From the IMG/VR virus record IMGVR_UViG_3300031857_021280, positions 1 through 62,910 of that record: 62,910 bases of DNA. One strand, given 5' to 3'. The position numbers and the translations under genes were made by a program. The number at the start of each line of letters is the position of its first letter. The stretch's first letter is position 1. The notes under the pieces were generated by a model, which worked only from the letters and a program-made list of their open reading frames with translations, made no database searches and was not told the origin of the DNA. The DNA is from a virus. This document shows positions 1 through 62,910 of this stretch, piece by piece.

Positions 1-330
1 AATACCATTGATGTTTTATGTCATAGTAATTCTTTAGGTGAAACTTTTGGGAATACTATCGCAGAAGCAATGATTAATAAAAAACCCGTAATAACCCATG
101 TCGGTATGGAATCTTGGCCACAAGCACATAGAGAGTTGGTGGGTGATTTCACGGAGTTGTTTGTGTCGGATAATATAGTTGAAAACTATTCAAATTTAAT
201 GTTAAAATTGAAAAATGATTCCAGTTACTATAAAATGGTATCGGATTATTTGAAAACTAGATCTGATGATCTTTACGATTACATTAATGTATCAAAAAAG
301 TATCTTAAACTATATAAAAATTTATTATGA
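1..330 (+). CDS. Glycosyltransferase, C-terminal fragment (cut by window edge)
   Basis: Frame 1 is open from the first base, so the gene starts upstream of the window. The visible part reads DVLCHSNSLGETFGNTIAEA, followed by KKPVITHVG. This is the usual C-terminal half-site of GT-B glycosyltransferases (GT1/GT4 type), where an E-x-F-G-x-x-x-x-E-A segment binds the sugar nucleotide. It probably transfers a sugar to a glycan of the virion or host surface. The stop overlaps the start of the next gene by 4 nt (ATGA), so it is translationally coupled to the methyltransferase that follows. Acceptor and donor cannot be told. Confidence 0.75.
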   Translation, partial: NTIDVLCHSNSLGETFGNTIAEAMINKKPVITHVGMESWPQAHRELVGDFTELFVSDNIVENYSNLMLKLKNDSSYYKMVSDYLKTRSDDLYDYINVSKKYLKLYKNLL

Positions 331-956
331 GATTAGAAATTAATATGCAACAATTTGTAGATATTACAAAAAAATATTTCAAAGATGATGAAATAAAAAA
401 CATAATGGAAATTGGTTCATTACATGGCAAAGATTCTTTATTTTTCAAAACTTGTTTTCCAAACTCGAACGTTTATTGTATTGAAGGGTTACCTGATAAT
501 TATGAAAAATATTTGAAAAACTTATCAGAAATAATACCTATAAATATTGTCGTTGCTGATTATGATGGTAAAATTGAATATTATAAAAAAAACATAAATG
601 GTTTACATGGTATACGTAATCGAGGTAATGAATATGGTAGTGAAATATTATTATTGAAATGTAAAACAATAAAAACAATATGTGACGATTATAATATTCC
701 TAATATAGACTTGGTAAAGATAGATGTTGAAGGGGCAACTTATGAAATATTATTTAGTATGTCAGACATAATTAATAATATTAAAATAATGCATATTGAA
801 ACTGAATCATACCCTTTTTTTGAAAACCAAAAATTACACAAAGATGTTGTGAATTTTTTGACAAAAAAAGGATTTAGTATGGTTGATATGACAAGTGTCA
901 CTATAAACGGACAACAACAACATGATTCTGTTTGGATAAATAATAATTTTTTATGA
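327..956 (+). CDS. FkbM-type SAM-dependent methyltransferase
   Basis: The protein has 209 residues. A glycine motif, IMEIGSLHGKDS, near residue 28 fits the SAM-binding motif I. An acidic residue at the end of strand 2 (YCIEGLPDNY) and the motif LVKIDVEGATYEI near residue 130 are hallmarks of the FkbM family, which methylates sugars and other small hydroxyl substrates. It overlaps both neighbours by 4 nt, so it belongs to a tight operon of glycan genes. A role in O-methylating a sugar residue made by this cluster is inferred from context. Confidence 0.75.
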   Translation: MRLEINMQQFVDITKKYFKDDEIKNIMEIGSLHGKDSLFFKTCFPNSNVYCIEGLPDNYEKYLKNLSEIIPINIVVADYDGKIEYYKKNINGLHGIRNRGNEYGSEILLLKCKTIKTICDDYNIPNIDLVKIDVEGATYEILFSMSDIINNIKIMHIETESYPFFENQKLHKDVVNFLTKKGFSMVDMTSVTINGQQQHDSVWINNNFL

Positions 957-1870
957 AAAAAGGATGGTTAGTTAACGACACATTAACTTGTATACCAAAT
1001 ACAAAAACATTCTGGCATGATTTGTTAGAATGGATACCTAATTTAGAAGACAAATGTAACGGTTACACACCTTTTCATGTCTTACCTAATAATATTGAAT
1101 TTGATGCCTTAAATAATGGTGTACCTGACTATATAATAAGGAATGCAACATATTTCAGACAAATGAATATACCGACTAAAACTATTAGTTTGTTACAAGA
1201 TTTGACACCTAATAATTATGAACAAATTAAAGTTTGTAATAATTCCGATATTGTAGTTTTTAATTCACCATATACTCAATCACATTATGAAAATTTAATA
1301 ACAAGTAAAACTGTCATGATACCTCTAGGTGTCGATTTCAACAAATTTAAACCTTTGAATTATAATTTCACTGATAATTTAGGATTATTACCAAATTCAA
1401 TCCTTTTTATTGGGGCGGACAATATTACACCAAAAGGTTTTGACATTATGATTAATATCATTGAAAATACTAATTATAATTTTTGTTTAGTAATGAAAGA
1501 TGATTTTTCGATTAAAAATGAAAGAGTCAAAGTTTTTAACCGCATCGATCATGATTTGCTGGTAAAAATCATGAATTCTTGTCAACTTTTGGTTTGTACT
1601 TCAAGAGTAGAAACTTTACATTTAGCGGGAGTAGAAGCTGCCGCATGCGGTTTACCATTAGTCACGTCAAATGTAGGTATATATTATAATAAACCAAATG
1701 GGAAATGGGGTAGAAACACAAAATCATTTGATTACAAAGATTTTATACGTGAAATTAATTACGTTATAAATAATAAAACTGAATTCGACCCTAGAAAAGA
1801 CTTTATTGAAATGGGATTAACTACCGATTTTTGTAAGGAAACATGGTTGAATTTAATAAATTCATTATAA
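953..1870 (+). CDS. Glycosyltransferase, GT-B fold (GT4-like)
   Basis: The protein has 305 residues. The N-terminal half carries a typical acceptor-domain segment (IVVFNSPYTQSHYE, then MIPLGVDFNKFKP). The C-terminal half carries FIGADNITPKGFDI and the donor-binding segment ETLHLAGVEAAACGLPLVTS, the E-x7-E pattern of GT4-like enzymes. It is coupled to the upstream methyltransferase by a 4 nt overlap. It is somewhat shorter than free-living GT4 enzymes. Donor and acceptor are unknown. Confidence 0.75.
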   Translation: MKKGWLVNDTLTCIPNTKTFWHDLLEWIPNLEDKCNGYTPFHVLPNNIEFDALNNGVPDYIIRNATYFRQMNIPTKTISLLQDLTPNNYEQIKVCNNSDIVVFNSPYTQSHYENLITSKTVMIPLGVDFNKFKPLNYNFTDNLGLLPNSILFIGADNITPKGFDIMINIIENTNYNFCLVMKDDFSIKNERVKVFNRIDHDLLVKIMNSCQLLVCTSRVETLHLAGVEAAACGLPLVTSNVGIYYNKPNGKWGRNTKSFDYKDFIREINYVINNKTEFDPRKDFIEMGLTTDFCKETWLNLINSL

Positions 1871-1910
1871 ATAATGTTTACAAAAAATTAAAAACAATCA
1901 TGTTTACAAC

Positions 1911-2492
1911 ATGGATTATTTAGAAACCTATAGTAAACTTTTTAGTCAAAAATATAACGAGTATGGGGGAAGCCCTGTGAGTGGTAAATATTCGATTGAC
2001 TTTATTAAAAAAAACAACATAAAATCCATAATTGATATAAGCACGGGTACTGGAACTTTTTTAAAATTACTTTCAAGTGAAGTTTCGGATATACAAATAA
2101 CTTGTACAGATTTGAATAAATTTAATAATTTGGATTACGAATTTATAAGTTTGGATTTATCAAATGATAAAGACTTTGAAAAAATTAAAAAGAATAGTTA
2201 CGAACTATTAACTTGTTTAGATGTTTTAGAGCACTTAGATAAGTCATTTATTGAAAATGTTTTAAACAATTTTGCACAAATATCTAAAAATGTTATTTTA
2301 ACAATAGCAAATCATCATGATATACAGAATGGTGTTGAATTACATACAATTATAGAAGATATGAATTATTGGGAACCTATCATTAGTAAATATTTTTATG
2401 TAGTTCATCAGGAAACCCATGAATTCCGGCAGGTTAATAATAACATTAACTATCTATATGTTTTAACTTTAGATAGTAAAATAATAGAATAA
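1911..2492 (+). CDS. Class I SAM-dependent methyltransferase
   Basis: The protein has 193 residues. Motif I is IIDISTGTGTFLKLL near residue 40. An acidic loop follows (CTDLNKF), then LLTCLDVLEHLD, the post-motif segment common to small-molecule and ubiE-like methyltransferases. It stands 40 nt after the glycosyltransferase and 12 nt before the epimerase gene, in the same direction. It probably methylates a sugar or a sugar-linked lipid of the same pathway; the substrate is not visible. Confidence 0.7.
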   Translation: MDYLETYSKLFSQKYNEYGGSPVSGKYSIDFIKKNNIKSIIDISTGTGTFLKLLSSEVSDIQITCTDLNKFNNLDYEFISLDLSNDKDFEKIKKNSYELLTCLDVLEHLDKSFIENVLNNFAQISKNVILTIANHHDIQNGVELHTIIEDMNYWEPIISKYFYVVHQETHEFRQVNNNINYLYVLTLDSKIIE

Positions 2493-2504
2493 AATTTTAA
2501 AAAA

Positions 2505-3464
2505 ATGAAAAAAAAAGTATTGTTATGTGGAGGAGCAGGTTATATTGGTGGGTTGACTTGTGACTATCTAATTAGAGACGGATTTGAAGTAACTGTTTTT
2601 GATAATTTATTGTACGAAAATAGGTTCTTAAAAGACATAAATTTTATTTATGGGGATATTAGGGATACTGAAAAACTATATAACGTATCCAAAAATTTTG
2701 ATATAATAGTTTTAATGTCTGCACTTGTTGGTGATCCAGCATGTAGTGTCGATCAACACCTTACTGAAGAAATAAATTACAAATCAATTAAAGACTTTTG
2801 TGATGTGGTTTTACCTAACAAACATTTAGTTTTTATGTCTACTTGTTCCGTTTATGGTGCACAAAATGGATGGTTAAATGAAGAAAGTGAAACAAACCCA
2901 TTATCGTCATATGCCTCGACAAAATTAGCCGCAGAAAAATACATTTTACAAAAAGGTGGTACTGTTTTTAGATTGGGCACCGTATTTGGTTTAGGTGACA
3001 CCTATAGTCGTTTAAGGATGGATTTAGTTGTAAATGTTTTGACAATGAAAGCAGTTAAAGAAAAAGAAATAACAATAAATGGTGGTGAACAATGGAGACC
3101 AATAATAGCGGTGAAAGACATCGCCGAATATGTTACTGAAGCTTGTAAAGAAAAATATTCAGGAATATTTGTTTTAGCAAAAGAAAATGTTATAATTAAA
3201 GAACTAGGTGAAAGGGTAGCTAAATTGATTCCAGGAACTAAAATAAACTACACTGAAATTAGTTTTCAAGATGCAAGAAATTATAAAGTTGATAATTCAA
3301 AGTCATTAAAAGTTTTTAAATATAAACCACAGGTAACCGTAGAAGACGAAGTTATCAGAATGGTAAAAATGTTTAATGAAAATAGAGTATCAAATCCAGA
3401 AGATAAAGTATATCATAATGGGGCATATCTAAAAAATAAAAAAGAAAAAAATGAATTAGTATGA
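2505..3464 (+). CDS. NAD-dependent epimerase/dehydratase (extended SDR)
   Basis: The protein has 319 residues. It begins with a Rossmann motif, VLLCGGAGYIGG (GxxGxxG). It then shows FMSTCSVYG with the catalytic Ser/Thr and YASTK with the catalytic Tyr and Lys (Y-x3-K), as in extended short-chain dehydrogenases such as UDP-glucose 4-epimerase. The substrate is probably a nucleotide sugar. The gene overlaps the following cupin gene by 4 nt. With the RmlC-like and RmlD-like genes it forms a plausible deoxysugar pathway. Confidence 0.8.
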   Translation: MKKKVLLCGGAGYIGGLTCDYLIRDGFEVTVFDNLLYENRFLKDINFIYGDIRDTEKLYNVSKNFDIIVLMSALVGDPACSVDQHLTEEINYKSIKDFCDVVLPNKHLVFMSTCSVYGAQNGWLNEESETNPLSSYASTKLAAEKYILQKGGTVFRLGTVFGLGDTYSRLRMDLVVNVLTMKAVKEKEITINGGEQWRPIIAVKDIAEYVTEACKEKYSGIFVLAKENVIIKELGERVAKLIPGTKINYTEISFQDARNYKVDNSKSLKVFKYKPQVTVEDEVIRMVKMFNENRVSNPEDKVYHNGAYLKNKKEKNELV

Positions 3465-3880
3465 ATGGTACAAAATTAATAAATGGTGGTATTTCTGTTG
3501 ATGATAGAGGTACTGTGCGTTTTGTTAACGACTTCAATTTCCAAAATGTAAAAAGATTTTATCACGTAGAAAACCACAGTAAAGGGTTTATAAGGGCTTG
3601 GCACGGACATAAAAAAGAAGGTAAATATGTTTATGTCGCATCGGGTTCGGCACTAATTGGTGTTGTAAATATGGAAACCAATGAAATTTCAAAATACATT
3701 TTATCAGATAAATCACCTAAAGTACTTTTTATCCCACCAGGTAATTTTAACGGATTCAAATCATTAGAAGAAAACACTAAATTGTTATTTTTTTCAACGA
3801 CAACATTGTCTGAAAGTTTAGACGATGATATAAGAGAAGAACACAATAAATGGAATATCTGGGAAGAAAATTATAGATAA
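3461..3880 (+). CDS. RmlC/WxcM-like cupin sugar epimerase or isomerase
   Basis: The protein has 139 residues. The order DDRGTVRFVNDF, KRFYHVENH, IRAWHGHKKEGKYVYVASG and KVLFIPPGNFNGF fits the dTDP-4-dehydrorhamnose 3,5-epimerase and WxcM/FdtA cupin superfamily, where the HGH segment lies in the active site. At 139 residues it is shorter than classical RmlC (about 180) and nearer to the WxcM/FdtA ketoisomerase size. It lies between an SDR epimerase and an RmlD-like reductase, so conversion of a 4-keto sugar intermediate is likely. Epimerase or isomerase chemistry cannot be decided from sequence alone. Confidence 0.7.
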   Translation: MNGTKLINGGISVDDRGTVRFVNDFNFQNVKRFYHVENHSKGFIRAWHGHKKEGKYVYVASGSALIGVVNMETNEISKYILSDKSPKVLFIPPGNFNGFKSLEENTKLLFFSTTTLSESLDDDIREEHNKWNIWEENYR

Positions 3881-3892
3881 AAAATAAAAATT

Positions 3893-4711
3893 ATGAAAGT
3901 TTACATTATAGGAAATACAGGAATGTTAGGTAACTATGTATCAACATATTTATCTGAATTTTATGAAATAGTTAATGTTGGAAGGAAAGAAATTGACGCA
4001 TCAAAAATTGACGAAAATAAATTAAAAAGTCAATTAATTAATATTGACATAAAAGAAAATGACATTTTAATTAATTGTGCAGGAACTATCAAACCAAGGG
4101 TAGACGAATTAGGAGATTTGAATGCAATTTTAGTCAATTCTGTTTTCCCAAGAATGTTGTCCAATGTTTGTAAATTGTTGGGTGTTAAAATGATTCATCC
4201 TACTACGGATTGTGTTTATACGGGTAATAAAGGAAAATATAACGAAAACGATAAATACGATGTTAGCGATGTGTATGGTATGTCAAAAGCACTGGGTGAG
4301 CCCGATAATTGCACCGTAATAAGAACATCAATTATTGGTGAAGAAATAAATCAAGGTAGATCTTTAGTCGAGTGGATTAAATCCGAAAAAAACAACACGG
4401 TAAACGGATTTACTAATCATTTTTGGAACGGTATGACGTGTTTACAATTTGCAAAAATTTGTAAAAAAATTATTGACGAAAATCTTTTTTGGAATGGGAT
4501 TAAACATATTCATTCTAACACAGTTAATAAAAAAGATTTGGTAGAATTAATCAGTGAAATATACGGATTAAACTTAAAGGTGGTTCCTGTGGAAGCTACA
4601 AATTTTTGTGACAGAAGTATTACGTCTATTTATGATAAATTTGTAGACGTACCAAATCTAAAACAACAAATTGAAGAAATGAAAAATTTTTCACAAAAGT
4701 TGTATAAATAA
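3893..4711 (+). CDS. RmlD-like NAD(P)-dependent sugar reductase
   Basis: The protein has 272 residues. The N-terminus has the Rossmann motif VYIIGNTGMLGNYV, then ILINCAGTIKP, and then TTDCVYTGNKGKY followed by YGMSKALGE (catalytic Y-x3-K). This is the order found in dTDP-4-dehydrorhamnose reductase (RmlD/RfbD). It would reduce the 4-keto group of a nucleotide sugar made by the genes upstream. The gene follows the cupin gene by 12 nt. The window holds no nucleotidylyltransferase or 4,6-dehydratase, so those steps would come from upstream of the window or from the host. Confidence 0.75.
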   Translation: MKVYIIGNTGMLGNYVSTYLSEFYEIVNVGRKEIDASKIDENKLKSQLINIDIKENDILINCAGTIKPRVDELGDLNAILVNSVFPRMLSNVCKLLGVKMIHPTTDCVYTGNKGKYNENDKYDVSDVYGMSKALGEPDNCTVIRTSIIGEEINQGRSLVEWIKSEKNNTVNGFTNHFWNGMTCLQFAKICKKIIDENLFWNGIKHIHSNTVNKKDLVELISEIYGLNLKVVPVEATNFCDRSITSIYDKFVDVPNLKQQIEEMKNFSQKLYK

Positions 4712-4724
4712 GAAAAATTTCATA

Positions 4725-5462
4725 ATGACAAGAAAAAAACCACAAACTCAAAGTGAAGAACCTGAAGGTAAACCGTTTTCAAGAAAAGACTTCATAAATT
4801 CTGTTATTAAGAAAAAACAAAAAAATAAGTTTTTATCACCAAATCAAGAAGATTACTACAATATCCTCAAAGAAAATCAAATCACAATTTGTTCAGGACC
4901 TGCAGGTGTAGGTAAAAGTTACATAGCAATGAAAGCTGCGGTTGATTTACTTATGGATTCCTCGAATAGTTATGAAAAAATTATTATTGTACGTCCAGCG
5001 GTTGAAGCCGAAGAAAAATTAGGCTCATTACCCGGTAATTTAGAAGAAAAGTTAGATCCATATATTTTTCCATCCTACTACCTTTTAAATAAAATTATTG
5101 GGAAAGATGCCCGTGAAAAATTAAAAGATGCTGAAGTTATAGAAGTTTTTGCATTAGCATACATGCGTGGTATGAACATAGACAATTCTATTTTGATTTT
5201 TGAAGAAGCACAAAACGCAACACCAAATCAAATGAAATTACTATTGACAAGAATCGGTTATAATAGTAAATTCTTTATATCTGGTGACTTGGAACAAACC
5301 GATAGATATAAAGATAAAAAACAATCGGGATTGTACGACGCACTTCAAAGATTTAATAATATAAACGATATTGGTGTGTATGATTTTAGAAACGCTAAAA
5401 ACGTTAGAAATCCTTTGATTGGAAAAATTCTTGAAAAATACGATGAAGAAAATAGGAATTGA
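4725..5462 (+). CDS. phoH: PhoH-like P-loop ATPase
   Basis: The protein has 245 residues. Walker A is GPAGVGKS (residues 58-65), followed by the characteristic IIVRPAVEAEEKLGSLPGNL segment. Walker B is ILIFEEAQNATPNQMK, followed by the sensor FISGDLEQTD. This pattern is diagnostic of PhoH family ATPases, which are frequent in T4-like phages. The biochemical role in phages is unsettled; an RNA-related ATPase or helicase role is often proposed. The basic N-terminal 35 residues are an extension with no recognised motif. Confidence 0.9.
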   Translation: MTRKKPQTQSEEPEGKPFSRKDFINSVIKKKQKNKFLSPNQEDYYNILKENQITICSGPAGVGKSYIAMKAAVDLLMDSSNSYEKIIIVRPAVEAEEKLGSLPGNLEEKLDPYIFPSYYLLNKIIGKDAREKLKDAEVIEVFALAYMRGMNIDNSILIFEEAQNATPNQMKLLLTRIGYNSKFFISGDLEQTDRYKDKKQSGLYDALQRFNNINDIGVYDFRNAKNVRNPLIGKILEKYDEENRN

Positions 5463-6096
5463 AGTTAATGGTGTTTTACGTGATACTATTGGTAAATTTA
5501 AACAATTATATGAAAAACATATGATTGATGAAAAAACTGACGATGACATTGTATCATATGAAATTGACGAATCAGGAAACACTAGTCAGGTATTACAACA
5601 AGAAGTATTCAACTATGAAATCATTAGTGATGTTACATCATTAGATTTAACAAATCATTTTAGATTTAAAAATGAAGAAGAACTATATAGTTTTATGTAT
5701 GAAGATTTTGCAATGCAAATTTTTGGACATGCCGGTTCTACAGAAACTTTTACTTTTAACGACTTGAATGAATTTTATTTGAAATATAGGGATGAATATG
5801 AAATTTTGATTGTTTCAGATGAGGTTGGTAAATCCAAACCTGCAACATTATTTTTCTTATCAAAGTTTGGTTGTTTAATTGAAAAGATAAAATTTTATTC
5901 AAAATCAACAATTCAAACAATGTGGGATGAGGTAGACATTTTACTTACGGCAAATCCTGATTATATTACAAATACACCTGAAGGTAAAACAATAGTAAAA
6001 TACAAAACAGAATACAATAAAAATATCGAAACTAAATACGAAATAGATGTTCTAAAAGGGTTCGATGAAATAATACAAAAAATGACAGTATGTTAA
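5443..6096 (+). CDS. HAD-like protein, probably with an altered active site
   Basis: I place the start at the ATG at 5443 (MKKIGIEVNGVLRDTIGKF), because the HAD-like first strand begins there; an upstream ATG at 5419 would add eight residues. Both overlap the phoH end. Later segments, YEILIVSDEVGKSKPATLFF and VDILLTANPDYI, resemble HAD motifs II/III and IV. In the first motif the usual D-x-D-G-V reads E-V-N-G-V, so the nucleophilic Asp seems to be lost. The protein may therefore be a binding protein rather than a phosphatase or nucleotidase. The fold call is tentative. Confidence 0.5.
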   Translation: MKKIGIEVNGVLRDTIGKFKQLYEKHMIDEKTDDDIVSYEIDESGNTSQVLQQEVFNYEIISDVTSLDLTNHFRFKNEEELYSFMYEDFAMQIFGHAGSTETFTFNDLNEFYLKYRDEYEILIVSDEVGKSKPATLFFLSKFGCLIEKIKFYSKSTIQTMWDEVDILLTANPDYITNTPEGKTIVKYKTEYNKNIETKYEIDVLKGFDEIIQKMTVC

Positions 6097-6374
6097 AATT
6101 TTTAGGAGAAAATTATTATTTAGACATCGACGAAATCGAAAAACGTGTAAGTTTTGAAGGAACACAAAACAAAGAAGAAAATTTCAGTGGTACACCCGAA
6201 CAACAAATAAGTGTTACCAAGTATGAAATTTTAAAAGGTATGGTTGATGTTATTCTAACAGAAAGGGAAGACATTGACGAAGGACTTGGAGCACATGCTG
6301 GTAAAGACTTATCCATACCATTCAAATTTGCATTTAATACACTATTAATAAACCGTATAATTAAAAATTTATAA
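6090..6374 (+). CDS. Small protein of unknown function
   Basis: The protein has 94 residues and I do not recognise it. It is acidic in the middle and carries no membrane segment or signal peptide. It overlaps the HAD-like gene by 7 nt and precedes the next glycosyltransferase by 5 nt, so it is an integral member of this plus-strand operon. The segment GMVDVILTEREDIDEGLGAH looks alpha-helical. Confidence 0.6.
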   Translation: MLKFLGENYYLDIDEIEKRVSFEGTQNKEENFSGTPEQQISVTKYEILKGMVDVILTEREDIDEGLGAHAGKDLSIPFKFAFNTLLINRIIKNL

Positions 6375-6379
6375 ATAAA

Positions 6380-7438
6380 ATGGAATTAGAAAAAATTCAA
6401 AAAATTGAACAATCGGTATCAAACCTTGAAAACAAACAATCAAGAATTTATTTTTTGGTTCAAGATACCAAAGGTAACCCAAGAGCGGGTATCAGACACA
6501 TTTATGACATGGCACTTGTGTTAAGAAAAAATGGTTACAACTCAATTATCATGCACGAAACAAGTGAATATAAAGGTGTTTCTGAATGGTTAGGTGAAGA
6601 ATATATGGAAATACCACACCAAGTAATTGAAGGACAAAACTTACCAATAGCACCTGAAGATTTTGTAATAATACCTGAAATCTATGGGCACGTTATGGAA
6701 CAAATTAAAAATTTACCATGTGCAAAAATTGTCCTATGTCAATCGTATGATTATATGTTGGAAACATTACCACCTGGTGTGAATTGGAGTCAATACGGTT
6801 TTATGAAATGTATTACCACTTCAGAATACCAAAAAAATTATATCAATCAAATTATGAGAAATGTAAGTATTGATGTATTATCTATTAATATTCCTGAAGT
6901 ATTCACTAAAAAAGAAAAACCATCAAAACCAATTATTGCAATTCATACAAGAGAACCAAGAGATACAGCAAAAATTATTAAAACCTTTTATTTAAAGTAT
7001 CCTCAATTTAGATGGATAACATTTAGAGACATGCGAGGTATTACACAAAAAGATTTTGCAAACTTTTTAAAAGATTCATTCGTATCTGTATGGGTAGACA
7101 ATGAATCAGCCTTTGGGACTTTTCCTTTAGAATCAATGCTTTCAGGTACACCAGTAATTGGTAAAATACCATCATTGAAACCTGATTGGATGACAGAAAA
7201 TAACGGAGTATGGACTTATCAGTTTAATGAAATTGTAGACATTCTTTCAACTTTTACACAAAATTGGCTCGAAGATAATATTTCTGAAAATTTATATGAA
7301 GAAATGTCTAACACAGCAAAAGAATTTCAAAATAGAGAATCTTATGAATCAAATATTGTGACTTTGTTTGATTCATATTTTACAAAAAGATTAGAGTCGT
7401 TTTCTGAACAATTAGAAAAAATAAAAGTAGAACAATAA
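6380..7438 (+). CDS. Glycosyltransferase-like protein, GT-B fold
   Basis: The protein has 352 residues. An N-terminal Rossmann-like half (RIYFLVQDTKGNPRAGIRHI) is followed by a C-terminal half with the donor-site pattern ESAFGTFPLESMLSGTPVIG, typical of GT-B enzymes. It is followed after 9 nt by a GT2-type enzyme and then by the late sigma gene. The spacing from the 0-4.7 kb glycan cluster suggests a second glycosylation unit, possibly acting on virion proteins or DNA. The substrate is unknown. Confidence 0.65.
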   Translation: MELEKIQKIEQSVSNLENKQSRIYFLVQDTKGNPRAGIRHIYDMALVLRKNGYNSIIMHETSEYKGVSEWLGEEYMEIPHQVIEGQNLPIAPEDFVIIPEIYGHVMEQIKNLPCAKIVLCQSYDYMLETLPPGVNWSQYGFMKCITTSEYQKNYINQIMRNVSIDVLSINIPEVFTKKEKPSKPIIAIHTREPRDTAKIIKTFYLKYPQFRWITFRDMRGITQKDFANFLKDSFVSVWVDNESAFGTFPLESMLSGTPVIGKIPSLKPDWMTENNGVWTYQFNEIVDILSTFTQNWLEDNISENLYEEMSNTAKEFQNRESYESNIVTLFDSYFTKRLESFSEQLEKIKVEQ

Positions 7439-7447
7439 AAAAATATT

Positions 7448-8257
7448 ATGGAAATGAATAAATTTAATGTATCAGTAATTTTACCAGTTAGTTCTTCAAA
7501 TGTAAGGGATTTTGATAGTCTATTTGAAAGAAGTATACAATCAATTAAAAATCAAACAGTCAAAATTAATGAATTAATCATTGTACATTCACAAGACGAA
7601 ACACTTAAAAATAAGTTGGATTCTATTGACTTTGAAAACATAAATGTTGTCAAGATTGAAAATACTGGTGATACTGACTTTTCATCACAAGTTAATTTGG
7701 GTGTAAAAAATGCTACAAGTAAGTGGGTGTCTGTTTTGGAATTTGATGATGAATACTCTGCAATTTGGTTTAAAAATGTGAAACGGTTTGAAGAATCATA
7801 TCCTGAAGTTGATACTTTTTTACCGTTAGTTGTTGATACTGATGATAAAGGTGTGTTTGCTGGATTTACAAACGAAGCAACTTTTGCAGTGAGTATTAAT
7901 ACAGAAATGGGATATCTTACAAATGATTTACTTTTAAATTATCAAAATTTTCAAACCAGTGGTATGGTAATTAAAAAATCAGTGTTTGAAGACAATGGGG
8001 GATTTAAACCATCTATTAAACTTACATTTGTATATGAATTCCTTTTAAGACTTACATATAATTCGGTAAAAATTATGACAATTCCAAGAATCGGTTATAA
8101 ACATACGAACATGAGGGAAGGTTCTATTTTTTGGAATTACAAATTTAGCGACGAAAGAATTTCAGACACTGAAGTTAGTTTTTGGTTAGAAACGGCAAAA
8201 AAAGAATACTTTTTCACTACCGATAGAAACATAAAATTCGAACCACAAGAAGTTTAA
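7448..8257 (+). CDS. Family 2 glycosyltransferase (GT-A)
   Basis: The protein has 269 residues. The start NVSVILPVSS, then RSIQSIKNQTVKINELIIVHS, matches the nucleotide-binding first half of GT2 enzymes. WVSVLEFDDEYSAIWF holds the metal-binding D-x-D-like site, here F-D-D. The C-terminal part (NGGFKPSIKLTFVYEFLLRL) fits the acceptor side, where an E-D-x-E-x-L-like segment is usual. The stop shares one base with the start of the sigma gene (TAATG), so translation is coupled. Confidence 0.75.
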   Translation: MEMNKFNVSVILPVSSSNVRDFDSLFERSIQSIKNQTVKINELIIVHSQDETLKNKLDSIDFENINVVKIENTGDTDFSSQVNLGVKNATSKWVSVLEFDDEYSAIWFKNVKRFEESYPEVDTFLPLVVDTDDKGVFAGFTNEATFAVSINTEMGYLTNDLLLNYQNFQTSGMVIKKSVFEDNGGFKPSIKLTFVYEFLLRLTYNSVKIMTIPRIGYKHTNMREGSIFWNYKFSDERISDTEVSFWLETAKKEYFFTTDRNIKFEPQEV

Positions 8258-9003
8258 TGTTTATTTCAGGTGAAAATGAAACAACCAGTATAGAATTTAA
8301 AAAGACGAATAAAGTAAAAAAAAATAATTACTTTGACGTTCGTGAAGAGCAGGCAGTTAAAGATTACCTTTTATCTAACTCTCGTGAAGAAAAAGAATTT
8401 ATCTATAATACGTGTCTTCGGGAACCATTGAACAAAATGATAGAGTCAATTATCCGAAGATACAAATTATATAGAAGAGATATGAATTTTGAAGATAATC
8501 ATTCAGACACACATTCTTTTCTAATGACAAAAATTGATAAATTTAAACCGGCAAAAAATAAGAAGGCGTATTCTTATTTTGGTACTATTTGTAAAAACTA
8601 TCTTATGGGGCAAATCCAAAAAGATCAGAAAGACACAAATAGAAAAATTTCTTATGAAGATATTTCATCAACATTAGAAAATCGTCCTGATATGATTTAT
8701 TATTTGGAATTTGAAAAAATTGATGCCGAAAAAGTTATAGATACATTTTTGAGTGACTTAAGACTTTACGTTCACAATAAAATAGAAAATGAAAATGAAT
8801 TAAAACTAGGTCACGCACTTATTGAATTATTTGACAATTATGGAAATATTTTCATTGGTAATGATAATAATAAATTCAACAAAAACATTGTATTGTTATC
8901 GTTAAGAGAAATGACTAATCTAAACACTAAAGAAATTAGAATTTACTTAAAAAAATACAAAACTTTATATTTAGACACACTCAAAAGAATTCACAATTCA
9001 TAA
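8257..9003 (+). CDS. gp55: gp55-like late-transcription sigma factor
   Basis: The protein has 248 residues, longer than T4 gp55 (185). A sigma region 2-like segment, AYSYFGTICKNYLMGQIQK, lies at about residues 104-122. A C-terminal helical part, NKNIVLLSLREMTNLNTKEI, resembles the end of gp55-type sigma factors in T4-like phages. It would bind host core RNA polymerase and direct it to late promoters. No gp33 or gp45 homologue is visible in the window. The recurrent TATTTATA sites listed separately are candidate targets. Confidence 0.75.
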   Translation: MFISGENETTSIEFKKTNKVKKNNYFDVREEQAVKDYLLSNSREEKEFIYNTCLREPLNKMIESIIRRYKLYRRDMNFEDNHSDTHSFLMTKIDKFKPAKNKKAYSYFGTICKNYLMGQIQKDQKDTNRKISYEDISSTLENRPDMIYYLEFEKIDAEKVIDTFLSDLRLYVHNKIENENELKLGHALIELFDNYGNIFIGNDNNKFNKNIVLLSLREMTNLNTKEIRIYLKKYKTLYLDTLKRIHNS

Positions 9004-9015
9004 ATGATAAAATAA

Positions 9016-9023
9016 ATATTTAT
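9016..9023 (+). promoter_or_regulatory. ATATTTAT element before the 9028 gene
   Basis: A variant of the AT-rich element that recurs before phage gene starts, here only 4 nt before the ATG. It could be a late-promoter-like site or only AT-rich leader. The call rests on its position and similarity to the other copies. Confidence 0.25.
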
Positions 9024-9027
9024 TATT

Positions 9028-9399
9028 ATGAACAGGACAAGAAAAAAAGAAATTACACTTAACAAAGATTCTGTGTTAAGTTTGATGCAAGAAATTTATA
9101 ATGAACTAGTTGAACAAAGAGCAACCGCTTTAAGAATTCAAAACAAAATGCTTTCACTTTTGAAAGATGCCGAAGATATGACTGTTATCGGTCCAATTAT
9201 CAAAGAACAACAAAAAATCATAAACGACACAATAGAAAAAAAATTAAGTCTTTCTAAACTTCAATCCACAATATGGGAAAAGAGTAATAGTAGTAAAGAT
9301 GAATCTTTCACTTTAAATGATGTTGATGACGACATAATTCAAAATTTAATCAAAAGAGATGTCGATAAAAGTAGTGATCAAAAATATACTTTAGATTAA
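9028..9399 (+). CDS. Small helical protein, unknown function
   Basis: The protein has 123 residues and is not recognised. Residues 15-75 are strongly helical with heptad-like spacing (VLSLMQEIYNELVEQRATAL), suggesting a coiled coil. The C-terminal third is acidic and probably disordered. It precedes the 650-residue virion-like protein by 2 nt, so a chaperone or baseplate-assembly role is possible from context only. Confidence 0.6.
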   Translation: MNRTRKKEITLNKDSVLSLMQEIYNELVEQRATALRIQNKMLSLLKDAEDMTVIGPIIKEQQKIINDTIEKKLSLSKLQSTIWEKSNSSKDESFTLNDVDDDIIQNLIKRDVDKSSDQKYTLD

Positions 9400-9401
9400 T
9401 T

Positions 9402-11354
9402 ATGTCTACAAGAAAAAAATATGATGACGCCAAAAGCAAAGTGGATTCTTATAAAACTGTAAGAGATCAGAAAAGAAAAGAAGCCCAAGAAAGAAGGCAA
9501 GCATCAAAAGAAAATTTAGATCAACGAAAACAAGATGCAGTAAAACAGATTAATGACTTTAAAAAAGATGCAAAAAATAAAGTCAAAGAAATTAAATCAC
9601 AAGTAAAAAATCAGTTAGAAGAACTGTTAGATATATACAAACAAATACTTCCAAGTGGTGGTGGAACAGGTAATGGGCTTTCAACATTAAGTGTTTTATT
9701 TTTAGAAGCATGTGAAAACACCAAAAATAGAATGCAAGAAATACTTGTAGAGGAAATAATATCTACTATTGGGTGTTCAGAAGAACAAAATTTTCAAGCA
9801 GATATTCCTATTTACATCAAAGTAAGTCAAATAGATTTATTCAAAATATTAAAAGACGGTCCTGATGGTGAATTTGCCAAATTTTATTATGAAAAGGCAG
9901 ACACACCTAATGGTACTTTACCTTATTCAATGAATAGAGAACTATATAAAAGGTTACAATCACCACAATCCTTTGTACAAGAATATGGTAGTAGGTATAT
10001 TGGCTCATCTGGTGCTGGATTGTTTAACATTAGATATGTCGATCAATACACAGATGCAAATAACGTAGTTCAATATGGTGATTTTTATGAAGTCACAGTA
10101 TCATCACAACCAAATGGAAACATATCTATTACTAATTTTCTTTTTGATTATTTTGAAAGTATTCAGTTATTTAACATAGAAGACATTGCAACAAATTTAT
10201 TAAATTATTTTTTAGGTTCATTAAGTTTTGGACTTGAAACATCAAAAGCAGATTTAACAGAATTAGAAAAATTCTTTAAAATCATAATGCGTATTATGGG
10301 ACTTTGTTTCGATCCAACAAAAAAAATAGATGTTGCAGGAACCGCAAAATTACCTGAATTTGACATTATAGATGATGATTTTTTTGAAGTTACAAATCAA
10401 GAATTAAGACAAATTGAATATAATGTTGAACTTACAGTTAATGGTTTGGTTGAGTTTGAGGATTGTGGTAACGTTCAATTACCAGTTAACCCTCAAGCAA
10501 CTGTCAATATTTTAGAAGAAATAATAACAGAGGTTACAATACCTAACAAAATCAAAAAACTATTTAAGGGATTAAATGATACCGCAAATGATCCTAATTG
10601 GCAAAATCTTATCGCACCAACAGTAGATATCAACGCTAATTTATTATTGAATTTAATTAAAAGTTTACCAATGTTACTTGTTAAAATAATTCTTTCACCA
10701 AAAGTAATGTTGGGTTTTATTGTCATGTTAAAATCTATAGTGGCAAACATTGAATTAAATTATTCTAATCTTGAAGAATTTTTAAAAGTATTCAAAAAAT
10801 TTATAGTTAATTTTTCTAGAAGAATTTTTGCAATATTCATTGAAGAAATATTCAATATAATAAAAAGAGAGATTAAGTTGTTAGTAGAAAGTCTTATTCT
10901 TGATATCGTAAAAGAAGCAAAAGATAAAAGAATTCAGATGTATTCGACAATTATTTATATTTTACAACAACTTGTTCAGGCATTTATAGATTTTAGAAGT
11001 TGTAAAAGTGTTATTGATGAAATATTAAAACTATTGAATTTAGGACTTAGTCAACTTAATTTAGGTTTACCACTGTTTGTACTTGCTGCTGCCGATTTAC
11101 TTGGTGGAGTTTCAGATACAAGAGCCTTTGCAAATGTTATAGAAAATTTACAAAGGGCAGGTTTACCAACAGGAGATAATGGTGATGGTTCACCAAATAG
11201 AATGAATCAAGCTATGTTTGGAATGATTAAAGGACAGAATAAAGAACAGGCACAAAATGGAAAAACTGAAGTATACATACCAAATATAATTGGAACTGCA
11301 GGTCCTTATCCAATATTAACTAAACCAACTAAAGGTGTCGGTAAATCTTATTAA
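9402..11354 (+). CDS. Large helical protein, probable virion hub or tape-measure-like component
   Basis: The protein has 650 residues. The first 80 residues are a charged coiled coil rich in Lys, Gln and Glu. A G/S-rich linker (PSGGGTGNG) follows, then a mixed central region. Residues 410-570 are long hydrophobic helices (for example LLLNLIKSLPMLLVKIIL). The C-terminus is Gly/Pro rich. The size and hydrophobic helices are reminiscent of tape-measure or baseplate-hub proteins, and the gene lies between a small helical protein and a gp5-like gene. I recognise no named family, so the role is inferred from neighbours. Confidence 0.5.
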   Translation: MSTRKKYDDAKSKVDSYKTVRDQKRKEAQERRQASKENLDQRKQDAVKQINDFKKDAKNKVKEIKSQVKNQLEELLDIYKQILPSGGGTGNGLSTLSVLFLEACENTKNRMQEILVEEIISTIGCSEEQNFQADIPIYIKVSQIDLFKILKDGPDGEFAKFYYEKADTPNGTLPYSMNRELYKRLQSPQSFVQEYGSRYIGSSGAGLFNIRYVDQYTDANNVVQYGDFYEVTVSSQPNGNISITNFLFDYFESIQLFNIEDIATNLLNYFLGSLSFGLETSKADLTELEKFFKIIMRIMGLCFDPTKKIDVAGTAKLPEFDIIDDDFFEVTNQELRQIEYNVELTVNGLVEFEDCGNVQLPVNPQATVNILEEIITEVTIPNKIKKLFKGLNDTANDPNWQNLIAPTVDINANLLLNLIKSLPMLLVKIILSPKVMLGFIVMLKSIVANIELNYSNLEEFLKVFKKFIVNFSRRIFAIFIEEIFNIIKREIKLLVESLILDIVKEAKDKRIQMYSTIIYILQQLVQAFIDFRSCKSVIDEILKLLNLGLSQLNLGLPLFVLAAADLLGGVSDTRAFANVIENLQRAGLPTGDNGDGSPNRMNQAMFGMIKGQNKEQAQNGKTEVYIPNIIGTAGPYPILTKPTKGVGKSY

Positions 11355-11356
11355 TA

Positions 11357-11560
11357 ATGAAATCAGAAGACGTACTTGAAATATTGAAAGATTATAAAAA
11401 TGCATCAAATAAAGATATAATTGGTGTTATGGATTTTTTAATTGAAGATTTTAACAAAACAAAGGATTTAATAATGAAACTTACACACCATTTGGACGCA
11501 ACTGAAAATAGTTACAATAAACTTTTAGATGAATACAAAAAAAGAATAGATAATGCCTGA
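11357..11560 (+). CDS. Small helical protein, unknown
   Basis: The protein has 67 residues, almost entirely helical (IGVMDFLIEDFNKTKDLIMK), with no signal peptide. It starts 2 nt after the preceding gene and its stop overlaps the following hub gene by 8 nt. This coupling makes it a real gene despite its length. It may be a small assembly factor of the baseplate. Confidence 0.55.
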   Translation: MKSEDVLEILKDYKNASNKDIIGVMDFLIEDFNKTKDLIMKLTHHLDATENSYNKLLDEYKKRIDNA

Positions 11561-13133
11561 AGAAATAAAACAAACCCCAAGGGATTTACCATTCGATATA
11601 ACGCAAAATTTCTTTTTTGGTAGATGTTTGGACGCAAATGATCCGTTGATGCTTGGACGAATTAGGGCAGTATCAACAACGGATAACTACGAACAAAGAA
11701 TACAATCTGCAGTTGGTTTCGATCAGTTTGGTACGTTTGAAAAAAATGGCCCATGGTCAGATAAAGATCCTTTTATATTTTTATCTTATTTACCTTACTT
11801 CATAAACCAAGTCCCACAAGAAAACGAAATGGTTATGTTGTTCTATTTTGATGCACGAAACAGATCAGGTAGAAACAAGTTTTATATGATTGCACCTTAT
11901 TCATCACCGATGACAATTAAGTTTGAAGATTTTCAATCGGCAAGAACAAGACTTGATTTTGGTAGACAAAATTCATCTATAAGTTTTCCACCAATTAAAA
12001 ATGGTAATGGAGAATTTAAAAATCCAACACAAAATAAAGGGGTTTTTGTTGAACCTTCAGACATTTCATTAAATGGTAGGGATAGTGCAGATATTATTAT
12101 TAAAAATAATGAACTTTTATTACGTGCAGGAAAACATTTACCATTTGAAAGAGGACAAATTCCTGTTGCTAATGATAACAGGGCATTCATACAGTTGACT
12201 AATTTCGATAAACAAACAGTAAATGGTGCAACAAAAGAATATCGAAGACTTACAAAACAAAATTTAAAATTTAAATATTTAATTGAGTATTATTGTTTGA
12301 ATCCTGAAACACAATTTGATGTTTATACAGGTGGAGTTTTAATATATGAAGTACCCGATAATCCATTTTCGAGTGAAATGCAAGTTGGGTTTTTTGGTTA
12401 TGGTACAAATTACACCGGGGAAACTAATTTGATATATCAAAAACAAATTAATTCTGTAAGTGGTGTAACAGAATTTGCAAAAGAAATTAATGACGTAATA
12501 ATTAATTTCAAAGATACTCCAAATCTTATTACATCAACAGCAAATGGACAACAATTTCCATTTTATTACAGACCTGATTTAAATTTCAGAAAGATTTTAA
12601 CAGAACTTACCGGAAATATTGATTTGGTTAAGTTAGGAAATTTAACAAGAATACAAGATGCCGTTAGATTGTCTACCACACAAGAAATTGCAGGATACGG
12701 TACAGTTTTAAACAAAAAATTGGATCAAAACATTCCATTAGAAGCCGTTGATGAAAAAGTGACAGAAAAAATAACAGAAAAAATTGATAATTCTGTAGGT
12801 ATTGTTGGTGCAAATCAACTTTTCTTTTTATCACATAAAACAAATATTGAAGGAAAATCACCTGGTGTTGATTTAAAAAATACAATATATGGTGTCGATT
12901 ATGATGCAATTGTTGATAATTTAGAACCAAGTACATCACCGATGGTTAGGGGTGATGAATTAATGGATTTATTACAATTAATTGTTGAATTTTTATTAAC
13001 CCACGATCACCCATACCCGATGTTACCACCAACACCAGTTGCACTTTCGTCAAATATATCAACACAACAAGTATTAACTAAACTACAAGAAGCCTACGAT
13101 AAAGTATTGAACAAAAATATTCGAATCAATTAA
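11553..13133 (+). CDS. gp5-like baseplate hub/spike protein with OB-fold
   Basis: The protein has 526 residues. The N-terminal segment FFFGRCLDANDPLMLGRIRA and the following PWSDKDPFIFLSYLPYF resemble the OB-fold domain of T4 gp5 and related spike proteins, which carry a GRVKVR-like strand and an exit loop ending in PW. The segment QENEMVMLFYFDARNRSGR fits the later OB strands. No lysozyme domain is visible. The C-terminal DHPYPMLPPTP stretch is Pro rich. It would sit at the tip of the tail tube. The gp5 relation is from pattern reading and needs a profile search. Confidence 0.55.
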   Translation: MPEEIKQTPRDLPFDITQNFFFGRCLDANDPLMLGRIRAVSTTDNYEQRIQSAVGFDQFGTFEKNGPWSDKDPFIFLSYLPYFINQVPQENEMVMLFYFDARNRSGRNKFYMIAPYSSPMTIKFEDFQSARTRLDFGRQNSSISFPPIKNGNGEFKNPTQNKGVFVEPSDISLNGRDSADIIIKNNELLLRAGKHLPFERGQIPVANDNRAFIQLTNFDKQTVNGATKEYRRLTKQNLKFKYLIEYYCLNPETQFDVYTGGVLIYEVPDNPFSSEMQVGFFGYGTNYTGETNLIYQKQINSVSGVTEFAKEINDVIINFKDTPNLITSTANGQQFPFYYRPDLNFRKILTELTGNIDLVKLGNLTRIQDAVRLSTTQEIAGYGTVLNKKLDQNIPLEAVDEKVTEKITEKIDNSVGIVGANQLFFLSHKTNIEGKSPGVDLKNTIYGVDYDAIVDNLEPSTSPMVRGDELMDLLQLIVEFLLTHDHPYPMLPPTPVALSSNISTQQVLTKLQEAYDKVLNKNIRIN

Positions 13134-13134
13134 G

Positions 13135-13142
13135 TATTTATA
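13135..13142 (+). promoter_or_regulatory. TATTTATA element before the 13155 gene
   Basis: An exact TATTTATA lies 12 nt before the ATG and is followed by an A-rich run. It is one copy of the recurrent element and a candidate late promoter for the 13155-17315 genes. Confidence 0.35.
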
Positions 13143-13154
13143 TATAAAAAACAA

Positions 13155-14639
13155 ATGTCTATATATAAATCTTATTTTGATAAGTCGGATACGTTACTTT
13201 ATAATTCATATACCAACACTTCAAGAAACCCAATTGTTGAATTGTTTTATGGTAGGTTGGATAATGTAGGTATACCATTTGGTTTTAGTCGTTATATTTT
13301 TGATTTAGATTTGACAAATCTAACAAATCTTCTTAGTGATGGTGTAATATCAACGGATTGTACTGGTTTTAATAACATCAAACATACGTTAAGAATGACA
13401 AACACTTCTTTTTTTGATAGTGATTTGTTAAATGACAAAACATCACAAGGTAGAAGAAGGGCAACTTCATTTGATTTAATACTTTATCGAATTCCACAAA
13501 CATCAGGAGAAACAGGGACACCACAAAGTTGGGACAGTGGTGTTGGGTACGATTATTACGATTATAAAATAAATCCATATAACGACAAATCTTATTCTGA
13601 TAGACCTGTAAATTGGTTTCAAACAACAACAATATCTAATTGGTCTTTGCCAGGAATTTATGACAACACTAATTCACAATTATCACTAACAGGTGTTAAT
13701 TTTAGTGCTCTTACAATAATTGATACTCAACATTTTGAATTCGGAAATGAAGATATTGAATTCGACATGACAAATGAAATCAATGGTATATTAGATGGGA
13801 GTATAATGGGTGTTACAGGTTGGGGCATTTCTTTCTACCCACAAGTTGAAAATATATCGGGACTTACTGAAAACTATTCGGTAGGTTTCTTTTCACCACA
13901 CACACAAACGTTTTACGAACCATTTTTGGAAACTTCTTATAATGATTTAATTATCGACAATAGAACAACGTTTTACGCAGGAAATAATAACAACTTGTAT
14001 TTGTTTGTTTATCAAAATGGAAATCCTGTAAATTTAGATCAAAATCCATTGGTTGACATTCAGGACATGAACGGTTCTTTTGTTTCTGGATATATTAATT
14101 TACCTACTTGTCTTGTAACAAAAGGGGTTTATAAAGTCCTTGTAAGTAATTTAACAGGTGCAACAACACCTTGTTTGTATTATGATATTTGGAAAGGACT
14201 TAAATTAAATGGAGCAAATTTATCCAACCAAGAAAATGAGTTTGTTTTACTTGAAAAAAATGGAAACATTAAAATTGGTGCAACTACTGAAACTCCGAAA
14301 TTATATGGATTTGATTTTTTTGGAATTAAACAAAATGAAAAAATATTGAACACTGATGTTAGAAAAGTAAATGTGATTATAAAACAAGCATATACGTCAA
14401 GTCAACCATTATTTAATGTCGAAGCATATTACAGAGTTTACGTTAGGGAAGGTGCAAATACTGAAGTTCAAGTTCAAGATTGGACAAGAATTAATCAAAC
14501 TGTAGATGGTTATTATTTCATTTTTGACACCACTGATAAAATACCAAATGAATATTTTATAGATATAAAAGTTAACACTGATAGAAATATTGACACTTAT
14601 AAACGCGAATTACAATTTGAAATAGTAAATAAGAAATAA
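13155..14639 (+). CDS. Putative virion protein (tail/baseplate), unknown fold
   Basis: The protein has 494 residues, rich in beta-prone segments, Asn, Thr and aromatic residues, with no signal peptide. The N-terminus reads DTLLYNSYTNTSRNPIVELF, then FSRYIFDLDL. This pattern resembles beta-sandwich virion proteins of large phages, but I cannot name a family. It is followed after 2 nt by the cysteine-rich protein genes, so the three are probably co-expressed late. Confidence 0.55.
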   Translation: MSIYKSYFDKSDTLLYNSYTNTSRNPIVELFYGRLDNVGIPFGFSRYIFDLDLTNLTNLLSDGVISTDCTGFNNIKHTLRMTNTSFFDSDLLNDKTSQGRRRATSFDLILYRIPQTSGETGTPQSWDSGVGYDYYDYKINPYNDKSYSDRPVNWFQTTTISNWSLPGIYDNTNSQLSLTGVNFSALTIIDTQHFEFGNEDIEFDMTNEINGILDGSIMGVTGWGISFYPQVENISGLTENYSVGFFSPHTQTFYEPFLETSYNDLIIDNRTTFYAGNNNNLYLFVYQNGNPVNLDQNPLVDIQDMNGSFVSGYINLPTCLVTKGVYKVLVSNLTGATTPCLYYDIWKGLKLNGANLSNQENEFVLLEKNGNIKIGATTETPKLYGFDFFGIKQNEKILNTDVRKVNVIIKQAYTSSQPLFNVEAYYRVYVREGANTEVQVQDWTRINQTVDGYYFIFDTTDKIPNEYFIDIKVNTDRNIDTYKRELQFEIVNKK

Positions 14640-14641
14640 TT

Positions 14642-16657
14642 ATGTCAAGAGATTTAACAGTTCAAAAATGTTGTGGCGATTCGGTAATAAATATTATAGT
14701 TGACGACCGAGTTAGTGCAATCACAACAGGAAATACCTATTTATTTACACTTTTAACTGAACCAAATACTACGGATTGTTATACTGTATTAATAATAAAA
14801 GATACTGAACAAATAGTAAATGCAACACTTGATGGTTCTTACACATCTTGTGAAGAATGTTTGAGCGGCATTACAACAGCGGTAAGTGTTGTTGATTGTG
14901 TAAGAGGTGAAACTTATTTTATTGACATTAATACTTTTACAACTCTTCCGACAATTGATGATATATATTATTTGTCATTTTCATTAGAAGATAGTATTAA
15001 AACGTTGTGCGCAACTATTGAATGTTTTGTTACACCAAGAGACGGTGATTTTATTTATTCTTTGGCATCAATAAGTGATTCGTATACGGGTTGCACTGAA
15101 TGTTTAACCAATAATTTTTCAGTTTATTCGGTAAATACTTGTTTGGAACCTACTACCACTTACTTGATTGCATTTCCTCTTGGTTTTGATTATACCAATT
15201 ATGTAGTGACTTTTATTGATAGTTTTGGTGATATACAATGTGGGATTGTTGATGTTATTCAAGAAGGCACCGAAACATCCGGAACGTTAGTTTCTGTTTT
15301 AGGTACAAAATTTGAAGTTACTTGTGAAGATTGTTTAGCAATTAGTAACGAAAAAAGAATTATAACAAATTGTTTAACCCGACAAGACGAAGTTGTATGG
15401 GGTTCTGTGTTTTACGAAGGAAATGAAGTATCAAATCTTTCTACCATCGATGGGTGTTTTGAAGTGGGCGATTTGACAGAATCGGCAGTAACAATAAATA
15501 CTTTTTTAAACTTCGATCCACAACCTGATTGTCAAGAATGTATTCAATGTAATGGTTTATATTATTCTTATTCGAGTTGTACTAATACAGGTCCGATTGG
15601 AAACATAACTTATGACACGGGTGTAGGATTATTAGATGGAGAATATCTTAATCTGACAGGCACAACAGATGGTAATGGTGTAGGTGCTTATTTTGACGTA
15701 ACCGTTCAGAGTGGTAGTATTTTGAATATAGGTTTTTTTGGTGGTATTGGATATCAAGTTGGTGATACTATATCGATTTCATCACCTCCTTTTGGTGGTG
15801 TTAATCCATTTATTATAGAAGTAACAAGTATTTCAACTACAGGTACTGTTTTTTCGTATAAATACGTTCAAAACCCAATAGGTAAAATATTTTATGTCCC
15901 ACAACTTAATGATTGTGTTGAAATCACAGGTATTGAAATTAATGATGCATATTATGCTGTATCAAGTTTCGAAGTTTTTGAAAGTTGCACAGAATGTCAA
16001 GCAAATGCCGATAATTATTATATTTGGTTAACTGAAGAGTGTGGAACTGGTTACAATAACATTGTTGTATTAACTTCAAATTCATTTACAACAGGTGATT
16101 ACGTAAAGGTATTAAGAGGAACCTCGGAATTTCAGTGTCAAAAATTATTGTCACCCTACACGTATGTTGGTGGAAGTGGTATTGCTTATATTTCAAACAC
16201 GTTGACTCCTTTTGATGATTGTGCAACGTGTAATACTGGAACATTAATTGGTGCATCTATTGTCAAATGTGGTGGTGGAAACCAACAGTTTGTTAATATC
16301 CCAATTGATATTTGGAATATAATGGCTTATACAGACGGACAATTAGTGTTTGTGACTCAAAATTATGGACAATGTTATATTTTATTAAATAATTGTCCAT
16401 TAGAACCAAATTACACAACTATAACCCCCGTATCGACATATTATAATTGTATCCAATGTGCTTTTGACAACACAAGATTTCCAAGAAGTGCAAATACAGA
16501 AACTTTAATATGTGTCGTTTGTTGTGATTGTGGTTCTTCAGGAAGTACAATAACACAAGTGGCACCACCACATCCAGTATATACCGATCAATATGGCATT
16601 GATGTGACACAAATGAATATGGTGGTACTTGGTGGTCCGAGAGGATTGAATAATTAA
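14642..16657 (+). CDS. Cysteine-rich repeat virion protein
   Basis: The protein has 671 residues. It is built from about seven repeats of roughly 70-90 residues, each ending in a C-x2-C pair: SCEECLSG, GCTECLTN, TCEDCLAI, DCQECIQC, SCTECQAN and DDCATCNTG. The last 60 residues are a distinct module (PRSANTE, VCCDCG, then MVVLGGPRGLN) that is also present at the end of the next gene. The CxxC pairs could bind zinc or form disulfides after lysis. There is no signal peptide. It is probably a tail or fibre protein, inferred from location. Confidence 0.6.
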   Translation: MSRDLTVQKCCGDSVINIIVDDRVSAITTGNTYLFTLLTEPNTTDCYTVLIIKDTEQIVNATLDGSYTSCEECLSGITTAVSVVDCVRGETYFIDINTFTTLPTIDDIYYLSFSLEDSIKTLCATIECFVTPRDGDFIYSLASISDSYTGCTECLTNNFSVYSVNTCLEPTTTYLIAFPLGFDYTNYVVTFIDSFGDIQCGIVDVIQEGTETSGTLVSVLGTKFEVTCEDCLAISNEKRIITNCLTRQDEVVWGSVFYEGNEVSNLSTIDGCFEVGDLTESAVTINTFLNFDPQPDCQECIQCNGLYYSYSSCTNTGPIGNITYDTGVGLLDGEYLNLTGTTDGNGVGAYFDVTVQSGSILNIGFFGGIGYQVGDTISISSPPFGGVNPFIIEVTSISTTGTVFSYKYVQNPIGKIFYVPQLNDCVEITGIEINDAYYAVSSFEVFESCTECQANADNYYIWLTEECGTGYNNIVVLTSNSFTTGDYVKVLRGTSEFQCQKLLSPYTYVGGSGIAYISNTLTPFDDCATCNTGTLIGASIVKCGGGNQQFVNIPIDIWNIMAYTDGQLVFVTQNYGQCYILLNNCPLEPNYTTITPVSTYYNCIQCAFDNTRFPRSANTETLICVVCCDCGSSGSTITQVAPPHPVYTDQYGIDVTQMNMVVLGGPRGLNN

Positions 16658-16667
16658 AACATAATGA

Positions 16668-16675
16668 TATTTATA
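16668..16675 (+). promoter_or_regulatory. TATTTATA element before the 16689 gene
   Basis: An exact copy of the recurrent element, 13 nt before the ATG and followed by TAAAAAAG, very like the copy at 13135. Confidence 0.35.
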
Positions 16676-16688
16676 TAAAAAAGAAAAA

Positions 16689-17315
16689 ATGGCAAATTAT
16701 ATTGTAGAAGGTTGTTTAGATGGTTTAGAGTATATTGTATCGGCATCTACAACACTATCACCTCTTGAAGTTATTGGTTTTAACTTTGGCGAAGAATCAG
16801 AAATTTGTGGTACAGTTATATCTGTAACTGAAGATGAACCCATACCGTTATATTCTTATTCACACCCTTATACTGATTGTTGTGATTGTTTCACGGGCGG
16901 TACTTTACAATCTTTGGAATTTCAAAACTGTGACGGGACAACTTTTTTATACAGTATAAGTGGTTTTTGTGAAGTTTATGGTAGTAACCCAAGAAAAGAT
17001 GAGGTATTCCAATTTTCTGAAAATGAAGTATTCTTTTGTGCTACATTTATAGATGGAAAAGAAGATTTACCTGATGAAAACAATTATTTTCCTGAAGCCG
17101 GACCATTTGTGAGCTGTTCTGATTGTGAAAGTGATATTCCAAGAAGTGCAAATACAGAAGCAACCGTATGTGTGATTTGTTGTGATTGTGGTGCGACAGG
17201 TAGTACAATAAATCAAATTACACCACCTAACCCAGTGTGGACTGACGGTTTTGGTACTGATGTAACACAACTAAATATGATAGTTCTTGGTGGACCTAGA
17301 GGATTAAATTCTTAA
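16689..17315 (+). CDS. Cysteine-rich protein sharing the C-terminal module of its neighbour
   Basis: The protein has 208 residues. The N-terminal 110 residues are one or two copies of the beta-rich repeat ending in C-x-D-C (DCCDCFTGG). The C-terminal 60 residues (PRSANTEATVCVICCDCG, then TDVTQLNMIVLGGPRGLN) are clearly homologous to the end of the 671-residue protein upstream. This indicates duplication of a terminal module that may dock both proteins on the same partner. It has no signal peptide. Confidence 0.6.
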   Translation: MANYIVEGCLDGLEYIVSASTTLSPLEVIGFNFGEESEICGTVISVTEDEPIPLYSYSHPYTDCCDCFTGGTLQSLEFQNCDGTTFLYSISGFCEVYGSNPRKDEVFQFSENEVFFCATFIDGKEDLPDENNYFPEAGPFVSCSDCESDIPRSANTEATVCVICCDCGATGSTINQITPPNPVWTDGFGTDVTQLNMIVLGGPRGLNS

Positions 17316-17318
17316 CTT

Positions 17319-17780
17319 ATGAAAAATATTAATAACATCATCAAAAAAGTATTGATGGAAACCCGTCAAGAATCACAAAGATATATGTTCTTTTCAAATC
17401 TTGAACAAATGAAAAGACAATGTGAAACATTATTGGAGATGGACAAATCTGAAATTGAACAAATTTTAGATCACGGACATGATTGGGCTCAAGACCATAT
17501 TGCAGAAGCAAAAAACAACATGGATCAAGTTTTTGATTTTCTAATGAACGAAATGAAAGGTGGTGATATGTCATCTGAAATGGATATGGAAGATGATGAG
17601 GTAATGATGGAAGGTAGAAAAAAAACAGGAACAAAACTATGTGCTAGAGGTAAATCTGCAGCAAAAGCAAAATTTGATGTTTACCCTTCGGCATATGCAA
17701 ATGGTTACGCAGTTCAGGTGTGTAAAGGAAAAATCAAAGGTCTTGACGGAAAAAAACGTTGTTCAGGTACGTATTGTTAG
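17319..17780 (+). CDS. Putative internal head protein with capsid-targeting leader
   Basis: The protein has 153 residues. It begins MKNINNIIKKVLMETRQ. The leader is a basic amphipathic helix ending in L-M-E, which fits the [L/I]-x-E cleavage rule of T4 gp21-type prohead proteases. Residues 20-100 are helical and acidic (MEDDEVMMEG). The C-terminal 50 residues are basic with paired cysteines (KLCARGK, KFDVYPSAYANGYA, KRCSGTYC), a motif I have seen in other phage proteins. A role as a DNA-associated protein packaged in the head is inferred from the leader. Confidence 0.6.
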   Translation: MKNINNIIKKVLMETRQESQRYMFFSNLEQMKRQCETLLEMDKSEIEQILDHGHDWAQDHIAEAKNNMDQVFDFLMNEMKGGDMSSEMDMEDDEVMMEGRKKTGTKLCARGKSAAKAKFDVYPSAYANGYAVQVCKGKIKGLDGKKRCSGTYC

Positions 17781-17790
17781 AAAATTTTAT

Positions 17791-17798
17791 TATCTTTG
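17791..17798 (+). promoter_or_regulatory. Bacteroidota-type -7 promoter element
   Basis: The sequence TATCTTTG matches the TAnnTTTG -7 element of the Bacteroidota primary sigma factor. A TTG lies at 17774, but the 14 nt spacing is short. The surrounding AAAATTTTATTATCTTTG also occurs before the 46892 gene. It probably drives the 17820 gene. Confidence 0.55.
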
Positions 17799-17819
17799 TT
17801 CTTCAACAAATAAATTTAT

Positions 17820-18098
17820 ATGAAGAACAGAAAAGTATATGTGTTAAGAACTGGAGGACTTTCTAAAATTGATAATCGGTTTCATTTTCACGATATTGAA
17901 GTTTTTTCTTCTGATAAAAAAATTAATTATGAAGTCAGAAAAAGAATTGAAATTAATAAAGGAACTAATGTCAGACATGACGAAGGATTCTGTGGTTATG
18001 GAACATATCAAAATACCTTGATTACTTACGATTCAATAGATATTGATGAAAATCCAATAACAATCAGATATGAATTATTAGAAAAAAAGTTAAATTAA
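17820..18098 (+). CDS. Small protein of unknown function
   Basis: The protein has 92 residues and is not recognised. It is basic at the N-terminus (MKNRKVYVLRTGG) and beta-rich afterwards, without signal peptide or membrane segment. A host-type promoter element ends 21 nt before the ATG, which suggests early expression separate from the virion genes upstream. It overlaps the convergent 18095-18814 gene by 4 nt. Confidence 0.6.
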   Translation: MKNRKVYVLRTGGLSKIDNRFHFHDIEVFSSDKKINYEVRKRIEINKGTNVRHDEGFCGYGTYQNTLITYDSIDIDENPITIRYELLEKKLN

Positions 18099-18814
18099 AG
18101 AATAGATAAAATACTCTTTACAAGAAAATCAACAGATTCCTTTTGAGTTCTTTTCTTTTTTGGTTTATATGATGTCATTACAGGTTTTTGTCCTTTTCCT
18201 GTTTGTGTATCTTGTTTTTCCGCTTTTCTTTTTTGTTGACATGCTGCTCTTTTTTGTACATCTGTCATGTTTCTTGCAACACCTACGGCTCTACATTTAG
18301 GATAACCCTTCGATTCACCTTCAGGTCTACCACACGGTGGATGTCCTCCACCTTTCTTTTTCCTACAAATGTTAACCCAAGGACCTTGTGGTTGTTTAGT
18401 ACCTTTACCTTTCTTTTTTGTTCCAAACCATACTGCCAAATCTTCATTTAAAACAATTGAATCCAAATCAACCCATTCTTTTAATGGAACAAACTTCAAG
18501 TTTTTACCTGGTGTTTGATTTATTATTCCACCATCTTCGTCGTTAGGTGTTTTGTGTTTTTTGTTATATAAAGATATTTTTTTGGCTTTAGTTTCAAGAC
18601 TTTTAGCCTTTTTTTTACTCATATCTAATGAACCGTCATAACTATCATATTCTAATTCGGCATTGAAGAAATTAGATACTTTAGTATCGAAAGGTCCAAG
18701 TTCTTGTTTACCCCAATCGATTTCACCCATAGACAAAGGTCCGTTATATGAACCGGCATACCTATCGGAATTTGCTTCTTTAACTACTTTTTTTATTATA
18801 TTATTTAAGTCCAT
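18095..18814 (-). CDS. Putative internal head protein with basic Cys-containing domain
   Basis: The protein has 239 residues. It starts MDLNNIIKKVVKEANSD, the same leader type as the 17319 protein; here the putative processing site is V-K-E|A. The middle holds LAVWFGTKKKGKG. The C-terminal region, with GPWVNICRKK, GGGHPPCGRPEG and GYPKCRAVGVARNM, resembles a conserved basic domain of large phages and viruses (DUF5872-like, from memory). The high Lys/Arg content suggests DNA binding. It is the last gene of the minus-strand block. Confidence 0.6.
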   Translation of the reverse strand: MDLNNIIKKVVKEANSDRYAGSYNGPLSMGEIDWGKQELGPFDTKVSNFFNAELEYDSYDGSLDMSKKKAKSLETKAKKISLYNKKHKTPNDEDGGIINQTPGKNLKFVPLKEWVDLDSIVLNEDLAVWFGTKKKGKGTKQPQGPWVNICRKKKGGGHPPCGRPEGESKGYPKCRAVGVARNMTDVQKRAACQQKRKAEKQDTQTGKGQKPVMTSYKPKKKRTQKESVDFLVKSILSIL

Positions 18815-18827
18815 TAAAATGTGGATT

Positions 18828-18835
18828 TATAAATA
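18828..18835 (-). promoter_or_regulatory. TATTTATA element before the 18814 gene
   Basis: Read on the minus strand this is TATTTATA, 13 nt before the ATG, the same spacing as at 16668 and 30877. It is a candidate late promoter. Confidence 0.35.
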
Positions 18836-18856
18836 AATATCTGAAAGTTTATAAAT

Positions 18857-20833
18857 TTATTGTTTATAAACTCTTTTCATTGAACCGTCATCATAAACTT
18901 TGAAATAAACACCTGTTGCAGACATAACATCAATTTCTTGTCCTGTAATATTAATATACTTTACCACTTTTTTATCTAAAGACACTATGTTAAAAAATTC
19001 AGTAGTTCCATCATAGTCAGTTTGTGAAAGTCTATAATAATTAATCATATTTCTTGAAAATGTTTCATCTGAATATGAATAAGAAAGTTCTTGTGTTGAT
19101 TGCCCTGCGGCAACTATTTTTGTCACTTCTTCCCAATTTTCACCATCATTAGACCTTTCCAAGGTAAAATAGTTATTGTTGTGTTCAGAAGCAGTTAACC
19201 AATATAATAAGTTACTACTACCATTATTAACACCATCAAAACTTATTAATTCTATTGGTAACGCACTTATTCTTGATACTGTTACGTTTCTACAATTAGC
19301 ATCATCTAAACAATACCCATTTGCATTTATGTGAACATAGTAAGTTGCATTTATTGATGCCGTAAAATCTAAAGGAGATGAACCATAAGAAACGACTGTT
19401 CCGTTAGGTGTTGAAACTGTAACTGTAACCCAATCAGTAGGTATACTTGATAATACAGTATAAGTTACTCCAGCAACACCATTATTCCATTGGCTATATT
19501 CATCTGTGTATTGTCCATTACCCGCTGAACACAATGTGGTTACGTCAGGTGTTGTGGTTGTTGGTAGGTTTTCTACACTCCAAGCTGTTGTATTCAAACA
19601 AGGACCTGGTGGTGGTGGAGGTGAACACGTAAATGCTAAACTAAAAGTTGATGTTGTACTATATCCGTGTACAAGTATAAAATATGTTACACCTGGTGTT
19701 GAAGTCCAAGAATACGATGCTGCAGTCCCCGTACACGACGGTCCGTTATCATCTATACCACCTACACAAACAGGTGTTGTACAAGAACCTTGAAACACTG
19801 ACATCTTACTGTCCCAAGCTGTGACACACAGAGATGCGGTCATTACATCTCCGGTGCCAACAACTTTATACCACACACCTCCCGTCGTTTGTGTGGTCCC
19901 ACAAGAACCTCCTTCACCTGCACCTGTTAGGGTTGAACCCACAGTAGTTCCCCCGACTAATGAACCACAAGTAATTGTAGTCGCATTACATATTAAATCA
20001 TTAGCAGGTGCAACAATTGGACAACCCAAATTAAATGTTACATTATATGTACCTGTTGTTTCAGGGTCTAAAAGAATATAATATGTAACACCAGCAGTAA
20101 ATGTCATTGGGGTTACTCCATTAAAACTTCCTGTAAAGCTAATGTCATCAATACAGTTCCACCCTGTACTACCACACCCACCTGACGCAGGTTTCCAAAA
20201 GAAATCAACGTATCCTCCTGTGATTGATGTCACATTAAGAGTATATGTTCCTGTCTGAGTAGGTGTGAATTGGAATATTCTTTCTTGTCCTGGTGTTGAA
20301 AATCCACAGGTACTGACATTCCACCCTGCCCCTCCACCTGACATTGTTGTAGAAACATTAGTTCCACAACTTGCAATTGTTGTAATCGAAGAACAAGGAT
20401 TATATACAGGAGCACAAGTGACTCTGTAACTTAATATTGTTGTTGCACTTAGATTTGCACAACTATAATTTGTAACAAGTATTGAATACGTTCCATTTGC
20501 AGGACAAACCCAAGTAAGTGATGCCTTTGTTCCACCACAAAACGGACCGTTGTCGTCATTCTGAGCCAATACAGTTCCACCTGTAGCGGTTGAGTATAGT
20601 CTTAAATATGTATCATTTGTAAACGCACTATTACAAGTAGAAAAATCGTAAGTACATCCAGCTGTTGCCGTGAATCTCCAATACCTTTTTGCTGATGATG
20701 CGTTTGACACATTTTGGAATGTCCCTGTTGGTGTAATAACACCCATATTCACAAGACCTGTTGTTGAACAAAATTGTGAAAGTAGATTAAAATTTACTAA
20801 TAACGTAAATAGGAGTAATGCAAGTTTTTTCAT
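18857..20833 (-). CDS. Exported multidomain surface protein with T9SS-type C-terminus
   Basis: The protein has 658 residues. A signal peptide (MKKLALLLFTLLVNFNLLSQ) is followed by three beta-sandwich repeats of about 120-130 residues, resembling bacterial pre-peptidase C-terminal domains (for example LRLYSTATGGTVLAQNDDNG and GTYSILVTNYSC). A Pro-rich linker and another beta domain follow. The end has the hallmark ALPIELISFDG, LLYWLTASEHNNNYFTLERS and a short C-terminal region (ITGQEIDV, GVYFKVYDDGSMKRVYK) typical of Bacteroidota T9SS cargo. It should be exported across the host outer membrane. It has no obvious phage-structural homology. Confidence 0.75.
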   Translation of the reverse strand: MKKLALLLFTLLVNFNLLSQFCSTTGLVNMGVITPTGTFQNVSNASSAKRYWRFTATAGCTYDFSTCNSAFTNDTYLRLYSTATGGTVLAQNDDNGPFCGGTKASLTWVCPANGTYSILVTNYSCANLSATTILSYRVTCAPVYNPCSSITTIASCGTNVSTTMSGGGAGWNVSTCGFSTPGQERIFQFTPTQTGTYTLNVTSITGGYVDFFWKPASGGCGSTGWNCIDDISFTGSFNGVTPMTFTAGVTYYILLDPETTGTYNVTFNLGCPIVAPANDLICNATTITCGSLVGGTTVGSTLTGAGEGGSCGTTQTTGGVWYKVVGTGDVMTASLCVTAWDSKMSVFQGSCTTPVCVGGIDDNGPSCTGTAASYSWTSTPGVTYFILVHGYSTTSTFSLAFTCSPPPPPGPCLNTTAWSVENLPTTTTPDVTTLCSAGNGQYTDEYSQWNNGVAGVTYTVLSSIPTDWVTVTVSTPNGTVVSYGSSPLDFTASINATYYVHINANGYCLDDANCRNVTVSRISALPIELISFDGVNNGSSNLLYWLTASEHNNNYFTLERSNDGENWEEVTKIVAAGQSTQELSYSYSDETFSRNMINYYRLSQTDYDGTTEFFNIVSLDKKVVKYINITGQEIDVMSATGVYFKVYDDGSMKRVYKQ

Positions 20834-20969
20834 ATGACCTTTAATTTTGTGGGTTTAAAACTAAAGTCACACTTGAAGAACCTTGTGGTGGAACCCCCAT
20901 CTACCATGGGCCGGTCGTGTCTTTACTATAAATAGAAAGATATACGTAAAAATACGTAGTGAAAATACC

Positions 20970-21000
20970 AAAAAAGGGGTGAATTATCATACACCCCTTC
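20970..21000 (-). terminator. Intrinsic terminator after the 21026 gene
   Basis: On the minus strand the sequence is AAGGGGTG, a 10 nt loop, CACCCCTT, then a run of T. The GC-rich stem and U tract are typical of rho-independent termination. It separates the 21982 gene from the 20833 gene, which must have its own promoter. Confidence 0.8.
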
Positions 21001-21025
21001 TTGTTTAATATTTAACAGTTAATAA

Positions 21026-21982
21026 TTAATATTGATAAGTTTTAACAAATTCACCATTTTTATAATAAATGATAACTATCCCTTTATAATATTCGTTAAC
21101 TTCTTTACCTGACAAATCAACAATTTTTTCGACTTCTTTTTGATGTCTGTTATCAATTGCTATTATTGGATATACTTTTGTTTTACCGTCAAAATCGTAT
21201 TGAATAAGTCTATAGTAATTAATTACATTTTCTACTTTCATGTCAAGTAAATCATAATCTATAATGTTTTGTGAATATCCTGAACCCAAAATATTTCCAA
21301 CAATTGTTGAATTTTTAAAATCACCTGTGGTTGTTTTTTCGATTATAAAGTGACTTGAATTAAATTCTGATGCCGTTTGCCACTTCAATAAGTTAAAACC
21401 ATCTTGTTTTACACCATCAAAATATGTGAGTTCAACAGGCAAAGATACAGGACTTGTTAATGTTATATCATCAATTCTGAATTGAGTTGATGTTGATGTT
21501 TGAGTAAATCTAATTCTTAAGTTATTAGTAATTGGAATTGTTCCTGATGGACTTATTAATCTCCATATTGCCGTTCCACCTCCAGTTGGACGACTATAAG
21601 ATAAAGTTGTATAATTAATACCATCCGAACTAACTTGTATTAATAATTCATTATTACCAGCTATTGTACTTTTGAAATGATTTAATGTTAAAAATACTTC
21701 AGAATACGTTGATGTGTTGATTCCTGAAATTGTAAAACTTCTTGGTGTGGAATTTGTAAAAAAAACATTAGCATTGTCATCATTTGGTGTTGGTGAAGAT
21801 GGTTGTGTCCTCCTTACATCTACATTTCCTGTGTATGTAATTGGGCTTGAATTTTGCCAACCATTAAATGAACTGACAGAAGTGTTAGAAGTTACTGTAC
21901 CAAAATTTTCAGAATAGATGGTTGTTTGGGAAGATAGAATTTGCGAAACCATTAACGCAAACATTAACAATAAATTTTTCAT
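21026..21982 (-). CDS. Exported beta-sandwich protein with T9SS-type C-terminus
   Basis: The protein has 318 residues. A signal peptide (MKNLLLMFALMVSQILSSQ) precedes a jelly-roll-like domain (IYSENFGTVTSN, SFNGWQNSSP, then FRIDDITLTSP), as seen in carbohydrate-binding or choice-of-anchor type domains. The end repeats the pattern LPVELTYFDGVKQDG, LLKWQTASEFNSSHF and a short C-terminal strand region (IVDLSGKEVNEYYKG, EFVKTYQY). It has its own promoter-like -7 element and terminators on both sides, so it is a monocistronic unit. It shares the leader AATTAAA(A)GGTCAT with the 20833 gene. Confidence 0.75.
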   Translation of the reverse strand: MKNLLLMFALMVSQILSSQTTIYSENFGTVTSNTSVSSFNGWQNSSPITYTGNVDVRRTQPSSPTPNDDNANVFFTNSTPRSFTISGINTSTYSEVFLTLNHFKSTIAGNNELLIQVSSDGINYTTLSYSRPTGGGTAIWRLISPSGTIPITNNLRIRFTQTSTSTQFRIDDITLTSPVSLPVELTYFDGVKQDGFNLLKWQTASEFNSSHFIIEKTTTGDFKNSTIVGNILGSGYSQNIIDYDLLDMKVENVINYYRLIQYDFDGKTKVYPIIAIDNRHQKEVEKIVDLSGKEVNEYYKGIVIIYYKNGEFVKTYQY

Positions 21983-22007
21983 TATATGACCTTTTAATTA
22001 TAAGTAT

Positions 22008-22015
22008 CAAAAATA
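22008..22015 (-). promoter_or_regulatory. Bacteroidota-type -7 element for the 21982 gene
   Basis: On the minus strand the sequence is TATTTTTG, matching TAnnTTTG, about 25 nt before the ATG and just after a terminator. A TTG at the expected -33 distance is not seen, so the support is partial. Confidence 0.45.
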
Positions 22016-22041
22016 TAAGAAAACAATGTTAATTTTAAATT

Positions 22042-22065
22042 AAAAAACCCCCAAATTCTTGGGGG
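22042..22065 (-). terminator. Intrinsic terminator after the 22130 gene
   Basis: On the minus strand: CCCCCAA, GAAT as loop, TTGGGGG, then TTTTTT. It is a strong hairpin with a U tract that ends the 23576-22130 transcription unit. Confidence 0.85.
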
Positions 22066-22129
22066 ATTTCTTTTTTGTGGAACCAACAATAATCAAAGAA
22101 TTATTATTCTTTTTTCGACTTTGTTATTT

Positions 22130-22726
22130 TTAATTGTTTGAAATTGTATTTTGTTGAAAACCTTGTGTATTAGGGTTATATGAAGACGGAAAACCACTTG
22201 CGGATGGTTGATCGATTATAATTCTCTTATTATACACACAACCATCAATCGCCGTTATTTCAATATTGTATATTCCTGCCGTTAACAAAAATTGATCTTC
22301 TTGATTTGGGATAATACCTGAGCCATTGCCAGTCCAATTATATGTAGCAGTACCGTTTAATATTGTGACATCCGCAGAACCATTATTTCCACCAAATGTC
22401 GTAACGTCAGTTTTTAATATTTGTATTACCAACGGTTGTGGATCTGTCAATGTTAAAGTAGCAACTGAAGAACTCAAATTAGAGTCGGTTACATCAAAAA
22501 CATATTGTCCACCAGATAAATTAGTTGCAATAAACTGAGTTCCATTTATCTGTAAACCATTTATTGTGTAAGGTTCAACACCTCCTGTTATATCAATAAT
22601 AATTTCTCCGTTATTGTACCCGTTACATGATGGGTCTATTTTGGTTGTTTGTAATGACATCTGTTGTGAAAATGATACAGATACCGTTAAAAATAATGAT
22701 GCTAATGTGATGATTAAATTTTTCAT
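22130..22726 (-). CDS. Exported protein with SprB-like repeats
   Basis: The protein has 198 residues. A signal peptide ends near VSFSQ. Two repeats of about 75 residues follow: PSCNGYNNGEIIIDITGG with LSGGQYVFDVTDSN, then TTFGGNNGSADVTI with LTAGIYNIEITAIDGC. These match the SprB-type repeat of Bacteroidota surface adhesins. There is no C-terminal sorting domain; the protein ends in a Ser/Asn/Gln-rich tail. It stands 22 nt after the 22749 gene, so the two are co-transcribed. It may interact with its neighbour or be periplasmic. Confidence 0.7.
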   Translation of the reverse strand: MKNLIITLASLFLTVSVSFSQQMSLQTTKIDPSCNGYNNGEIIIDITGGVEPYTINGLQINGTQFIATNLSGGQYVFDVTDSNLSSSVATLTLTDPQPLVIQILKTDVTTFGGNNGSADVTILNGTATYNWTGNGSGIIPNQEDQFLLTAGIYNIEITAIDGCVYNKRIIIDQPSASGFPSSYNPNTQGFQQNTISNN

Positions 22727-22748
22727 GTTCTTTTTTTTATTTTAATTA

Positions 22749-23576
22749 TTAAAGTATAGTTATTCTTTTTGTTTCTGTTCCTTTTTCTGTTGTTACATAA
22801 ATCATATAGATACCTGTTTTAAGATTATCAACATATAATTTTGATAAAGATGATTTGTCGTTATAAACTTCTTCACCATTGATTGTATTCACAATTCTAA
22901 TTTCACTTACATTTTCTTTAGTCTCTATTGTGAAATTACCATTTGATGGGTTTGGATAAGTTGAAATGGCTGATGTGTTGTTAGAAATACTTGGACTAAT
23001 CAAGTTAGGATTGTTAAGAGTTGGTAATGATGGGTTTGGTTGTGAAATTGTAAAATAACCGATTCCTACACAACCAATAGAATCTGTAACCATTATTTTA
23101 TAATAACCTGAAGTTAATCCTTGTTGGTCTAAATTACCTTGGTTTTGAAAACTACCACCCGCAGTAAACCATTGGTAAGTAAATGAACCTGTTGTATTTG
23201 AAATATCTACAATATCTATTTGTCCGTTAGACAAACCAAAAGAAGTTACATTTGATTGTGTTCCTGAAATTGTGATAGGAAGTGGATTGTCAACTGTAAG
23301 AAATGCTGCGATTGTACTGTTGTAAGAATCTGTTACAGTTACTGAATAATTTCCTGCCGAAAGATTTGATATCGTTTGAGTGGTATCACCATTACTCCAT
23401 TGGTAAGTATAAGGAGGAAAACCACCTGAAGGAAGTGCGGTAATTTCACCATCAGAAAAGTTAACACAAGTTGGGTTAGTTTGAGAAACCCCAAGATTGA
23501 AAGGTACTTTAGTTTGTGCGAATGTTACAACTGTTAGAAGTGTAAAAAGAATTGTGTTTAAAATTTTTGTTTTCAT
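22749..23576 (-). CDS. Exported SprB-repeat protein with T9SS type A sorting domain
   Basis: The protein has 275 residues. The signal peptide ends at VTFAQ. The first repeat (PTCVNFSDGEITALPSGG, YTYQWSNGDTTQTISNLSAG) is a clear SprB-type repeat and a second follows. The last 75 residues, with STYPNPSNGNFTIETK, IRIVNTINGEEVY and LKTGIYMIYVTT, are a canonical T9SS type A sorting domain. The product should be secreted and anchored or released at the host surface. A homologous promoter block precedes this gene and the subtilase gene. Confidence 0.85.
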   Translation of the reverse strand: MKTKILNTILFTLLTVVTFAQTKVPFNLGVSQTNPTCVNFSDGEITALPSGGFPPYTYQWSNGDTTQTISNLSAGNYSVTVTDSYNSTIAAFLTVDNPLPITISGTQSNVTSFGLSNGQIDIVDISNTTGSFTYQWFTAGGSFQNQGNLDQQGLTSGYYKIMVTDSIGCVGIGYFTISQPNPSLPTLNNPNLISPSISNNTSAISTYPNPSNGNFTIETKENVSEIRIVNTINGEEVYNDKSSLSKLYVDNLKTGIYMIYVTTEKGTETKRITIL

Positions 23577-23610
23577 TTTTTTTATTTTTTAATTGTTAGT
23601 TATTTTTTGT

Positions 23611-23679
23611 TTCTACAAATATATAGGTGATGTATGTTGTTAAATCCTGTTTTCGGAGGGTAGGTATTTTGAAGTTCAG
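23611..23679 (-). repeat. Upstream block homologous to 25776-25844
   Basis: This 69 bp block aligns along its whole length with the block before the subtilase gene. On the plus strand both have TTCTA, then AATA, ATAGG, then TTTT, GG and GGTATTTT ending in TTCAG. On the minus strand it ends in a -7 element. It is a duplicated promoter and operator region shared by two T9SS cargo genes. Confidence 0.6.
23616..23623 (-). promoter_or_regulatory. Bacteroidota-type -7 element for the 23576 gene
   Basis: On the minus strand the sequence is TATATTTG, an exact TAnnTTTG, about 40 nt before the ATG. An ATTT stands where the -33 TTG is expected. The subtilase gene has TATCTATTG at the homologous position. 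Confidence 0.55.
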
Positions 23680-23707
23680 TAGTTGTTATTAAAATGATTA
23701 AGTGTTA

Positions 23708-25759
23708 TTACTTAACAACTAACTTTTGAGTTACATTATTTACTGTCACAAGGTAAACACCTTCACATAAATCACTTACAGACACCTCACCGATAAAGGT
23801 AGATTGAGTTACAACAATTTGTCCGTTGATGTTTGTGATTGTTAAGTTACAATCATCATCCTTACCTGTTTTAATCGTTACAGAACCATTTGAAGGGTTA
23901 GGGTATACAAGTAGTTCATTTGAAGTTAATTCACTCACAGATGAGGTATTTTGGGTGTTTAACATTGTATTCTCAGAAGTCATACAACCATTTGCGTCTG
24001 TTACAAGAAGTTCATAGAATCCTTCAGAAAGATTATTTAAGTTTTGTGTTGTGTCACCATTGTTCCATTCGTAAGTGTATGGTAATGTTCCACCATTAAC
24101 TGTAATGTTAATTGAACCATCAGAAGTGATTGTAGGGTTCACAGAAGTTATGTTTGATACAAGTAGTTCAGGTTGTCTTACACTTAAAGTGTCAGAGTGA
24201 ACACAATCAAATCCATCAACAACTGTAAAAATATAATTACCTGAAGTTAAATTTGTTAAAGTGTTACCAACAACACCGTTATTCCATACAGCATCAGATA
24301 CAAATTCACCACCTGAAATGTTTACAGAAATTTCACCATTTGACATCCCAAAACATTTTACGTCAGAAACCAAAGATTCACTTGTAATTTTTTCGTATTT
24401 TTCAACATAAACTGAATCAGTAAATCTACAACCATTCGAATCAACAATTTGAACTAAAACAAACCCGTCGTTTGATACTGAAATTGTTTCGTTAATATCA
24501 CCATTCATCCATTCATAGTTATAAGGTGTTGTTCCGTCAAGGTTCAATACAGATACAATCTTATCTCCTGACACACAATCAACATTAGTTTTGAATGTTC
24601 CACTGATTGTGTTGAATTCTTTTGCCATTTTCACAGCCAAATGAGAATTCAATGTTCCTGCTCCAAGTAATCCCTGATAATTTGGGTTAATTAAATACAT
24701 ATCAGAGTTTGCGGTTTCTTTTAAGATATACTCAATATTATCAACAGTTAAACAAGGATTAACAGATAACATAAGAGCGACAGTTCCTGAAACAAAAGGA
24801 GATGCAAATGAAGTTCCATTTCCTGTGACGTATACCCCAGGTGAAGTAGTTAATGGAACGTCATATCCTGGTGCACAAATATCAACCATTGAATTGTGTT
24901 GGTGAGTTGTGTTTGGGTCTCCCATGAATCTTTCGTGGTTATTTGCAAACCCCACAGATGAAACAGATATTACGTGGTTGTATGAAGCAGGATAAACAAG
25001 ATTAAAAGAACCACCACAAGTAGAACCATTTCCTGCTGAAGCAACAATTACAGTTCCGTTAGAATAAACCTCATCAATTACCATCTGAGCATATGAATTG
25101 AAAGAACAAGAAGATGCCCAACTTGCGTTTATAACTTTAGCTCCTGAATATGTGGCATCAAGCATTTCATTATAAGACATTGTTCTTAGTTGTAATCTTG
25201 AATTATAACCAATAGATGAAGTTCCAACAGTGTTATTAGTATTTCCACCTGCAATTACAGCAACTGCAGTTCCATGTCCGTAGTTCGTGTTTGTATTGTT
25301 TAATGTAATGTAATCATATTTTCCTGTTAAATCTTCGTGATTAACGTAAAAGTTAGCGTCAGTAATAGCAATAGTCACAGTTGAACCTTTTGTGTAATCC
25401 CATGCCTCTTTTGAACCAATCATATCAAGTGCCCACTGATTTGGAACGACAGTGTTATAATCGTTTGGAGTTTCTAGTGTTTGATAGTCAGGACCCACTT
25501 CAGGGTTCACAAACAAATCGTTTCTTTTTTTAAGTGATTCAACAATAACTGTAGAACTTACATTTGATTGTAATTCATATACGTTTTGAAGTGTTTGACT
25601 TTTTGATGATGGAAACGCCTTTTCAACAGAAGTAATGTTTAGTGTTTGTAGTTCAGTTCTTACTGACTCAATGTTTGGAATTGTAACCCATACTCTATTT
25701 TGAGCGAATGTGGTTAACATTGTTAAAGTTGTTGCGATTGTTAAAAATACTCTTTTCAT
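23708..25759 (-). CDS. Secreted subtilisin-like (S8) serine protease with T9SS sorting domain
   Basis: The protein has 683 residues. A signal peptide ends at about residue 20 (TTFAQ). An N-terminal propeptide-like region follows. The catalytic domain has all active-site residues: Asp134 (TIAITDANF), His162 (GHGTAVAVIAGG), the oxyanion Asn244 (SAGNGS) and Ser317 (GTSFASP). Three SprB-like repeats follow (for example YEWNNGDTTQNLNNLSEG), then a T9SS type A sorting domain (LLVYPNPSNGSVTIKTG, GVYLVTV). It should be an active secreted protease at the host surface. It lies directly after the capsid gene and its terminator. Confidence 0.88.
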   Translation of the reverse strand: MKRVFLTIATTLTMLTTFAQNRVWVTIPNIESVRTELQTLNITSVEKAFPSSKSQTLQNVYELQSNVSSTVIVESLKKRNDLFVNPEVGPDYQTLETPNDYNTVVPNQWALDMIGSKEAWDYTKGSTVTIAITDANFYVNHEDLTGKYDYITLNNTNTNYGHGTAVAVIAGGNTNNTVGTSSIGYNSRLQLRTMSYNEMLDATYSGAKVINASWASSCSFNSYAQMVIDEVYSNGTVIVASAGNGSTCGGSFNLVYPASYNHVISVSSVGFANNHERFMGDPNTTHQHNSMVDICAPGYDVPLTTSPGVYVTGNGTSFASPFVSGTVALMLSVNPCLTVDNIEYILKETANSDMYLINPNYQGLLGAGTLNSHLAVKMAKEFNTISGTFKTNVDCVSGDKIVSVLNLDGTTPYNYEWMNGDINETISVSNDGFVLVQIVDSNGCRFTDSVYVEKYEKITSESLVSDVKCFGMSNGEISVNISGGEFVSDAVWNNGVVGNTLTNLTSGNYIFTVVDGFDCVHSDTLSVRQPELLVSNITSVNPTITSDGSINITVNGGTLPYTYEWNNGDTTQNLNNLSEGFYELLVTDANGCMTSENTMLNTQNTSSVSELTSNELLVYPNPSNGSVTIKTGKDDDCNLTITNINGQIVVTQSTFIGEVSVSDLCEGVYLVTVNNVTQKLVVK

Positions 25760-25775
25760 ATTGTTAAATTTTTGG

Positions 25776-25844
25776 TTCTAACAATAGATAGGAGTATATT
25801 ATAGTAGAATCCCCTTTTTGAAGGATGGGTATTTTTGATTTCAG
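25776..25844 (-). repeat. Upstream block homologous to 23611-23679
   Basis: This is the second copy of the shared promoter block, immediately before the subtilase gene. It contains CCTATCTATTG on the minus strand, where the other copy has CCTATATATTTG. Similarity extends about 60 nt further upstream of that element, more than a core promoter needs. Confidence 0.6.
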
Positions 25845-25908
25845 AAATAGGACTTAGAACGATATAGTAAAACTACGTAGTTAGTAGGAAAAGTATACGT
25901 ATACAAAC

Positions 25909-25935
25909 AAAAAAAGGGGAATTTACATTCCCCTT
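25909..25935 (-). terminator. Intrinsic terminator after the major capsid gene
   Basis: On the minus strand: AAGGGGAAT, a short loop, ATTCCCCTT, then TTTTTG. The hairpin with U tract lies 27 nt after the capsid stop codon and insulates the T9SS cargo genes downstream from capsid transcription. Confidence 0.85.
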
Positions 25936-25961
25936 GTTTCTTATTCTATTTTTAGATTTGA

Positions 25962-27773
25962 TTATCTCAATTCTCTTAAATCGAATGTACGTACACCATC
26001 AACTGTGATACGTCCGTAGAAACGGTTATTAACCATTTTCTTAGCGTATCTTGTCATAATACCTTTGATAGGTGTGAAGTTGAATGGATTGTACATTGTA
26101 GGTGTTAATTGTAGAGGTACATACGGTGCGTAAACATAACCTGTGTCAAGTAACGATGTTCCTTTGTGTCCAATCAAAACTTGGTTTGGTGGGAAGTAAG
26201 GATCACGGTATACTTGATAACGTCCTGCAAGAGTACCAACTCTTTCAATACCCATGTTATACTGATCTTGCTCAGGAGATGCATTAGATACGTGGAAGTA
26301 TTCTAAATCATCAAAGATTGCTGAAACTTCAGAAGATACAACGATCCAGTTAGCACCACCTCTTAAAGTAGATTTGTGGATTTGTGCTGACAATTGGTTG
26401 ATTGCTGTAATCAAAGTTTGGTTCCAGTCTTTTTGAGTGTAAGAAGTTTGGTTAGCAATTCTTCTCCATCCGTTGTAATCCCAACGAAGGTTCCATGCCG
26501 CTCCTTTACGTAAGTCACGTAAAATTTCACGATCGATTTCTGCAGCAACTTGTTCAGACAATAAAGCTGTCAATTCAGCTTCAGCATCAATGTTGTGGAA
26601 TGCAGAAACGTCTTGTGCCAATTCAGGAGACCATTGTGCTCTTAATTTTCTTTCTGTTACAGATACAGTAACTGACTCAAGGTCGAAAGAAACTTCACCG
26701 ATAGCATCTTCAAATTCAAGTTCCGCATATCTTCTATAAGTTGCAGAAAATGCAGTTCCTGAAGTCACAGCAGAAAGGGTTGCTCCTGTGTAACCATCAA
26801 GTGAAGTAGCGTTACAGTCAGCACATACAGGACAAGAAAGATCCACTTCAAGGAAAATACAACCATCTTGATCACAAATGTTATCGTAAGAACCACCATT
26901 TCCGTTAGGGAATGTAGTAGATACTTGTGAATAAGTAGGACTAACAATACCTTTACCATATTGTTGAGTAACAACTCTAAATAATAAAGAACCTGTTCCT
27001 ACTGTACAAGGTGAGTCAGCACTTACACCTAAACCAGCACCTTTAGTGATTGTTAAATCAGAAAGGAATGCTTCAGTATCGATTTCAGAACCATCAGGAC
27101 CCATAAGTTTACCAACACCAGCGTCATAGAAACCACACATTTTGATAATTACTTTTCTTACTCCTGTTGTTTCATAATCAGTTTCGTTAGGTACTAAATT
27201 ACCATTACTCCAAGAAACTGTAGTAGTAGGAGAAGTCACAGCAGTCCATCTTCCTTTAGAATAATCGAAAAGTCCTGGAGGATCTAATCCAGCTTCAGCC
27301 CCTTCGTAAAATAAATCATAAAGATTTTTAGCGTACTGTGTACCGTCATTATATCCAGTGTTAGTAGTTGCGTTTGAACCTGGTGCACCAATTGGTTGGT
27401 TGTGAATTGCACTTGTGGTAGGATTTGCAGTTGTGTAACCTTGGATTTTAGGTACGAAGTAGAACAATTTACCAATAGGTAAGTTCATTGCTTGTACAGA
27501 AACGATGTCGTTAGCCAACAATTTAGAGAATACACGACGAACGATAGGGAAAACTACAGTTTCGAAAGAACCTGAACTATCAGTTGACGCGGCTTCGTTA
27601 ATTAGGTGAGACGCTTGGTTTTCATATAATTGTGCCATGTTCTCTTTGATGTGTCCTTTAAGACCGTCTAGGAATCCTAATTTATCCCATTTGTTAATTG
27701 TATCTTCTTTGATAACTTTAAGGTGCTTAAGACCGATGTTACCAACAAGACCTGATTCTAATAATGCTCCCAT
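25962..27773 (-). CDS. gp23: Major capsid protein, gp23-like
   Basis: The protein has 603 residues. The N-terminal 60 residues form a helical propeptide ending SHLINE, followed by AASTDSSGSF. This matches the gp21 cleavage site of T4 gp23 (after a Glu near residue 65). The region after it, ETVVFPIVRRVFSKLLANDI, is the conserved start of mature T4-like capsid proteins. Later segments (LRAQWSPELAQDV, HNIDAEAELTALLSEQVAAEIDR split by family gaps) and the C-terminal MTRYAKKMVNNRFYG also fit. It follows the scaffold gene by 33 nt and precedes a strong terminator. It forms the head shell. Confidence 0.92.
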   Translation of the reverse strand: MGALLESGLVGNIGLKHLKVIKEDTINKWDKLGFLDGLKGHIKENMAQLYENQASHLINEAASTDSSGSFETVVFPIVRRVFSKLLANDIVSVQAMNLPIGKLFYFVPKIQGYTTANPTTSAIHNQPIGAPGSNATTNTGYNDGTQYAKNLYDLFYEGAEAGLDPPGLFDYSKGRWTAVTSPTTTVSWSNGNLVPNETDYETTGVRKVIIKMCGFYDAGVGKLMGPDGSEIDTEAFLSDLTITKGAGLGVSADSPCTVGTGSLLFRVVTQQYGKGIVSPTYSQVSTTFPNGNGGSYDNICDQDGCIFLEVDLSCPVCADCNATSLDGYTGATLSAVTSGTAFSATYRRYAELEFEDAIGEVSFDLESVTVSVTERKLRAQWSPELAQDVSAFHNIDAEAELTALLSEQVAAEIDREILRDLRKGAAWNLRWDYNGWRRIANQTSYTQKDWNQTLITAINQLSAQIHKSTLRGGANWIVVSSEVSAIFDDLEYFHVSNASPEQDQYNMGIERVGTLAGRYQVYRDPYFPPNQVLIGHKGTSLLDTGYVYAPYVPLQLTPTMYNPFNFTPIKGIMTRYAKKMVNNRFYGRITVDGVRTFDLRELR

Positions 27774-27806
27774 TTTTATTTTTTTAATTTGAGTTTATTT
27801 ATTTGT

Positions 27807-29399
27807 TTATTTTATTTTTGTCATCAAATCCTTCATTCTTAAGAATTGTGGATTTTCATACGTTTTACTTTCGATTAGATTTGTTGATGAACCATTAGAT
27901 GGTGTTTTAACAACTCGTCTTTCGATAGATTCTTTTATTGTATTAGATGAACCTTTTCCATCTAATTCTGTTTTAATTGTTTTGTACAAAGATTTTGATT
28001 CTTTCAAAGTATCGACTTCGTCAAATCTTCTAAGAATGTTAATCTTTTCTTGTTTAGTAGTTGAATGTTCAGTGAACAATCTTGTTGAATACGCCAAATT
28101 GGAATTAAATACAGCAACTTCATTCAATTTGTTTCTAAAGAAGTCAAGAGCCTTTTTGTACTCTTCATTTTTTTCTCTTAAAACATTGATTTCATTTTGT
28201 ACTGATTCAGAATGAACACCGTTTTCACCGTAAACTAAGTTTCTGTTTGGAGTGACCCCTTTTCTTAAGCCTCTACCACGTTTAGAACCTTTACCATATG
28301 TTCTAGCAGCTTCTTTTGTTTCTGCTTCTTCTTCATGGTAATCCATTCCTTCGTTGTATTCTTCTTCATTCCATTCTTCATCCATTTCTTTATCTTCCAT
28401 TTCAGTAACACCATGTTTGATTTTTGGATATTTAAACTTCGGACCTTTTCTTTTCAGATTTTCACCTTGTTTTTTATCATCCTTGAATCCTTTGTCGTTT
28501 ACTTCCATTTTAGAAAAAGTTTTCATCGGTTTTCCAAAACCAAGTCCAACAGCTTTGAATGCCTCCATTACGGATTCCAAATCTTCTTCATCGATTTCAT
28601 AAACTGTTTCTTCTTGTTCTTCTTCTTCGTCCATGTACATACCTTCAAATTCTTCTTCTTCGTCCATGTACATACCTTCAAATTCTTCTTCTTCGTCCAT
28701 GTACATACCTTCAAATTCTTCTTCTTCGTCCATGTACATACCTTCAAATTCTTCTTCTTCGTCCATAAACAAATTAAAGTCCATGTTTTCTGATTCTTCA
28801 ACTTCTAACTCATATATCACATTTTCTGCCATTTGAGTTTCTTCTGTTTCTTCGGGTTCATCACCAACACTTATAAGATATTCAACATCCTTTTGATTAT
28901 CTGACAAATGGATATAATCATCGTCTTTTTTAACAATGATTCCATCTTCATCACCCATCGCTTTGAATACTTTCAAAATTTCTTCAGGGGAAGCTGATGT
29001 CATATCAAGTGGTGGCATTTCATTACCCGTTTCATTATCACCCATCATAGGTTCTTCTAGGTCGGAAAAATCGCCTACTTCTTCATCACCTTGCGGTTCA
29101 TTAAATTTTTCTACCGCAGAAAAGTCAATTTCCTCACCTTCAGGTTCAACTTCCGTTTCGTCTTCTAAGTCAACATCAACTTCTTCTTCACCTTCTGGTT
29201 CTTCAGGAGCGTCTTGTTCCCGTAGATTTTTTTTGTAACCACCTAATGATTCTTTTACTAATTCACTGATTTCTTCCTTCATAGTTGAAGCAAGTATTCC
29301 TTTTGCGTTTTCATTGATAGCGTCTTCAAGGTTCTTTATTTGTAATAAAGCCTCTTCAACTACCGATTTATTTTCATTTATTCCCATTTTTAAATGCAA
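27807..29399 (-). CDS. gp22: Prohead core scaffold protein, gp22-like
   Basis: The protein has 530 residues. The start may be the ATG at 29399 or, more simply, the ATG at 29387 (MGINENKS). The N-terminal 50 residues are helical. Residues 60-290 are extremely acidic and include a tandem 11-residue repeat (MYMDEEEEFEG). The C-terminal 150 residues, with KLNEVAVFNSNLAYSTRLF and KINILRRFDEVDT, match the conserved end of T4-like gp22 scaffolds. It lies between the protease and capsid genes as in T4. It is larger than T4 gp22 (269 residues), mainly because of the acidic insertion. It should be degraded by the protease during maturation. Confidence 0.85.
   Translation of the reverse strand: MHLKMGINENKSVVEEALLQIKNLEDAINENAKGILASTMKEEISELVKESLGGYKKNLREQDAPEEPEGEEEVDVDLEDETEVEPEGEEIDFSAVEKFNEPQGDEEVGDFSDLEEPMMGDNETGNEMPPLDMTSASPEEILKVFKAMGDEDGIIVKKDDDYIHLSDNQKDVEYLISVGDEPEETEETQMAENVIYELEVEESENMDFNLFMDEEEEFEGMYMDEEEEFEGMYMDEEEEFEGMYMDEEEEFEGMYMDEEEEQEETVYEIDEEDLESVMEAFKAVGLGFGKPMKTFSKMEVNDKGFKDDKKQGENLKRKGPKFKYPKIKHGVTEMEDKEMDEEWNEEEYNEGMDYHEEEAETKEAARTYGKGSKRGRGLRKGVTPNRNLVYGENGVHSESVQNEINVLREKNEEYKKALDFFRNKLNEVAVFNSNLAYSTRLFTEHSTTKQEKINILRRFDEVDTLKESKSLYKTIKTELDGKGSSNTIKESIERRVVKTPSNGSSTNLIESKTYENPQFLRMKDLMTKIK
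28617..28768 (-). repeat. 33-bp in-frame tandem repeat in the scaffold gene
   Basis: Four complete, apparently identical 33 bp units (about 28617, 28650, 28683 and 28716) are followed by a partial fifth. Each unit encodes the acidic 11-residue block MYMDEEEEFEG. The near identity suggests recent slippage expansion. Confidence 0.9.
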
Positions 29400-29491
29400 T
29401 ACATTATGCGTTTATTTACCAAATAAATATGTAGCAAGTTAAAAAAAGTTTATTTTTGGATAATGTCAGACAAAAAAAAGTTCAATAAAAC

Positions 29492-29518
29492 AAAAAAAGG
29501 ACACATTACGTGTCCTTT
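29492..29518 (-). terminator. Intrinsic terminator after the 29541 gene
   Basis: On the minus strand: AAAGGACAC, a 4-5 nt loop, GTGTCCTTT, then TTTTG. It is one of four terminators with the same GGACAC stem in this window. It ends transcription before the scaffold and capsid genes. Confidence 0.85.
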
Positions 29519-29540
29519 CAATCCTTAAAAGAATAGTTTA

Positions 29541-29837
29541 TCAATAATTTTCTTCACCAAGAATATCGTATAATTCGTCCTCGTGGTTATCAGAAATATA
29601 AGCCAAATCATCTTTGAAATTAGACATAATTTTTTTAGCCAATTTCATTGCTTTTCCTTTCATCGAGTCATCGTAATCCCCTAACTCCTTAAGTGCGTTA
29701 ACAACTTCATCAAACACATCCTTTATTGTTATAGACATTCCTTTACTTTCCTTTTTATTATCATCTTCTTCTTCTTTGATTACACGTTTAACAATTCGTG
29801 TTAAATCTCTTTCAGTCAGACGGTTAATTTTTTTCAT
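29541..29837 (-). CDS. Small putative internal head protein with capsid-targeting leader
   Basis: The protein has 98 residues. The leader MKKINRLTERDLTRIVKR ends in V-I-K-E, then EEDD, again fitting [I/L]-x-E cleavage. It is nearly the same as the leaders of the 40707 and 41256 proteins. The remainder is a small acidic helical domain (KDVFDEVVNALKELGDYD). It lies inside the head-assembly block between protease and scaffold genes, which supports a head role. The function after ejection or in the head is unknown. Confidence 0.65.
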   Translation of the reverse strand: MKKINRLTERDLTRIVKRVIKEEEDDNKKESKGMSITIKDVFDEVVNALKELGDYDDSMKGKAMKLAKKIMSNFKDDLAYISDNHEDELYDILGEENY

Positions 29838-29880
29838 AATTTTATTTTTAATTTTTTTATTTTAATAATAAATATAAGTT

Positions 29881-29910
29881 AAAAAAAAAAAGGACACGTA
29901 ATGTGTCCTT
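29881..29910 (-). terminator. Intrinsic terminator after the 29934 gene
   Basis: On the minus strand: AAGGACAC, a 5 nt loop, GTGTCCTT, then a run of more than ten T. The stem is the same as at 29492, 370 bp away, so the small gene between them is flanked by near-identical terminators. Confidence 0.88.
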
Positions 29911-29933
29911 CTAAACCTTAAAAATTTAATTGA

Positions 29934-30149
29934 TTATTCAATTACCTCATCAATTTTACTTTCTGTAATTGAAGTTATTCTCCAATCCATTGTATAGTTT
30001 TCATAAACTTTGGTAACTTTTGCTTCAACGTCAGTCGGTGAATAACCCAAAACCAATTTTTCTTCTTTCATCTTTTTTACTTTACCTGATTCAGTATCCA
30101 ATAAATCAGAAGTAATTTTTGCTACAAAATATTTTTCTCCTTGTTCCAT
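29934..30149 (-). CDS. Small DUF4494-like protein
   Basis: The protein has 71 residues. The pattern KYFVAKITSDLLD, KEEKLVLGYSPTDVEAKV and WRITSITESKIDEVIE resembles the DUF4494 family of Bacteroidota and their phages (from memory). It is a small alpha-beta protein with no signal peptide. It starts 6 nt after the protease gene, so it is co-transcribed with it. The function is unknown. Confidence 0.55.
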   Translation of the reverse strand: MEQGEKYFVAKITSDLLDTESGKVKKMKEEKLVLGYSPTDVEAKVTKVYENYTMDWRITSITESKIDEVIE

Positions 30150-30155
30150 AAATTT

Positions 30156-30863
30156 TTATTTACCCAAATAATCGGATAATCTTTTCATTAAGTCAACTGA
30201 TTTTTCTAAACCGCCAAAAGAATTTACATTTTCATGCTCTGTAAGTTTTTCTTCATATTTAGGTCTATCTTCTTTATTTAAGTATAGATATGCTCCAGGT
30301 GTAGAAGGTGAAGATACCAAGTCGAAACATATTAGTTCAAAATCTTCTTGCACTTCATTTTGTTCACCTTTCTTAACCAATGAACCAACCCCACGCGAAG
30401 ACACACCCATAGTAACCCCTTGTCTCATCATGTTTGCTGCAATATCGCCTTTAGACGATACAATACCTCTTTCATGGAATCCTGGTGTTGTAAGTAATTT
30501 AATTTTACCCATAAGTACGTTACCTTCCCACCATACATCTGTTATTAAATGTGAAACTCTGTCCAAATCAATTAAAGATGATTCAGGGTGATTTAATTCC
30601 GAAATTGACATCCCTTTATTAATCATTTCTTTGTACTTTTCGGCTTCTCTTTTCAATATTTTTTCAGGGTATACCCTTCCGTTTCTGTTTGGTACACCGT
30701 ATTTTTGTAGTGTCGCATAAAATACAAATGGTTTAGAATAATCTAATTGTCCGTAGGATTCATTTATTGTTTTATTATTTCTTACATCATTTAAACTGAT
30801 TAATCCTGCGTCGTGTTCAATTAAAATCCCTTTACCAATATCACTAGGTCCTAATATTTTCAT
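30156..30863 (-). CDS. gp21: Prohead core protease, gp21-like
   Basis: The protein has 235 residues. Catalytic signatures of the S80 prohead protease family are visible: the His in SELNHPE (His92), the Ser in MGVSSRG (Ser155 or Ser156) and the acidic segment ICFDLVSSPS (Asp181). The N-terminal NRNGRVYPEKIL is also typical. It should cleave scaffold, capsid propeptide and internal-protein leaders after [L/I]-x-E. The length is close to T4 gp21 (212). It lies upstream of the scaffold and capsid genes as in T4. Confidence 0.9.
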   Translation of the reverse strand: MKILGPSDIGKGILIEHDAGLISLNDVRNNKTINESYGQLDYSKPFVFYATLQKYGVPNRNGRVYPEKILKREAEKYKEMINKGMSISELNHPESSLIDLDRVSHLITDVWWEGNVLMGKIKLLTTPGFHERGIVSSKGDIAANMMRQGVTMGVSSRGVGSLVKKGEQNEVQEDFELICFDLVSSPSTPGAYLYLNKEDRPKYEEKLTEHENVNSFGGLEKSVDLMKRLSDYLGK

Positions 30864-30876
30864 AATACTTTTTAAG

Positions 30877-30884
30877 TATAAATA
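30877..30884 (-). promoter_or_regulatory. TATTTATA element before the protease gene
   Basis: On the minus strand ATATTTATACTTAAAAAG lies 13 nt before the ATG of the protease gene and directly abuts the stop codon of the preceding gene. It is one copy of the recurrent element. Confidence 0.4.
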
Positions 30885-31334
30885 TTATATCATACTGAAT
30901 TCTTTGATTTTTGTCTTGCTTAAGGTAAAGTATTTAGAATTTTTCAGTTCGTCAAAGTATACCGATTGTGCAATTTTTTTAATTTTGTTTCTTAAAATAA
31001 GGGATTTGAAATCATAATCTTTGTTATGGATAAAAAGGGTGATTTCTAAATTTAGAAAACTTTTTTTGTTCTTTTGTATTCCACTTGTTCTTAAATCTAA
31101 ATCTACTATTTGTTTTCTTTCGAAGGTGTTTGTTTCGACTACTTCTAACAGGTTGTGTAATATTTGTCTTTTAATTTGTCCTGTAATTTTTGTCCAATTT
31201 GTGTAATCGTCATTTGGTTCAATCCAAGTCTGTATAACAATGTATAAAGATTTGAACTCTTTGGAATCGACTGTGCCGTAATAACACTTTGCATCATCAA
31301 AAATGTTTAATTTTGACGTTTTTCCTTTTTTCAT
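30885..31334 (-). CDS. Protein of unknown function in the head block
   Basis: The protein has 149 residues and is not recognised. It has a basic N-terminus and mixed alpha-beta segments (LYIVIQTWIEPNDDY, QIKRQILHNLLEVV) and no signal peptide. It lies immediately upstream of the protease gene on the same strand. By position, between portal and protease, it corresponds to the place of T4 genes 67 and 68, but no similarity is visible. Confidence 0.6.
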   Translation of the reverse strand: MKKGKTSKLNIFDDAKCYYGTVDSKEFKSLYIVIQTWIEPNDDYTNWTKITGQIKRQILHNLLEVVETNTFERKQIVDLDLRTSGIQKNKKSFLNLEITLFIHNKDYDFKSLILRNKIKKIAQSVYFDELKNSKYFTLSKTKIKEFSMI

Positions 31335-31415
31335 TTTTCATAACTTAATCGTTTATTGTTTTAGTTAAATATAAAAAATTATTAAGGATATGTCAAAATT
31401 TAAAAAAATCCCTTA

Positions 31416-31423
31416 TATTTATA
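31416..31423 (+). promoter_or_regulatory. TATTTATA element before the bS21 gene
   Basis: An exact copy on the plus strand, 18 nt before the ATG of the bS21 gene, within CCTTATATTTATATC. Because bS21 lies on the opposite strand to its neighbours it needs its own promoter, and this is the best candidate. No Shine-Dalgarno sequence stands before the ATG. Confidence 0.4.
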
Positions 31424-31441
31424 TCAATAACGACAAAAAAT

Positions 31442-31624
31442 ATGATTATAGTAGAAGTAAAGAATGCGAATTCTATTGAAAGCGCTTTGAAAACCTATAA
31501 ATTTAAAGTTTATAGAACAAAGCAAAATGAAATTTTGAAAAATAGGCAAGAATATGTAAAACCTTCAGTGAAAAAACGCTCACAGAAAAATAAGGCTATT
31601 CATATTCAAAAAAACAAGAACTAA
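31442..31624 (+). CDS. rpsU: Phage-encoded ribosomal protein bS21
   Basis: The protein has 60 residues. MIIVEVKNANSIESALKTYK, then RTKQNEILKNRQEYVKPSVK, then KRSQKNKAIHIQ, aligns without gaps to Bacteroidota bS21 as I recall it (pattern IxVKxGENIDxALKRYK, RQLRxRxxFVKPSVxKR, KAAYIQ). It would join the 30S platform near the 16S 3' end. Position 54 is His where flavobacterial bS21 has Tyr. The gene is on the plus strand within minus-strand head genes, suggesting insertion. It ends 1 nt before the convergent membrane-protein gene. Confidence 0.85.
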   Translation: MIIVEVKNANSIESALKTYKFKVYRTKQNEILKNRQEYVKPSVKKRSQKNKAIHIQKNKN

Positions 31625-31867
31625 TTATTCGCTCTTTTTTGAATCCCTTTTCCCAAAAATTCTTTCAGTAGAAGTTAAACCTAATGTACCAAACGCTAGT
31701 AACCCAACAGTTTCAACTAGCATATCTGATGGTGCAATTTCACCATGTGAAAATGAATTAGCAAGAAGTGTAACATTTAAAAATAATACACAAATCAATC
31801 CTGATAATCTTTTTGATGAAATACTACCTGATTCATCACTCAATAGTTTTACTATAAAATTTTTCAT
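31625..31867 (-). CDS. Small membrane protein, possible holin
   Basis: The protein has 80 residues with two hydrophobic segments, RLSGLICVLFLNVTLLANSF and MLVETVGLLAFGTLGLTS, separated by a short polar loop, and a charged C-terminus (RIFGKRDSKKSE). The size, two membrane spans and charged tail fit class II holins, but many small phage membrane proteins look alike. It overlaps the upstream gene by 4 nt and has no lysin neighbour. Holin function is an inference. Confidence 0.5.
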   Translation of the reverse strand: MKNFIVKLLSDESGSISSKRLSGLICVLFLNVTLLANSFSHGEIAPSDMLVETVGLLAFGTLGLTSTERIFGKRDSKKSE

Positions 31868-32592
31868 AATCCCGCATTTAAATTTCTTAGTTTATATAAA
31901 TTATAATAATCGTATTTCGACTCTTTTATTTTTTGTATTGTATCATTAACTGCCTTTGTAAGTTCAGTATCTTTGGACTCATTCAAACTCATTTTTAATT
32001 TTGAAATTGCTTGTTCTTTCAAGTTGTCCATTTCTTTTTTTATTTCTTTTGTCGATAATTTTACGATTGAATTTAATTCTTTTCTTTCTTGTTCACTTAA
32101 ATTAGAAAAACGATTAGTTAAAGTTGAATTTGCAATTTTAACCATTGAACTAATTGGAACATTTATTTTTTCGATTTCTTTTTCTTTTTTACTTTCAGTA
32201 ATAATTTTTTTGATATTTTTTTTAGATTCTAAAACTGTTTCTAAATTTTTGATACTATTGTTGTAAATGATAGTATCAATATCATTATAGTTGTTTGAAT
32301 CTTTTTTTACGATATTACTAATCCAATAGTTTACCATACCAAGTTCTTCGTCATTGTTTTCAATCAATATTTGAGCATATTCTATTGATTCATTGATATA
32401 ATCATCAGCAATGTCGTTCGGTAAGTTTTTATTTGTGGACAAATCATCATAAATGAAATACAATTCAGATAAATCTTTGTTTTCTAAAACCACAGATTTA
32501 AATTGATTCATAAACATTTTGAATTGAGGTTTCCCATACAATTCAATTGATGCTTTTTCTATTTTTGATTTAATATTTCCAAAAGTATTCAT
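31864..32592 (-). CDS. Helical protein between portal and protease genes, possible head-core protein
   Basis: The protein has 242 residues, predominantly helical and charged, with no signal peptide. It contains several [I/L]-x-E-like sites (KIITESKK, MSLNESKD), which a gp21-type protease could cut. Its place after the portal gene equals that of the small core proteins gp67 and gp68 in T4, so a prohead core role is plausible. No direct family match is recognised. A CAATAAATA element (plus strand) lies 11 nt before the start. Confidence 0.55.
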   Translation of the reverse strand: MNTFGNIKSKIEKASIELYGKPQFKMFMNQFKSVVLENKDLSELYFIYDDLSTNKNLPNDIADDYINESIEYAQILIENNDEELGMVNYWISNIVKKDSNNYNDIDTIIYNNSIKNLETVLESKKNIKKIITESKKEKEIEKINVPISSMVKIANSTLTNRFSNLSEQERKELNSIVKLSTKEIKKEMDNLKEQAISKLKMSLNESKDTELTKAVNDTIQKIKESKYDYYNLYKLRNLNAGL

Positions 32593-32612
32593 ATTGTTTT
32601 TACAATAAATAT

Positions 32613-34412
32613 TTACTTGTTGATTAAATCGTTAAGTTTTTCATTTATTTCTACAAGAGAATTTTTTCCTTTGGACAAATCTAGTGTATCATTTCCATAA
32701 AATAACGTTTCTTCTAGTATCAAATCTAACCCATCTTTAACAAATCTTTCAGGTGTTACTGCGGCTTCACCACCTGCTGGTGGTTCACTCGGTGGTGGAG
32801 GTGCCCCACCTCCTGGTTCAGGAGGCATTCCTCCACCTTCAGCAGGTGCCCCTGCAGGTTCAGAATCCTTTTTACCATATAAATTATCGATATTATCAAA
32901 TAATCCTGTTTTAGTAATAACTTCTGCAGTTTTACCAAGTTCAGCAGCAACCGCTCTTTCAACCCTCTGTTGTTGTAAGTCAAGTCTAATTTCTTCATCA
33001 CTAAATCCAAGTATGTGTTTCTTAGCCCATGACGCTGAAACAGGAGCAACTGAATCTTGAATCGGTGCAACAGCGTCTTTGTATAACGTAATTTTTTCTT
33101 TCCATACTTCCACACCAAGTAAATCTGCTTGTTTGGATGGGTTGTGAAGTCCAAGACTGAAATTTGTTAATTCATCTTCAAACCCTAACAAAAATAAATG
33201 TATAATCGCAATTTTATTCAATTCCGCCAACATTGATTTTTGGATTCTATTGATTGTTCTTGCAAATCTAATATCAAGTAATGATAAGTTTTTACCATCA
33301 CCCACCGCTTCTTCAAAACCTAAATAAGCCTTTGGTACACGAAGTGCGGTAACCAATTTCTTTTGGATATATTCAATATCTGCGATTTCCGCCAAGTTTG
33401 TACCACCAGGTAATGTCTCTATTGGGTTTGTTTGTGCCGGATCTCTAACAGGAATAAAGAAGTCTTGATCGACTGCCAACTGATTGTACCTCATATCAAC
33501 GTTACCTGTTTTGGGATCAGCAATCTGATCTCGTTTGAATTTGTTTGCAACTCTTTGTACATATGGGTCAACATCTTTATCATCCATGTTTCCAACAAAT
33601 ACCTTAAACACTCTTCTTTCAGGTGCTCTTGACACCCTGTATATTAACATAGCATCTTCAGAAAGTAATAATTGTTTCCAAATTCTTCTTGCTTTTTCTA
33701 ACATAGATGTTCCGTAAGGAAGTTTTCTGTCATCACCTAATATTCTGAAATGTCCTACTTCCCAAAGATTGAATTCCATGTTTTTTTCTTTCCATACAAA
33801 CTTCAATGCATCGTTTTCCATTTCTTGTGAATACTTGTCAGGTTGAAAACGCATCCCTTTTTCCAATCTTTCAATTTGGATATTCGGTAATTGTTGACAT
33901 CCTACAACACCTTTTTCTGGATCCAATTTCAAATAAATAAAGTTGTCACCAAATTTACAAGTGTTTCTTGTCCACATTGGGAGATTTGTATTAATATCCA
34001 TTCTGGTGACAAATAAATCAGTCAAAACAGATTTAATTCTTTTTGATTCAGAATAAACTTTTAATATATCACCATCTTTATCGGGTGTTGTAGATTCTTC
34101 AGCATAAACATCAAGAGCTGCCGATATTTCAGGTGTATATTCCATTGATTCATAGTCATAATATGAAGCCATTCTTGTTGGTTCATAATATACTGCTTGT
34201 TGGTAAAGGTTAGATTCAACCTTTTGCCATTGTTTACCCAAATAAACAGTTTGTTGTGCTTGAAGTTTTTCAACTTCATATTCTTGTTTATCTGTTGTTT
34301 TTAATAGTTCTTTTTTATCGAACTTGAATACGGGTGATTGTTGATCGAGTGTAGCACTTGGACCGAATGTCTTACTCAACCTTTGCCATATTGTATATTT
34401 GTCTTGTGCCAT
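32613..34412 (-). CDS. gp20: Portal vertex protein, gp20-like
   Basis: The protein has 599 residues. Conserved T4-like portal segments are present: MEYTPEISAALDVYAEEST, WTRNTCKFGDNFIYLKLD, KLPYGTSMLEKARRIWKQ and VSRAPERRVFKVFVGNM. It forms the dodecameric ring at the head vertex for DNA entry. T4 gp20 has 524 residues; the extra length lies in a C-terminal Pro/Gly-rich insert (EGGGMPPEPGGGAPPPP) followed by a helical tail. It follows the terminase gene by 40 nt. Confidence 0.92.
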   Translation of the reverse strand: MAQDKYTIWQRLSKTFGPSATLDQQSPVFKFDKKELLKTTDKQEYEVEKLQAQQTVYLGKQWQKVESNLYQQAVYYEPTRMASYYDYESMEYTPEISAALDVYAEESTTPDKDGDILKVYSESKRIKSVLTDLFVTRMDINTNLPMWTRNTCKFGDNFIYLKLDPEKGVVGCQQLPNIQIERLEKGMRFQPDKYSQEMENDALKFVWKEKNMEFNLWEVGHFRILGDDRKLPYGTSMLEKARRIWKQLLLSEDAMLIYRVSRAPERRVFKVFVGNMDDKDVDPYVQRVANKFKRDQIADPKTGNVDMRYNQLAVDQDFFIPVRDPAQTNPIETLPGGTNLAEIADIEYIQKKLVTALRVPKAYLGFEEAVGDGKNLSLLDIRFARTINRIQKSMLAELNKIAIIHLFLLGFEDELTNFSLGLHNPSKQADLLGVEVWKEKITLYKDAVAPIQDSVAPVSASWAKKHILGFSDEEIRLDLQQQRVERAVAAELGKTAEVITKTGLFDNIDNLYGKKDSEPAGAPAEGGGMPPEPGGGAPPPPSEPPAGGEAAVTPERFVKDGLDLILEETLFYGNDTLDLSKGKNSLVEINEKLNDLINK

Positions 34413-34452
34413 TATTTTCTTTTTTAAAAAATTAAATAGGTTTACCTATAAA

Positions 34453-36228
34453 CTAAACCCTTCCTTTACCGAATAACCATAAATAGTTTTCATAGTCACT
34501 TTTAGTCGGTCCACTTTTTGGGAAATTGTTCATACCATAAACATCAACAGGTATACCTGGATTAAAACTTCTTGTTGGATCGGCATGAACCTTTGATTCA
34601 ACTTGCCAAGATTCAATCATTGCCTTAGTTTGTTCTGTTGCTTTTTCCAATTGTGCAAAAGAAGTTTCAGCAACATATATCGCCATTGCAAAAGACATAA
34701 TTAAGTCATCATGTTGTCCTTTTTGGTGATCAGGTCTACCATTCACATATACAAACGTATTTAGTTCATTAAATAATCTTTGTGATTTTAAAGAAAAGTC
34801 ATATCTTAACGCTTCTTCAAACGCTTGTATAATTAAAACTCTTTTTGCATTAAAATTAATTCCCGGTATTTTATCTTGTGCCTTAGGGTTCCACTTCCAT
34901 TTATCTGCTGGATTTACTCCATCAACATATAAATTTCTATATCCTAGTTCTTGTAGTTTTCTTGATGTAGAAACACCCATACCCCCCGTTATATCGGTAA
35001 CAATAAAGGCGTTATACATAGTTCCCCATTTATATGCGATTTCTGCAAGTACATCAGGTGGAATTTTTCCCATGTATTCTAATACTTGTTCCCTATTGTC
35101 AAAATCAATCACTGATATTGTACTAAAATCTTCACTATCACCTCTTGATACATCAACACCCATAATATATCGGTGTCCTGCAATTGGTTCTTTCCATTGC
35201 CAAAGAGCACCACCCATAAATTTATTTTCAGGTTCTTTGATATGGTTTTCTTTTATTTTTTTCATAGTTTCAGGTGGGATTACATTATCCCCTGAACCTA
35301 AAAAGTTACATTCTAATTCCTGTGAAATTTTTCTCTTATCGAATTTAAGTTTTTTAGCCATAGCCTCGAACCAAGAACTATATGCCTTATAACCATTTTC
35401 AATTTTTTCTTTTATTTCAGGAAAATTTCTGTCACTAACTTTTATTTGACTATAGTCTAATGTGATTTCATTATCATTATAATCACTTCTATTCAGCATA
35501 TAGTGAACAATGTCATCACATTTTATAAGTTTTAAATCTTTTGAATATCGTGGATCACGATACCAATACATTTCTGTTATTCTAAAGTCATTCATTCCTT
35601 TGATTGCTTGACTGTATATAGAGTAGTAAATTGGGTCGAATCCGTTTGGTGTTGAAATTACAATAACTTTACCCCCTGTTGATAAAGACGCCATACACGC
35701 AGACCAAAAATCTTCATCGGCATCAATGTACGCCGCTTCGTCAAATATTAGTATCGTTGGTGTATAACCACGAAGTGCATCTTTTGATGTTGCAACCGCC
35801 TTCACTTCACACCCATTAGTTAATTTAAAGTGTCTTTGTGAATTTTTTTCATTTGAAAATGTTACACCCATCCATTTCGGCCACTGATCAACAAACGCAC
35901 GAACTTTGTTTGCCATTTCGACTGCCGTGTCCAATTTGTTAGCGATTATAAGAATTTTTTCAGGTTTTTCCTTTCTTGCAAAAACAAGTCTTTTGGAAGC
36001 CCATGCAGATGTTACTGTTGATACACCTGCTTGTCGATATTTAAGTGCGATGTTTTCTTCACATTCATCGTAATCTTTTACAAGTGTTACTTGATCATTA
36101 AACAGTTCTAACGGAACATATTTTGATTGTGTGTTATCGTAAGTTTGCAAATATGTTTTAAGTGCGTAGGGTGTGTCCTTTACACATTTTGCATATTCTA
36201 ATAGTGCTTGTTCTTTTGATAACGCCAT
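34453..36228 (-). CDS. terL: Terminase large subunit, gp17-like
   Basis: The protein has 591 residues. The ATPase domain shows YRQAGVST (residues 64-71) in the Walker A position, Walker B LIFDEAAYID (160-169) and motif III ISTPNG (191-196). The nuclease domain begins YIMGVDVSRGDSEDFS and ends with DDLIMSFAMAIYVAE, supplying the acidic metal ligands. Walker A lacks the usual Lys before the final Ser/Thr, as in some other phage terminases that use an upstream basic residue. It packages DNA into the prohead through the portal encoded next. Confidence 0.93.
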   Translation of the reverse strand: MALSKEQALLEYAKCVKDTPYALKTYLQTYDNTQSKYVPLELFNDQVTLVKDYDECEENIALKYRQAGVSTVTSAWASKRLVFARKEKPEKILIIANKLDTAVEMANKVRAFVDQWPKWMGVTFSNEKNSQRHFKLTNGCEVKAVATSKDALRGYTPTILIFDEAAYIDADEDFWSACMASLSTGGKVIVISTPNGFDPIYYSIYSQAIKGMNDFRITEMYWYRDPRYSKDLKLIKCDDIVHYMLNRSDYNDNEITLDYSQIKVSDRNFPEIKEKIENGYKAYSSWFEAMAKKLKFDKRKISQELECNFLGSGDNVIPPETMKKIKENHIKEPENKFMGGALWQWKEPIAGHRYIMGVDVSRGDSEDFSTISVIDFDNREQVLEYMGKIPPDVLAEIAYKWGTMYNAFIVTDITGGMGVSTSRKLQELGYRNLYVDGVNPADKWKWNPKAQDKIPGINFNAKRVLIIQAFEEALRYDFSLKSQRLFNELNTFVYVNGRPDHQKGQHDDLIMSFAMAIYVAETSFAQLEKATEQTKAMIESWQVESKVHADPTRSFNPGIPVDVYGMNNFPKSGPTKSDYENYLWLFGKGRV

Positions 36229-36232
36229 TCAT

Positions 36233-36763
36233 TTAGATTTTTCTTTTAATCATATTGATTAATTCACCCTTTGTTGTATGTGGTGGTAAATGTTTTTCCA
36301 AAATGTTAAGAATACTTTCTTCCAACTTTTTAACTTCTTCTTTTGATTCTGTTTCTTTAGTTTTTGGAAGTCCTTTATGTTTTGTTGATGCGAAATCTTC
36401 TAAATCTTTTTCAGACATTTTTTTTGCCATGTCTTTAACTTTTTTTGAAACTTTAGATTTAGGTGTATCCCCTCTTTTGACTGATAAAGCTAAACCCATT
36501 ATTTTTTGTTGTTGTTTAGAAACCGCCTTTTCTGTCATTTCACCTTCTTCCATTTCTTCTTCGTATGTAACAAATGGTGTTTTTTTTGATTTAGCATTGG
36601 CAATCGCCGCAGTATCTGATTTAGATATATTCAGAACACCTGTTGATTGTTCAACAATTTTTTTATACAAAGCATTTAATTGTTTCCCATCCAATTTTTC
36701 CAAGGTACTAATTGAAAATCCTTCATAAAGAAGTTTAGCCAATTTAGGATTCATATGTTTCAT
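36233..36763 (-). CDS. DUF3008-like small basic protein
   Basis: The protein has 176 residues. The central part, EKAVSKQQQKIMGLALSVKR followed by SKKVKDMAKKMSEKDLEDFA and STKHKGLP, matches the DUF3008 pattern of phage and bacterial proteins (from memory). The N-terminal helical part (KLLYEGFSISTLEKL) and the C-terminal helix are not recognised. It overlaps the upstream gene by 20 nt and ends 4 nt before the terminase start. Its position before terL could suggest a packaging accessory, but this is not shown by the sequence. Confidence 0.6.
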   Translation of the reverse strand: MKHMNPKLAKLLYEGFSISTLEKLDGKQLNALYKKIVEQSTGVLNISKSDTAAIANAKSKKTPFVTYEEEMEEGEMTEKAVSKQQQKIMGLALSVKRGDTPKSKVSKKVKDMAKKMSEKDLEDFASTKHKGLPKTKETESKEEVKKLEESILNILEKHLPPHTTKGELINMIKRKI

Positions 36764-37163
36764 CTTGCACTAAAGTTTTTTCCCATTTTAATACGATATC
36801 TCGTTCATATAATTTGTTTTCGATTTCCTTTTCTGTTTCACCAAAATTGAAAACCAATCTTTTTTTCTTTTTTATTAATATTTCGTCACTATCAGACCTT
36901 TCCCATCCAAGAGCAATTACACCATCAACTGAATCATACACACCAAAGAAATCGGAATTTTGTATAAGATTTAATTCAATCAACGAATTTTTCAAAGTTC
37001 CAACTCTTTTAATAAACTGAATTTCAGGTGGTTGTGGTTTTCCTGATGCTGGTTCCGAATCCCAATCTTCACCCCACACATCGTCCAAGTCAGAAAAGAT
37101 GAATTCATATATATTATCACCTTTATAGTTCGGACCTAATTCATTAATATAAATCAACTTCAT
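36744..37163 (-). CDS. Protein of unknown function upstream of terminase
   Basis: The protein has 139 residues and is not recognised. It begins with beta strands (MKLIYINELGPNYKGDNIYE) and has an acidic middle (DVWGEDWDSEPASGKPQPPE). There is no signal peptide or membrane segment. It overlaps both neighbours (4 nt upstream, 20 nt downstream), which supports a real translationally coupled gene. The small size and acidity would fit a head-completion or packaging accessory, but this is only contextual. Confidence 0.55.
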   Translation of the reverse strand: MKLIYINELGPNYKGDNIYEFIFSDLDDVWGEDWDSEPASGKPQPPEIQFIKRVGTLKNSLIELNLIQNSDFFGVYDSVDGVIALGWERSDSDEILIKKKKRLVFNFGETEKEIENKLYERDIVLKWEKTLVQDETYES

Positions 37164-38491
37164 ATAAGTGTTCCGTTTGGTGAAATTTTAACTTGTGTCC
37201 CATCAATTGAAAAGATTAAATTTTTCTTGTTCGTAATTCCAATAAATTTTGCTTCTGAAAAATCTTCAATAAGTCTTTCTGCTGCAACTTTTTGTTGTCT
37301 TGTTTCACTTAATCTTACAATTTCTTTTTTGGTTTCCAACTTATTTAATTTTTCATTTAAAAATTGTTTCTTTCTTTTTTCTTCAAGAAGTGTTTTTTCG
37401 GTTGGTTTGATGTCAAAATATTTTGATAGGACTTTTTCTACTCTTGATTCTGTATAAATTGAATCCATTACATTACCATACATTTCTTTTGGTTCTGCTA
37501 ATGTTGGTTCCTCTGAACCCATATCAGGCTCACCACCCATATCAAATTCATCTTCACCACCTAAATCAAGTTCACCTGGTCCTTCAACACCATATTCATC
37601 TTCTTCTTCAAATTTTGATAAAATATCATCTTTATCGTCTTCATCTAGATTTTCTAAATCAATTGCTGATAAAATAGAATTAACAACATACTTAATATCT
37701 TGCGAATCCATACCTTTTTCTTTATCGTAAGCTCTGATTTTTTGTCCGAGTTTACCTGTAAGTCTTTGTATAGATTTTAATGCTGATGGTTCACCACTTT
37801 CTTCACCACCCATTTGAGGTGCTCCCATATCCTCGTCACCAATTGGTGGTTCTTCAGAACCCATATCTTCATCACCCATTGGTGGTTGTTCTGATCCCGT
37901 GTCTTCAGATCCCATAGGTGGTGCACCCATATCCATATCTTCAGACCCCATAGGTGGTTCGCCTGTATCCATGTTTTGGTCACCCATAGGAGGTTCACCT
38001 GTATCCATATCTGCGGGTGCTGACATTGCATCTGCTGGCGGAGCGGGTGCAGGAGCGGCGGGTGCAGGTGGTGCTGCCGGTTCAGGGGTAGGTTCAGTTA
38101 CGGGTTTACTTTTTTTTTTAGTCTTAAGAACAAATTTTTGTTCTCCGATTAAAGGAATTTCTTCATCATTTTCATGAACACGGTTCAATTCACCCGCCAT
38201 AAGATTTAACTTTTTCATAGCTTCAGAATATGATCTATAGTATTTTCTATGTTTCATGTGTTCAGAATAGTCCAAAGTACTTTCGTTAAGTCCCTTTTTG
38301 ATTATATATCCTAATCTTTCTTTCACAATACCATAGGTGTTTCCGTCAGCAAGTCTGATAGTATAGTTAGTTGTAGAAAGTTCATTTACTTCCTGTTTAG
38401 GTGTTTCATTATATCGAGCAATTTCAAGGATACGTTGAATTTTATTCATACCTTGTAATTTTTCACTACCTAGTGGTTTTAAATCCGCCAT
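37160..38491 (-). CDS. Acidic repeat protein, possible prohead-core protein
   Basis: The protein has 443 residues. The N-terminal 125 residues are helical and basic. A Pro/Ala linker follows (EPAAPPAPAAPAPAPP), then six 12-residue repeats of the type MDTGEPPMGSED (residues 162-231), a helical segment, a very acidic segment and a basic helical C-terminus. The overall composition, acidic low complexity between helical ends, resembles scaffold or core proteins. A G-L-N-E|S site near residue 70 fits the prohead protease rule. It starts the terminase operon. Confidence 0.55.
   Translation of the reverse strand: MADLKPLGSEKLQGMNKIQRILEIARYNETPKQEVNELSTTNYTIRLADGNTYGIVKERLGYIIKKGLNESTLDYSEHMKHRKYYRSYSEAMKKLNLMAGELNRVHENDEEIPLIGEQKFVLKTKKKSKPVTEPTPEPAAPPAPAAPAPAPPADAMSAPADMDTGEPPMGDQNMDTGEPPMGSEDMDMGAPPMGSEDTGSEQPPMGDEDMGSEEPPIGDEDMGAPQMGGEESGEPSALKSIQRLTGKLGQKIRAYDKEKGMDSQDIKYVVNSILSAIDLENLDEDDKDDILSKFEEEDEYGVEGPGELDLGGEDEFDMGGEPDMGSEEPTLAEPKEMYGNVMDSIYTESRVEKVLSKYFDIKPTEKTLLEEKRKKQFLNEKLNKLETKKEIVRLSETRQQKVAAERLIEDFSEAKFIGITNKKNLIFSIDGTQVKISPNGTLI
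37799..38008 (-). repeat. Degenerate 36-bp repeat encoding PPMG blocks
   Basis: Six imperfect units of about 36 bp encode MDTGEPPMGDQN, MDTGEPPMGSED, MDMGAPPMGSED and related forms. Divergence between units makes it older than the scaffold repeat. Confidence 0.8.
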
Positions 38492-38534
38492 TGTTAAATG
38501 TTTTTAATGTTTAATTATTTTAAAAAACTTTTTA

Positions 38535-38542
38535 TATAAATA
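38535..38542 (-). promoter_or_regulatory. TATTTATA element upstream of the terminase operon
   Basis: On the minus strand ATATATTTATATAAAAAG lies 43 nt before the ATG at 38491. It has the longest match to the A-rich extension seen at 13135 and 16668, and is a candidate promoter for the terminase-portal operon. Confidence 0.4.
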
Positions 38543-38566
38543 TATTGTTGTTTGGTAATTTACTTT

Positions 38567-39334
38567 TTATTCGAAATTTTCTTGTTCTAATGACAATCTT
38601 TTGTCAACAATCTTGTTTTTAAAGTTTTCAAGTTTTTCAATATAACCGTTTCTTCTTAAAAATTTGAATACAAGGTTTTCATAAGAAAATTCGCCTTCTT
38701 TCTTTAATCCACAAGTTCTATATTTACGTAATTTTTCTCTATATTTTTTTACTAACTTGACAGCATCTTCCAATTCTTCATCTTCAGCGTTTTCTAAAAC
38801 ACCATCGATGATATCCATCCATTGTTCTGCTTTTTGTTTTACTTTGTTTTTATCTAAAGTAAATTCTTCTTTCTTTGGAATTTGTACCCATTCATTATTC
38901 ATTATTGAGTATACCCCCAAACTTTCATTTTTTTCATTCAAATCCTGAACATAAACTTCAACTTCATAACCTTTTATATAAATGTCGTGAGCAGCATTAA
39001 AAACCGTCTTCTTTAATCTAAATAAATCTTCATAAAGTTCTTTTTTATCACCAGCATCATTAAAGTCATAAAGTATGTGTAAATCAAAATCCGAAAATTC
39101 ACTCCAATTGTATCCAACTAATGAACCAACCAATATTATGTCGTGAACAAAAATATCAATATCAATGTAATCAATAAATAATTCAGCAATTTTTAATAAC
39201 CTTTCCCTTATTTCAGGTTTAAGCATCAAATCTTCAACATTTCCTGTTTTATCTTTTTTTGGATTGTACCAAACTTCAGGATTGAGTTCGTCTTGTAGAT
39301 AAAAACTATTTATAATTTTTTTTGTACTTGCCAT
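38567..39334 (-). CDS. Nucleotidyltransferase-fold protein
   Basis: The protein has 255 residues. The segment ILVGSLVGYNWSEFSDFDLH matches the pol-beta nucleotidyltransferase signature GS-x-x-G-x-x-x-S-x-x-SD-x-D, giving both metal-binding Asp residues. A third acidic residue may be in YEVEVYVQDL. The C-terminal half is helical and charged. Such proteins in large phages could adenylylate RNA or protein, but the substrate cannot be read. It precedes the terminase operon. Confidence 0.65.
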   Translation of the reverse strand: MASTKKIINSFYLQDELNPEVWYNPKKDKTGNVEDLMLKPEIRERLLKIAELFIDYIDIDIFVHDIILVGSLVGYNWSEFSDFDLHILYDFNDAGDKKELYEDLFRLKKTVFNAAHDIYIKGYEVEVYVQDLNEKNESLGVYSIMNNEWVQIPKKEEFTLDKNKVKQKAEQWMDIIDGVLENAEDEELEDAVKLVKKYREKLRKYRTCGLKKEGEFSYENLVFKFLRRNGYIEKLENFKNKIVDKRLSLEQENFE

Positions 39335-39337
39335 AAA

Positions 39338-39345
39338 TATAAATA
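39338..39345 (-). promoter_or_regulatory. TATTTATA element at the start of the 39334 gene
   Basis: On the minus strand ACTATTTATATTT directly precedes the ATG (3 nt gap). If it is a promoter the transcript start would fall inside the coding region, so this copy may be chance or the true start may be internal. Confidence 0.2.
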
Positions 39346-39356
39346 GTTCATTAGAA

Positions 39357-39605
39357 TTAAAGTTCTAATTTTTTGTATTTGTATTTTTTGGATATTTCTG
39401 AATTAAAAAATTTTCCTTGTGATTCAGATAATCTAAACCTCGCATAAACATCATGAGGAAATTCTTCATATTCATATTTTGAACCGTTGTTGAATTCGAC
39501 AACTAGTGTTTTTGTATCTGTGTCATATTCTGTGGTTTTTAAATTAGAAGAATCAATTTCACAAATTATTTTACCTCCTTCAATGGTTGTTTTTTTTACT
39601 GCCAT
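39357..39605 (-). CDS. KTSC-domain protein
   Basis: The protein has 82 residues. SSNLKTTEYDTDTKTLVVEF, then GSKYEYEEFPHDVYARF and SQGKFFNSEI, is the KTSC domain pattern (named after a lysyl-tRNA synthetase C-terminal domain), common in phages and plasmids. It is a small beta-rich protein of unknown biochemical role, possibly nucleic-acid binding. It is divergent from the 39721 gene. Confidence 0.75.
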   Translation of the reverse strand: MAVKKTTIEGGKIICEIDSSNLKTTEYDTDTKTLVVEFNNGSKYEYEEFPHDVYARFRLSESQGKFFNSEISKKYKYKKLEL

Positions 39606-39657
39606 GTCTTATGTATATTTAATTTTAATTTTTTTCGAAAATACTTGATGCAAAATT

Positions 39658-39687
39658 TTGCCATTCAAAATAAATCATATATATTTG
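39658..39687 (+). promoter_or_regulatory. Bacteroidota primary-sigma promoter
   Basis: TTG at 39658-39660, exactly 19 nt, then TATATTTG at 39680-39687. This is a complete match to the Bacteroidota -33/-7 consensus (TTG-N19-TAnnTTTG). It drives the 39721 gene, about 33 nt downstream, and is the best such promoter in the window. Confidence 0.8.
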
Positions 39688-39720
39688 TAGTATATAAATA
39701 AACCCTTAAAAAAAACAGTT

Positions 39721-40164
39721 ATGAAAAATTTGATTTTGTCTTTAGTAATGTCAGTAGTCAGCATGATTTCTTTTTCACAAGTAATTGAAATTGAATTTGA
39801 TGAGTTTACGCTTTTTAATACGGGTATGTTAAGGGGTTATGACAATGTAATTGATTCAACAAATTATGTTGCAGTCAATAAAAATTTAGTAGGTAAAAAC
39901 AAATATATTTTTGACTTGGATAATAAAACTGCAAAAAGATACCACTTTGGAACACTTGCCGAAAGTGTAGATATACTTACTTTCACCAAAAAAGGGAGTA
40001 CGGTAGTTCTTACAATGAATGACAAAGAAACTTCAACAGGAAAAACAGTTGTTAGTACTGTTCACTTGAACACAAACAAGAATGATAAAACTAAACCTTA
40101 CTATTTAATGTACTTTATCAGTACTGTAACAAATACCACCAACGGTACAATTGTTTATAATTAA
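39721..40164 (+). CDS. Small exported protein of unknown function
   Basis: The protein has 147 residues. A signal peptide (MKNLILSLVMSVVSMISFSQ) precedes a small beta-rich domain with no recognised family and no sorting domain. It is expressed from a perfect host-type promoter and ends at a bidirectional terminator, so it is an independent moron-like unit. The signal sequence ending in FSQ closely resembles those of the T9SS cargo genes. It would be periplasmic or outer-membrane associated. Confidence 0.65.
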   Translation: MKNLILSLVMSVVSMISFSQVIEIEFDEFTLFNTGMLRGYDNVIDSTNYVAVNKNLVGKNKYIFDLDNKTAKRYHFGTLAESVDILTFTKKGSTVVLTMNDKETSTGKTVVSTVHLNTNKNDKTKPYYLMYFISTVTNTTNGTIVYN

Positions 40165-40195
40165 AAAAAAGGACACCGTTGGTGTCCTTTTTCAT
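40165..40195. terminator. Bidirectional intrinsic terminator
   Basis: AAAGGACACC, GTT as loop, GGTGTCCTTT, with A and T tracts on both sides. It lies between the convergent 39721 (+) and 40207 (-) genes and can act in both directions. The stem contains the GGACAC core shared with 29492, 29881 and 62816. Confidence 0.88.
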
Positions 40196-40206
40196 TTTAT
40201 TTAGTT

Positions 40207-40707
40207 TTATGGTTTTTTACAATATTTAGTTAACATTTCAGCTACCATACCTTGATTTTTCCATGCTTTTGCAGCTGGTATGAATGACGATCGAAGCGTA
40301 CTAGACGCTTCTGCTCCACATTTAGTTCCTCTATTTCCAGCATTTATACAAAAGTTCTCATCTTTAGATACAATTCCCGAACTCCATGTACCTTTTGCGG
40401 TTTTACTATTACAATCAAGTGTTAATCTACCTGAAGTTTCTGAAACACCCTCAACAGATACTGTTAATTCTATTACGTTGGTATCTTCTGTTGTGTTTCC
40501 TTTATTGTCAGTAACTTTTTTATAACGTGGGGCAACATTGAATTTCAATTGTGAACCTGCAGAAGTCATAGCTCTATATATGTTCCCATTGTAATCTAAT
40601 TCAGTGTAACTTACCGGAGTCATAGTAGTGGTTTCAGTTCCTTCACTAATTACTCGTCTAACAATACGAGCCAAATCTGATTCTGTTAATCTAATTATTC
40701 TTTTCAT
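40207..40707 (-). CDS. Putative internal head protein A with capsid-targeting leader
   Basis: The protein has 166 residues. The leader MKRIIRLTESDLARIVRR ends V-I-S-E|GTETTTMTP, fitting cleavage after [I/L]-x-E. The mature part is beta-rich with several Cys (LDCNSK, NFCINAG, TKCGAEAS) and ends MLTKYCKKP. It is a paralogue of the next gene upstream: the leader, TETTTMTP and the ending (LRS... LTKYCK) are shared. No enzymatic motif is seen. Packaging in the head is inferred from the leader. Confidence 0.65.
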   Translation of the reverse strand: MKRIIRLTESDLARIVRRVISEGTETTTMTPVSYTELDYNGNIYRAMTSAGSQLKFNVAPRYKKVTDNKGNTTEDTNVIELTVSVEGVSETSGRLTLDCNSKTAKGTWSSGIVSKDENFCINAGNRGTKCGAEASSTLRSSFIPAAKAWKNQGMVAEMLTKYCKKP

Positions 40708-40713
40708 AACTTT

Positions 40714-41256
40714 TTATTTACAATTATTTTTATCATCACCACACACCGCTTTACAGTATTTTAAAGTCAGTTCGGCTAATTTTTTATCATTTTTAAATGT
40801 TGTCCCACCGTCGGTAATATTGCTTCTTAAACTGGCACCTCTATCACTTACATAAGATTTAGTAGTTTCATCGTAAGTAAAAAATCTACTGAAGGCATAA
40901 TATTTTATGTCACTTTTTTGTGAAAATGTTACAGAAGCACTTTCTATCATACTGAACCCTTCACTCGTTCTTTTACACTGTCGTTTACTAATTCCTTGGA
41001 GTCCTGAACCAGTAATGTTAAAATTAACAGTACCAACACCATTTTTTAAACCAGCCTTACCCGTAATAGTTAGTGAATTTGGTGCGGTAATACCTTCACG
41101 AGCATCACTAGCATACTCTTGAAGTTTAACATCATCTTTCATAGTAATATCTGTTACGGTTTCTGGTGTCATAGTAGTAGTTTCAGTATCTTCATTAATT
41201 ACTCGTCTAACAATACGAGCTAAATCTGATTCTGTAAGTCTTATAATTCTTTTCAT
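40714..41256 (-). CDS. Putative internal head protein B, paralogue of A
   Basis: The protein has 180 residues. The leader is identical to that of the 40707 protein except at the processing site, which reads V-I-N-E|DTETTTMTP, the same I-N-E as in the capsid protein. The body has diverged (ITAPNSLTITGKAGLKNG, KRQCKRTSEGF), but the end LTLKYCKAVCGDDKNNCK keeps the paralogous Cys. The two genes are 6 nt apart and arose by tandem duplication. The function is unknown. Confidence 0.65.
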   Translation of the reverse strand: MKRIIRLTESDLARIVRRVINEDTETTTMTPETVTDITMKDDVKLQEYASDAREGITAPNSLTITGKAGLKNGVGTVNFNITGSGLQGISKRQCKRTSEGFSMIESASVTFSQKSDIKYYAFSRFFTYDETTKSYVSDRGASLRSNITDGGTTFKNDKKLAELTLKYCKAVCGDDKNNCK

Positions 41257-41374
41257 AAATTTTTATTTATACCAAATAAATATGCACAATAAAGAAAAAA
41301 ACATTTCCGATATTCAAAAAAATAAGAATTGATAAAAGAATAAAAATTAATTACATTTTAAAAAAACAAAAAAT

Positions 41375-43423
41375 ATGATTGATTCAGCAGATAGCAACGA
41401 AAAATCCAAAAACAAATCACAATCAACAGGTTCGTCAAAAACCCCCGTTTTGGATAATTTTTCAAGAGATTTAATATTACTAGCAGAAGAAGGAAAACTA
41501 GACCCGATTGTTGGGAGAGAAAACGAAATCAATAGAATTGCACAGATTTTATCAAGAAGAAAAAAGAACAACCCAATCGTTCTTGGTGAACCTGGTTGTG
41601 GAAAAACAGCAATTATTGAAGGACTTGCAAAGAAAATATTCGAAGGTGATTGTCCCCAAAATTTGGCAAATAAAAGAATTGTTTCATTAGACATGACATC
41701 TGTTGTTGCAGGAACAAAATACAGAGGACAATTTGAAGAAAGAATGAAAGTTATAATGGAAGAACTTTATGCAAATCCTGACATTATTATTTTCATCGAT
41801 GAAATTCATACAATGATTGGTGCAGGAAACGCATCAGGTACAATGGATGCATCAAATATTTTCAAACCAGCCCTGTCCCGTGGTGAATTACAATGTATTG
41901 GAGCAACAACACTTGAAGAATATAGAAAAAACATTGAAAAGGACGGAGCACTTGAAAGGAGGTTTCAAAAGGTAATGGTAGATCCGTCAACAAAAGAAGA
42001 AACACTTGAAATCTTGTATAATACAAAAGAAAGGTATGAAGATTATCATAAGGTAAAGTACAGTGATGACATATTAAAACTTTGTGTTGAATTGGCTGAT
42101 CGTTACATCACAGATAGAGAATTTCCTGACAAGGCGTTTGATATAATCGATGAGGTTGGTGCCAGGTCGCAAGTTGAAATCAAATTACCTGAAATTATCG
42201 AAGATTTGAAAAAAAAGGCAGAAGACATTAAAAAGGAAAAAATTCGAGTTATTAATAGTCAAAAGTACGAAGAAGCAGCAAATTTAAGAGATAAAGAAAG
42301 AAAAATACTTCTTGAGCTTGAAAAGGAAAAAGATGAATTTGAAAAAAATAGAAACCTTTTCAAAAGAGAAGTAACAGAAGATATTGTTTATGATGTTGTG
42401 TCACTTATGACAAAAATTCCAATCAATAAAATCACAACTGATGAATCAGAACAACTTAAAACATTAAAGGACACACTTAATAAAAAGGTTATTGGACAAG
42501 ATGATGCAATTGCAAAAATTGCAAGAGCTATCCAAAGAAATAAAGTTGGTTTGAACGATCCAAAAAGACCGATATTCAGTGGACTTTTAATTGGTAATTC
42601 CGGTGTTGGAAAAACGGAACTTGCAAAACAACTTGCAAAACATATGTTCAATTCAGAAGATGCTCTTATCAGACTTGACATGAGCGAATTTTCAGATAAA
42701 ATATCAACATCAAAATTAACAGGAACATCGCCAGGTTATGTTGGATATGATGATGGTTCTCCTTTTTTGAATAAAATTAAAAACAAACCATATTCTGTTA
42801 TTTTACTTGATGAAATTGAAAAAGCCCACCCTGAAATCTTCAATGTGTTTTTGCAAATGCTCGATGAAGGATTTTTAACCGATGGACATGGAAGAAAAAT
42901 CAATTTCAAAAATTGTATTATATTGATGACATCAAATGTTGGAACAAGAGCCGTTCAACAATTTGGAACAGGTGTAGGATTTTCGACGGCAACAAAAATT
43001 GAACAAAAAGAAGAAGAAATAAAATCAGTGTTGGAAAAAGAACTTTTCAAAAGATTTGTTCCAGAATTTATAAATAGATTTGATGATATTGTTTATTTCA
43101 AAGATTTGGATGAAGATAACTTGATGGAAATTATTGATTTGGAATTGGAAAAAGTATATGAAAGAGTTAGAAAAATTGAATTTGATGTTGAGGTTGACGA
43201 TACCTTGAAAAAACATATTATTTCAATTGGAACTGATACAAGGTTTGGAGCAAGGATTTTAAAAAGAACGGTTCAGAAATGGGTTGACGATTATATAACA
43301 GATAAAATCCTTTCTGATAACCCAGAAAAAAATTCCAAGTTTATTTTATCATACAATCAAAAAGAAGATAAAACAGATATTAAAATAAAAAAACCAACAA
43401 AAAGAAAAATAAAAACACAATAA
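41375..43423 (+). CDS. clpC: ClpC-type AAA+ unfoldase lacking the N domain
   Basis: The protein has 682 residues. AAA-1 has Walker A GEPGCGKT (71-78) and Walker B IIFIDEIH. A middle part includes a UVR-like motif (SQKYEEAANLRDKERK, about 295-310), which marks ClpC rather than ClpB. AAA-2 has GNSGVGKT (407-414) and VILLDEIEKAHPE. The loop FGTGVGFSTA holds a VGF tripeptide (534-536) where ClpC proteins bind ClpP. The N-terminal Clp repeat domain of cellular ClpC (about 150 residues) is missing, which would change adaptor and substrate choice. No phage ClpP is seen, so it would use host ClpP. Confidence 0.88.
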   Translation: MIDSADSNEKSKNKSQSTGSSKTPVLDNFSRDLILLAEEGKLDPIVGRENEINRIAQILSRRKKNNPIVLGEPGCGKTAIIEGLAKKIFEGDCPQNLANKRIVSLDMTSVVAGTKYRGQFEERMKVIMEELYANPDIIIFIDEIHTMIGAGNASGTMDASNIFKPALSRGELQCIGATTLEEYRKNIEKDGALERRFQKVMVDPSTKEETLEILYNTKERYEDYHKVKYSDDILKLCVELADRYITDREFPDKAFDIIDEVGARSQVEIKLPEIIEDLKKKAEDIKKEKIRVINSQKYEEAANLRDKERKILLELEKEKDEFEKNRNLFKREVTEDIVYDVVSLMTKIPINKITTDESEQLKTLKDTLNKKVIGQDDAIAKIARAIQRNKVGLNDPKRPIFSGLLIGNSGVGKTELAKQLAKHMFNSEDALIRLDMSEFSDKISTSKLTGTSPGYVGYDDGSPFLNKIKNKPYSVILLDEIEKAHPEIFNVFLQMLDEGFLTDGHGRKINFKNCIILMTSNVGTRAVQQFGTGVGFSTATKIEQKEEEIKSVLEKELFKRFVPEFINRFDDIVYFKDLDEDNLMEIIDLELEKVYERVRKIEFDVEVDDTLKKHIISIGTDTRFGARILKRTVQKWVDDYITDKILSDNPEKNSKFILSYNQKEDKTDIKIKKPTKRKIKTQ

Positions 43424-43471
43424 TTTTGTTATTAATAAAATTTTTTGTATTTTTATAAAAAATATATATCT

Positions 43472-44497
43472 GTGTACAATTTAGAAAAATTTAAAGAACT
43501 TCTTTCAGTTCCATCAAAAACGTATCAAGAAGAAGATATGGTTGAATATCTTTGTAATGAACTTGATACGATTCCCGGTGTCAAATATTATCGGGACAAT
43601 ATGATGAATATATATGCAACAAAGGGTGAACTTTCTGACGGAGAGTTCTACCCAATGTTTGTTGCTCACACAGACACCGTTCACCACAAAATTGATAAAA
43701 TAATTGTAAAAAAAGAAAAACTTACAAGACCCGCAACGTTTGGAAAAGTTTTTACAAGTGAAAAGGTTGATTGTTTGAAAGCATATGATGTACATGGAAA
43801 CCCAACAGGTATTGGTGGTGACGACAAATGTGGAATTTTTATTTGTTTGGAACTTTTAAAAAGATTGGACAAAGTAAAAGTTGGACTTTTTGTTTCAGAA
43901 GAAACAGGTTGCCACGGTTCACAAAAATGTGATGAAGATTTTTTACAAGATGTTGGTTATATCACACAATATGATGCACCAGGAAATCATTTAATTACCG
44001 AGATATGCTCGGGAGTTCGATTATTTGATAGAAATAGTGAATTTTATGAAAAAGTTATTTCAACAATTGAAAAATCATTTGGAAATGAAATGCTTGTTCA
44101 ATCACACCCTTATACGGACATTTCACAATTAAAAAAGAAAATTAATGTATCTTGCATCAATATGTCCTGTGGATATTATAACATGCATTCATCACAAGAA
44201 TTTATTTCATTAGAAGATGTTCAAAAAGCATTAACCGCAGGGTTAAATATGGTTGATGTTCTTGGTTTGAAAAAATATGAATATGAATATAAACCAATAG
44301 TATATACCAATCAAACCGTGATGAATTCTTTAATTGAATTAAATGAAAATACCCACCATCAGTTCGAAGAAATTGATGTGTCTGAATATGAAGATGGTAT
44401 TATTTTAATGGATGTGGATACATCAATTTTCATTTCAAATGAAGATTGTATATCTCTTTATGAAATGTTAAAGGATAGAATTTCTAAACTTCCTTAA
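43472..44497 (+). CDS. M20-family metallopeptidase (peptidase T-like)
   Basis: I choose the GTG at 43472 because the conserved domain begins YNLEKFKELLSVPS; a TTG at 43445 would add nine poorly coding residues. With this start the protein has 341 residues. Metal-site motifs are FVAHTDTVHH, GIGGDDKCGIF and FVSEETGCHGS, with a late His in YYNMHSSQEF. This order fits di-zinc M20 amino- or tripeptidases. It follows the ClpC-type gene by 48 nt and could trim peptides released by Clp proteolysis. Its end overlaps the convergent 44468 gene by 30 nt. Confidence 0.78.
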   Translation: MYNLEKFKELLSVPSKTYQEEDMVEYLCNELDTIPGVKYYRDNMMNIYATKGELSDGEFYPMFVAHTDTVHHKIDKIIVKKEKLTRPATFGKVFTSEKVDCLKAYDVHGNPTGIGGDDKCGIFICLELLKRLDKVKVGLFVSEETGCHGSQKCDEDFLQDVGYITQYDAPGNHLITEICSGVRLFDRNSEFYEKVISTIEKSFGNEMLVQSHPYTDISQLKKKINVSCINMSCGYYNMHSSQEFISLEDVQKALTAGLNMVDVLGLKKYEYEYKPIVYTNQTVMNSLIELNENTHHQFEEIDVSEYEDGIILMDVDTSIFISNEDCISLYEMLKDRISKLP

Positions 44498-45646
44498 TAA
44501 CTGTTCCCGAAATTCTGAAGGATGGAACAAACTTTCATAGTTTAACAAATTAATTAACTCATCAATAGTTGTTCTTCCTTTTTTAGAACTCCAATTGTTA
44601 CTTTTGTCAGAAACAGAATAATCTATTTTTAAAGTTTTTGGGTCTATCTTTAATATACGAATTTGATACTTACCATTTTTCGATTTAATCCAACTATCAG
44701 TACCACCAATTAATGAAACTTTATTTAATACGTCAATATAATCTTTTGAATACTCTTCGTCATCCAAAATTTCATCATACTTATTATCTAAAATGTTATC
44801 CATTTCTGGATTGAAAGTTTCACTAAATCTTTGATTGTCCCAAACATAATGTTGAATTTCATAATGTTCAGGTGCATGTTTTATGCTTGATTTTTTTATT
44901 GCTTCAAAAAGTAAATCATAAAGATTATCTTCTGGTGAACCAAATCTAGCATATAACAAAACTATATCACCCCAAGATAATTCGTATTTCCAAAAACAGT
45001 ATCTTTGGCTGTAGTTTTCAAGCCCAATAGCTTCTTTTAAACAATTACAATATATGTCTTTTATATATTCAGCAGCACTGTTTCTAACCGCAGAAACACT
45101 TCCTTCAATGTATGCATCTAGAAAAGAACTTTCAAAACCTAATGTAGTCAATAAATCAATAATTTTTTGTACTTCATTACTATCTCTACCTATTTTTTTT
45201 CTTCCCTGATCTGAAGTATAAAAATAATTAACCATTGTGGGTGAAACTATGGATACAATTTCTTTCAATTTATCTACTTGATTGTCATTCAAGGCATCCA
45301 ATATGTATCCTTCACCCCAATCATCATAATATCTGTCAGAAAATTCAGAATACCAATCATAATTTCCGGCATACATATAATCATACATTTGAGCATCATA
45401 GTAACTATCAGAACCTTCTTCAAATTCGTCAGGAAAGAAAAACTGTAAGTATTCAACAAGTCCACCATCGAAAGTGAATAATAATCCGTCTTGGGTTATT
45501 TCAATAATATCTGAAAAATCTTTACCTTCTGAGTTATAAAAGTCAACATCCCTATAAGAAATCCTTTTTTTATTTATTGCAAGAATTTTTTTGAAGTCAG
45601 ATAGTTCTTCTGATTCGTCTTCAAATAATTTTCTTCTTTTTTTCAT
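44468..45646 (-). CDS. Large acidic protein of unknown function
   Basis: The protein has 392 residues and is not recognised. It is rich in Tyr, Asp and Glu, with a motif-like tract SYYDAQMYDYMYAGNYDW and a helical middle (YIKDIYCNCLKEAIGLENY). There is no signal peptide or membrane segment. It starts close to, and divergent from, the tmRNA promoter. The start codon overlaps a TATTTATA element, so the true start may lie further in. It could be a regulator or an inhibitor; nothing in the sequence decides. Confidence 0.55.
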   Translation of the reverse strand: MKKRRKLFEDESEELSDFKKILAINKKRISYRDVDFYNSEGKDFSDIIEITQDGLLFTFDGGLVEYLQFFFPDEFEEGSDSYYDAQMYDYMYAGNYDWYSEFSDRYYDDWGEGYILDALNDNQVDKLKEIVSIVSPTMVNYFYTSDQGRKKIGRDSNEVQKIIDLLTTLGFESSFLDAYIEGSVSAVRNSAAEYIKDIYCNCLKEAIGLENYSQRYCFWKYELSWGDIVLLYARFGSPEDNLYDLLFEAIKKSSIKHAPEHYEIQHYVWDNQRFSETFNPEMDNILDNKYDEILDDEEYSKDYIDVLNKVSLIGGTDSWIKSKNGKYQIRILKIDPKTLKIDYSVSDKSNNWSSKKGRTTIDELINLLNYESLFHPSEFREQLLRKFRNSIL

Positions 45647-45666
45647 ATAAATAAATATACTTAAAT

Positions 45667-45697
45667 TTGGATATATTTAATATTATACATATATTTG
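45667..45697 (+). promoter_or_regulatory. Bacteroidota-type promoter of the tmRNA
   Basis: TTG at 45667-45669, 20 nt, then TATATTTG at 45690-45697. The mature 5' end of the tmRNA is 26 nt downstream. It indicates transcription by the unmodified host polymerase, that is, early or constitutive. Confidence 0.75.
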
Positions 45698-45722
45698 TAT
45701 TAAGAAAGTTCTTTGAAAATAT

Positions 45723-46139
45723 GGGGGTGGTTTTGGATTTGACAGGCATTGGCTGAAGAATAAGGGCACGTGGGGACTGAATTAATCTCCTTAAAAACTG
45801 ATTCAAGTTGCAAATGGCGACGTTTTAGAAAACCTTTCAGTGGTTGGTTTAATTTCAACTGAAGAAGTTACTGTAGCTTAAGTTAAGCACGGAAACGGGG
45901 GGTCGGTGGACATATAACCTAGCAACAGAAGTCTTTACAAAGGTGTGGTTTCTACCCGAAAAGAAACAAACGGTCTCGTTCAGAGTGCTACCGTAACAAA
46001 AGTGAACTCGACACAGTTGTTGGTAACAATGTCAAAATAGGAACCAAATATTTTGGAAGGTATGAAAAACCTTAACCTAAACGTGTAGTCCTTATCTGAC
46101 AGGATGTTATGGACCGGAGTTCGACTCTCCGCACCTCCA
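45723..46139 (+). ncRNA. ssrA: tmRNA (SsrA) with an unusual long tag
   Basis: The acceptor stem GGGGGTG (45723-45729) pairs with CACCTCC (46132-46138) and contains a G3-U wobble, the alanine identity element; the discriminator base is A. The T arm is CGGAG, TTCGACT, CTCCG (46115-46131). Helix 2 pairs ATAAGG/CACGT (45760-45771) with ACGTG/CCTTAT (46081-46095). CCA is not encoded. The resume codon GCA is at 45810, preceded by AGTT. The tag runs to TAA at 45879-45881 and has 23 coded residues: it begins ANGDVLENLS and ends ISTEEVTVA. Pseudoknots were not resolved. Bacteroidota host tags are usually short and end in LAA. Confidence 0.93.
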
Positions 46140-46165
46140 CGCCGGAAGTTTTGTACTTATCGCCA

Positions 46166-46173
46166 TATTTATA
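46166..46173 (+). promoter_or_regulatory. TATTTATA element before the homing endonuclease gene
   Basis: An exact copy in ATATTTATATATAAAATA, 14 nt before the ATG, similar in context to 13135. Confidence 0.35.
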
Positions 46174-46187
46174 TATAAAATATAGAT

Positions 46188-46853
46188 ATGGCGAGACTAC
46201 AAAAAAAATATCACTACATTTATAAAACAACTTGTTTGTTGAATAACAAATATTATATTGGTATGCACAGTACCAACACACTGAACGATGGTTATCTTGG
46301 TAGTGGTAAAAGATTATGGCGTTCATTAAACTATCATGGAAAAGAAAATCACATCAAAGAAATTATTGAGTTTTGTGAAAACAGAGAAATTCTAAAAAAA
46401 AGAGAAAAAGAAATTGTCAATCAACAGTTGATTTCTGAAAAACTTTGTATGAACCTACAATTAGGTGGGGGCGGTGGATTCATTGATAAAAACCATATGG
46501 TAAAAACCTGTAAACGGGGTAATGAAGTCTTTTTAGAAAAAATGAAAGATGACGAATATAGAAAACAATTTTCAGAAAAATTAAGTAAAGCGAATAAACA
46601 ACAATATCTTGATGGTAGAAGAGATAAAAAATATTTTTATGATTGGAAAGGAAAAAAACACACCGATGAAACAAAGAAAAAATTAAGTGAAATGAAAAAA
46701 GGTACGGGTGTTGGGGAAAAAAATTCAGTATATGGTAAAAAGTGTATGACTAAAGGTACGGACAATAAAATGGTAAACCCTAATGAAATTAATTTTTATT
46801 TAAGTAATGGATGGAAATTAGGTAAATATATGAGTAAGAAAAATAAAAAATAA
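46188..46853 (+). CDS. GIY-YIG homing endonuclease
   Basis: The protein has 221 residues. The N-terminal HYIYKTTCLLNNKYYIGMHS is the GIY-YIG motif in the form YIY-YIG, followed by GSGKRLWRSL and the catalytic Glu region (KKREKEIVNQ). The C-terminal part has NUMOD3-like DNA-binding repeats (WKGKKHTDETKKKLSEMKKG, KNSVYGKK). It is a free-standing homing endonuclease and lies 48 nt after the tmRNA 3' end. Homing genes beside structured RNA genes are known in T4-like phages. The target is probably the tmRNA locus of related phages. Confidence 0.85.
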   Translation: MARLQKKYHYIYKTTCLLNNKYYIGMHSTNTLNDGYLGSGKRLWRSLNYHGKENHIKEIIEFCENREILKKREKEIVNQQLISEKLCMNLQLGGGGGFIDKNHMVKTCKRGNEVFLEKMKDDEYRKQFSEKLSKANKQQYLDGRRDKKYFYDWKGKKHTDETKKKLSEMKKGTGVGEKNSVYGKKCMTKGTDNKMVNPNEINFYLSNGWKLGKYMSKKNKK

Positions 46854-46879
46854 TATTAAAAATTATAGAAAAATTTTAT

Positions 46880-46887
46880 TATCTTTG
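46880..46887 (+). promoter_or_regulatory. Bacteroidota-type -7 element before the 46892 gene
   Basis: TATCTTTG in the context AAAAATTTTATTATCTTTG, nearly identical to the site at 17791. It ends 4 nt before the ATG, so the transcript would be leaderless or start inside the gene; the true start may be a later codon. There is no clear -33 element. Confidence 0.45.
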
Positions 46888-46891
46888 TATC

Positions 46892-47371
46892 ATGCAAACA
46901 TTCCTTCCATATTCCGATTTCAGAAAATCTTTAGAATCTTTAGACAACAAACGTTTGGGTAAACAACGTGTCGAAGCATATCAAATTATATCCGCTATCA
47001 CAGGAAGACTTCGAAAAGATGGAAAACCATACAAGGGATGGTTAAATCATCCTTGTTCTGTAATGTGGCGTCCTTATGTAAATGCACTAAAACAATACTA
47101 TAACGATTGCATCGATGTGTGGGTTGAGCGTGGTTTCAAAAACACTATGGAATATGAAAGAATTGAAGGTGAATTTGTTTTACCCGATTGGTTAGAAAAT
47201 GAAGAATTTCATTCATCCCATAGAGCAAATTTATTACGAAAAGATTTGGATTATTATTCTAAACATGGGTGGATAGAAAATCCCGAAAATCCGTATGTGT
47301 GGTTAGATGAAAAGGGTAAATGGTACAAACAAATTGTTGGCAGTAAAGAAAGGATTTACGCAATTTCGTAA
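46892..47371 (+). CDS. Pyrimidine-dimer DNA glycosylase-like protein
   Basis: The protein has 159 residues. TFLPYSDFRKSLESLDNKRL, then GKQRVEAYQIISAI, GWLNHPCSVMWRPYVNALKQ and the later RANLLRKD match the small bacterial family related to T4 endonuclease V (DenV/Pyr_excise; MSMEG_6728-like, from memory). It would incise DNA at UV-induced pyrimidine dimers, protecting phage DNA. The N-terminal Thr after Met (here Gln-Thr) could serve as nucleophile as in DenV, but the alignment there is uncertain. Its end overlaps the tail-fibre gene by 16 nt. Confidence 0.65.
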   Translation: MQTFLPYSDFRKSLESLDNKRLGKQRVEAYQIISAITGRLRKDGKPYKGWLNHPCSVMWRPYVNALKQYYNDCIDVWVERGFKNTMEYERIEGEFVLPDWLENEEFHSSHRANLLRKDLDYYSKHGWIENPENPYVWLDEKGKWYKQIVGSKERIYAIS

Positions 47372-48492
47372 GAACCATTCCAAACAAAATAATCATTATT
47401 ACCCCAAGTGAATGGTAAAGTTGCATCCAAACCTGAGCTTTTACCTATGGATAATGTTGATGGGGCGAGTATTGAACTTTTAGTTGTAAAACCTCCGTAA
47501 GAACCATTCATTAACCCTTGATACCAATCAATACCCTGATCCAAAATTGAAACAGGTAATTGAACTCCGTCTGCTGATGCGGCGGTAAAAGGTAAAGAAA
47601 TTTCCCATGCTCCCGACCCTCCTGATGTTGTTGTTCCAAAAAGTAACTTACCTCTATAAAAACACGTTTTACCAATAACTTTGTATGCTCCCGTAATCGA
47701 ACCGTCACCTATGGTTGGTTGTGTTATACCATTTGATGACCATGTTGGTACATATGATGTCCAAGATGAGGTTATATCACTACCACTTAAAACTATTGTG
47801 GTTGCAGAAACTGTTGTTGCTGAAATTGAAGTTGATTTTAATAATCCTGAATTTGTAGTATCTCCACTTATATCTAATTCCACAGTTGGGTTACTTTTAC
47901 CTATTCCCACTCTGTTTGTACTTGCATCTACAAATAACATATTTGGATTTGTGTCACTTTCAACTCTAAAATCAACATCGATACCCGTTTCATTGATAAC
48001 GGTTTCCGTGCTTTTTAAATTTAATCTATCGATTGTTTGGTAGTAGTGAGTTACTATTGATGGTTCCCATCTTGTAAAATTACCAACAGAAATCGAATTA
48101 CTAAATCCTACGTCTATCCAATTTGTGGAATCCATATAGATTGAAGAACCACTTGTTGTTCCATTTGTTTGTAACCACAAATAATTGTTATTTGTGTTAT
48201 GTGTTCTATTTCCTGTAAAGGTTAAATCAGTATTTGCAAAATTAGTACCACTTGTAAAACCAGTAACATCAAATGTACCACCACTACTATTTGTAAAAGT
48301 GGCAGTACCTGCAGAATAAGTTCCGCCAGTGATTGTTTGCCCACTTAATAAATAATCTTGTAAATCTGAAACATACGTATGAACAGTATCACCTGTCGTG
48401 GCAGAATAATAAGTAACCAAAGGTACTAAAGTATTCCCTGAAATTTGTGATTCTGGTATGTATGGTAATTCTGATATTTTTTTATTTGCCAT
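47356..48492 (-). CDS. Tail-fibre protein with terminal beta-rich domain
   Basis: The protein has 378 residues. The N-terminus MANKKISELPYIPESQISGN, followed by LVPLVTYYSATTGDT, is a common head of Bacteroidota phage fibre proteins. It carries the shared GGTYSAGTATFTNSSGGTF module, a GIGKSNPTVELDISG segment (as in trimeric fibres) and SATTVSATTIVLSG. The C-terminal 130 residues form a separate beta domain (TIGDGSITGAYKVIGKTCFY). It is the last gene of the fibre block and probably a distal fibre part. Confidence 0.65.
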   Translation of the reverse strand: MANKKISELPYIPESQISGNTLVPLVTYYSATTGDTVHTYVSDLQDYLLSGQTITGGTYSAGTATFTNSSGGTFDVTGFTSGTNFANTDLTFTGNRTHNTNNNYLWLQTNGTTSGSSIYMDSTNWIDVGFSNSISVGNFTRWEPSIVTHYYQTIDRLNLKSTETVINETGIDVDFRVESDTNPNMLFVDASTNRVGIGKSNPTVELDISGDTTNSGLLKSTSISATTVSATTIVLSGSDITSSWTSYVPTWSSNGITQPTIGDGSITGAYKVIGKTCFYRGKLLFGTTTSGGSGAWEISLPFTAASADGVQLPVSILDQGIDWYQGLMNGSYGGFTTKSSILAPSTLSIGKSSGLDATLPFTWGNNDYFVWNGSYEIA

Positions 48493-48497
48493 ATTAA

Positions 48498-48505
48498 GAT
48501 AAATA
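48498..48505 (-). promoter_or_regulatory. TATTTATC element before the 48492 gene
   Basis: On the minus strand GTATTTATC, a near copy of the recurrent element, 5 nt before the ATG. Confidence 0.2.
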
Positions 48506-48517
48506 CTTCAAACTAAA

Positions 48518-49231
48518 TTATCTAATTAATAGTATTGGAGGTGAAAATCTTGGGTTTGTCCCTGATACACCATTTTGCCCAATAAGACGAATAAATACTA
48601 ACCCATTGGCACCAACAGGTATTGTTTGCCAATCAGTATCTTTCGCACCTGTTGTATTTGCAATGGTTAATGACACTAATGTGGAATATACACCACCTAT
48701 AGTTGTTGCGTATTGAACAGCAATTAATGTGTTTGCCGCAGCACCTGCAACTTGCATTGAGGTAAATAATCTACATTGTGTGTATTCAGTCAAATCTGTA
48801 ACATATGTTGCATCTTGAGTTAGTGTTGCTGTAGTCGTATGTAACCAAGTTGTAATACCTGCAGGCATATTTGTCCAAATAATTCCAGGAGTTGTACCAG
48901 CGGCAATACTACCACCCCATTGGTGGGCTAACTTTACACTTGGACTATTTGTCCTAAAAAGTTGCCCATTAAGTCTTGTCGTACCTGTAAATTGTAATTC
49001 ACTTCCCGTAAATAATAATGATGTACTACCCGATAAAAGTCCTCCATTATTAAATTGTATCGAACCATTAACCCCTCCTGGTGTTGCTGTACCATTAACG
49101 TTTATAATATTCGAACCATCACCAAAAAGAGTTGATCCTGAAATAGTTGTTGCACTTAACGTTGTGATACTTGACGTAGATGCTGTTAATCCTCCCTCTG
49201 AAATGATACTATCTGAAATAAATTCTGCCAT
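48518..49231 (-). CDS. Fibre/receptor-binding protein, tandem paralogue 1
   Basis: The protein has 237 residues. FISDSIISEGGLTASTSSIT, then TISGSTLFGDGSNI is a repeat-type fibre stem. The C-terminal 130 residues form a beta domain (TTPGIIWTNMPA, TTWLHTTTATLT, NPRFSPPILLIR). It is a clear paralogue of the next gene upstream. Together they look like duplicated receptor-binding tips. Confidence 0.6.
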   Translation of the reverse strand: MAEFISDSIISEGGLTASTSSITTLSATTISGSTLFGDGSNIINVNGTATPGGVNGSIQFNNGGLLSGSTSLLFTGSELQFTGTTRLNGQLFRTNSPSVKLAHQWGGSIAAGTTPGIIWTNMPAGITTWLHTTTATLTQDATYVTDLTEYTQCRLFTSMQVAGAAANTLIAVQYATTIGGVYSTLVSLTIANTTGAKDTDWQTIPVGANGLVFIRLIGQNGVSGTNPRFSPPILLIR

Positions 49232-49235
49232 ATTA

Positions 49236-49243
49236 TATAAATA
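49236..49243 (-). promoter_or_regulatory. TATTTATA element before the 49231 gene
   Basis: On the minus strand ATATTTATATAAT fills almost the entire 12 nt gap between two fibre genes, 4 nt before the ATG. Confidence 0.25.
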
Positions 49244-49954
49244 TTATCTGAATATAATTGTTGGTGGTGAAAAACGAGGGTCGGCAGTACCATTACCTCC
49301 CGCACCAGCCAATCTGATATAAATAAAAGTTCTTGCACCAACAGGAATTGTTGTCCACCCCGAATCCCTTGCTCCTGTACCAGTACCCACAGCCAAAGTT
49401 ACTAATGGAGTGACTTCCCAAGTTGAATTATCTAATGAGTATTGTATTACTAAGTTACTTGCCGCAGCCCCTGCGACTTGTCTTTGAAATGTGAACCTGA
49501 ACTGTGTGTATTCAGTTAAATCTACAATATATGTTGCATCTCCTGTTAATGTTCCTGATGTTTGATGTAACCAAGTTGTAGGTAACGCAGGCATATTTGT
49601 CCATATAATACCAGGTGCAGTTCCTGCGGTTTGTGTTCCAAACCATTGTAACCTTAATCCCGCTGAACTATTTCCGTAAAAAAATTGTCCATTTGTTCTC
49701 GTTGTTCCTGTTATTAACAAACTACCTCCACTATATTCCAAACTTGTGTGACCACTAAAAGTGTTTCCACTATTAAAAACAATTGCATCTTGACTTGATG
49801 TTAATGTAACATTAATGGGTACATTTGTTAAATTAGAACCATCACCATAAAAGGTTGTACCTGAAATTGTGGTTGCACTAATTGTTGTTATATTTGCGGT
49901 GGTTGCTGTTAACCCCCCTTCTGAAATAATACTATCTGAAATAAAATGCCCCAT
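49244..49954 (-). CDS. Fibre/receptor-binding protein, tandem paralogue 2
   Basis: The protein has 236 residues. It has the same layout as the 48518 protein: FISDSIISEGGLTATTANIT stem, then a C-terminal domain with TAPGIIWTNMPALPTTWLH, DATYIVDLTEYTQF and DPRFSPPTIIF. The end shares long conserved blocks with the paralogue, while the middle has diverged. It ends 12 nt before that gene and starts 2 nt after the giant fibre gene. Confidence 0.6.
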   Translation of the reverse strand: MGHFISDSIISEGGLTATTANITTISATTISGTTFYGDGSNLTNVPINVTLTSSQDAIVFNSGNTFSGHTSLEYSGGSLLITGTTRTNGQFFYGNSSAGLRLQWFGTQTAGTAPGIIWTNMPALPTTWLHQTSGTLTGDATYIVDLTEYTQFRFTFQRQVAGAAASNLVIQYSLDNSTWEVTPLVTLAVGTGTGARDSGWTTIPVGARTFIYIRLAGAGGNGTADPRFSPPTIIFR

Positions 49955-49956
49955 AA

Positions 49957-52900
49957 TTAAGATTCACCAATTGCAATTGTTTGCCAATCAACATTTCCTG
50001 TTAAAACGGTGTTCGCATTTGTGTTTATAACAAATCCTGTAGTTGCTTTTGATTCGTATGTAAATGTTCTGTTATCTGAACCTGTAATACTTATGGTGTA
50101 ATTTGTATTCGGATAGGCGGTTGTGAACGTTACGGTATATTTTTTTGGGTTACCTGTAAAACTTCCAGCAGCTACAGTATCAGATTTCATTGAAAGTATA
50201 GGTAAATTCTGATATGTTGTTGCACTTATTGTATTTGCGGTTAACCCATTTGTAAATTCGGTAGGACTTGATATTGTTCCTCCCGTAAATAATCCGGTAC
50301 CTTGAGGTCCTTGTGGACCTATTGCACCTATGTCACCTTTTAACCCTTTAAGTTGTTTAACAGATAATACAAGATTCCCTATAGAACCACTAGTTAAGGC
50401 GGGAAATCTTGCTTGTAATGTTATGTAATCACCTGATGACGCTGAAAAGACAGTATTTGATGCGAAAGTAATCCTATCTGTACTTGAACTTTTTCCACTT
50501 AAACTACCACCATTAATCACTGATAAATCATTCAAATACAATCTTGTTTCAAAGTCGTTTGCGGTAGTACCGTGCCCAACATCACCATGATAATGTATTT
50601 CATACAAACCACTTTCATACATATAAATTCTACCGGTATTTACATTGTCATGGGAAATAACTGAAGAATCATTTTCAATATCTGTAACATTGAATGTTAT
50701 ATTTGTGAATGTGTTTGTTAAAGTATAAAGTGTTGTTCTTCTTGCTTGAACACTAATAGTATTTCCTGTAATATATGGAATGTTAAGGTATGTGGTTGCA
50801 CTTATTGTATTTGCGGTTAACCCATTTGTAAAATCAGTTGATCCTGTTACCGTACCACCTGTAAAAGTTCCTCCACCACCTGTACTAAATCCTGTAACAT
50901 TAAATGTACCACCTGTATTATTTGTAAATGTTGCCGATCCTGTTAAATTGTCGTATGTTCCTCCTGTTACTCTAATATCCGTAGGTAAATTTTGATATGT
51001 AGTTGCACTTATGGTGGTTGATTGTACATTCGTCATTCCCGAAAGAACACCTGTTTGCCAATCTAATTTTATATTACCACCAGCATCAATTAAATTTCTA
51101 GTTCTCCAATCAACAGAAATAATAGGTGTGACTGTGTCAAAAAGTTGCATGTTTTCCCAATCAACAGATAAAACTCCGGAAGAATCATTTAAATATCCAT
51201 TGTTCCAATCTAATTTTAGTATTGATGAGTTATATAGTTGACCATCACCCCACACAACTCTTGTTTCACCATTTGATTCTCTAAGTATTCTATTGAACGA
51301 ATCTATAGTATCTACAAATATACTTGTTCCACTAATAGTATTACCTGTCAGTCCTTGTGTAAATACGGTGTTCCCTGTTACCGTTCCACCACTTAATGGT
51401 AAGTAATCACCACTAACACCACTTGTCCCTCCAGTAATAAATCCTGACACATTAAATGTACCTCCCGTATTATTTGTAAATGTCGCAGTTCCTGTTGAAT
51501 TATTGTATGTCCCTCCAGTAACTCTAATATCTGTAGGAAGATTTTGATATGTAGTTGCAGATATAGTTGTTGCAGTTAATCCTTGAGTAAACACGGTGTT
51601 CCCTGTAACTGTACCACCTGTAAATGTTTCACCAGTACTTCCTGTTGATGATATTGTAAAACTTGGATATGTGCCTGTAACACTTATTCCTGTACCATTA
51701 TTTAATACAACGGTTTGATCGGGCGCAGTATTAGTAATTGTAAAATTAGGATAAGTCCCCCCCGTTAATATTCCTGTTCCACCTGATATTGTTACCGTTT
51801 GATCGGGTGCGGTATTTGTGATAGTAAAGTTAGGATAAGTTCCACTTGTTGAAATGCCTGTTCCATTATTCAGAACTACTGTTTGATCAGGACTAGTATT
51901 AACAATTGTAATATTACCTGTTGTTGTATTCGCAGATAAACCTGTTCCCGTTGTCAATGAATTAACATAACTTGTTTGTCCTGTATAAAACCCTGTTACA
52001 TTAAATGTACCACCAGTATTATTTGTAAATGTTGCACTTCCATTTGAATACGTTCCTCCTGTAACAAATACATCAGTTCCCCCTGTGAAAAAACCTGTGA
52101 CATTGTAGGTTCCGCCTGAATTATTCGTGAACGATATTGTACCATTAGAATATGAACCACCCGTAAATGAATTCAAAAATCTTGAATCGTTATCACTAAC
52201 TACAGTAGTGCTTGAACTTGATGTTTTTACTTTACCAAAAGTGGTTGTTGATGCTGTTGACACCCAATCATTGAGTGTCCCATTAACATCGGCATATGGT
52301 ATTGCGTTTGCTGATGGTGTTACAGAACCAACAGGGTCTAACCCACCAAATTGATGTCTTGTTGCGTGAGCAGATACTGTTACACCATCAACCGTTCCGA
52401 CATTTGTGATGTCGTTTGTACCCATATCAAGGTTACCACTCATAGCACGAGCACCACTAACCAAAAGATATTGTATGTGGTCATCTGCCGCCAAACCAAG
52501 AAGATTTCCGTGAACTGACGATGCGTTTACACCACCCGCTCTAAAACCAATTGTTGGACGAACATCTTCTACTTGTGTTATACCTGAAGAACCTTGTTCG
52601 ATATAAATGTTTGCTATTTGTACCACACCATCACTAAAATAAGTTGGCGGTGTTGGTAATAATGCGTCTTCCGCCTCAACCAATGTTGTATACTCGTTTT
52701 GTCCAATTACTAAAAAGTAATTTTCATACGAACCTTGTCCTACAGTATAAAGAGTATGTTTTGTAAAATAACCAGCAGTTAAACCTGTTAACGTTCCATT
52801 ATTATCATATTGGGTGTTATTAACTAACGTGGTTGCTGAAGTCACCCAAGTTGAACCAGTGCCATTTCTATAATATTGTATAAAATTAATGTTAGTTCCT

Positions 52901-55389
52901 CCTGATGGTAAAAATTCATTTGTTGAGAAATGATAATCTCCTTGCGTAACATCTATCGTAAATGGAGTCACCCCTTCTGTAACAATAGACCCCTCTGAAT
53001 AAATTGGACCTAACGCTTCCGTAAATAAACTATCGAAACTATTTGATGTGTGTTGAGCTTTCATAGGTGACAAGTCAATAAACTCGACACCTGTTGAATC
53101 TGTAATAACTCTACCTAAAAGAATGTTATATGAAGTAATGGGTTTGGTTCCCGAACTTACAAGGTTACTATTTTCATTAATGTATATATAATTGTCAGTA
53201 TTTGCAGATAATGTTATTTGATTGTTTACCCAATCAATTCTTCTAACAATACCACTATCATCAGATTTTTCTAAATAACCAAAACCAGCATCTGCTTGAA
53301 CCGTAAACCCACTTATAGTTGTGATACTACCACCAGATATAAGACCCATAGTACCACCTTCAAAAATTAAAGTAGTAAAATCTGTATGTGAACCATCCGT
53401 GAATGTAACGGATGCTTTTCTTGTAATATCAAATTCACCATCGTCAATATCCAAAAATGCCCAATATACGTTTTCAGATGCTGTGAATATCTTTTGATGG
53501 TTTGAACTACCTCCCAATGTTCCAAATGTCCCAATACTTTCAACATATAAATCCCATTCACCATCAACAAAACTTGCGTTATCAATATCAAATCTGACAG
53601 GTGAACCAATATTAGGGTTTCTTACACCATAGGTATTACCATCGCAAGTGACTGTGGATGTATTAAGTTGTGAACCATCTTGTATTAAAAACGCAGTAGT
53701 TCCTGATACACCATTACTAACGTTATCACAAACAAATGCGTTTATTGTCGCACCACTACCTGTCGCATGATTACAATATGTTATATTACTCCCCGTTGGA
53801 AAGTTGAAGTAGTTTTCCATATTGGCTAATGCTAAAAACCCATTGTTTCCTACTACTCTTGTTCCGTATGTATATGTTCCATTGAAGTCCATATACTCAC
53901 CATAAAACTTCGTATCTTGTGTGTCCGATTCTACCCAAACGTTTGTATCACAATCATACATTGATATTTTGTGAGCCTGTGCAAAATCACCAACATCATA
54001 ACAATATATTCCCGCATATCCTGTTGATGCCCCACTTATACTTAAAAATGAAATTTCGTTATTTATTCCTATTTTGAATACGTGTTGTGTTGAACCACTA
54101 GGAACAACGAGTGTTGTTTGTATGTTACTTCCTACAATACTTACATAAGGAGTAGTAGTTAAATCAATTTCATCTTCTACAAAGATACCAGGCCCAACCG
54201 TTATTACATATCTATTTGATATTGATGAACCTACAATACTATCAACCGCATCTTTGATTGATGTAAAGTCCGCATTTTGTTTTGCAACCGTAAGAAGTTG
54301 TGGGTCTTTGAATGGACGATAAACATCGGGACGAACAAATATTGAACCGTTAACACCCAATTCCATTACAATAGCGATAATAATATCTTGGTTTGGAACA
54401 ATTGGTTTCACATTTGTAAATCCACCAAGTATTGTTGGTGAAACATAAAGAATGTCACCCTGACTCCAAGTTTCACCATATGGAGCACCTGTCGTATCTA
54501 TATTTCTAACTAAACCAAATGATGTTACATAACCTGTTTCCCCACTTAATAATGTTTGAGTTAGAACTCCTAAAGTAGTAAATGCGGGTATAGTTCCATT
54601 TGCAATTGTATAATCAATTAGAATCTTACCACTTGAACCTGTTGTTCCCACTGCTCTTACAACATATCCATCTAATAATGTTCCTGTTGTTTGATTTTCA
54701 ACTAAGTAATATTGTTCTTCACCTATTTGTTGAGTTACACCACTCAACATACCAACACTCAAAGTTCTATTATTAACATCCCAAAATAATCTACCAGGTG
54801 ATGAGGTTGTTCCTGTTTGTGTTATATCAAAATCAATATAATCAACGTTTGTTATTGTATTTGCGGTGATTGTATTAAGAAAAGAACTACCCGTCACAGT
54901 TAAATCACCATTAATTGTTAAACCTGTGACATCATTGATTGTTGCAGATAAGGTATTACCTGAATTATCAATAAGAGTAAAAGTATTGTTGTTGTAGGTA
55001 AAACCTGTTGTAAATTTATCGTTATCTGTTATACCTGTAGTTGCTATTGTAAAATTAGGATAAGTTCCTGATATTGTAATATATTGTCCATTTGAAAGTG
55101 TAACAAGTTGGTCGGGCGCGGTATTTGTTATCGTAAAATTTGGGTAAGTTCCACCTGTCAATATTCCCGTTCCACCTGATATGGTAACTATTTGGTCGGG
55201 AGCGGTATTCAATAATGTAATATTACCTTGTGTAGTATCACCTGATAATCCGGTACTTGTTGTTACTGAATAAACATAACCTGTTTGTGCTGAGTAAACA
55301 CCCCAGTATTCACCCGACCACTCCCAAGTGGTTTGTCCAAAGGTGTAAAGTTCACCTACAAATGATGGTATTGGAAAATTTATTGGCAT
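49957..55389 (-). CDS. Giant modular tail-fibre protein
   Basis: The protein has 1810 residues. An N-terminal attachment part (INFPIPSFVGELYTFGQTTW) leads into repeats of the type SGGTGILTGGTYPNFTITNT. Residues 370-700 form a region that may be a right-handed beta-helix (FTSIKDAVDSIVGSSISNRY, VTVGPG-like turns). More repeats follow, including DW-containing units (LSVDWENMQLFD). Near the C-terminus is a collagen-like stretch (GPQGPQGTG) before a small terminal domain. It is the longest gene in the window and should be the main long fibre or a tail-spike-like protein. Repeats are shared with the 56610 and 60199 proteins. Confidence 0.75.
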   Translation of the reverse strand: MPINFPIPSFVGELYTFGQTTWEWSGEYWGVYSAQTGYVYSVTTSTGLSGDTTQGNITLLNTAPDQIVTISGGTGILTGGTYPNFTITNTAPDQLVTLSNGQYITISGTYPNFTIATTGITDNDKFTTGFTYNNNTFTLIDNSGNTLSATINDVTGLTINGDLTVTGSSFLNTITANTITNVDYIDFDITQTGTTSSPGRLFWDVNNRTLSVGMLSGVTQQIGEEQYYLVENQTTGTLLDGYVVRAVGTTGSSGKILIDYTIANGTIPAFTTLGVLTQTLLSGETGYVTSFGLVRNIDTTGAPYGETWSQGDILYVSPTILGGFTNVKPIVPNQDIIIAIVMELGVNGSIFVRPDVYRPFKDPQLLTVAKQNADFTSIKDAVDSIVGSSISNRYVITVGPGIFVEDEIDLTTTPYVSIVGSNIQTTLVVPSGSTQHVFKIGINNEISFLSISGASTGYAGIYCYDVGDFAQAHKISMYDCDTNVWVESDTQDTKFYGEYMDFNGTYTYGTRVVGNNGFLALANMENYFNFPTGSNITYCNHATGSGATINAFVCDNVSNGVSGTTAFLIQDGSQLNTSTVTCDGNTYGVRNPNIGSPVRFDIDNASFVDGEWDLYVESIGTFGTLGGSSNHQKIFTASENVYWAFLDIDDGEFDITRKASVTFTDGSHTDFTTLIFEGGTMGLISGGSITTISGFTVQADAGFGYLEKSDDSGIVRRIDWVNNQITLSANTDNYIYINENSNLVSSGTKPITSYNILLGRVITDSTGVEFIDLSPMKAQHTSNSFDSLFTEALGPIYSEGSIVTEGVTPFTIDVTQGDYHFSTNEFLPSGGTNINFIQYYRNGTGSTWVTSATTLVNNTQYDNNGTLTGLTAGYFTKHTLYTVGQGSYENYFLVIGQNEYTTLVEAEDALLPTPPTYFSDGVVQIANIYIEQGSSGITQVEDVRPTIGFRAGGVNASSVHGNLLGLAADDHIQYLLVSGARAMSGNLDMGTNDITNVGTVDGVTVSAHATRHQFGGLDPVGSVTPSANAIPYADVNGTLNDWVSTASTTTFGKVKTSSSSTTVVSDNDSRFLNSFTGGSYSNGTISFTNNSGGTYNVTGFFTGGTDVFVTGGTYSNGSATFTNNTGGTFNVTGFYTGQTSYVNSLTTGTGLSANTTTGNITIVNTSPDQTVVLNNGTGISTSGTYPNFTITNTAPDQTVTISGGTGILTGGTYPNFTITNTAPDQTVVLNNGTGISVTGTYPSFTISSTGSTGETFTGGTVTGNTVFTQGLTATTISATTYQNLPTDIRVTGGTYNNSTGTATFTNNTGGTFNVSGFITGGTSGVSGDYLPLSGGTVTGNTVFTQGLTGNTISGTSIFVDTIDSFNRILRESNGETRVVWGDGQLYNSSILKLDWNNGYLNDSSGVLSVDWENMQLFDTVTPIISVDWRTRNLIDAGGNIKLDWQTGVLSGMTNVQSTTISATTYQNLPTDIRVTGGTYDNLTGSATFTNNTGGTFNVTGFSTGGGGTFTGGTVTGSTDFTNGLTANTISATTYLNIPYITGNTISVQARRTTLYTLTNTFTNITFNVTDIENDSSVISHDNVNTGRIYMYESGLYEIHYHGDVGHGTTANDFETRLYLNDLSVINGGSLSGKSSSTDRITFASNTVFSASSGDYITLQARFPALTSGSIGNLVLSVKQLKGLKGDIGAIGPQGPQGTGLFTGGTISSPTEFTNGLTANTISATTYQNLPILSMKSDTVAAGSFTGNPKKYTVTFTTAYPNTNYTISITGSDNRTFTYESKATTGFVINTNANTVLTGNVDWQTIAIGES

Positions 55390-55392
55390 ATC

Positions 55393-56613
55393 TTATAAAT
55401 AATATAATATTTCAGCAGTCCCCAAAAAAGCAGCATTTGCACCTAATGGAGTTATACATACCCACATTTCATCTAAACTTCCATCTACATTTACACCAAC
55501 CCTAATCTGATTGTCATCAACTTTTGTTGTTGTCAAAGCAGCACTACCAGATGCACCTATAAGTGATGTCATTACGTGTCCTGGTGATGTTATTGTTGCA
55601 GTTGTTGTTCCTGTAAATAACGCATATTCAAACGGTGAGTTCGGAATAGATTCCCAAGTAGGTGTTGTTGATATTGTAGGATTGAATTCAATGGTAATTA
55701 AATAGTTATCATTTGATGTGTTTAACACACTCAAACTACTATATTGTGATGTTACTGCGTGATATGATTGTTTTAATCTATAACCAATGTATGGATATTT
55801 TGTGCCATCATTTTGTAATGTTGTCGTTGTTGGGTGTTGTATCCCTACTGTAGAGTATAACCCATTCAACGCACCTTCCGTAGATGTTTGACTACACAAC
55901 ATATCTAAATACCCTGAACCAGCACCAAGTTGTCTTATTTCATACCTCATTGGTTGGTTTGGTGAAGACATATAAACATCAGGTTCGTTATTTGCGCAAT
56001 TATGTTCAGTAAAATAAATTGTTTGTCCTGATAAGTTTAATCCAAATCTCATTCTACCAACACCTAACCATTGATAATCAACTGTAATTAGGTTTGTATT
56101 ACTCCAATCAATATCTCCTACATTAAATCCACTATTATCCCAAGTTGTTGTAGATGCTGAAAACACTGTTGTTCCCGACCTATGTATCTGAAAACTTATT
56201 TCATTTGTCACTCCATTACTTTCCAAGAAGAATCCATCAAATCCTGAGTTGTATGGTGATATTTGTACCGAATCAAATCCACCTATTCTTTTGATTACAT
56301 TTGTTTCCAATTGGAAATTTGACATACTTGCCTCATATAATTGACTTTTACCTGGTTGGTAAATTGGGTGTGTTTTTGTTTGTCTTATGACAAAATCATT
56401 ATTTGCAAAAGTTGACATTCTTACTCTTGCAAATTGTGGATTGAAAATTGATGTGGCAGTTCCCGCAGTAACTTCATTAATCTGTAGTGGATTTTTATCA
56501 TAGACGTGTTTGATGTCCAACAAATTTTGAACTGCTGCAGTTCTTAATCTACCAAATGCGTCAATCGCCGGACCATCACTATAGGCAACTTTATTATTAA
56601 AAATAAAACTCAT
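55393..56613 (-). CDS. Virion protein, probable fibre or baseplate-associated
   Basis: The ATG at 56613 is chosen, giving 406 residues, because it forms an ATGA overlap with the upstream stop; a TTG four codons earlier is less likely. The N-terminus SFIFNNKVAYSDGPAIDAFG, then RLRTAAVQNLLDIKHVY, is a pattern found in phage structural proteins. The rest is beta-rich with aromatic residues. No enzymatic motif is seen. It lies within the fibre operon and is probably a fibre-attachment or collar protein. Confidence 0.6.
   Translation of the reverse strand: MSFIFNNKVAYSDGPAIDAFGRLRTAAVQNLLDIKHVYDKNPLQINEVTAGTATSIFNPQFARVRMSTFANNDFVIRQTKTHPIYQPGKSQLYEASMSNFQLETNVIKRIGGFDSVQISPYNSGFDGFFLESNGVTNEISFQIHRSGTTVFSASTTTWDNSGFNVGDIDWSNTNLITVDYQWLGVGRMRFGLNLSGQTIYFTEHNCANNEPDVYMSSPNQPMRYEIRQLGAGSGYLDMLCSQTSTEGALNGLYSTVGIQHPTTTTLQNDGTKYPYIGYRLKQSYHAVTSQYSSLSVLNTSNDNYLITIEFNPTISTTPTWESIPNSPFEYALFTGTTTATITSPGHVMTSLIGASGSAALTTTKVDDNQIRVGVNVDGSLDEMWVCITPLGANAAFLGTAEILYYL
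55394..55401 (-). promoter_or_regulatory. TATTTATA element before the giant fibre gene
   Basis: On the minus strand ATTATTTATAAG lies 4 nt before the ATG and overlaps the end of the upstream gene. Confidence 0.25.
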
Positions 56614-58013
56614 ATCAACCACCAATTGTTGTTTCTTGCCACAAAATGAAGTGACATATAATTTATATTCATATCAACATAACTATTTCCATCAATACTT
56701 CCTGAAGGTGTTGTTATTCTTATTCTATAAATACCCGAATTACCACTTTCATCTTTGATGTTCAAATTAAATCCATCGTTTCCTACTGGTGATGGAAGTG
56801 TCAAATCTACGTTACCTGTATGAATGATTCCATAATATGTAAAACCTGTTGTTAATGTTTGTGTGGATGCTGTAATACCCGTAGTAACAAATAAACCACT
56901 AAACCCTGGGTCACCTTGTGGTCCTTGTATACCTTGTGGTCCTTGAATACCTTGAATACCTTGAGGTCCAGGTATTCCTGCAGGTTGTACCCATTGTGTG
57001 GTATTACCGTCGTCATTCCAAACGTATTCAGCACCATTATTTAAGTTATACCACCTGTCACCGATATTTAATGTAATACCACTTGGTGATGAACCTGAAA
57101 TAAAGTATTGAAAATCAGAAAATCCTGTCACCATGAAGGTACTTCCTGTTGTATTTGTAAATGTTGCAGTACCTGCAGAATAAGTACCACCACTAACAAA
57201 TACGTCAGTTGGTAGATTTTGGTACGTTGTTGCTGAAATCGTATTTGCAGTTAAACCTGTAACATAATTAAATGTTGCAGAATATGTTGACCCCGAATTG
57301 TCAGATATTGTAAACGTGTTCGCATCATCATAAGTAAATCCTGTAACAAATCTATTGTTATCTGTTAAACCTGTTACATCAATTGTAAAATTAGGATAGG
57401 TGCCTTGGACACCAATATTGTTACCTTCGTTTAATGTAACTACTTGATCAGGTGCCGTGTTTACTAATGTAATATTACCTGTTGTTGAGTCTCCTGATAA
57501 CCCACTTCCTGTAGTGACAGAATTTACATAACTTGTTTGTCCCGTATAAAAACCATTAACATTAAATGTTCCTCCCGTGTTATTTGTAAATGTTGCAGTA
57601 CCATTAGAATAAGTCCCCCCTGTAACAAAAGTATCGGTGAATCCTGTGATTAAAACAGTACTACCTGTGGAATTCAGCGATAAAGTACCGGTAGAGTAAT
57701 CAATAGTTCCACCAGTGATAGTATCACCACCCCCACCACCCACTGAAAACCCAGTAACCGTGAATGTTCCTCCAGTATTATTTGTAAATGTCGCAGTACC
57801 ACTAGAATACGTACCACCTGTGACAAATACATCAAAGTAACCTGTTGTCGCACTTAAAGGACTCCAAGTGGCATTACCACTACCGTCGGAAGTTAGAACA
57901 TAACCATTTGTTGCGCCTGAAGTTAGTCTAAATGTTGTTGTTGTCAACAATCCACTAACATTAGAATTATTTTGGGATATAAACCCGTTTTTTATTACAA
58001 ATTCGTTCGGCAT
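56610..58013 (-). CDS. Tail-fibre protein with collagen-like segment
   Basis: The protein has 467 residues. The N-terminus NEFVIKNGFISQNNSNVSG precedes repeats of the GGTYSNGTATFTNNTGGTF and GLTANTISATTYQNLP types shared with the giant fibre. A collagen-like Gly-x-y tract follows (GPQGIQGIQGPQGIQG), then a C-terminal domain of about 100 residues. Collagen-like tracts probably form trimeric stems. It is coupled to the next gene by an ATGA overlap. Confidence 0.7.
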   Translation of the reverse strand: MPNEFVIKNGFISQNNSNVSGLLTTTTFRLTSGATNGYVLTSDGSGNATWSPLSATTGYFDVFVTGGTYSSGTATFTNNTGGTFTVTGFSVGGGGGDTITGGTIDYSTGTLSLNSTGSTVLITGFTDTFVTGGTYSNGTATFTNNTGGTFNVNGFYTGQTSYVNSVTTGSGLSGDSTTGNITLVNTAPDQVVTLNEGNNIGVQGTYPNFTIDVTGLTDNNRFVTGFTYDDANTFTISDNSGSTYSATFNYVTGLTANTISATTYQNLPTDVFVSGGTYSAGTATFTNTTGSTFMVTGFSDFQYFISGSSPSGITLNIGDRWYNLNNGAEYVWNDDGNTTQWVQPAGIPGPQGIQGIQGPQGIQGPQGDPGFSGLFVTTGITASTQTLTTGFTYYGIIHTGNVDLTLPSPVGNDGFNLNIKDESGNSGIYRIRITTPSGSIDGNSYVDMNINYMSLHFVARNNNWWLI

Positions 58014-58049
58014 AATTTAATCTTTTCCCTATCCAAGATTATGTTCTGT

Positions 58050-58057
58050 TATAAATA
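58050..58057 (-). promoter_or_regulatory. TATTTATA element before the 58013 gene
   Basis: On the minus strand AGATATTTATAACAG lies 36 nt before the ATG, in one of the few real intergenic gaps of the fibre block, which supports a promoter role. Confidence 0.35.
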
Positions 58058-58058
58058 T

Positions 58059-58784
58059 CTATGACAATTCAAATTTTTGTTTGAATGTGATATAGTTTTG
58101 TAAAACCTCATCATCTGAAAGTGTTTTTGTATAAACGGCATGTGAAGCAAATCTTCCTGAAAAAAACCACGTTCTGGGTGGGTTTGCAGTATACGCACCT
58201 AAACCATAAAATGTGTTAGTATTAAAGTAACAATTCGCAATAGTTGTGAATGATTCTCTTATCCCATTAACGTATAATGAAAGTCGACTTGTTGTGATAT
58301 CGTATGTTCCTGTTACATTATACCATTTGTTAGCTTCCCAATAATTGGTGGTGGAATATGTTACCGCCAATGGATTAAAAGTTTGAAACCCGATTCTACC
58401 TGAAGTACTACTTAAAATATAGATGTAATTGTCAACACCGTTCAAAACATAATTTTGGGCTTCCATCAACATATAATTAGGACTAATTACCGAAGTAATT
58501 GTCGTTGCCGGACTAAACCAAATACTTAATGAATAATTACCAAAAGTTTGATTTGTTGTTATTTGAGGTAATATAATATAATCATCAACACCGTCCAAAG
58601 CAAGACAACCTTTGTTTGATTGCGAAAAAGTGACACCACTTAACAACGTACCACTACCTTTGGTTTGGTTGCTTATGTTATTCCAAGATGTTGAACCACT
58701 AACGTATGAATTTGGATTAGACGCATCCAAATAATAAATTAATGAATCAGTAATAATACCTGGACCTTGTTTTAAAGTTTGCAT
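58059..58784 (-). CDS. LamG-like putative receptor-binding protein 1
   Basis: The protein has 241 residues. IITDSLIYYLDASNPNSYVS, then GSTSWNNIS, LALDGVDDYIILP, YSLSIWFSP and WYNVTGTYD are the strands of a laminin-G/concanavalin A-like beta sandwich. The end DDEVLQNYITFKQKF is shared with the next two genes. Such domains bind glycans, so it is a candidate adhesin of the fibre tip. It is one of three tandem paralogues. Confidence 0.7.
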   Translation of the reverse strand: MQTLKQGPGIITDSLIYYLDASNPNSYVSGSTSWNNISNQTKGSGTLLSGVTFSQSNKGCLALDGVDDYIILPQITTNQTFGNYSLSIWFSPATTITSVISPNYMLMEAQNYVLNGVDNYIYILSSTSGRIGFQTFNPLAVTYSTTNYWEANKWYNVTGTYDITTSRLSLYVNGIRESFTTIANCYFNTNTFYGLGAYTANPPRTWFFSGRFASHAVYTKTLSDDEVLQNYITFKQKFELS

Positions 58785-58786
58785 TT

Positions 58787-59485
58787 TTATATATATCTAC
58801 CTTTTAATGCATTATAGTTTTGTAAAACTTCTGAAGCAGATAATGCCCTGTTATAAATTTGTGTATTTGAAACTTTTACATTACCATTTGTTGTTTGTCT
58901 TCTTGCTATTTGTAACGTACCACTTGTGTTTGTAATATTTCCGTCAGCAAATACTCCATTGGATAACTGTCCGTTAAAATAAAAATTTAAATTATTTCCA
59001 TCATAAGTTGCACAATAGTGATTCCATTTATTAATACAACTATCATTATCAAGTAAAACAAAGGCGACTTTTTGTCCTGTTCCACCAAATCTTTCTGTGG
59101 CAACGGCTAATAAATTTGGACTGTCCCTATAAAACCACATATTATACCCATTTCTTGGTGCACCATATTCACGATTAAGTAATCCATGGAATGTACTACT
59201 CGCCGATACAATATTTGCAAAAATACTCAAGGTGTAAGGTGATCTTCCCAAAAAATAAAAATCGGGTAAAACAGGAAATGTCCCTACATCATCAATACCG
59301 TCGAAAACAATACTACCCTTATTACTTGAATCAAATGTTGGGTTATTAACCAAGGTTGAATTGTTATTTCTTTTACTTAAATCATACCAAATAGTTGACC
59401 CTGATGTGTAGGATTTAATATTTGCAGCATCTAAATATAGAACTAACCCATCTTTGACTGTATTTGGTGCTACGTTACCCGACAT
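58787..59485 (-). CDS. LamG-like putative receptor-binding protein 2
   Basis: The protein has 232 residues. It has the same scaffold as its neighbours: TVKDGLVLYLDAANIKSYTS, IVFDGIDDVGTFP, WNHYCATYDGNNLNFYFNGQ and ALSASEVLQNYNALKGRYI. The loops between strands differ from the paralogues, as expected for receptor-binding variation. It is 2 nt from the next gene on each side, so it is translated from one operon with the other LamG-like genes. Confidence 0.7.
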   Translation of the reverse strand: MSGNVAPNTVKDGLVLYLDAANIKSYTSGSTIWYDLSKRNNNSTLVNNPTFDSSNKGSIVFDGIDDVGTFPVLPDFYFLGRSPYTLSIFANIVSASSTFHGLLNREYGAPRNGYNMWFYRDSPNLLAVATERFGGTGQKVAFVLLDNDSCINKWNHYCATYDGNNLNFYFNGQLSNGVFADGNITNTSGTLQIARRQTTNGNVKVSNTQIYNRALSASEVLQNYNALKGRYI

Positions 59486-59486
59486 A

Positions 59487-60197
59487 TTATGTTAATCCAA
59501 ATCTTGTTTTATTTGCATTGTAGTTTTGTATAATTTCTTGTTGAGTTAAAGCTCTATTATATATTGTTACAATTGAAATTTTACCCGTGTAAGGATCAGG
59601 GTCTAATATAGTATTTCTGAAACCAATATTGAATTGTGTGTTATTGTAAGTTATAGTACCGGTAGATAATAAAACAAATGAAGTATTGGTTGTCTGTCCA
59701 TTTTTATATAAACTAATAGTCAACCCCCCATCAGTAACAACAGCAGTAACATATTGCCAAATATTAGGTGATAATGTATTTGCGGCAGCGACTCTATACG
59801 CTAAATCACCCCCGATAGACATAAAAAAAGTATTATTAACACTAGCACCAGCAGTACAAAATAACCAACCTTGTCTAGTACTATAAGGATAACCGTTCCC
59901 TACAATTGCTCTTCTAGTAGTACCCAATAATGTGGGGTATATCCATGCGTTGACTGTAAAATTTTGTCCCGTATTTATTGCACCAACTTTCGATACCCTA
60001 TCATCAACCCCATCAAAACTTAATGATCCGTAATTTAAAGTATCAAAACTAACACCGTTGGTTAGTGTCCCATTATTTGAACTACGACTCAAATCATTCC
60101 AAGTTGTACTACCACTTGAATATGATTTAGGATTTGCAGCATCCATATAAAGAACTAACCCATCGGTTATAATTTTTGGTGAATAATGAAAACTCAT
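59487..60197 (-). CDS. LamG-like putative receptor-binding protein 3
   Basis: The protein has 236 residues. IITDGLVLYMDAANPKSYSS, LSFDGVDDRVSKV, FTVNAWIYP, WQYVTAVVTDG and LTQQEIIQNYNANKTRFGL repeat the family pattern. It is closest to protein 2 in its N-terminus. Three adjacent copies could give a hetero-oligomeric tip or allow switching by recombination. It follows the 60199 fibre gene by 1 nt. Confidence 0.7.
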   Translation of the reverse strand: MSFHYSPKIITDGLVLYMDAANPKSYSSGSTTWNDLSRSSNNGTLTNGVSFDTLNYGSLSFDGVDDRVSKVGAINTGQNFTVNAWIYPTLLGTTRRAIVGNGYPYSTRQGWLFCTAGASVNNTFFMSIGGDLAYRVAAANTLSPNIWQYVTAVVTDGGLTISLYKNGQTTNTSFVLLSTGTITYNNTQFNIGFRNTILDPDPYTGKISIVTIYNRALTQQEIIQNYNANKTRFGLT

Positions 60198-60198
60198 A

Positions 60199-62004
60199 TC
60201 AAATACTTCTTACTATTGTTTTAACTGTCCAATTTCCTGTAACTCCCGATGTACGTAATATTGCGTTTCCACCACTTACCACCATATTAAAAGTAAGTCC
60301 CGAAGTATTACCAAAATCGGTTGTTGATGTTTCCGCATAATTTACAGAACTTCCACTCCATGTAGAAATTATGTTACCCGCTCTTAAATTACTTCCGTCA
60401 CTTACGGTATAATCGAAAAATGCACCTGTATACGCACTTGTAGGGATAGAATAGACGTTAGTTGTTCCTGTTGTTGCTAATACACTTGTTGTAGTATTAA
60501 GTGATGGGGTAACATAACTACCCATCAAAATTGTATTATCAGAAAATACTTCGAGTATTGGTAATCCTGATATATCGTTAACAGAAAAAAGTGAACCCGT
60601 TAAAGTGTCATAAATTGTAAATAATTCACCAAATGAACCTTGTACTGATACAATAGGTTGAGTAGAACCTGAACCAATAACGGTTAAAACATTTTGTGCC
60701 GTTCCCGAAAATAACGCACTTGTACCCGTAATACTATTTACCCTACTTGTACCTGTTACAACAAAATTACCATTGACGGTTAACCCCGTCATCGTATTTA
60801 TTGTTGCCGTAAGATTTGGTTGTGATTGATTTCTATTTATTGTAAATGTGTTATTGCTATAAGAAAATCCAGTTGTAAATGTATCTGCAGTTACAGGTAA
60901 GTTTTGATATGTGGTTGCAGATATAGTTGTTGCAGTTAATCCCGTAACAGTATTGAATGTTGCAGAATACGTTGAACCTGAGTTATCGGATATTGTAAAT
61001 GTATTTGCATTATTGTACGTAAAACCTGTTATTTTAACATCTAAAGGTAAATTCAAATATGTTGTGGCACTTAAAGTATCACCATAAATGTTAGTCATAC
61101 CTGAAAGAACATGATTTTCCCAATCTAAAATAACATTCCCGTTAGAATCAAAAAGTATTCGACTATTCCAATCAATAGAAACTAAAGAATTTATATCATA
61201 TAATAACAAATTTTCCCAATCCAAAGAATCAATACCGGTACTATTTGTAAGTAACCCATTTTCCCAATCTAAAGTAACATTTGTAGAACTGTTCAATAAT
61301 GTGTTATTTGTCGAATTTAAACTATCAACAATAATACTTGTTCCACTGAACGTATCAGCACTCAAACCTAAAGTAAATGTGGTATCACCAGTTACTGTAC
61401 CACCACTTAAAGGTAAAAATTCACCCGAAGTAATGATACCCGTCAAATTACTACCATCACCAAATAAAGTACCACCACTAATTGTCGTCGCTGAAAGAAT
61501 ACCGTTGATTGTTAAACCAGTAAATGAATTAATTTGTGTTGATAACGTGTTTCCGCTATTATTTGAAATGGTTAAAGTATTGTTTGAATATGAAATACCT
61601 GTGATTGTTAAATCTATTGGTAAATTCAAATATGTTGTTGCAAATATTGTGTTTGCAGTCAAACCTGAATTAAATACAGTTGCTCCTGTTACTGTTCCAC
61701 CACTTAAAGGTAAATAATCACCTGATAAACCACCACCCCCACTACTAAAAATACTCCAATCAGATATTGTATAATTCCATGGACTATTATTTAATTTATA
61801 GTACGTAGTCCCTCCACTTACACCAACAACCATCCCTGCTCTTCTTCGAAGTTCAGGAATATTATTTAAATCACTTAACAGGTTAACGTTTCTTAAACCA
61901 TCTACACCATATAACGGATCGATTACGGGATATGTATCCAACGGATCTGTTGGAGATATAAATCCAGTAACTTCAACACCACCTGAAAAACTAAATGTAC
62001 CCAT
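60199..62004 (-). CDS. Modular tail-fibre protein
   Basis: The protein has 601 residues. It begins FSFSGGVEVTGFISPTDPLD and has a short globular head (LYGVDGLRNVNLLSDLNNIP). Long repeats follow, of the types GLTANTIFATTYLNLP and DW-containing units (LDWENGLLTNSTGIDSLDWE) that correspond to those of the giant fibre. The C-terminal 130 residues form a beta domain (IPTSAYTGAFFDYTVSDG). It is probably a fibre stem protein that shares partners with the giant fibre through common modules. Confidence 0.7.
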   Translation of the reverse strand: MGTFSFSGGVEVTGFISPTDPLDTYPVIDPLYGVDGLRNVNLLSDLNNIPELRRRAGMVVGVSGGTTYYKLNNSPWNYTISDWSIFSSGGGGLSGDYLPLSGGTVTGATVFNSGLTANTIFATTYLNLPIDLTITGISYSNNTLTISNNSGNTLSTQINSFTGLTINGILSATTISGGTLFGDGSNLTGIITSGEFLPLSGGTVTGDTTFTLGLSADTFSGTSIIVDSLNSTNNTLLNSSTNVTLDWENGLLTNSTGIDSLDWENLLLYDINSLVSIDWNSRILFDSNGNVILDWENHVLSGMTNIYGDTLSATTYLNLPLDVKITGFTYNNANTFTISDNSGSTYSATFNTVTGLTATTISATTYQNLPVTADTFTTGFSYSNNTFTINRNQSQPNLTATINTMTGLTVNGNFVVTGTSRVNSITGTSALFSGTAQNVLTVIGSGSTQPIVSVQGSFGELFTIYDTLTGSLFSVNDISGLPILEVFSDNTILMGSYVTPSLNTTTSVLATTGTTNVYSIPTSAYTGAFFDYTVSDGSNLRAGNIISTWSGSSVNYAETSTTDFGNTSGLTFNMVVSGGNAILRTSGVTGNWTVKTIVRSI

Positions 62005-62013
62005 TCTTTATTT

Positions 62014-62796
62014 TTAACTACACATCCAACTATAAAAAGAACCAACAATACTATAATAGGTTCTATAAATATTGTATGTCACAGGGAATCCGTTTATGTC
62101 ATTAATAACTATTGTTCCAATATTATTGGTTGGAACGTTTAATCCATCACATCCATTAGTACTATTAACAAATTTACTAGGTTGGGTAAACCCAACAGGT
62201 ATCAATGTGTAACCATAACCAGGTACTGCAGCAAATTCAACATAAGTGTTAACTGCGGTATTTGTTTCAACAAAAGTAACTGATGGTAAATTTGATAATG
62301 TAAATGTTGGACTAGTAACTTTACCATAGTAAATACCACTCTTGCTCGGACCAATCGTTGGTGATGGTGTAGGAGTTGGAGTCGGTGTTGGTGGTGGACT
62401 TGTTGGTATTGGTGTTTGAATTGGTGCAATATTCTTATTAGGTCCGCAACAAAAATCAGAATTACTTATTGAATCCAAAACATTCACAAAAAGTTTGTCC
62501 CTTAAAGGGAATTTTATAAGTCCTTGACTTGTATAAATATCAAATTCAGTTTCAAATCTTCCAACAAGATTTGTATTTTTTTTGGTGAACTGATAATATA
62601 CAGTATCAGTATCAATGGAGTATGTGCAAACACCTTTTGCTATTTTATAAACATTATCAGATATATTTTTCATATTGAAATATATCGTAGATGCTGTCAA
62701 AGATGTTTTATCGTACCTGAAATCCGTTCTTCCGTCTTTAATTAAATTAATTTCCAAGAGTGGTAGTGTACTATTTTTTCTTATAAAAAACTCCAT
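62014..62796 (-). CDS. Tail protein with Pro/Thr linker, probable fibre connector
   Basis: The protein has 260 residues. The N-terminal 125 residues are a small beta domain (LPLLEINLIKDGRTDFRYDK), similar in size to adaptor domains of large phage tails. A Pro/Thr linker follows (SPPPTPTPTPTPSPT), then a C-terminal beta domain ending in SFYSWMCS. There is no signal peptide. It is the first complete gene of the fibre block, downstream of a terminator, so it starts the fibre operon. Confidence 0.55.
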   Translation of the reverse strand: MEFFIRKNSTLPLLEINLIKDGRTDFRYDKTSLTASTIYFNMKNISDNVYKIAKGVCTYSIDTDTVYYQFTKKNTNLVGRFETEFDIYTSQGLIKFPLRDKLFVNVLDSISNSDFCCGPNKNIAPIQTPIPTSPPPTPTPTPTPSPTIGPSKSGIYYGKVTSPTFTLSNLPSVTFVETNTAVNTYVEFAAVPGYGYTLIPVGFTQPSKFVNSTNGCDGLNVPTNNIGTIVINDINGFPVTYNIYRTYYSIVGSFYSWMCS

Positions 62797-62799
62797 ACA

Positions 62800-62807
62800 G
62801 ATAAATA
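62800..62807 (-). promoter_or_regulatory. TATTTATC element before the fibre operon
   Basis: On the minus strand GTATTTATCTGT lies 3 nt before the ATG and just after a terminator, so this position needs a promoter. It is a near copy of the recurrent element. Confidence 0.25.
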
Positions 62808-62815
62808 CATGATAA

Positions 62816-62844
62816 CAAGAAAAGGTGTCCGTCAGGACACCTTT
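62816..62844 (-). terminator. Intrinsic terminator after the gene at the right edge
   Basis: On the minus strand: AAAGGTGTCC, TGAC as loop, GGACACCTTT, then TCTTG. The stem is the GGACACC type found elsewhere in the window. It separates the partial gene at the right edge from the fibre operon. Confidence 0.85.
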
Positions 62845-62850
62845 CTTAGA

Positions 62851-62910
62851 TTAATGAACACCTCCTTCTTTTAACAGTTTATGAAACTCGAAAACTACTT
62901 CTTGTTTCGA
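62851..62910 (-). CDS. C-terminal end of an unidentified gene (cut by window edge)
   Basis: Reading the minus strand from the window end gives an open frame of 19 residues (SKQEVVFEFHKLLKEGGVH) and a TAA. A terminator hairpin begins 7 nt after the stop, which supports a real gene end. Too little remains to identify it. Confidence 0.5.
   Translation of the reverse strand, partial: SKQEVVFEFHKLLKEGGVH

Follow-up and report, generated by a model that had tools for sequence, protein, structure and literature searches.

The window, i.e. the whole stretch of DNA analysed, is an entire IMG/VR virus record of 62,910 bases. It contains five consecutive minus-strand ORFs, P1–P5 (18857–25759 by ORF coordinates), which adjoin a gp23-type capsid gene. 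The features of this region are given below in the order of transcription.

25962–27773, minus strand: major capsid protein of the gp23 family (PF07068, 250.6 bits; phrog_138), the upstream border of the slot
25914–25935, minus strand: terminator-like hairpin in the gap between the capsid gene and P5 (hairpin scan)
23708–25759, minus strand: P5, 683 aa, with signal peptide, subtilase, SprB repeats and type A sorting domain
23711–23908, minus strand: type A sorting domain of P5 (TIGR04183, 46.5 bits; PF18962)
22749–23576, minus strand: P4, 275 aa, with signal peptide, SprB repeats and type A sorting domain
22755–22958, minus strand: type A sorting domain of P4 (TIGR04183, 41.5 bits)
22130–22726, minus strand: P3, 198 aa, with signal peptide and SprB repeats; sorting domain not found
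22048–22065, minus strand: terminator-like hairpin in the gap between P3 and P2 (hairpin scan)
21026–21982, minus strand: P2, 318 aa, with signal peptide, jelly roll (MAM/CBM-like, low-confidence model), FN3 and short tail
21029–21178, minus strand: short C-terminal tail of P2, ~50 aa, three strands (tail alignment, model)
20928–20934, minus strand: TATTTAT late-promoter-like box at −101 of P1 (motif scan)
20862–20924, minus strand: structured leader RNA 5′ of P1 (leader model R1, 76.6 bits; covariation)
18857–20833, minus strand: P1, 658 aa, with signal peptide, beta domains (284–403 PPC-like), FN3 and short tail
18860–19009, minus strand: short C-terminal tail of P1, ~50 aa, three strands (tail alignment, model)
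18095–18814, minus strand: conserved gene closing the slot in relatives (48 of 79 loci have a homologue 3′ of the capsid gene)

The window belongs to a T4-like phage, because its capsid protein is of the gp23 family and its portal and terminase match phage families in profile searches. The same islet with its flanks was found in two longer records of 229,188 and 142,668 bases, with small indels relative to the window. P1 has 663 residues there and 658 in the window, and the gene 5′ of the capsid gene encodes 519 and 530 residues, respectively. Since these lengths differ, the longer records do not merely repeat the assembly of the window. With islet and flanks shared by these records, the misassembly that the preliminary description wished to see checked is excluded. 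The gene before the capsid gene (27807–29399, minus strand) contains an acidic tandem repeat with one more unit than its counterpart in L003, the contig that matches the window (530 vs 519 aa). Terminator-like hairpins were located at 12 sites in the region, compared to 3.7 expected in shuffles; those of the islet lie 3′ of the capsid gene and 3′ of P3. The sigma-70 promoter scan of the islet was uninformative (38 sites vs 38.8 in shuffles).

All five proteins start with a Sec signal peptide, as judged from the sequence and by our heuristic on L003, which bears out the earlier reading of the islet as a row of signal-peptide genes beside the capsid gene. The background of the heuristic was 26 of 653 ORFs in similar phage loci not following the leader RNA; five positive ORFs in a row are therefore far from chance. 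The two clear type A sorting domains of the type IX secretion system (T9SS) claimed at the outset were recovered in P4 and P5, where PF18962/TIGR04183 scored above the curated cut-offs of Pfam and NCBIfam. The same databases returned no such domain in P1, P2 or P3, which were not filed as type A cargo, and P3 has no recognised sorting signal. SprB-like repeats, likewise claimed for three proteins, exceeded the PF13573 cut-off of 28 bits in P3 (33.5 bits), P4 (62.7 bits) and P5 (47.1 bits). P5 also contains the intact subtilisin-like protease (S8) noticed earlier, with a PF00082 score of 96.9 bits and the catalytic Asp134, His162 and Ser317. The closest relatives of P5 within the family of a Fluviicola MAG, the only family compared, were 38–51% identical among the matches listed.

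P1 and P2 were described by AlphaFold models with mean pLDDT near 65. In the fold search, P2 residues 18–178, a low-confidence model region, resembled MAM/CBM jelly rolls (Z ~ 10–11), and residues 179–279 were recognised as FN3. P1 residues 284–403 resembled the PPC-type collagen-binding domain of ColG (1nqj; Z 11.7, rmsd 2.0, 93 residues), and its residues ~ 525–621 form another predicted FN3 domain. Such shared folds in predicted models would not, by themselves, show a function. Taken together, the signals make the export of the islet proteins well supported at the sequence level, and the functions discussed below are proposals.

P1 and P2 end in a tail of ~ 50 residues that is unseen by Pfam and NCBIfam. 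The preliminary description had credited both proteins with the LPxEL..TASE region and the terminal strands of T9SS cargo. The region is present, and the AlphaFold models predict three terminal strands (P1 622–657, P2 283–316), whereas a database sorting domain is absent. Gly23 and Gly33 are invariant in the tail alignment, and the end of the tail is basic; in one alignment the P2 row lacks the first Met. The assignment of the glycines to motifs B and D is our own reading of the available part of PMC11969387. The tyrosines of these motifs are mostly replaced in the tail alignment, with GVY in P1 and GIY in the locus L057. None of the 14 short-tail regions matched PF18962 or TIGR04183 at E 0.1, and the short tail gave no accepted match to Pfam, NCBIfam or PDB chains; a single PDB match with E 0.79 was not used. 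The profile–profile comparison of short and long tails, made with two small alignments, gave an hhalign probability of 0.4. Fold searches are a poor test of the tail, and the matches listed cover other domains.

The viral tail search confirmed 269 places, and 80 loci were kept. The LPVEL pattern picked out 72 ORFs there, of which 71 carry the short tail at their end and one is cut off. The 49 ORFs with the LPVEL pattern in bacterial loci comprise 30 with a YPNP-type domain, 5 with a short ending (one of them merely truncated), 13 with other endings and 1 open case. One N-terminal family of leader-bearing phage proteins has 42 members, of which 13 end in the short tail, 12 in a long PNPS-type tail and 1 otherwise, whereas 16 are cut off. 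Two of its proteins, from L258 (long tail) and L279 (short tail), are 77% identical over 400 residues. Tested alone, 7 of 7 long tails match PF18962; the whole L258 protein falls slightly short of the curated thresholds, with 18.3 bits against 27 in Pfam and 21.8 against 23 in NCBIfam. Because short and long domains exchange within one cargo family, the short tail appears to act like a sorting signal, and we regard this exchange as the strongest sequence evidence for such a role. The missing profile match to the long tail and the loss of most tyrosines are counterpoints.

A comparable ending is known from Prevotella intermedia, in which short CTDs of ~ 40–55 residues with three predicted strands were shown experimentally to be cleaved, according to the available part of PMC11969387. 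They agree with the P1 and P2 tails in length, number of strands, conserved glycines and basic end. In contrast to the P. intermedia CTDs, the tails presented here occur in phages and Flavobacteriales MAGs, and their motif tyrosines are mostly replaced. The same portion of that paper names P. intermedia as the sole species observed with short CTDs. A phage short tail that escapes Pfam and NCBIfam was not found described in the literature searched, and we consider it novel.

In Flavobacteriales MAGs, short tails also occur on contigs whose neighbouring ORFs read as ordinary chromosomal genes, and they reach six or more per bacterial genome. Within the family of the Fluviicola MAG, 30 of 80 genomes have them (E up to 1e-10), as do 34 of the 249 genomes of its order (1e-12) and 1 of 296 across its phylum, namely the centre itself (1e-8); these searches differ in limits and first-look depth and used an alignment that includes tails from the Fluviicola MAG. 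This distribution may serve as a hint to the host rather than a proof, and the host was probably a member of Bacteroidota, order Flavobacteriales. SprA occurred in 229 of 296 genomes across the phylum. It failed as a discriminator of tail-bearing genomes: 11 of 12 genomes matching the tail contain it, and so do 3 of 4 without a match. We must also note that L142 (CP034120), titled Glaciecola amylolytica, contains both SprA and short tails and may thus be mislabelled or mixed.

The islet occupies a variable slot between the capsid gene and the conserved gene at 18095–18814. The slot was defined as the interval from the capsid gene to the homologue of that gene, and was followed in the 80 loci kept from a capsid search, reduced to 79 by dropping L044, in which the capsid match is cut off. 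Both borders are present in 48 loci, many of the loci being near duplicates, and the other 31 were left out as incomplete. At least one short-tail cargo gene is found in 15 of the 48 complete slots; the other 33 have none, so this cargo is dispensable. Ten of the complete slots were flagged for an HNH endonuclease resembling the one in L038, and further ones hold other proteins, some with a signal peptide yet without the short tail. A subtilase was flagged in two complete slots (L003 and L005), and the slots of L006 and L037 also have one. Since the tails are short, counting cargo in the relatives with Pfam alone was misleading: 50 of 81 records were taken, and PF18962 appeared in only 3 of them. 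We also observed a hydrophobic membrane-like protein of ~ 152–159 aa encoded directly 3′ of the short-tail cargo gene in L004, L005, L039, L040, L046 and L065, a possible partner of this cargo.

The heptamer TATTTAT, which we take to resemble a T4 late promoter, lies within 80 nt 5′ of 20 of the 57 ORFs in the window, compared to 3.2% of 2,000 random 80-mers. In relatives, 38 of 58 distinct cargo genes also have it in the 100 nt before their start. The box is absent within 80 nt of P1–P5; that of P1 lies at −101, before the leader. Expression of the cargo would probably be late.

The leader is a 63-nt element on the minus strand, 5′ of P1. Four N-terminal families have genes with this element in front of them in the cargo loci; in the 80 capsid loci it was found once, in L003. 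A cargo-independent pattern scan of viral contigs found 81 stretches, 78 of which were tested; 71 match the covariance model with 50–86 bits and represent 39 distinct sequences. In the alignment of these 39 sequences, which was fitted to the structure, all 544 of 544 cells pair and four pairs change on both sides, a result reached by 0 of 500 shuffles, whereas slid controls paired in 33–60%. Double changes were also returned by RNAalifold for the first ten leader sequences. The 5′ part of the leader is 80% identical across 12 loci, compared to 35–37% in the flanks.

The leader is associated with genes for putatively exported proteins. An ORF starts close 3′ of 63 of the 71 matches, and 60 of the 63 are signal-peptide-like by the heuristic, as opposed to the background of 26 in 653; the remaining three (L284, L311 and L332) are signal-peptide-like by eye. 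The complete leader-following ORFs (n = 39) end in a short tail (26), a long tail (12) or otherwise (1). Exactly one leader copy was found in 22 of 31 records, none in 9 and two in none, with the strictest first look scoring up to 150 places per record and most records having been chosen for their leader. The element reaches LR745206, an uncultured phage of 634,780 bases, where the ORF behind it is small, looks exported and has no recognised tail. This was among three named-phage records matched in blastn and was confirmed by the covariance model; the two Acinetobacter matches were taken as chance. The leader had no Rfam match at the gathering score, and none of 399 bacterial genomes from the order of the Fluviicola MAG contains its exact pattern. 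Covariance-model matches in 4 of 150 bacterial genomes scored 24–26 bits, which is about the chance level, and were rejected, given the 50–86 bits in phage loci.

Reading frames across the leader run through to the cargo gene in some phages and meet a stop in others, and the linker varies by one base; judged by eye, an RNA is thus favoured over a peptide. It may act in translation control, in mRNA protection or as a recombination joint. No leader RNA of this kind was found described in Rfam or in a limited literature search. The element at 20862–20924 may merit study apart from T9SS. In a 436-kb contig (L324:170–7571), a run of exported genes behind the leader encodes an Ig-like protein with a long tail, a glycine-rich protein, a PKD protein and a T9SS type B protein. 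Elsewhere (L309:5325–6968, minus strand), SprB repeats and a T9SS type B domain are combined in a phage protein encoded beside a leader-bearing cargo gene.

SprB itself is a large protein with a role in gliding. P3–P5 share its repeats, and the type B (CHU_C) domain occurs in two other leader-bearing phage loci, one of them with SprB repeats; in contrast to SprB and type B proteins, the proteins of the window are small and have a type A domain or none. S8 proteases are also encoded by other phages, e.g. Bacillus phages (phrog_3677); the protease part of P5 is at most 31% identical to phage subtilases among the matches listed. The statement that no phage set of this kind had been described did not hold, as Bellas et al. 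(2020; PMC7468147), in the available part of the paper, report on Cryophage, in which three genes encode T9SS type A sorting domains, and already propose a role in superinfection exclusion or competition. As in our islet, the type A cargo lies in variable regions and is thought to use the system of the host. Cryophage differs as a 76 kb circular Bacteroidetes phage encoding an endoglucanase, a GH39 protein and a PA14 protein; the term SprB is absent from that paper, and short tails and a leader RNA were not seen in the part available. Phage T9SS cargo is thus already known, and the slot, the phage short tails and the leader RNA are additions that we did not find described in the literature searched. 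The original interpretation stands as regards a real phage islet of exported T9SS, SprB and subtilase proteins; it overstated novelty and was incomplete on the swap slot and on the gene class marked by the leader RNA.

We propose to read the islet as the swap slot of a T4-like phage whose host belongs to Bacteroidota, probably Flavobacteriales. The proteins would be exported by the host Sec system and then by its T9SS, P4 and P5 using the standard type A sorting domain and P1 and P2 the compact three-stranded tail as a substitute. P1 would be expressed from behind the late-promoter-like box and the conserved structured leader. At the surface or outside, where the proteins would presumably end up, the subtilase would cut back surface proteins of the host, and the modules resembling sugar-binding and PPC domains would, together with the FN3 and SprB modules, form a coat on the infected cell. 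The main effect would be less adsorption, so that other phages are kept out and progeny do not stick to infected cells or debris. The gliding machinery is a likely phage receptor in Flavobacterium, according to the available part of PMC7345892. As a whole, a host-exported, surface-remodelling swap slot is the explanation we consider probable, with some reservation. The genes, domains, slot, tail exchange and leader structure with its association to export genes are observed in the sequences; late timing, passage through T9SS, surface location and host are inferred. Its least certain part is the superinfection role, to which we give somewhat less than an even chance. The preliminary description had offered receptor clearance, a superinfection block, release of progeny and decoration of the cell as possible functions.

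It is less probable that the islet aids release and spread, with the protease and binding proteins loosening capsule, surface layer or biofilm and a superinfection block not being the purpose. The intact triad and sorting domain of P5 and the other subtilases in the slots of L005, L006 and L037 are consistent with this reading, but a subtilase was flagged in only two of the 48 complete slots and most cargo is non-enzymatic by its domains, which leaves it rather unlikely. Slightly less likely again is a benefit to the infected cell in attachment, feeding, competition or grazing resistance, like that of other auxiliary genes. The adhesin-like FN3, PPC-like and SprB modules, the close bacterial relatives of P5 and the variable slot content would fit; however, the cargo genes tend to share the box of the structural genes and are probably late, and a gain for the host would be short-lived. 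Decoration of the virion, with SprB-like Ig domains sitting on the head like Hoc, is suggested by weak matches to phrog_2973 (Hoc-like head decoration; 0.003 for P3, 1.3e-6 for P4) and by the adjoining capsid gene. Nevertheless, SprB/PKD-type Ig domains readily give such matches, and the signal peptides on all five proteins and the sorting domains on P4 and P5 make this role improbable. An assembly chimera with host DNA, to which the host-like domains might point, is practically excluded by the two further records with islet and flanks and by the comparable slots in relatives.

The surface-remodelling slot may also be one case of a wider surface-display module in Bacteroidota phages, from T4-like ones to one of 635 kb. 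Such a module would consist of a box, a one-copy phage-specific leader and an interchangeable exported protein, with a T9SS signal often shrunk to the database-invisible three-stranded tail, and the leader would serve the exported cargo in cis. We advance this generalisation tentatively, as an idea with nearly balanced chances. If true, some phages systematically exploit the surface-secretion machine of the host during infection, which would offer a testable route for a lytic phage to alter the host surface and would explain the variable genes beside the capsid gene. T9SS cargo would also be under-counted, as short tails escape the standard profiles. Moreover, the leader RNA provides a handle to find export genes in unannotated phages and to ask why a structured leader is needed.

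Outside the islet, the window contains a tmRNA gene at 45723–46142, plus strand (Rfam RF00023, 97.3 bits), for which ARAGORN predicted the tag EKKQTVSFRVLP; the end of this tag is unusual for a bacterial-type tmRNA.
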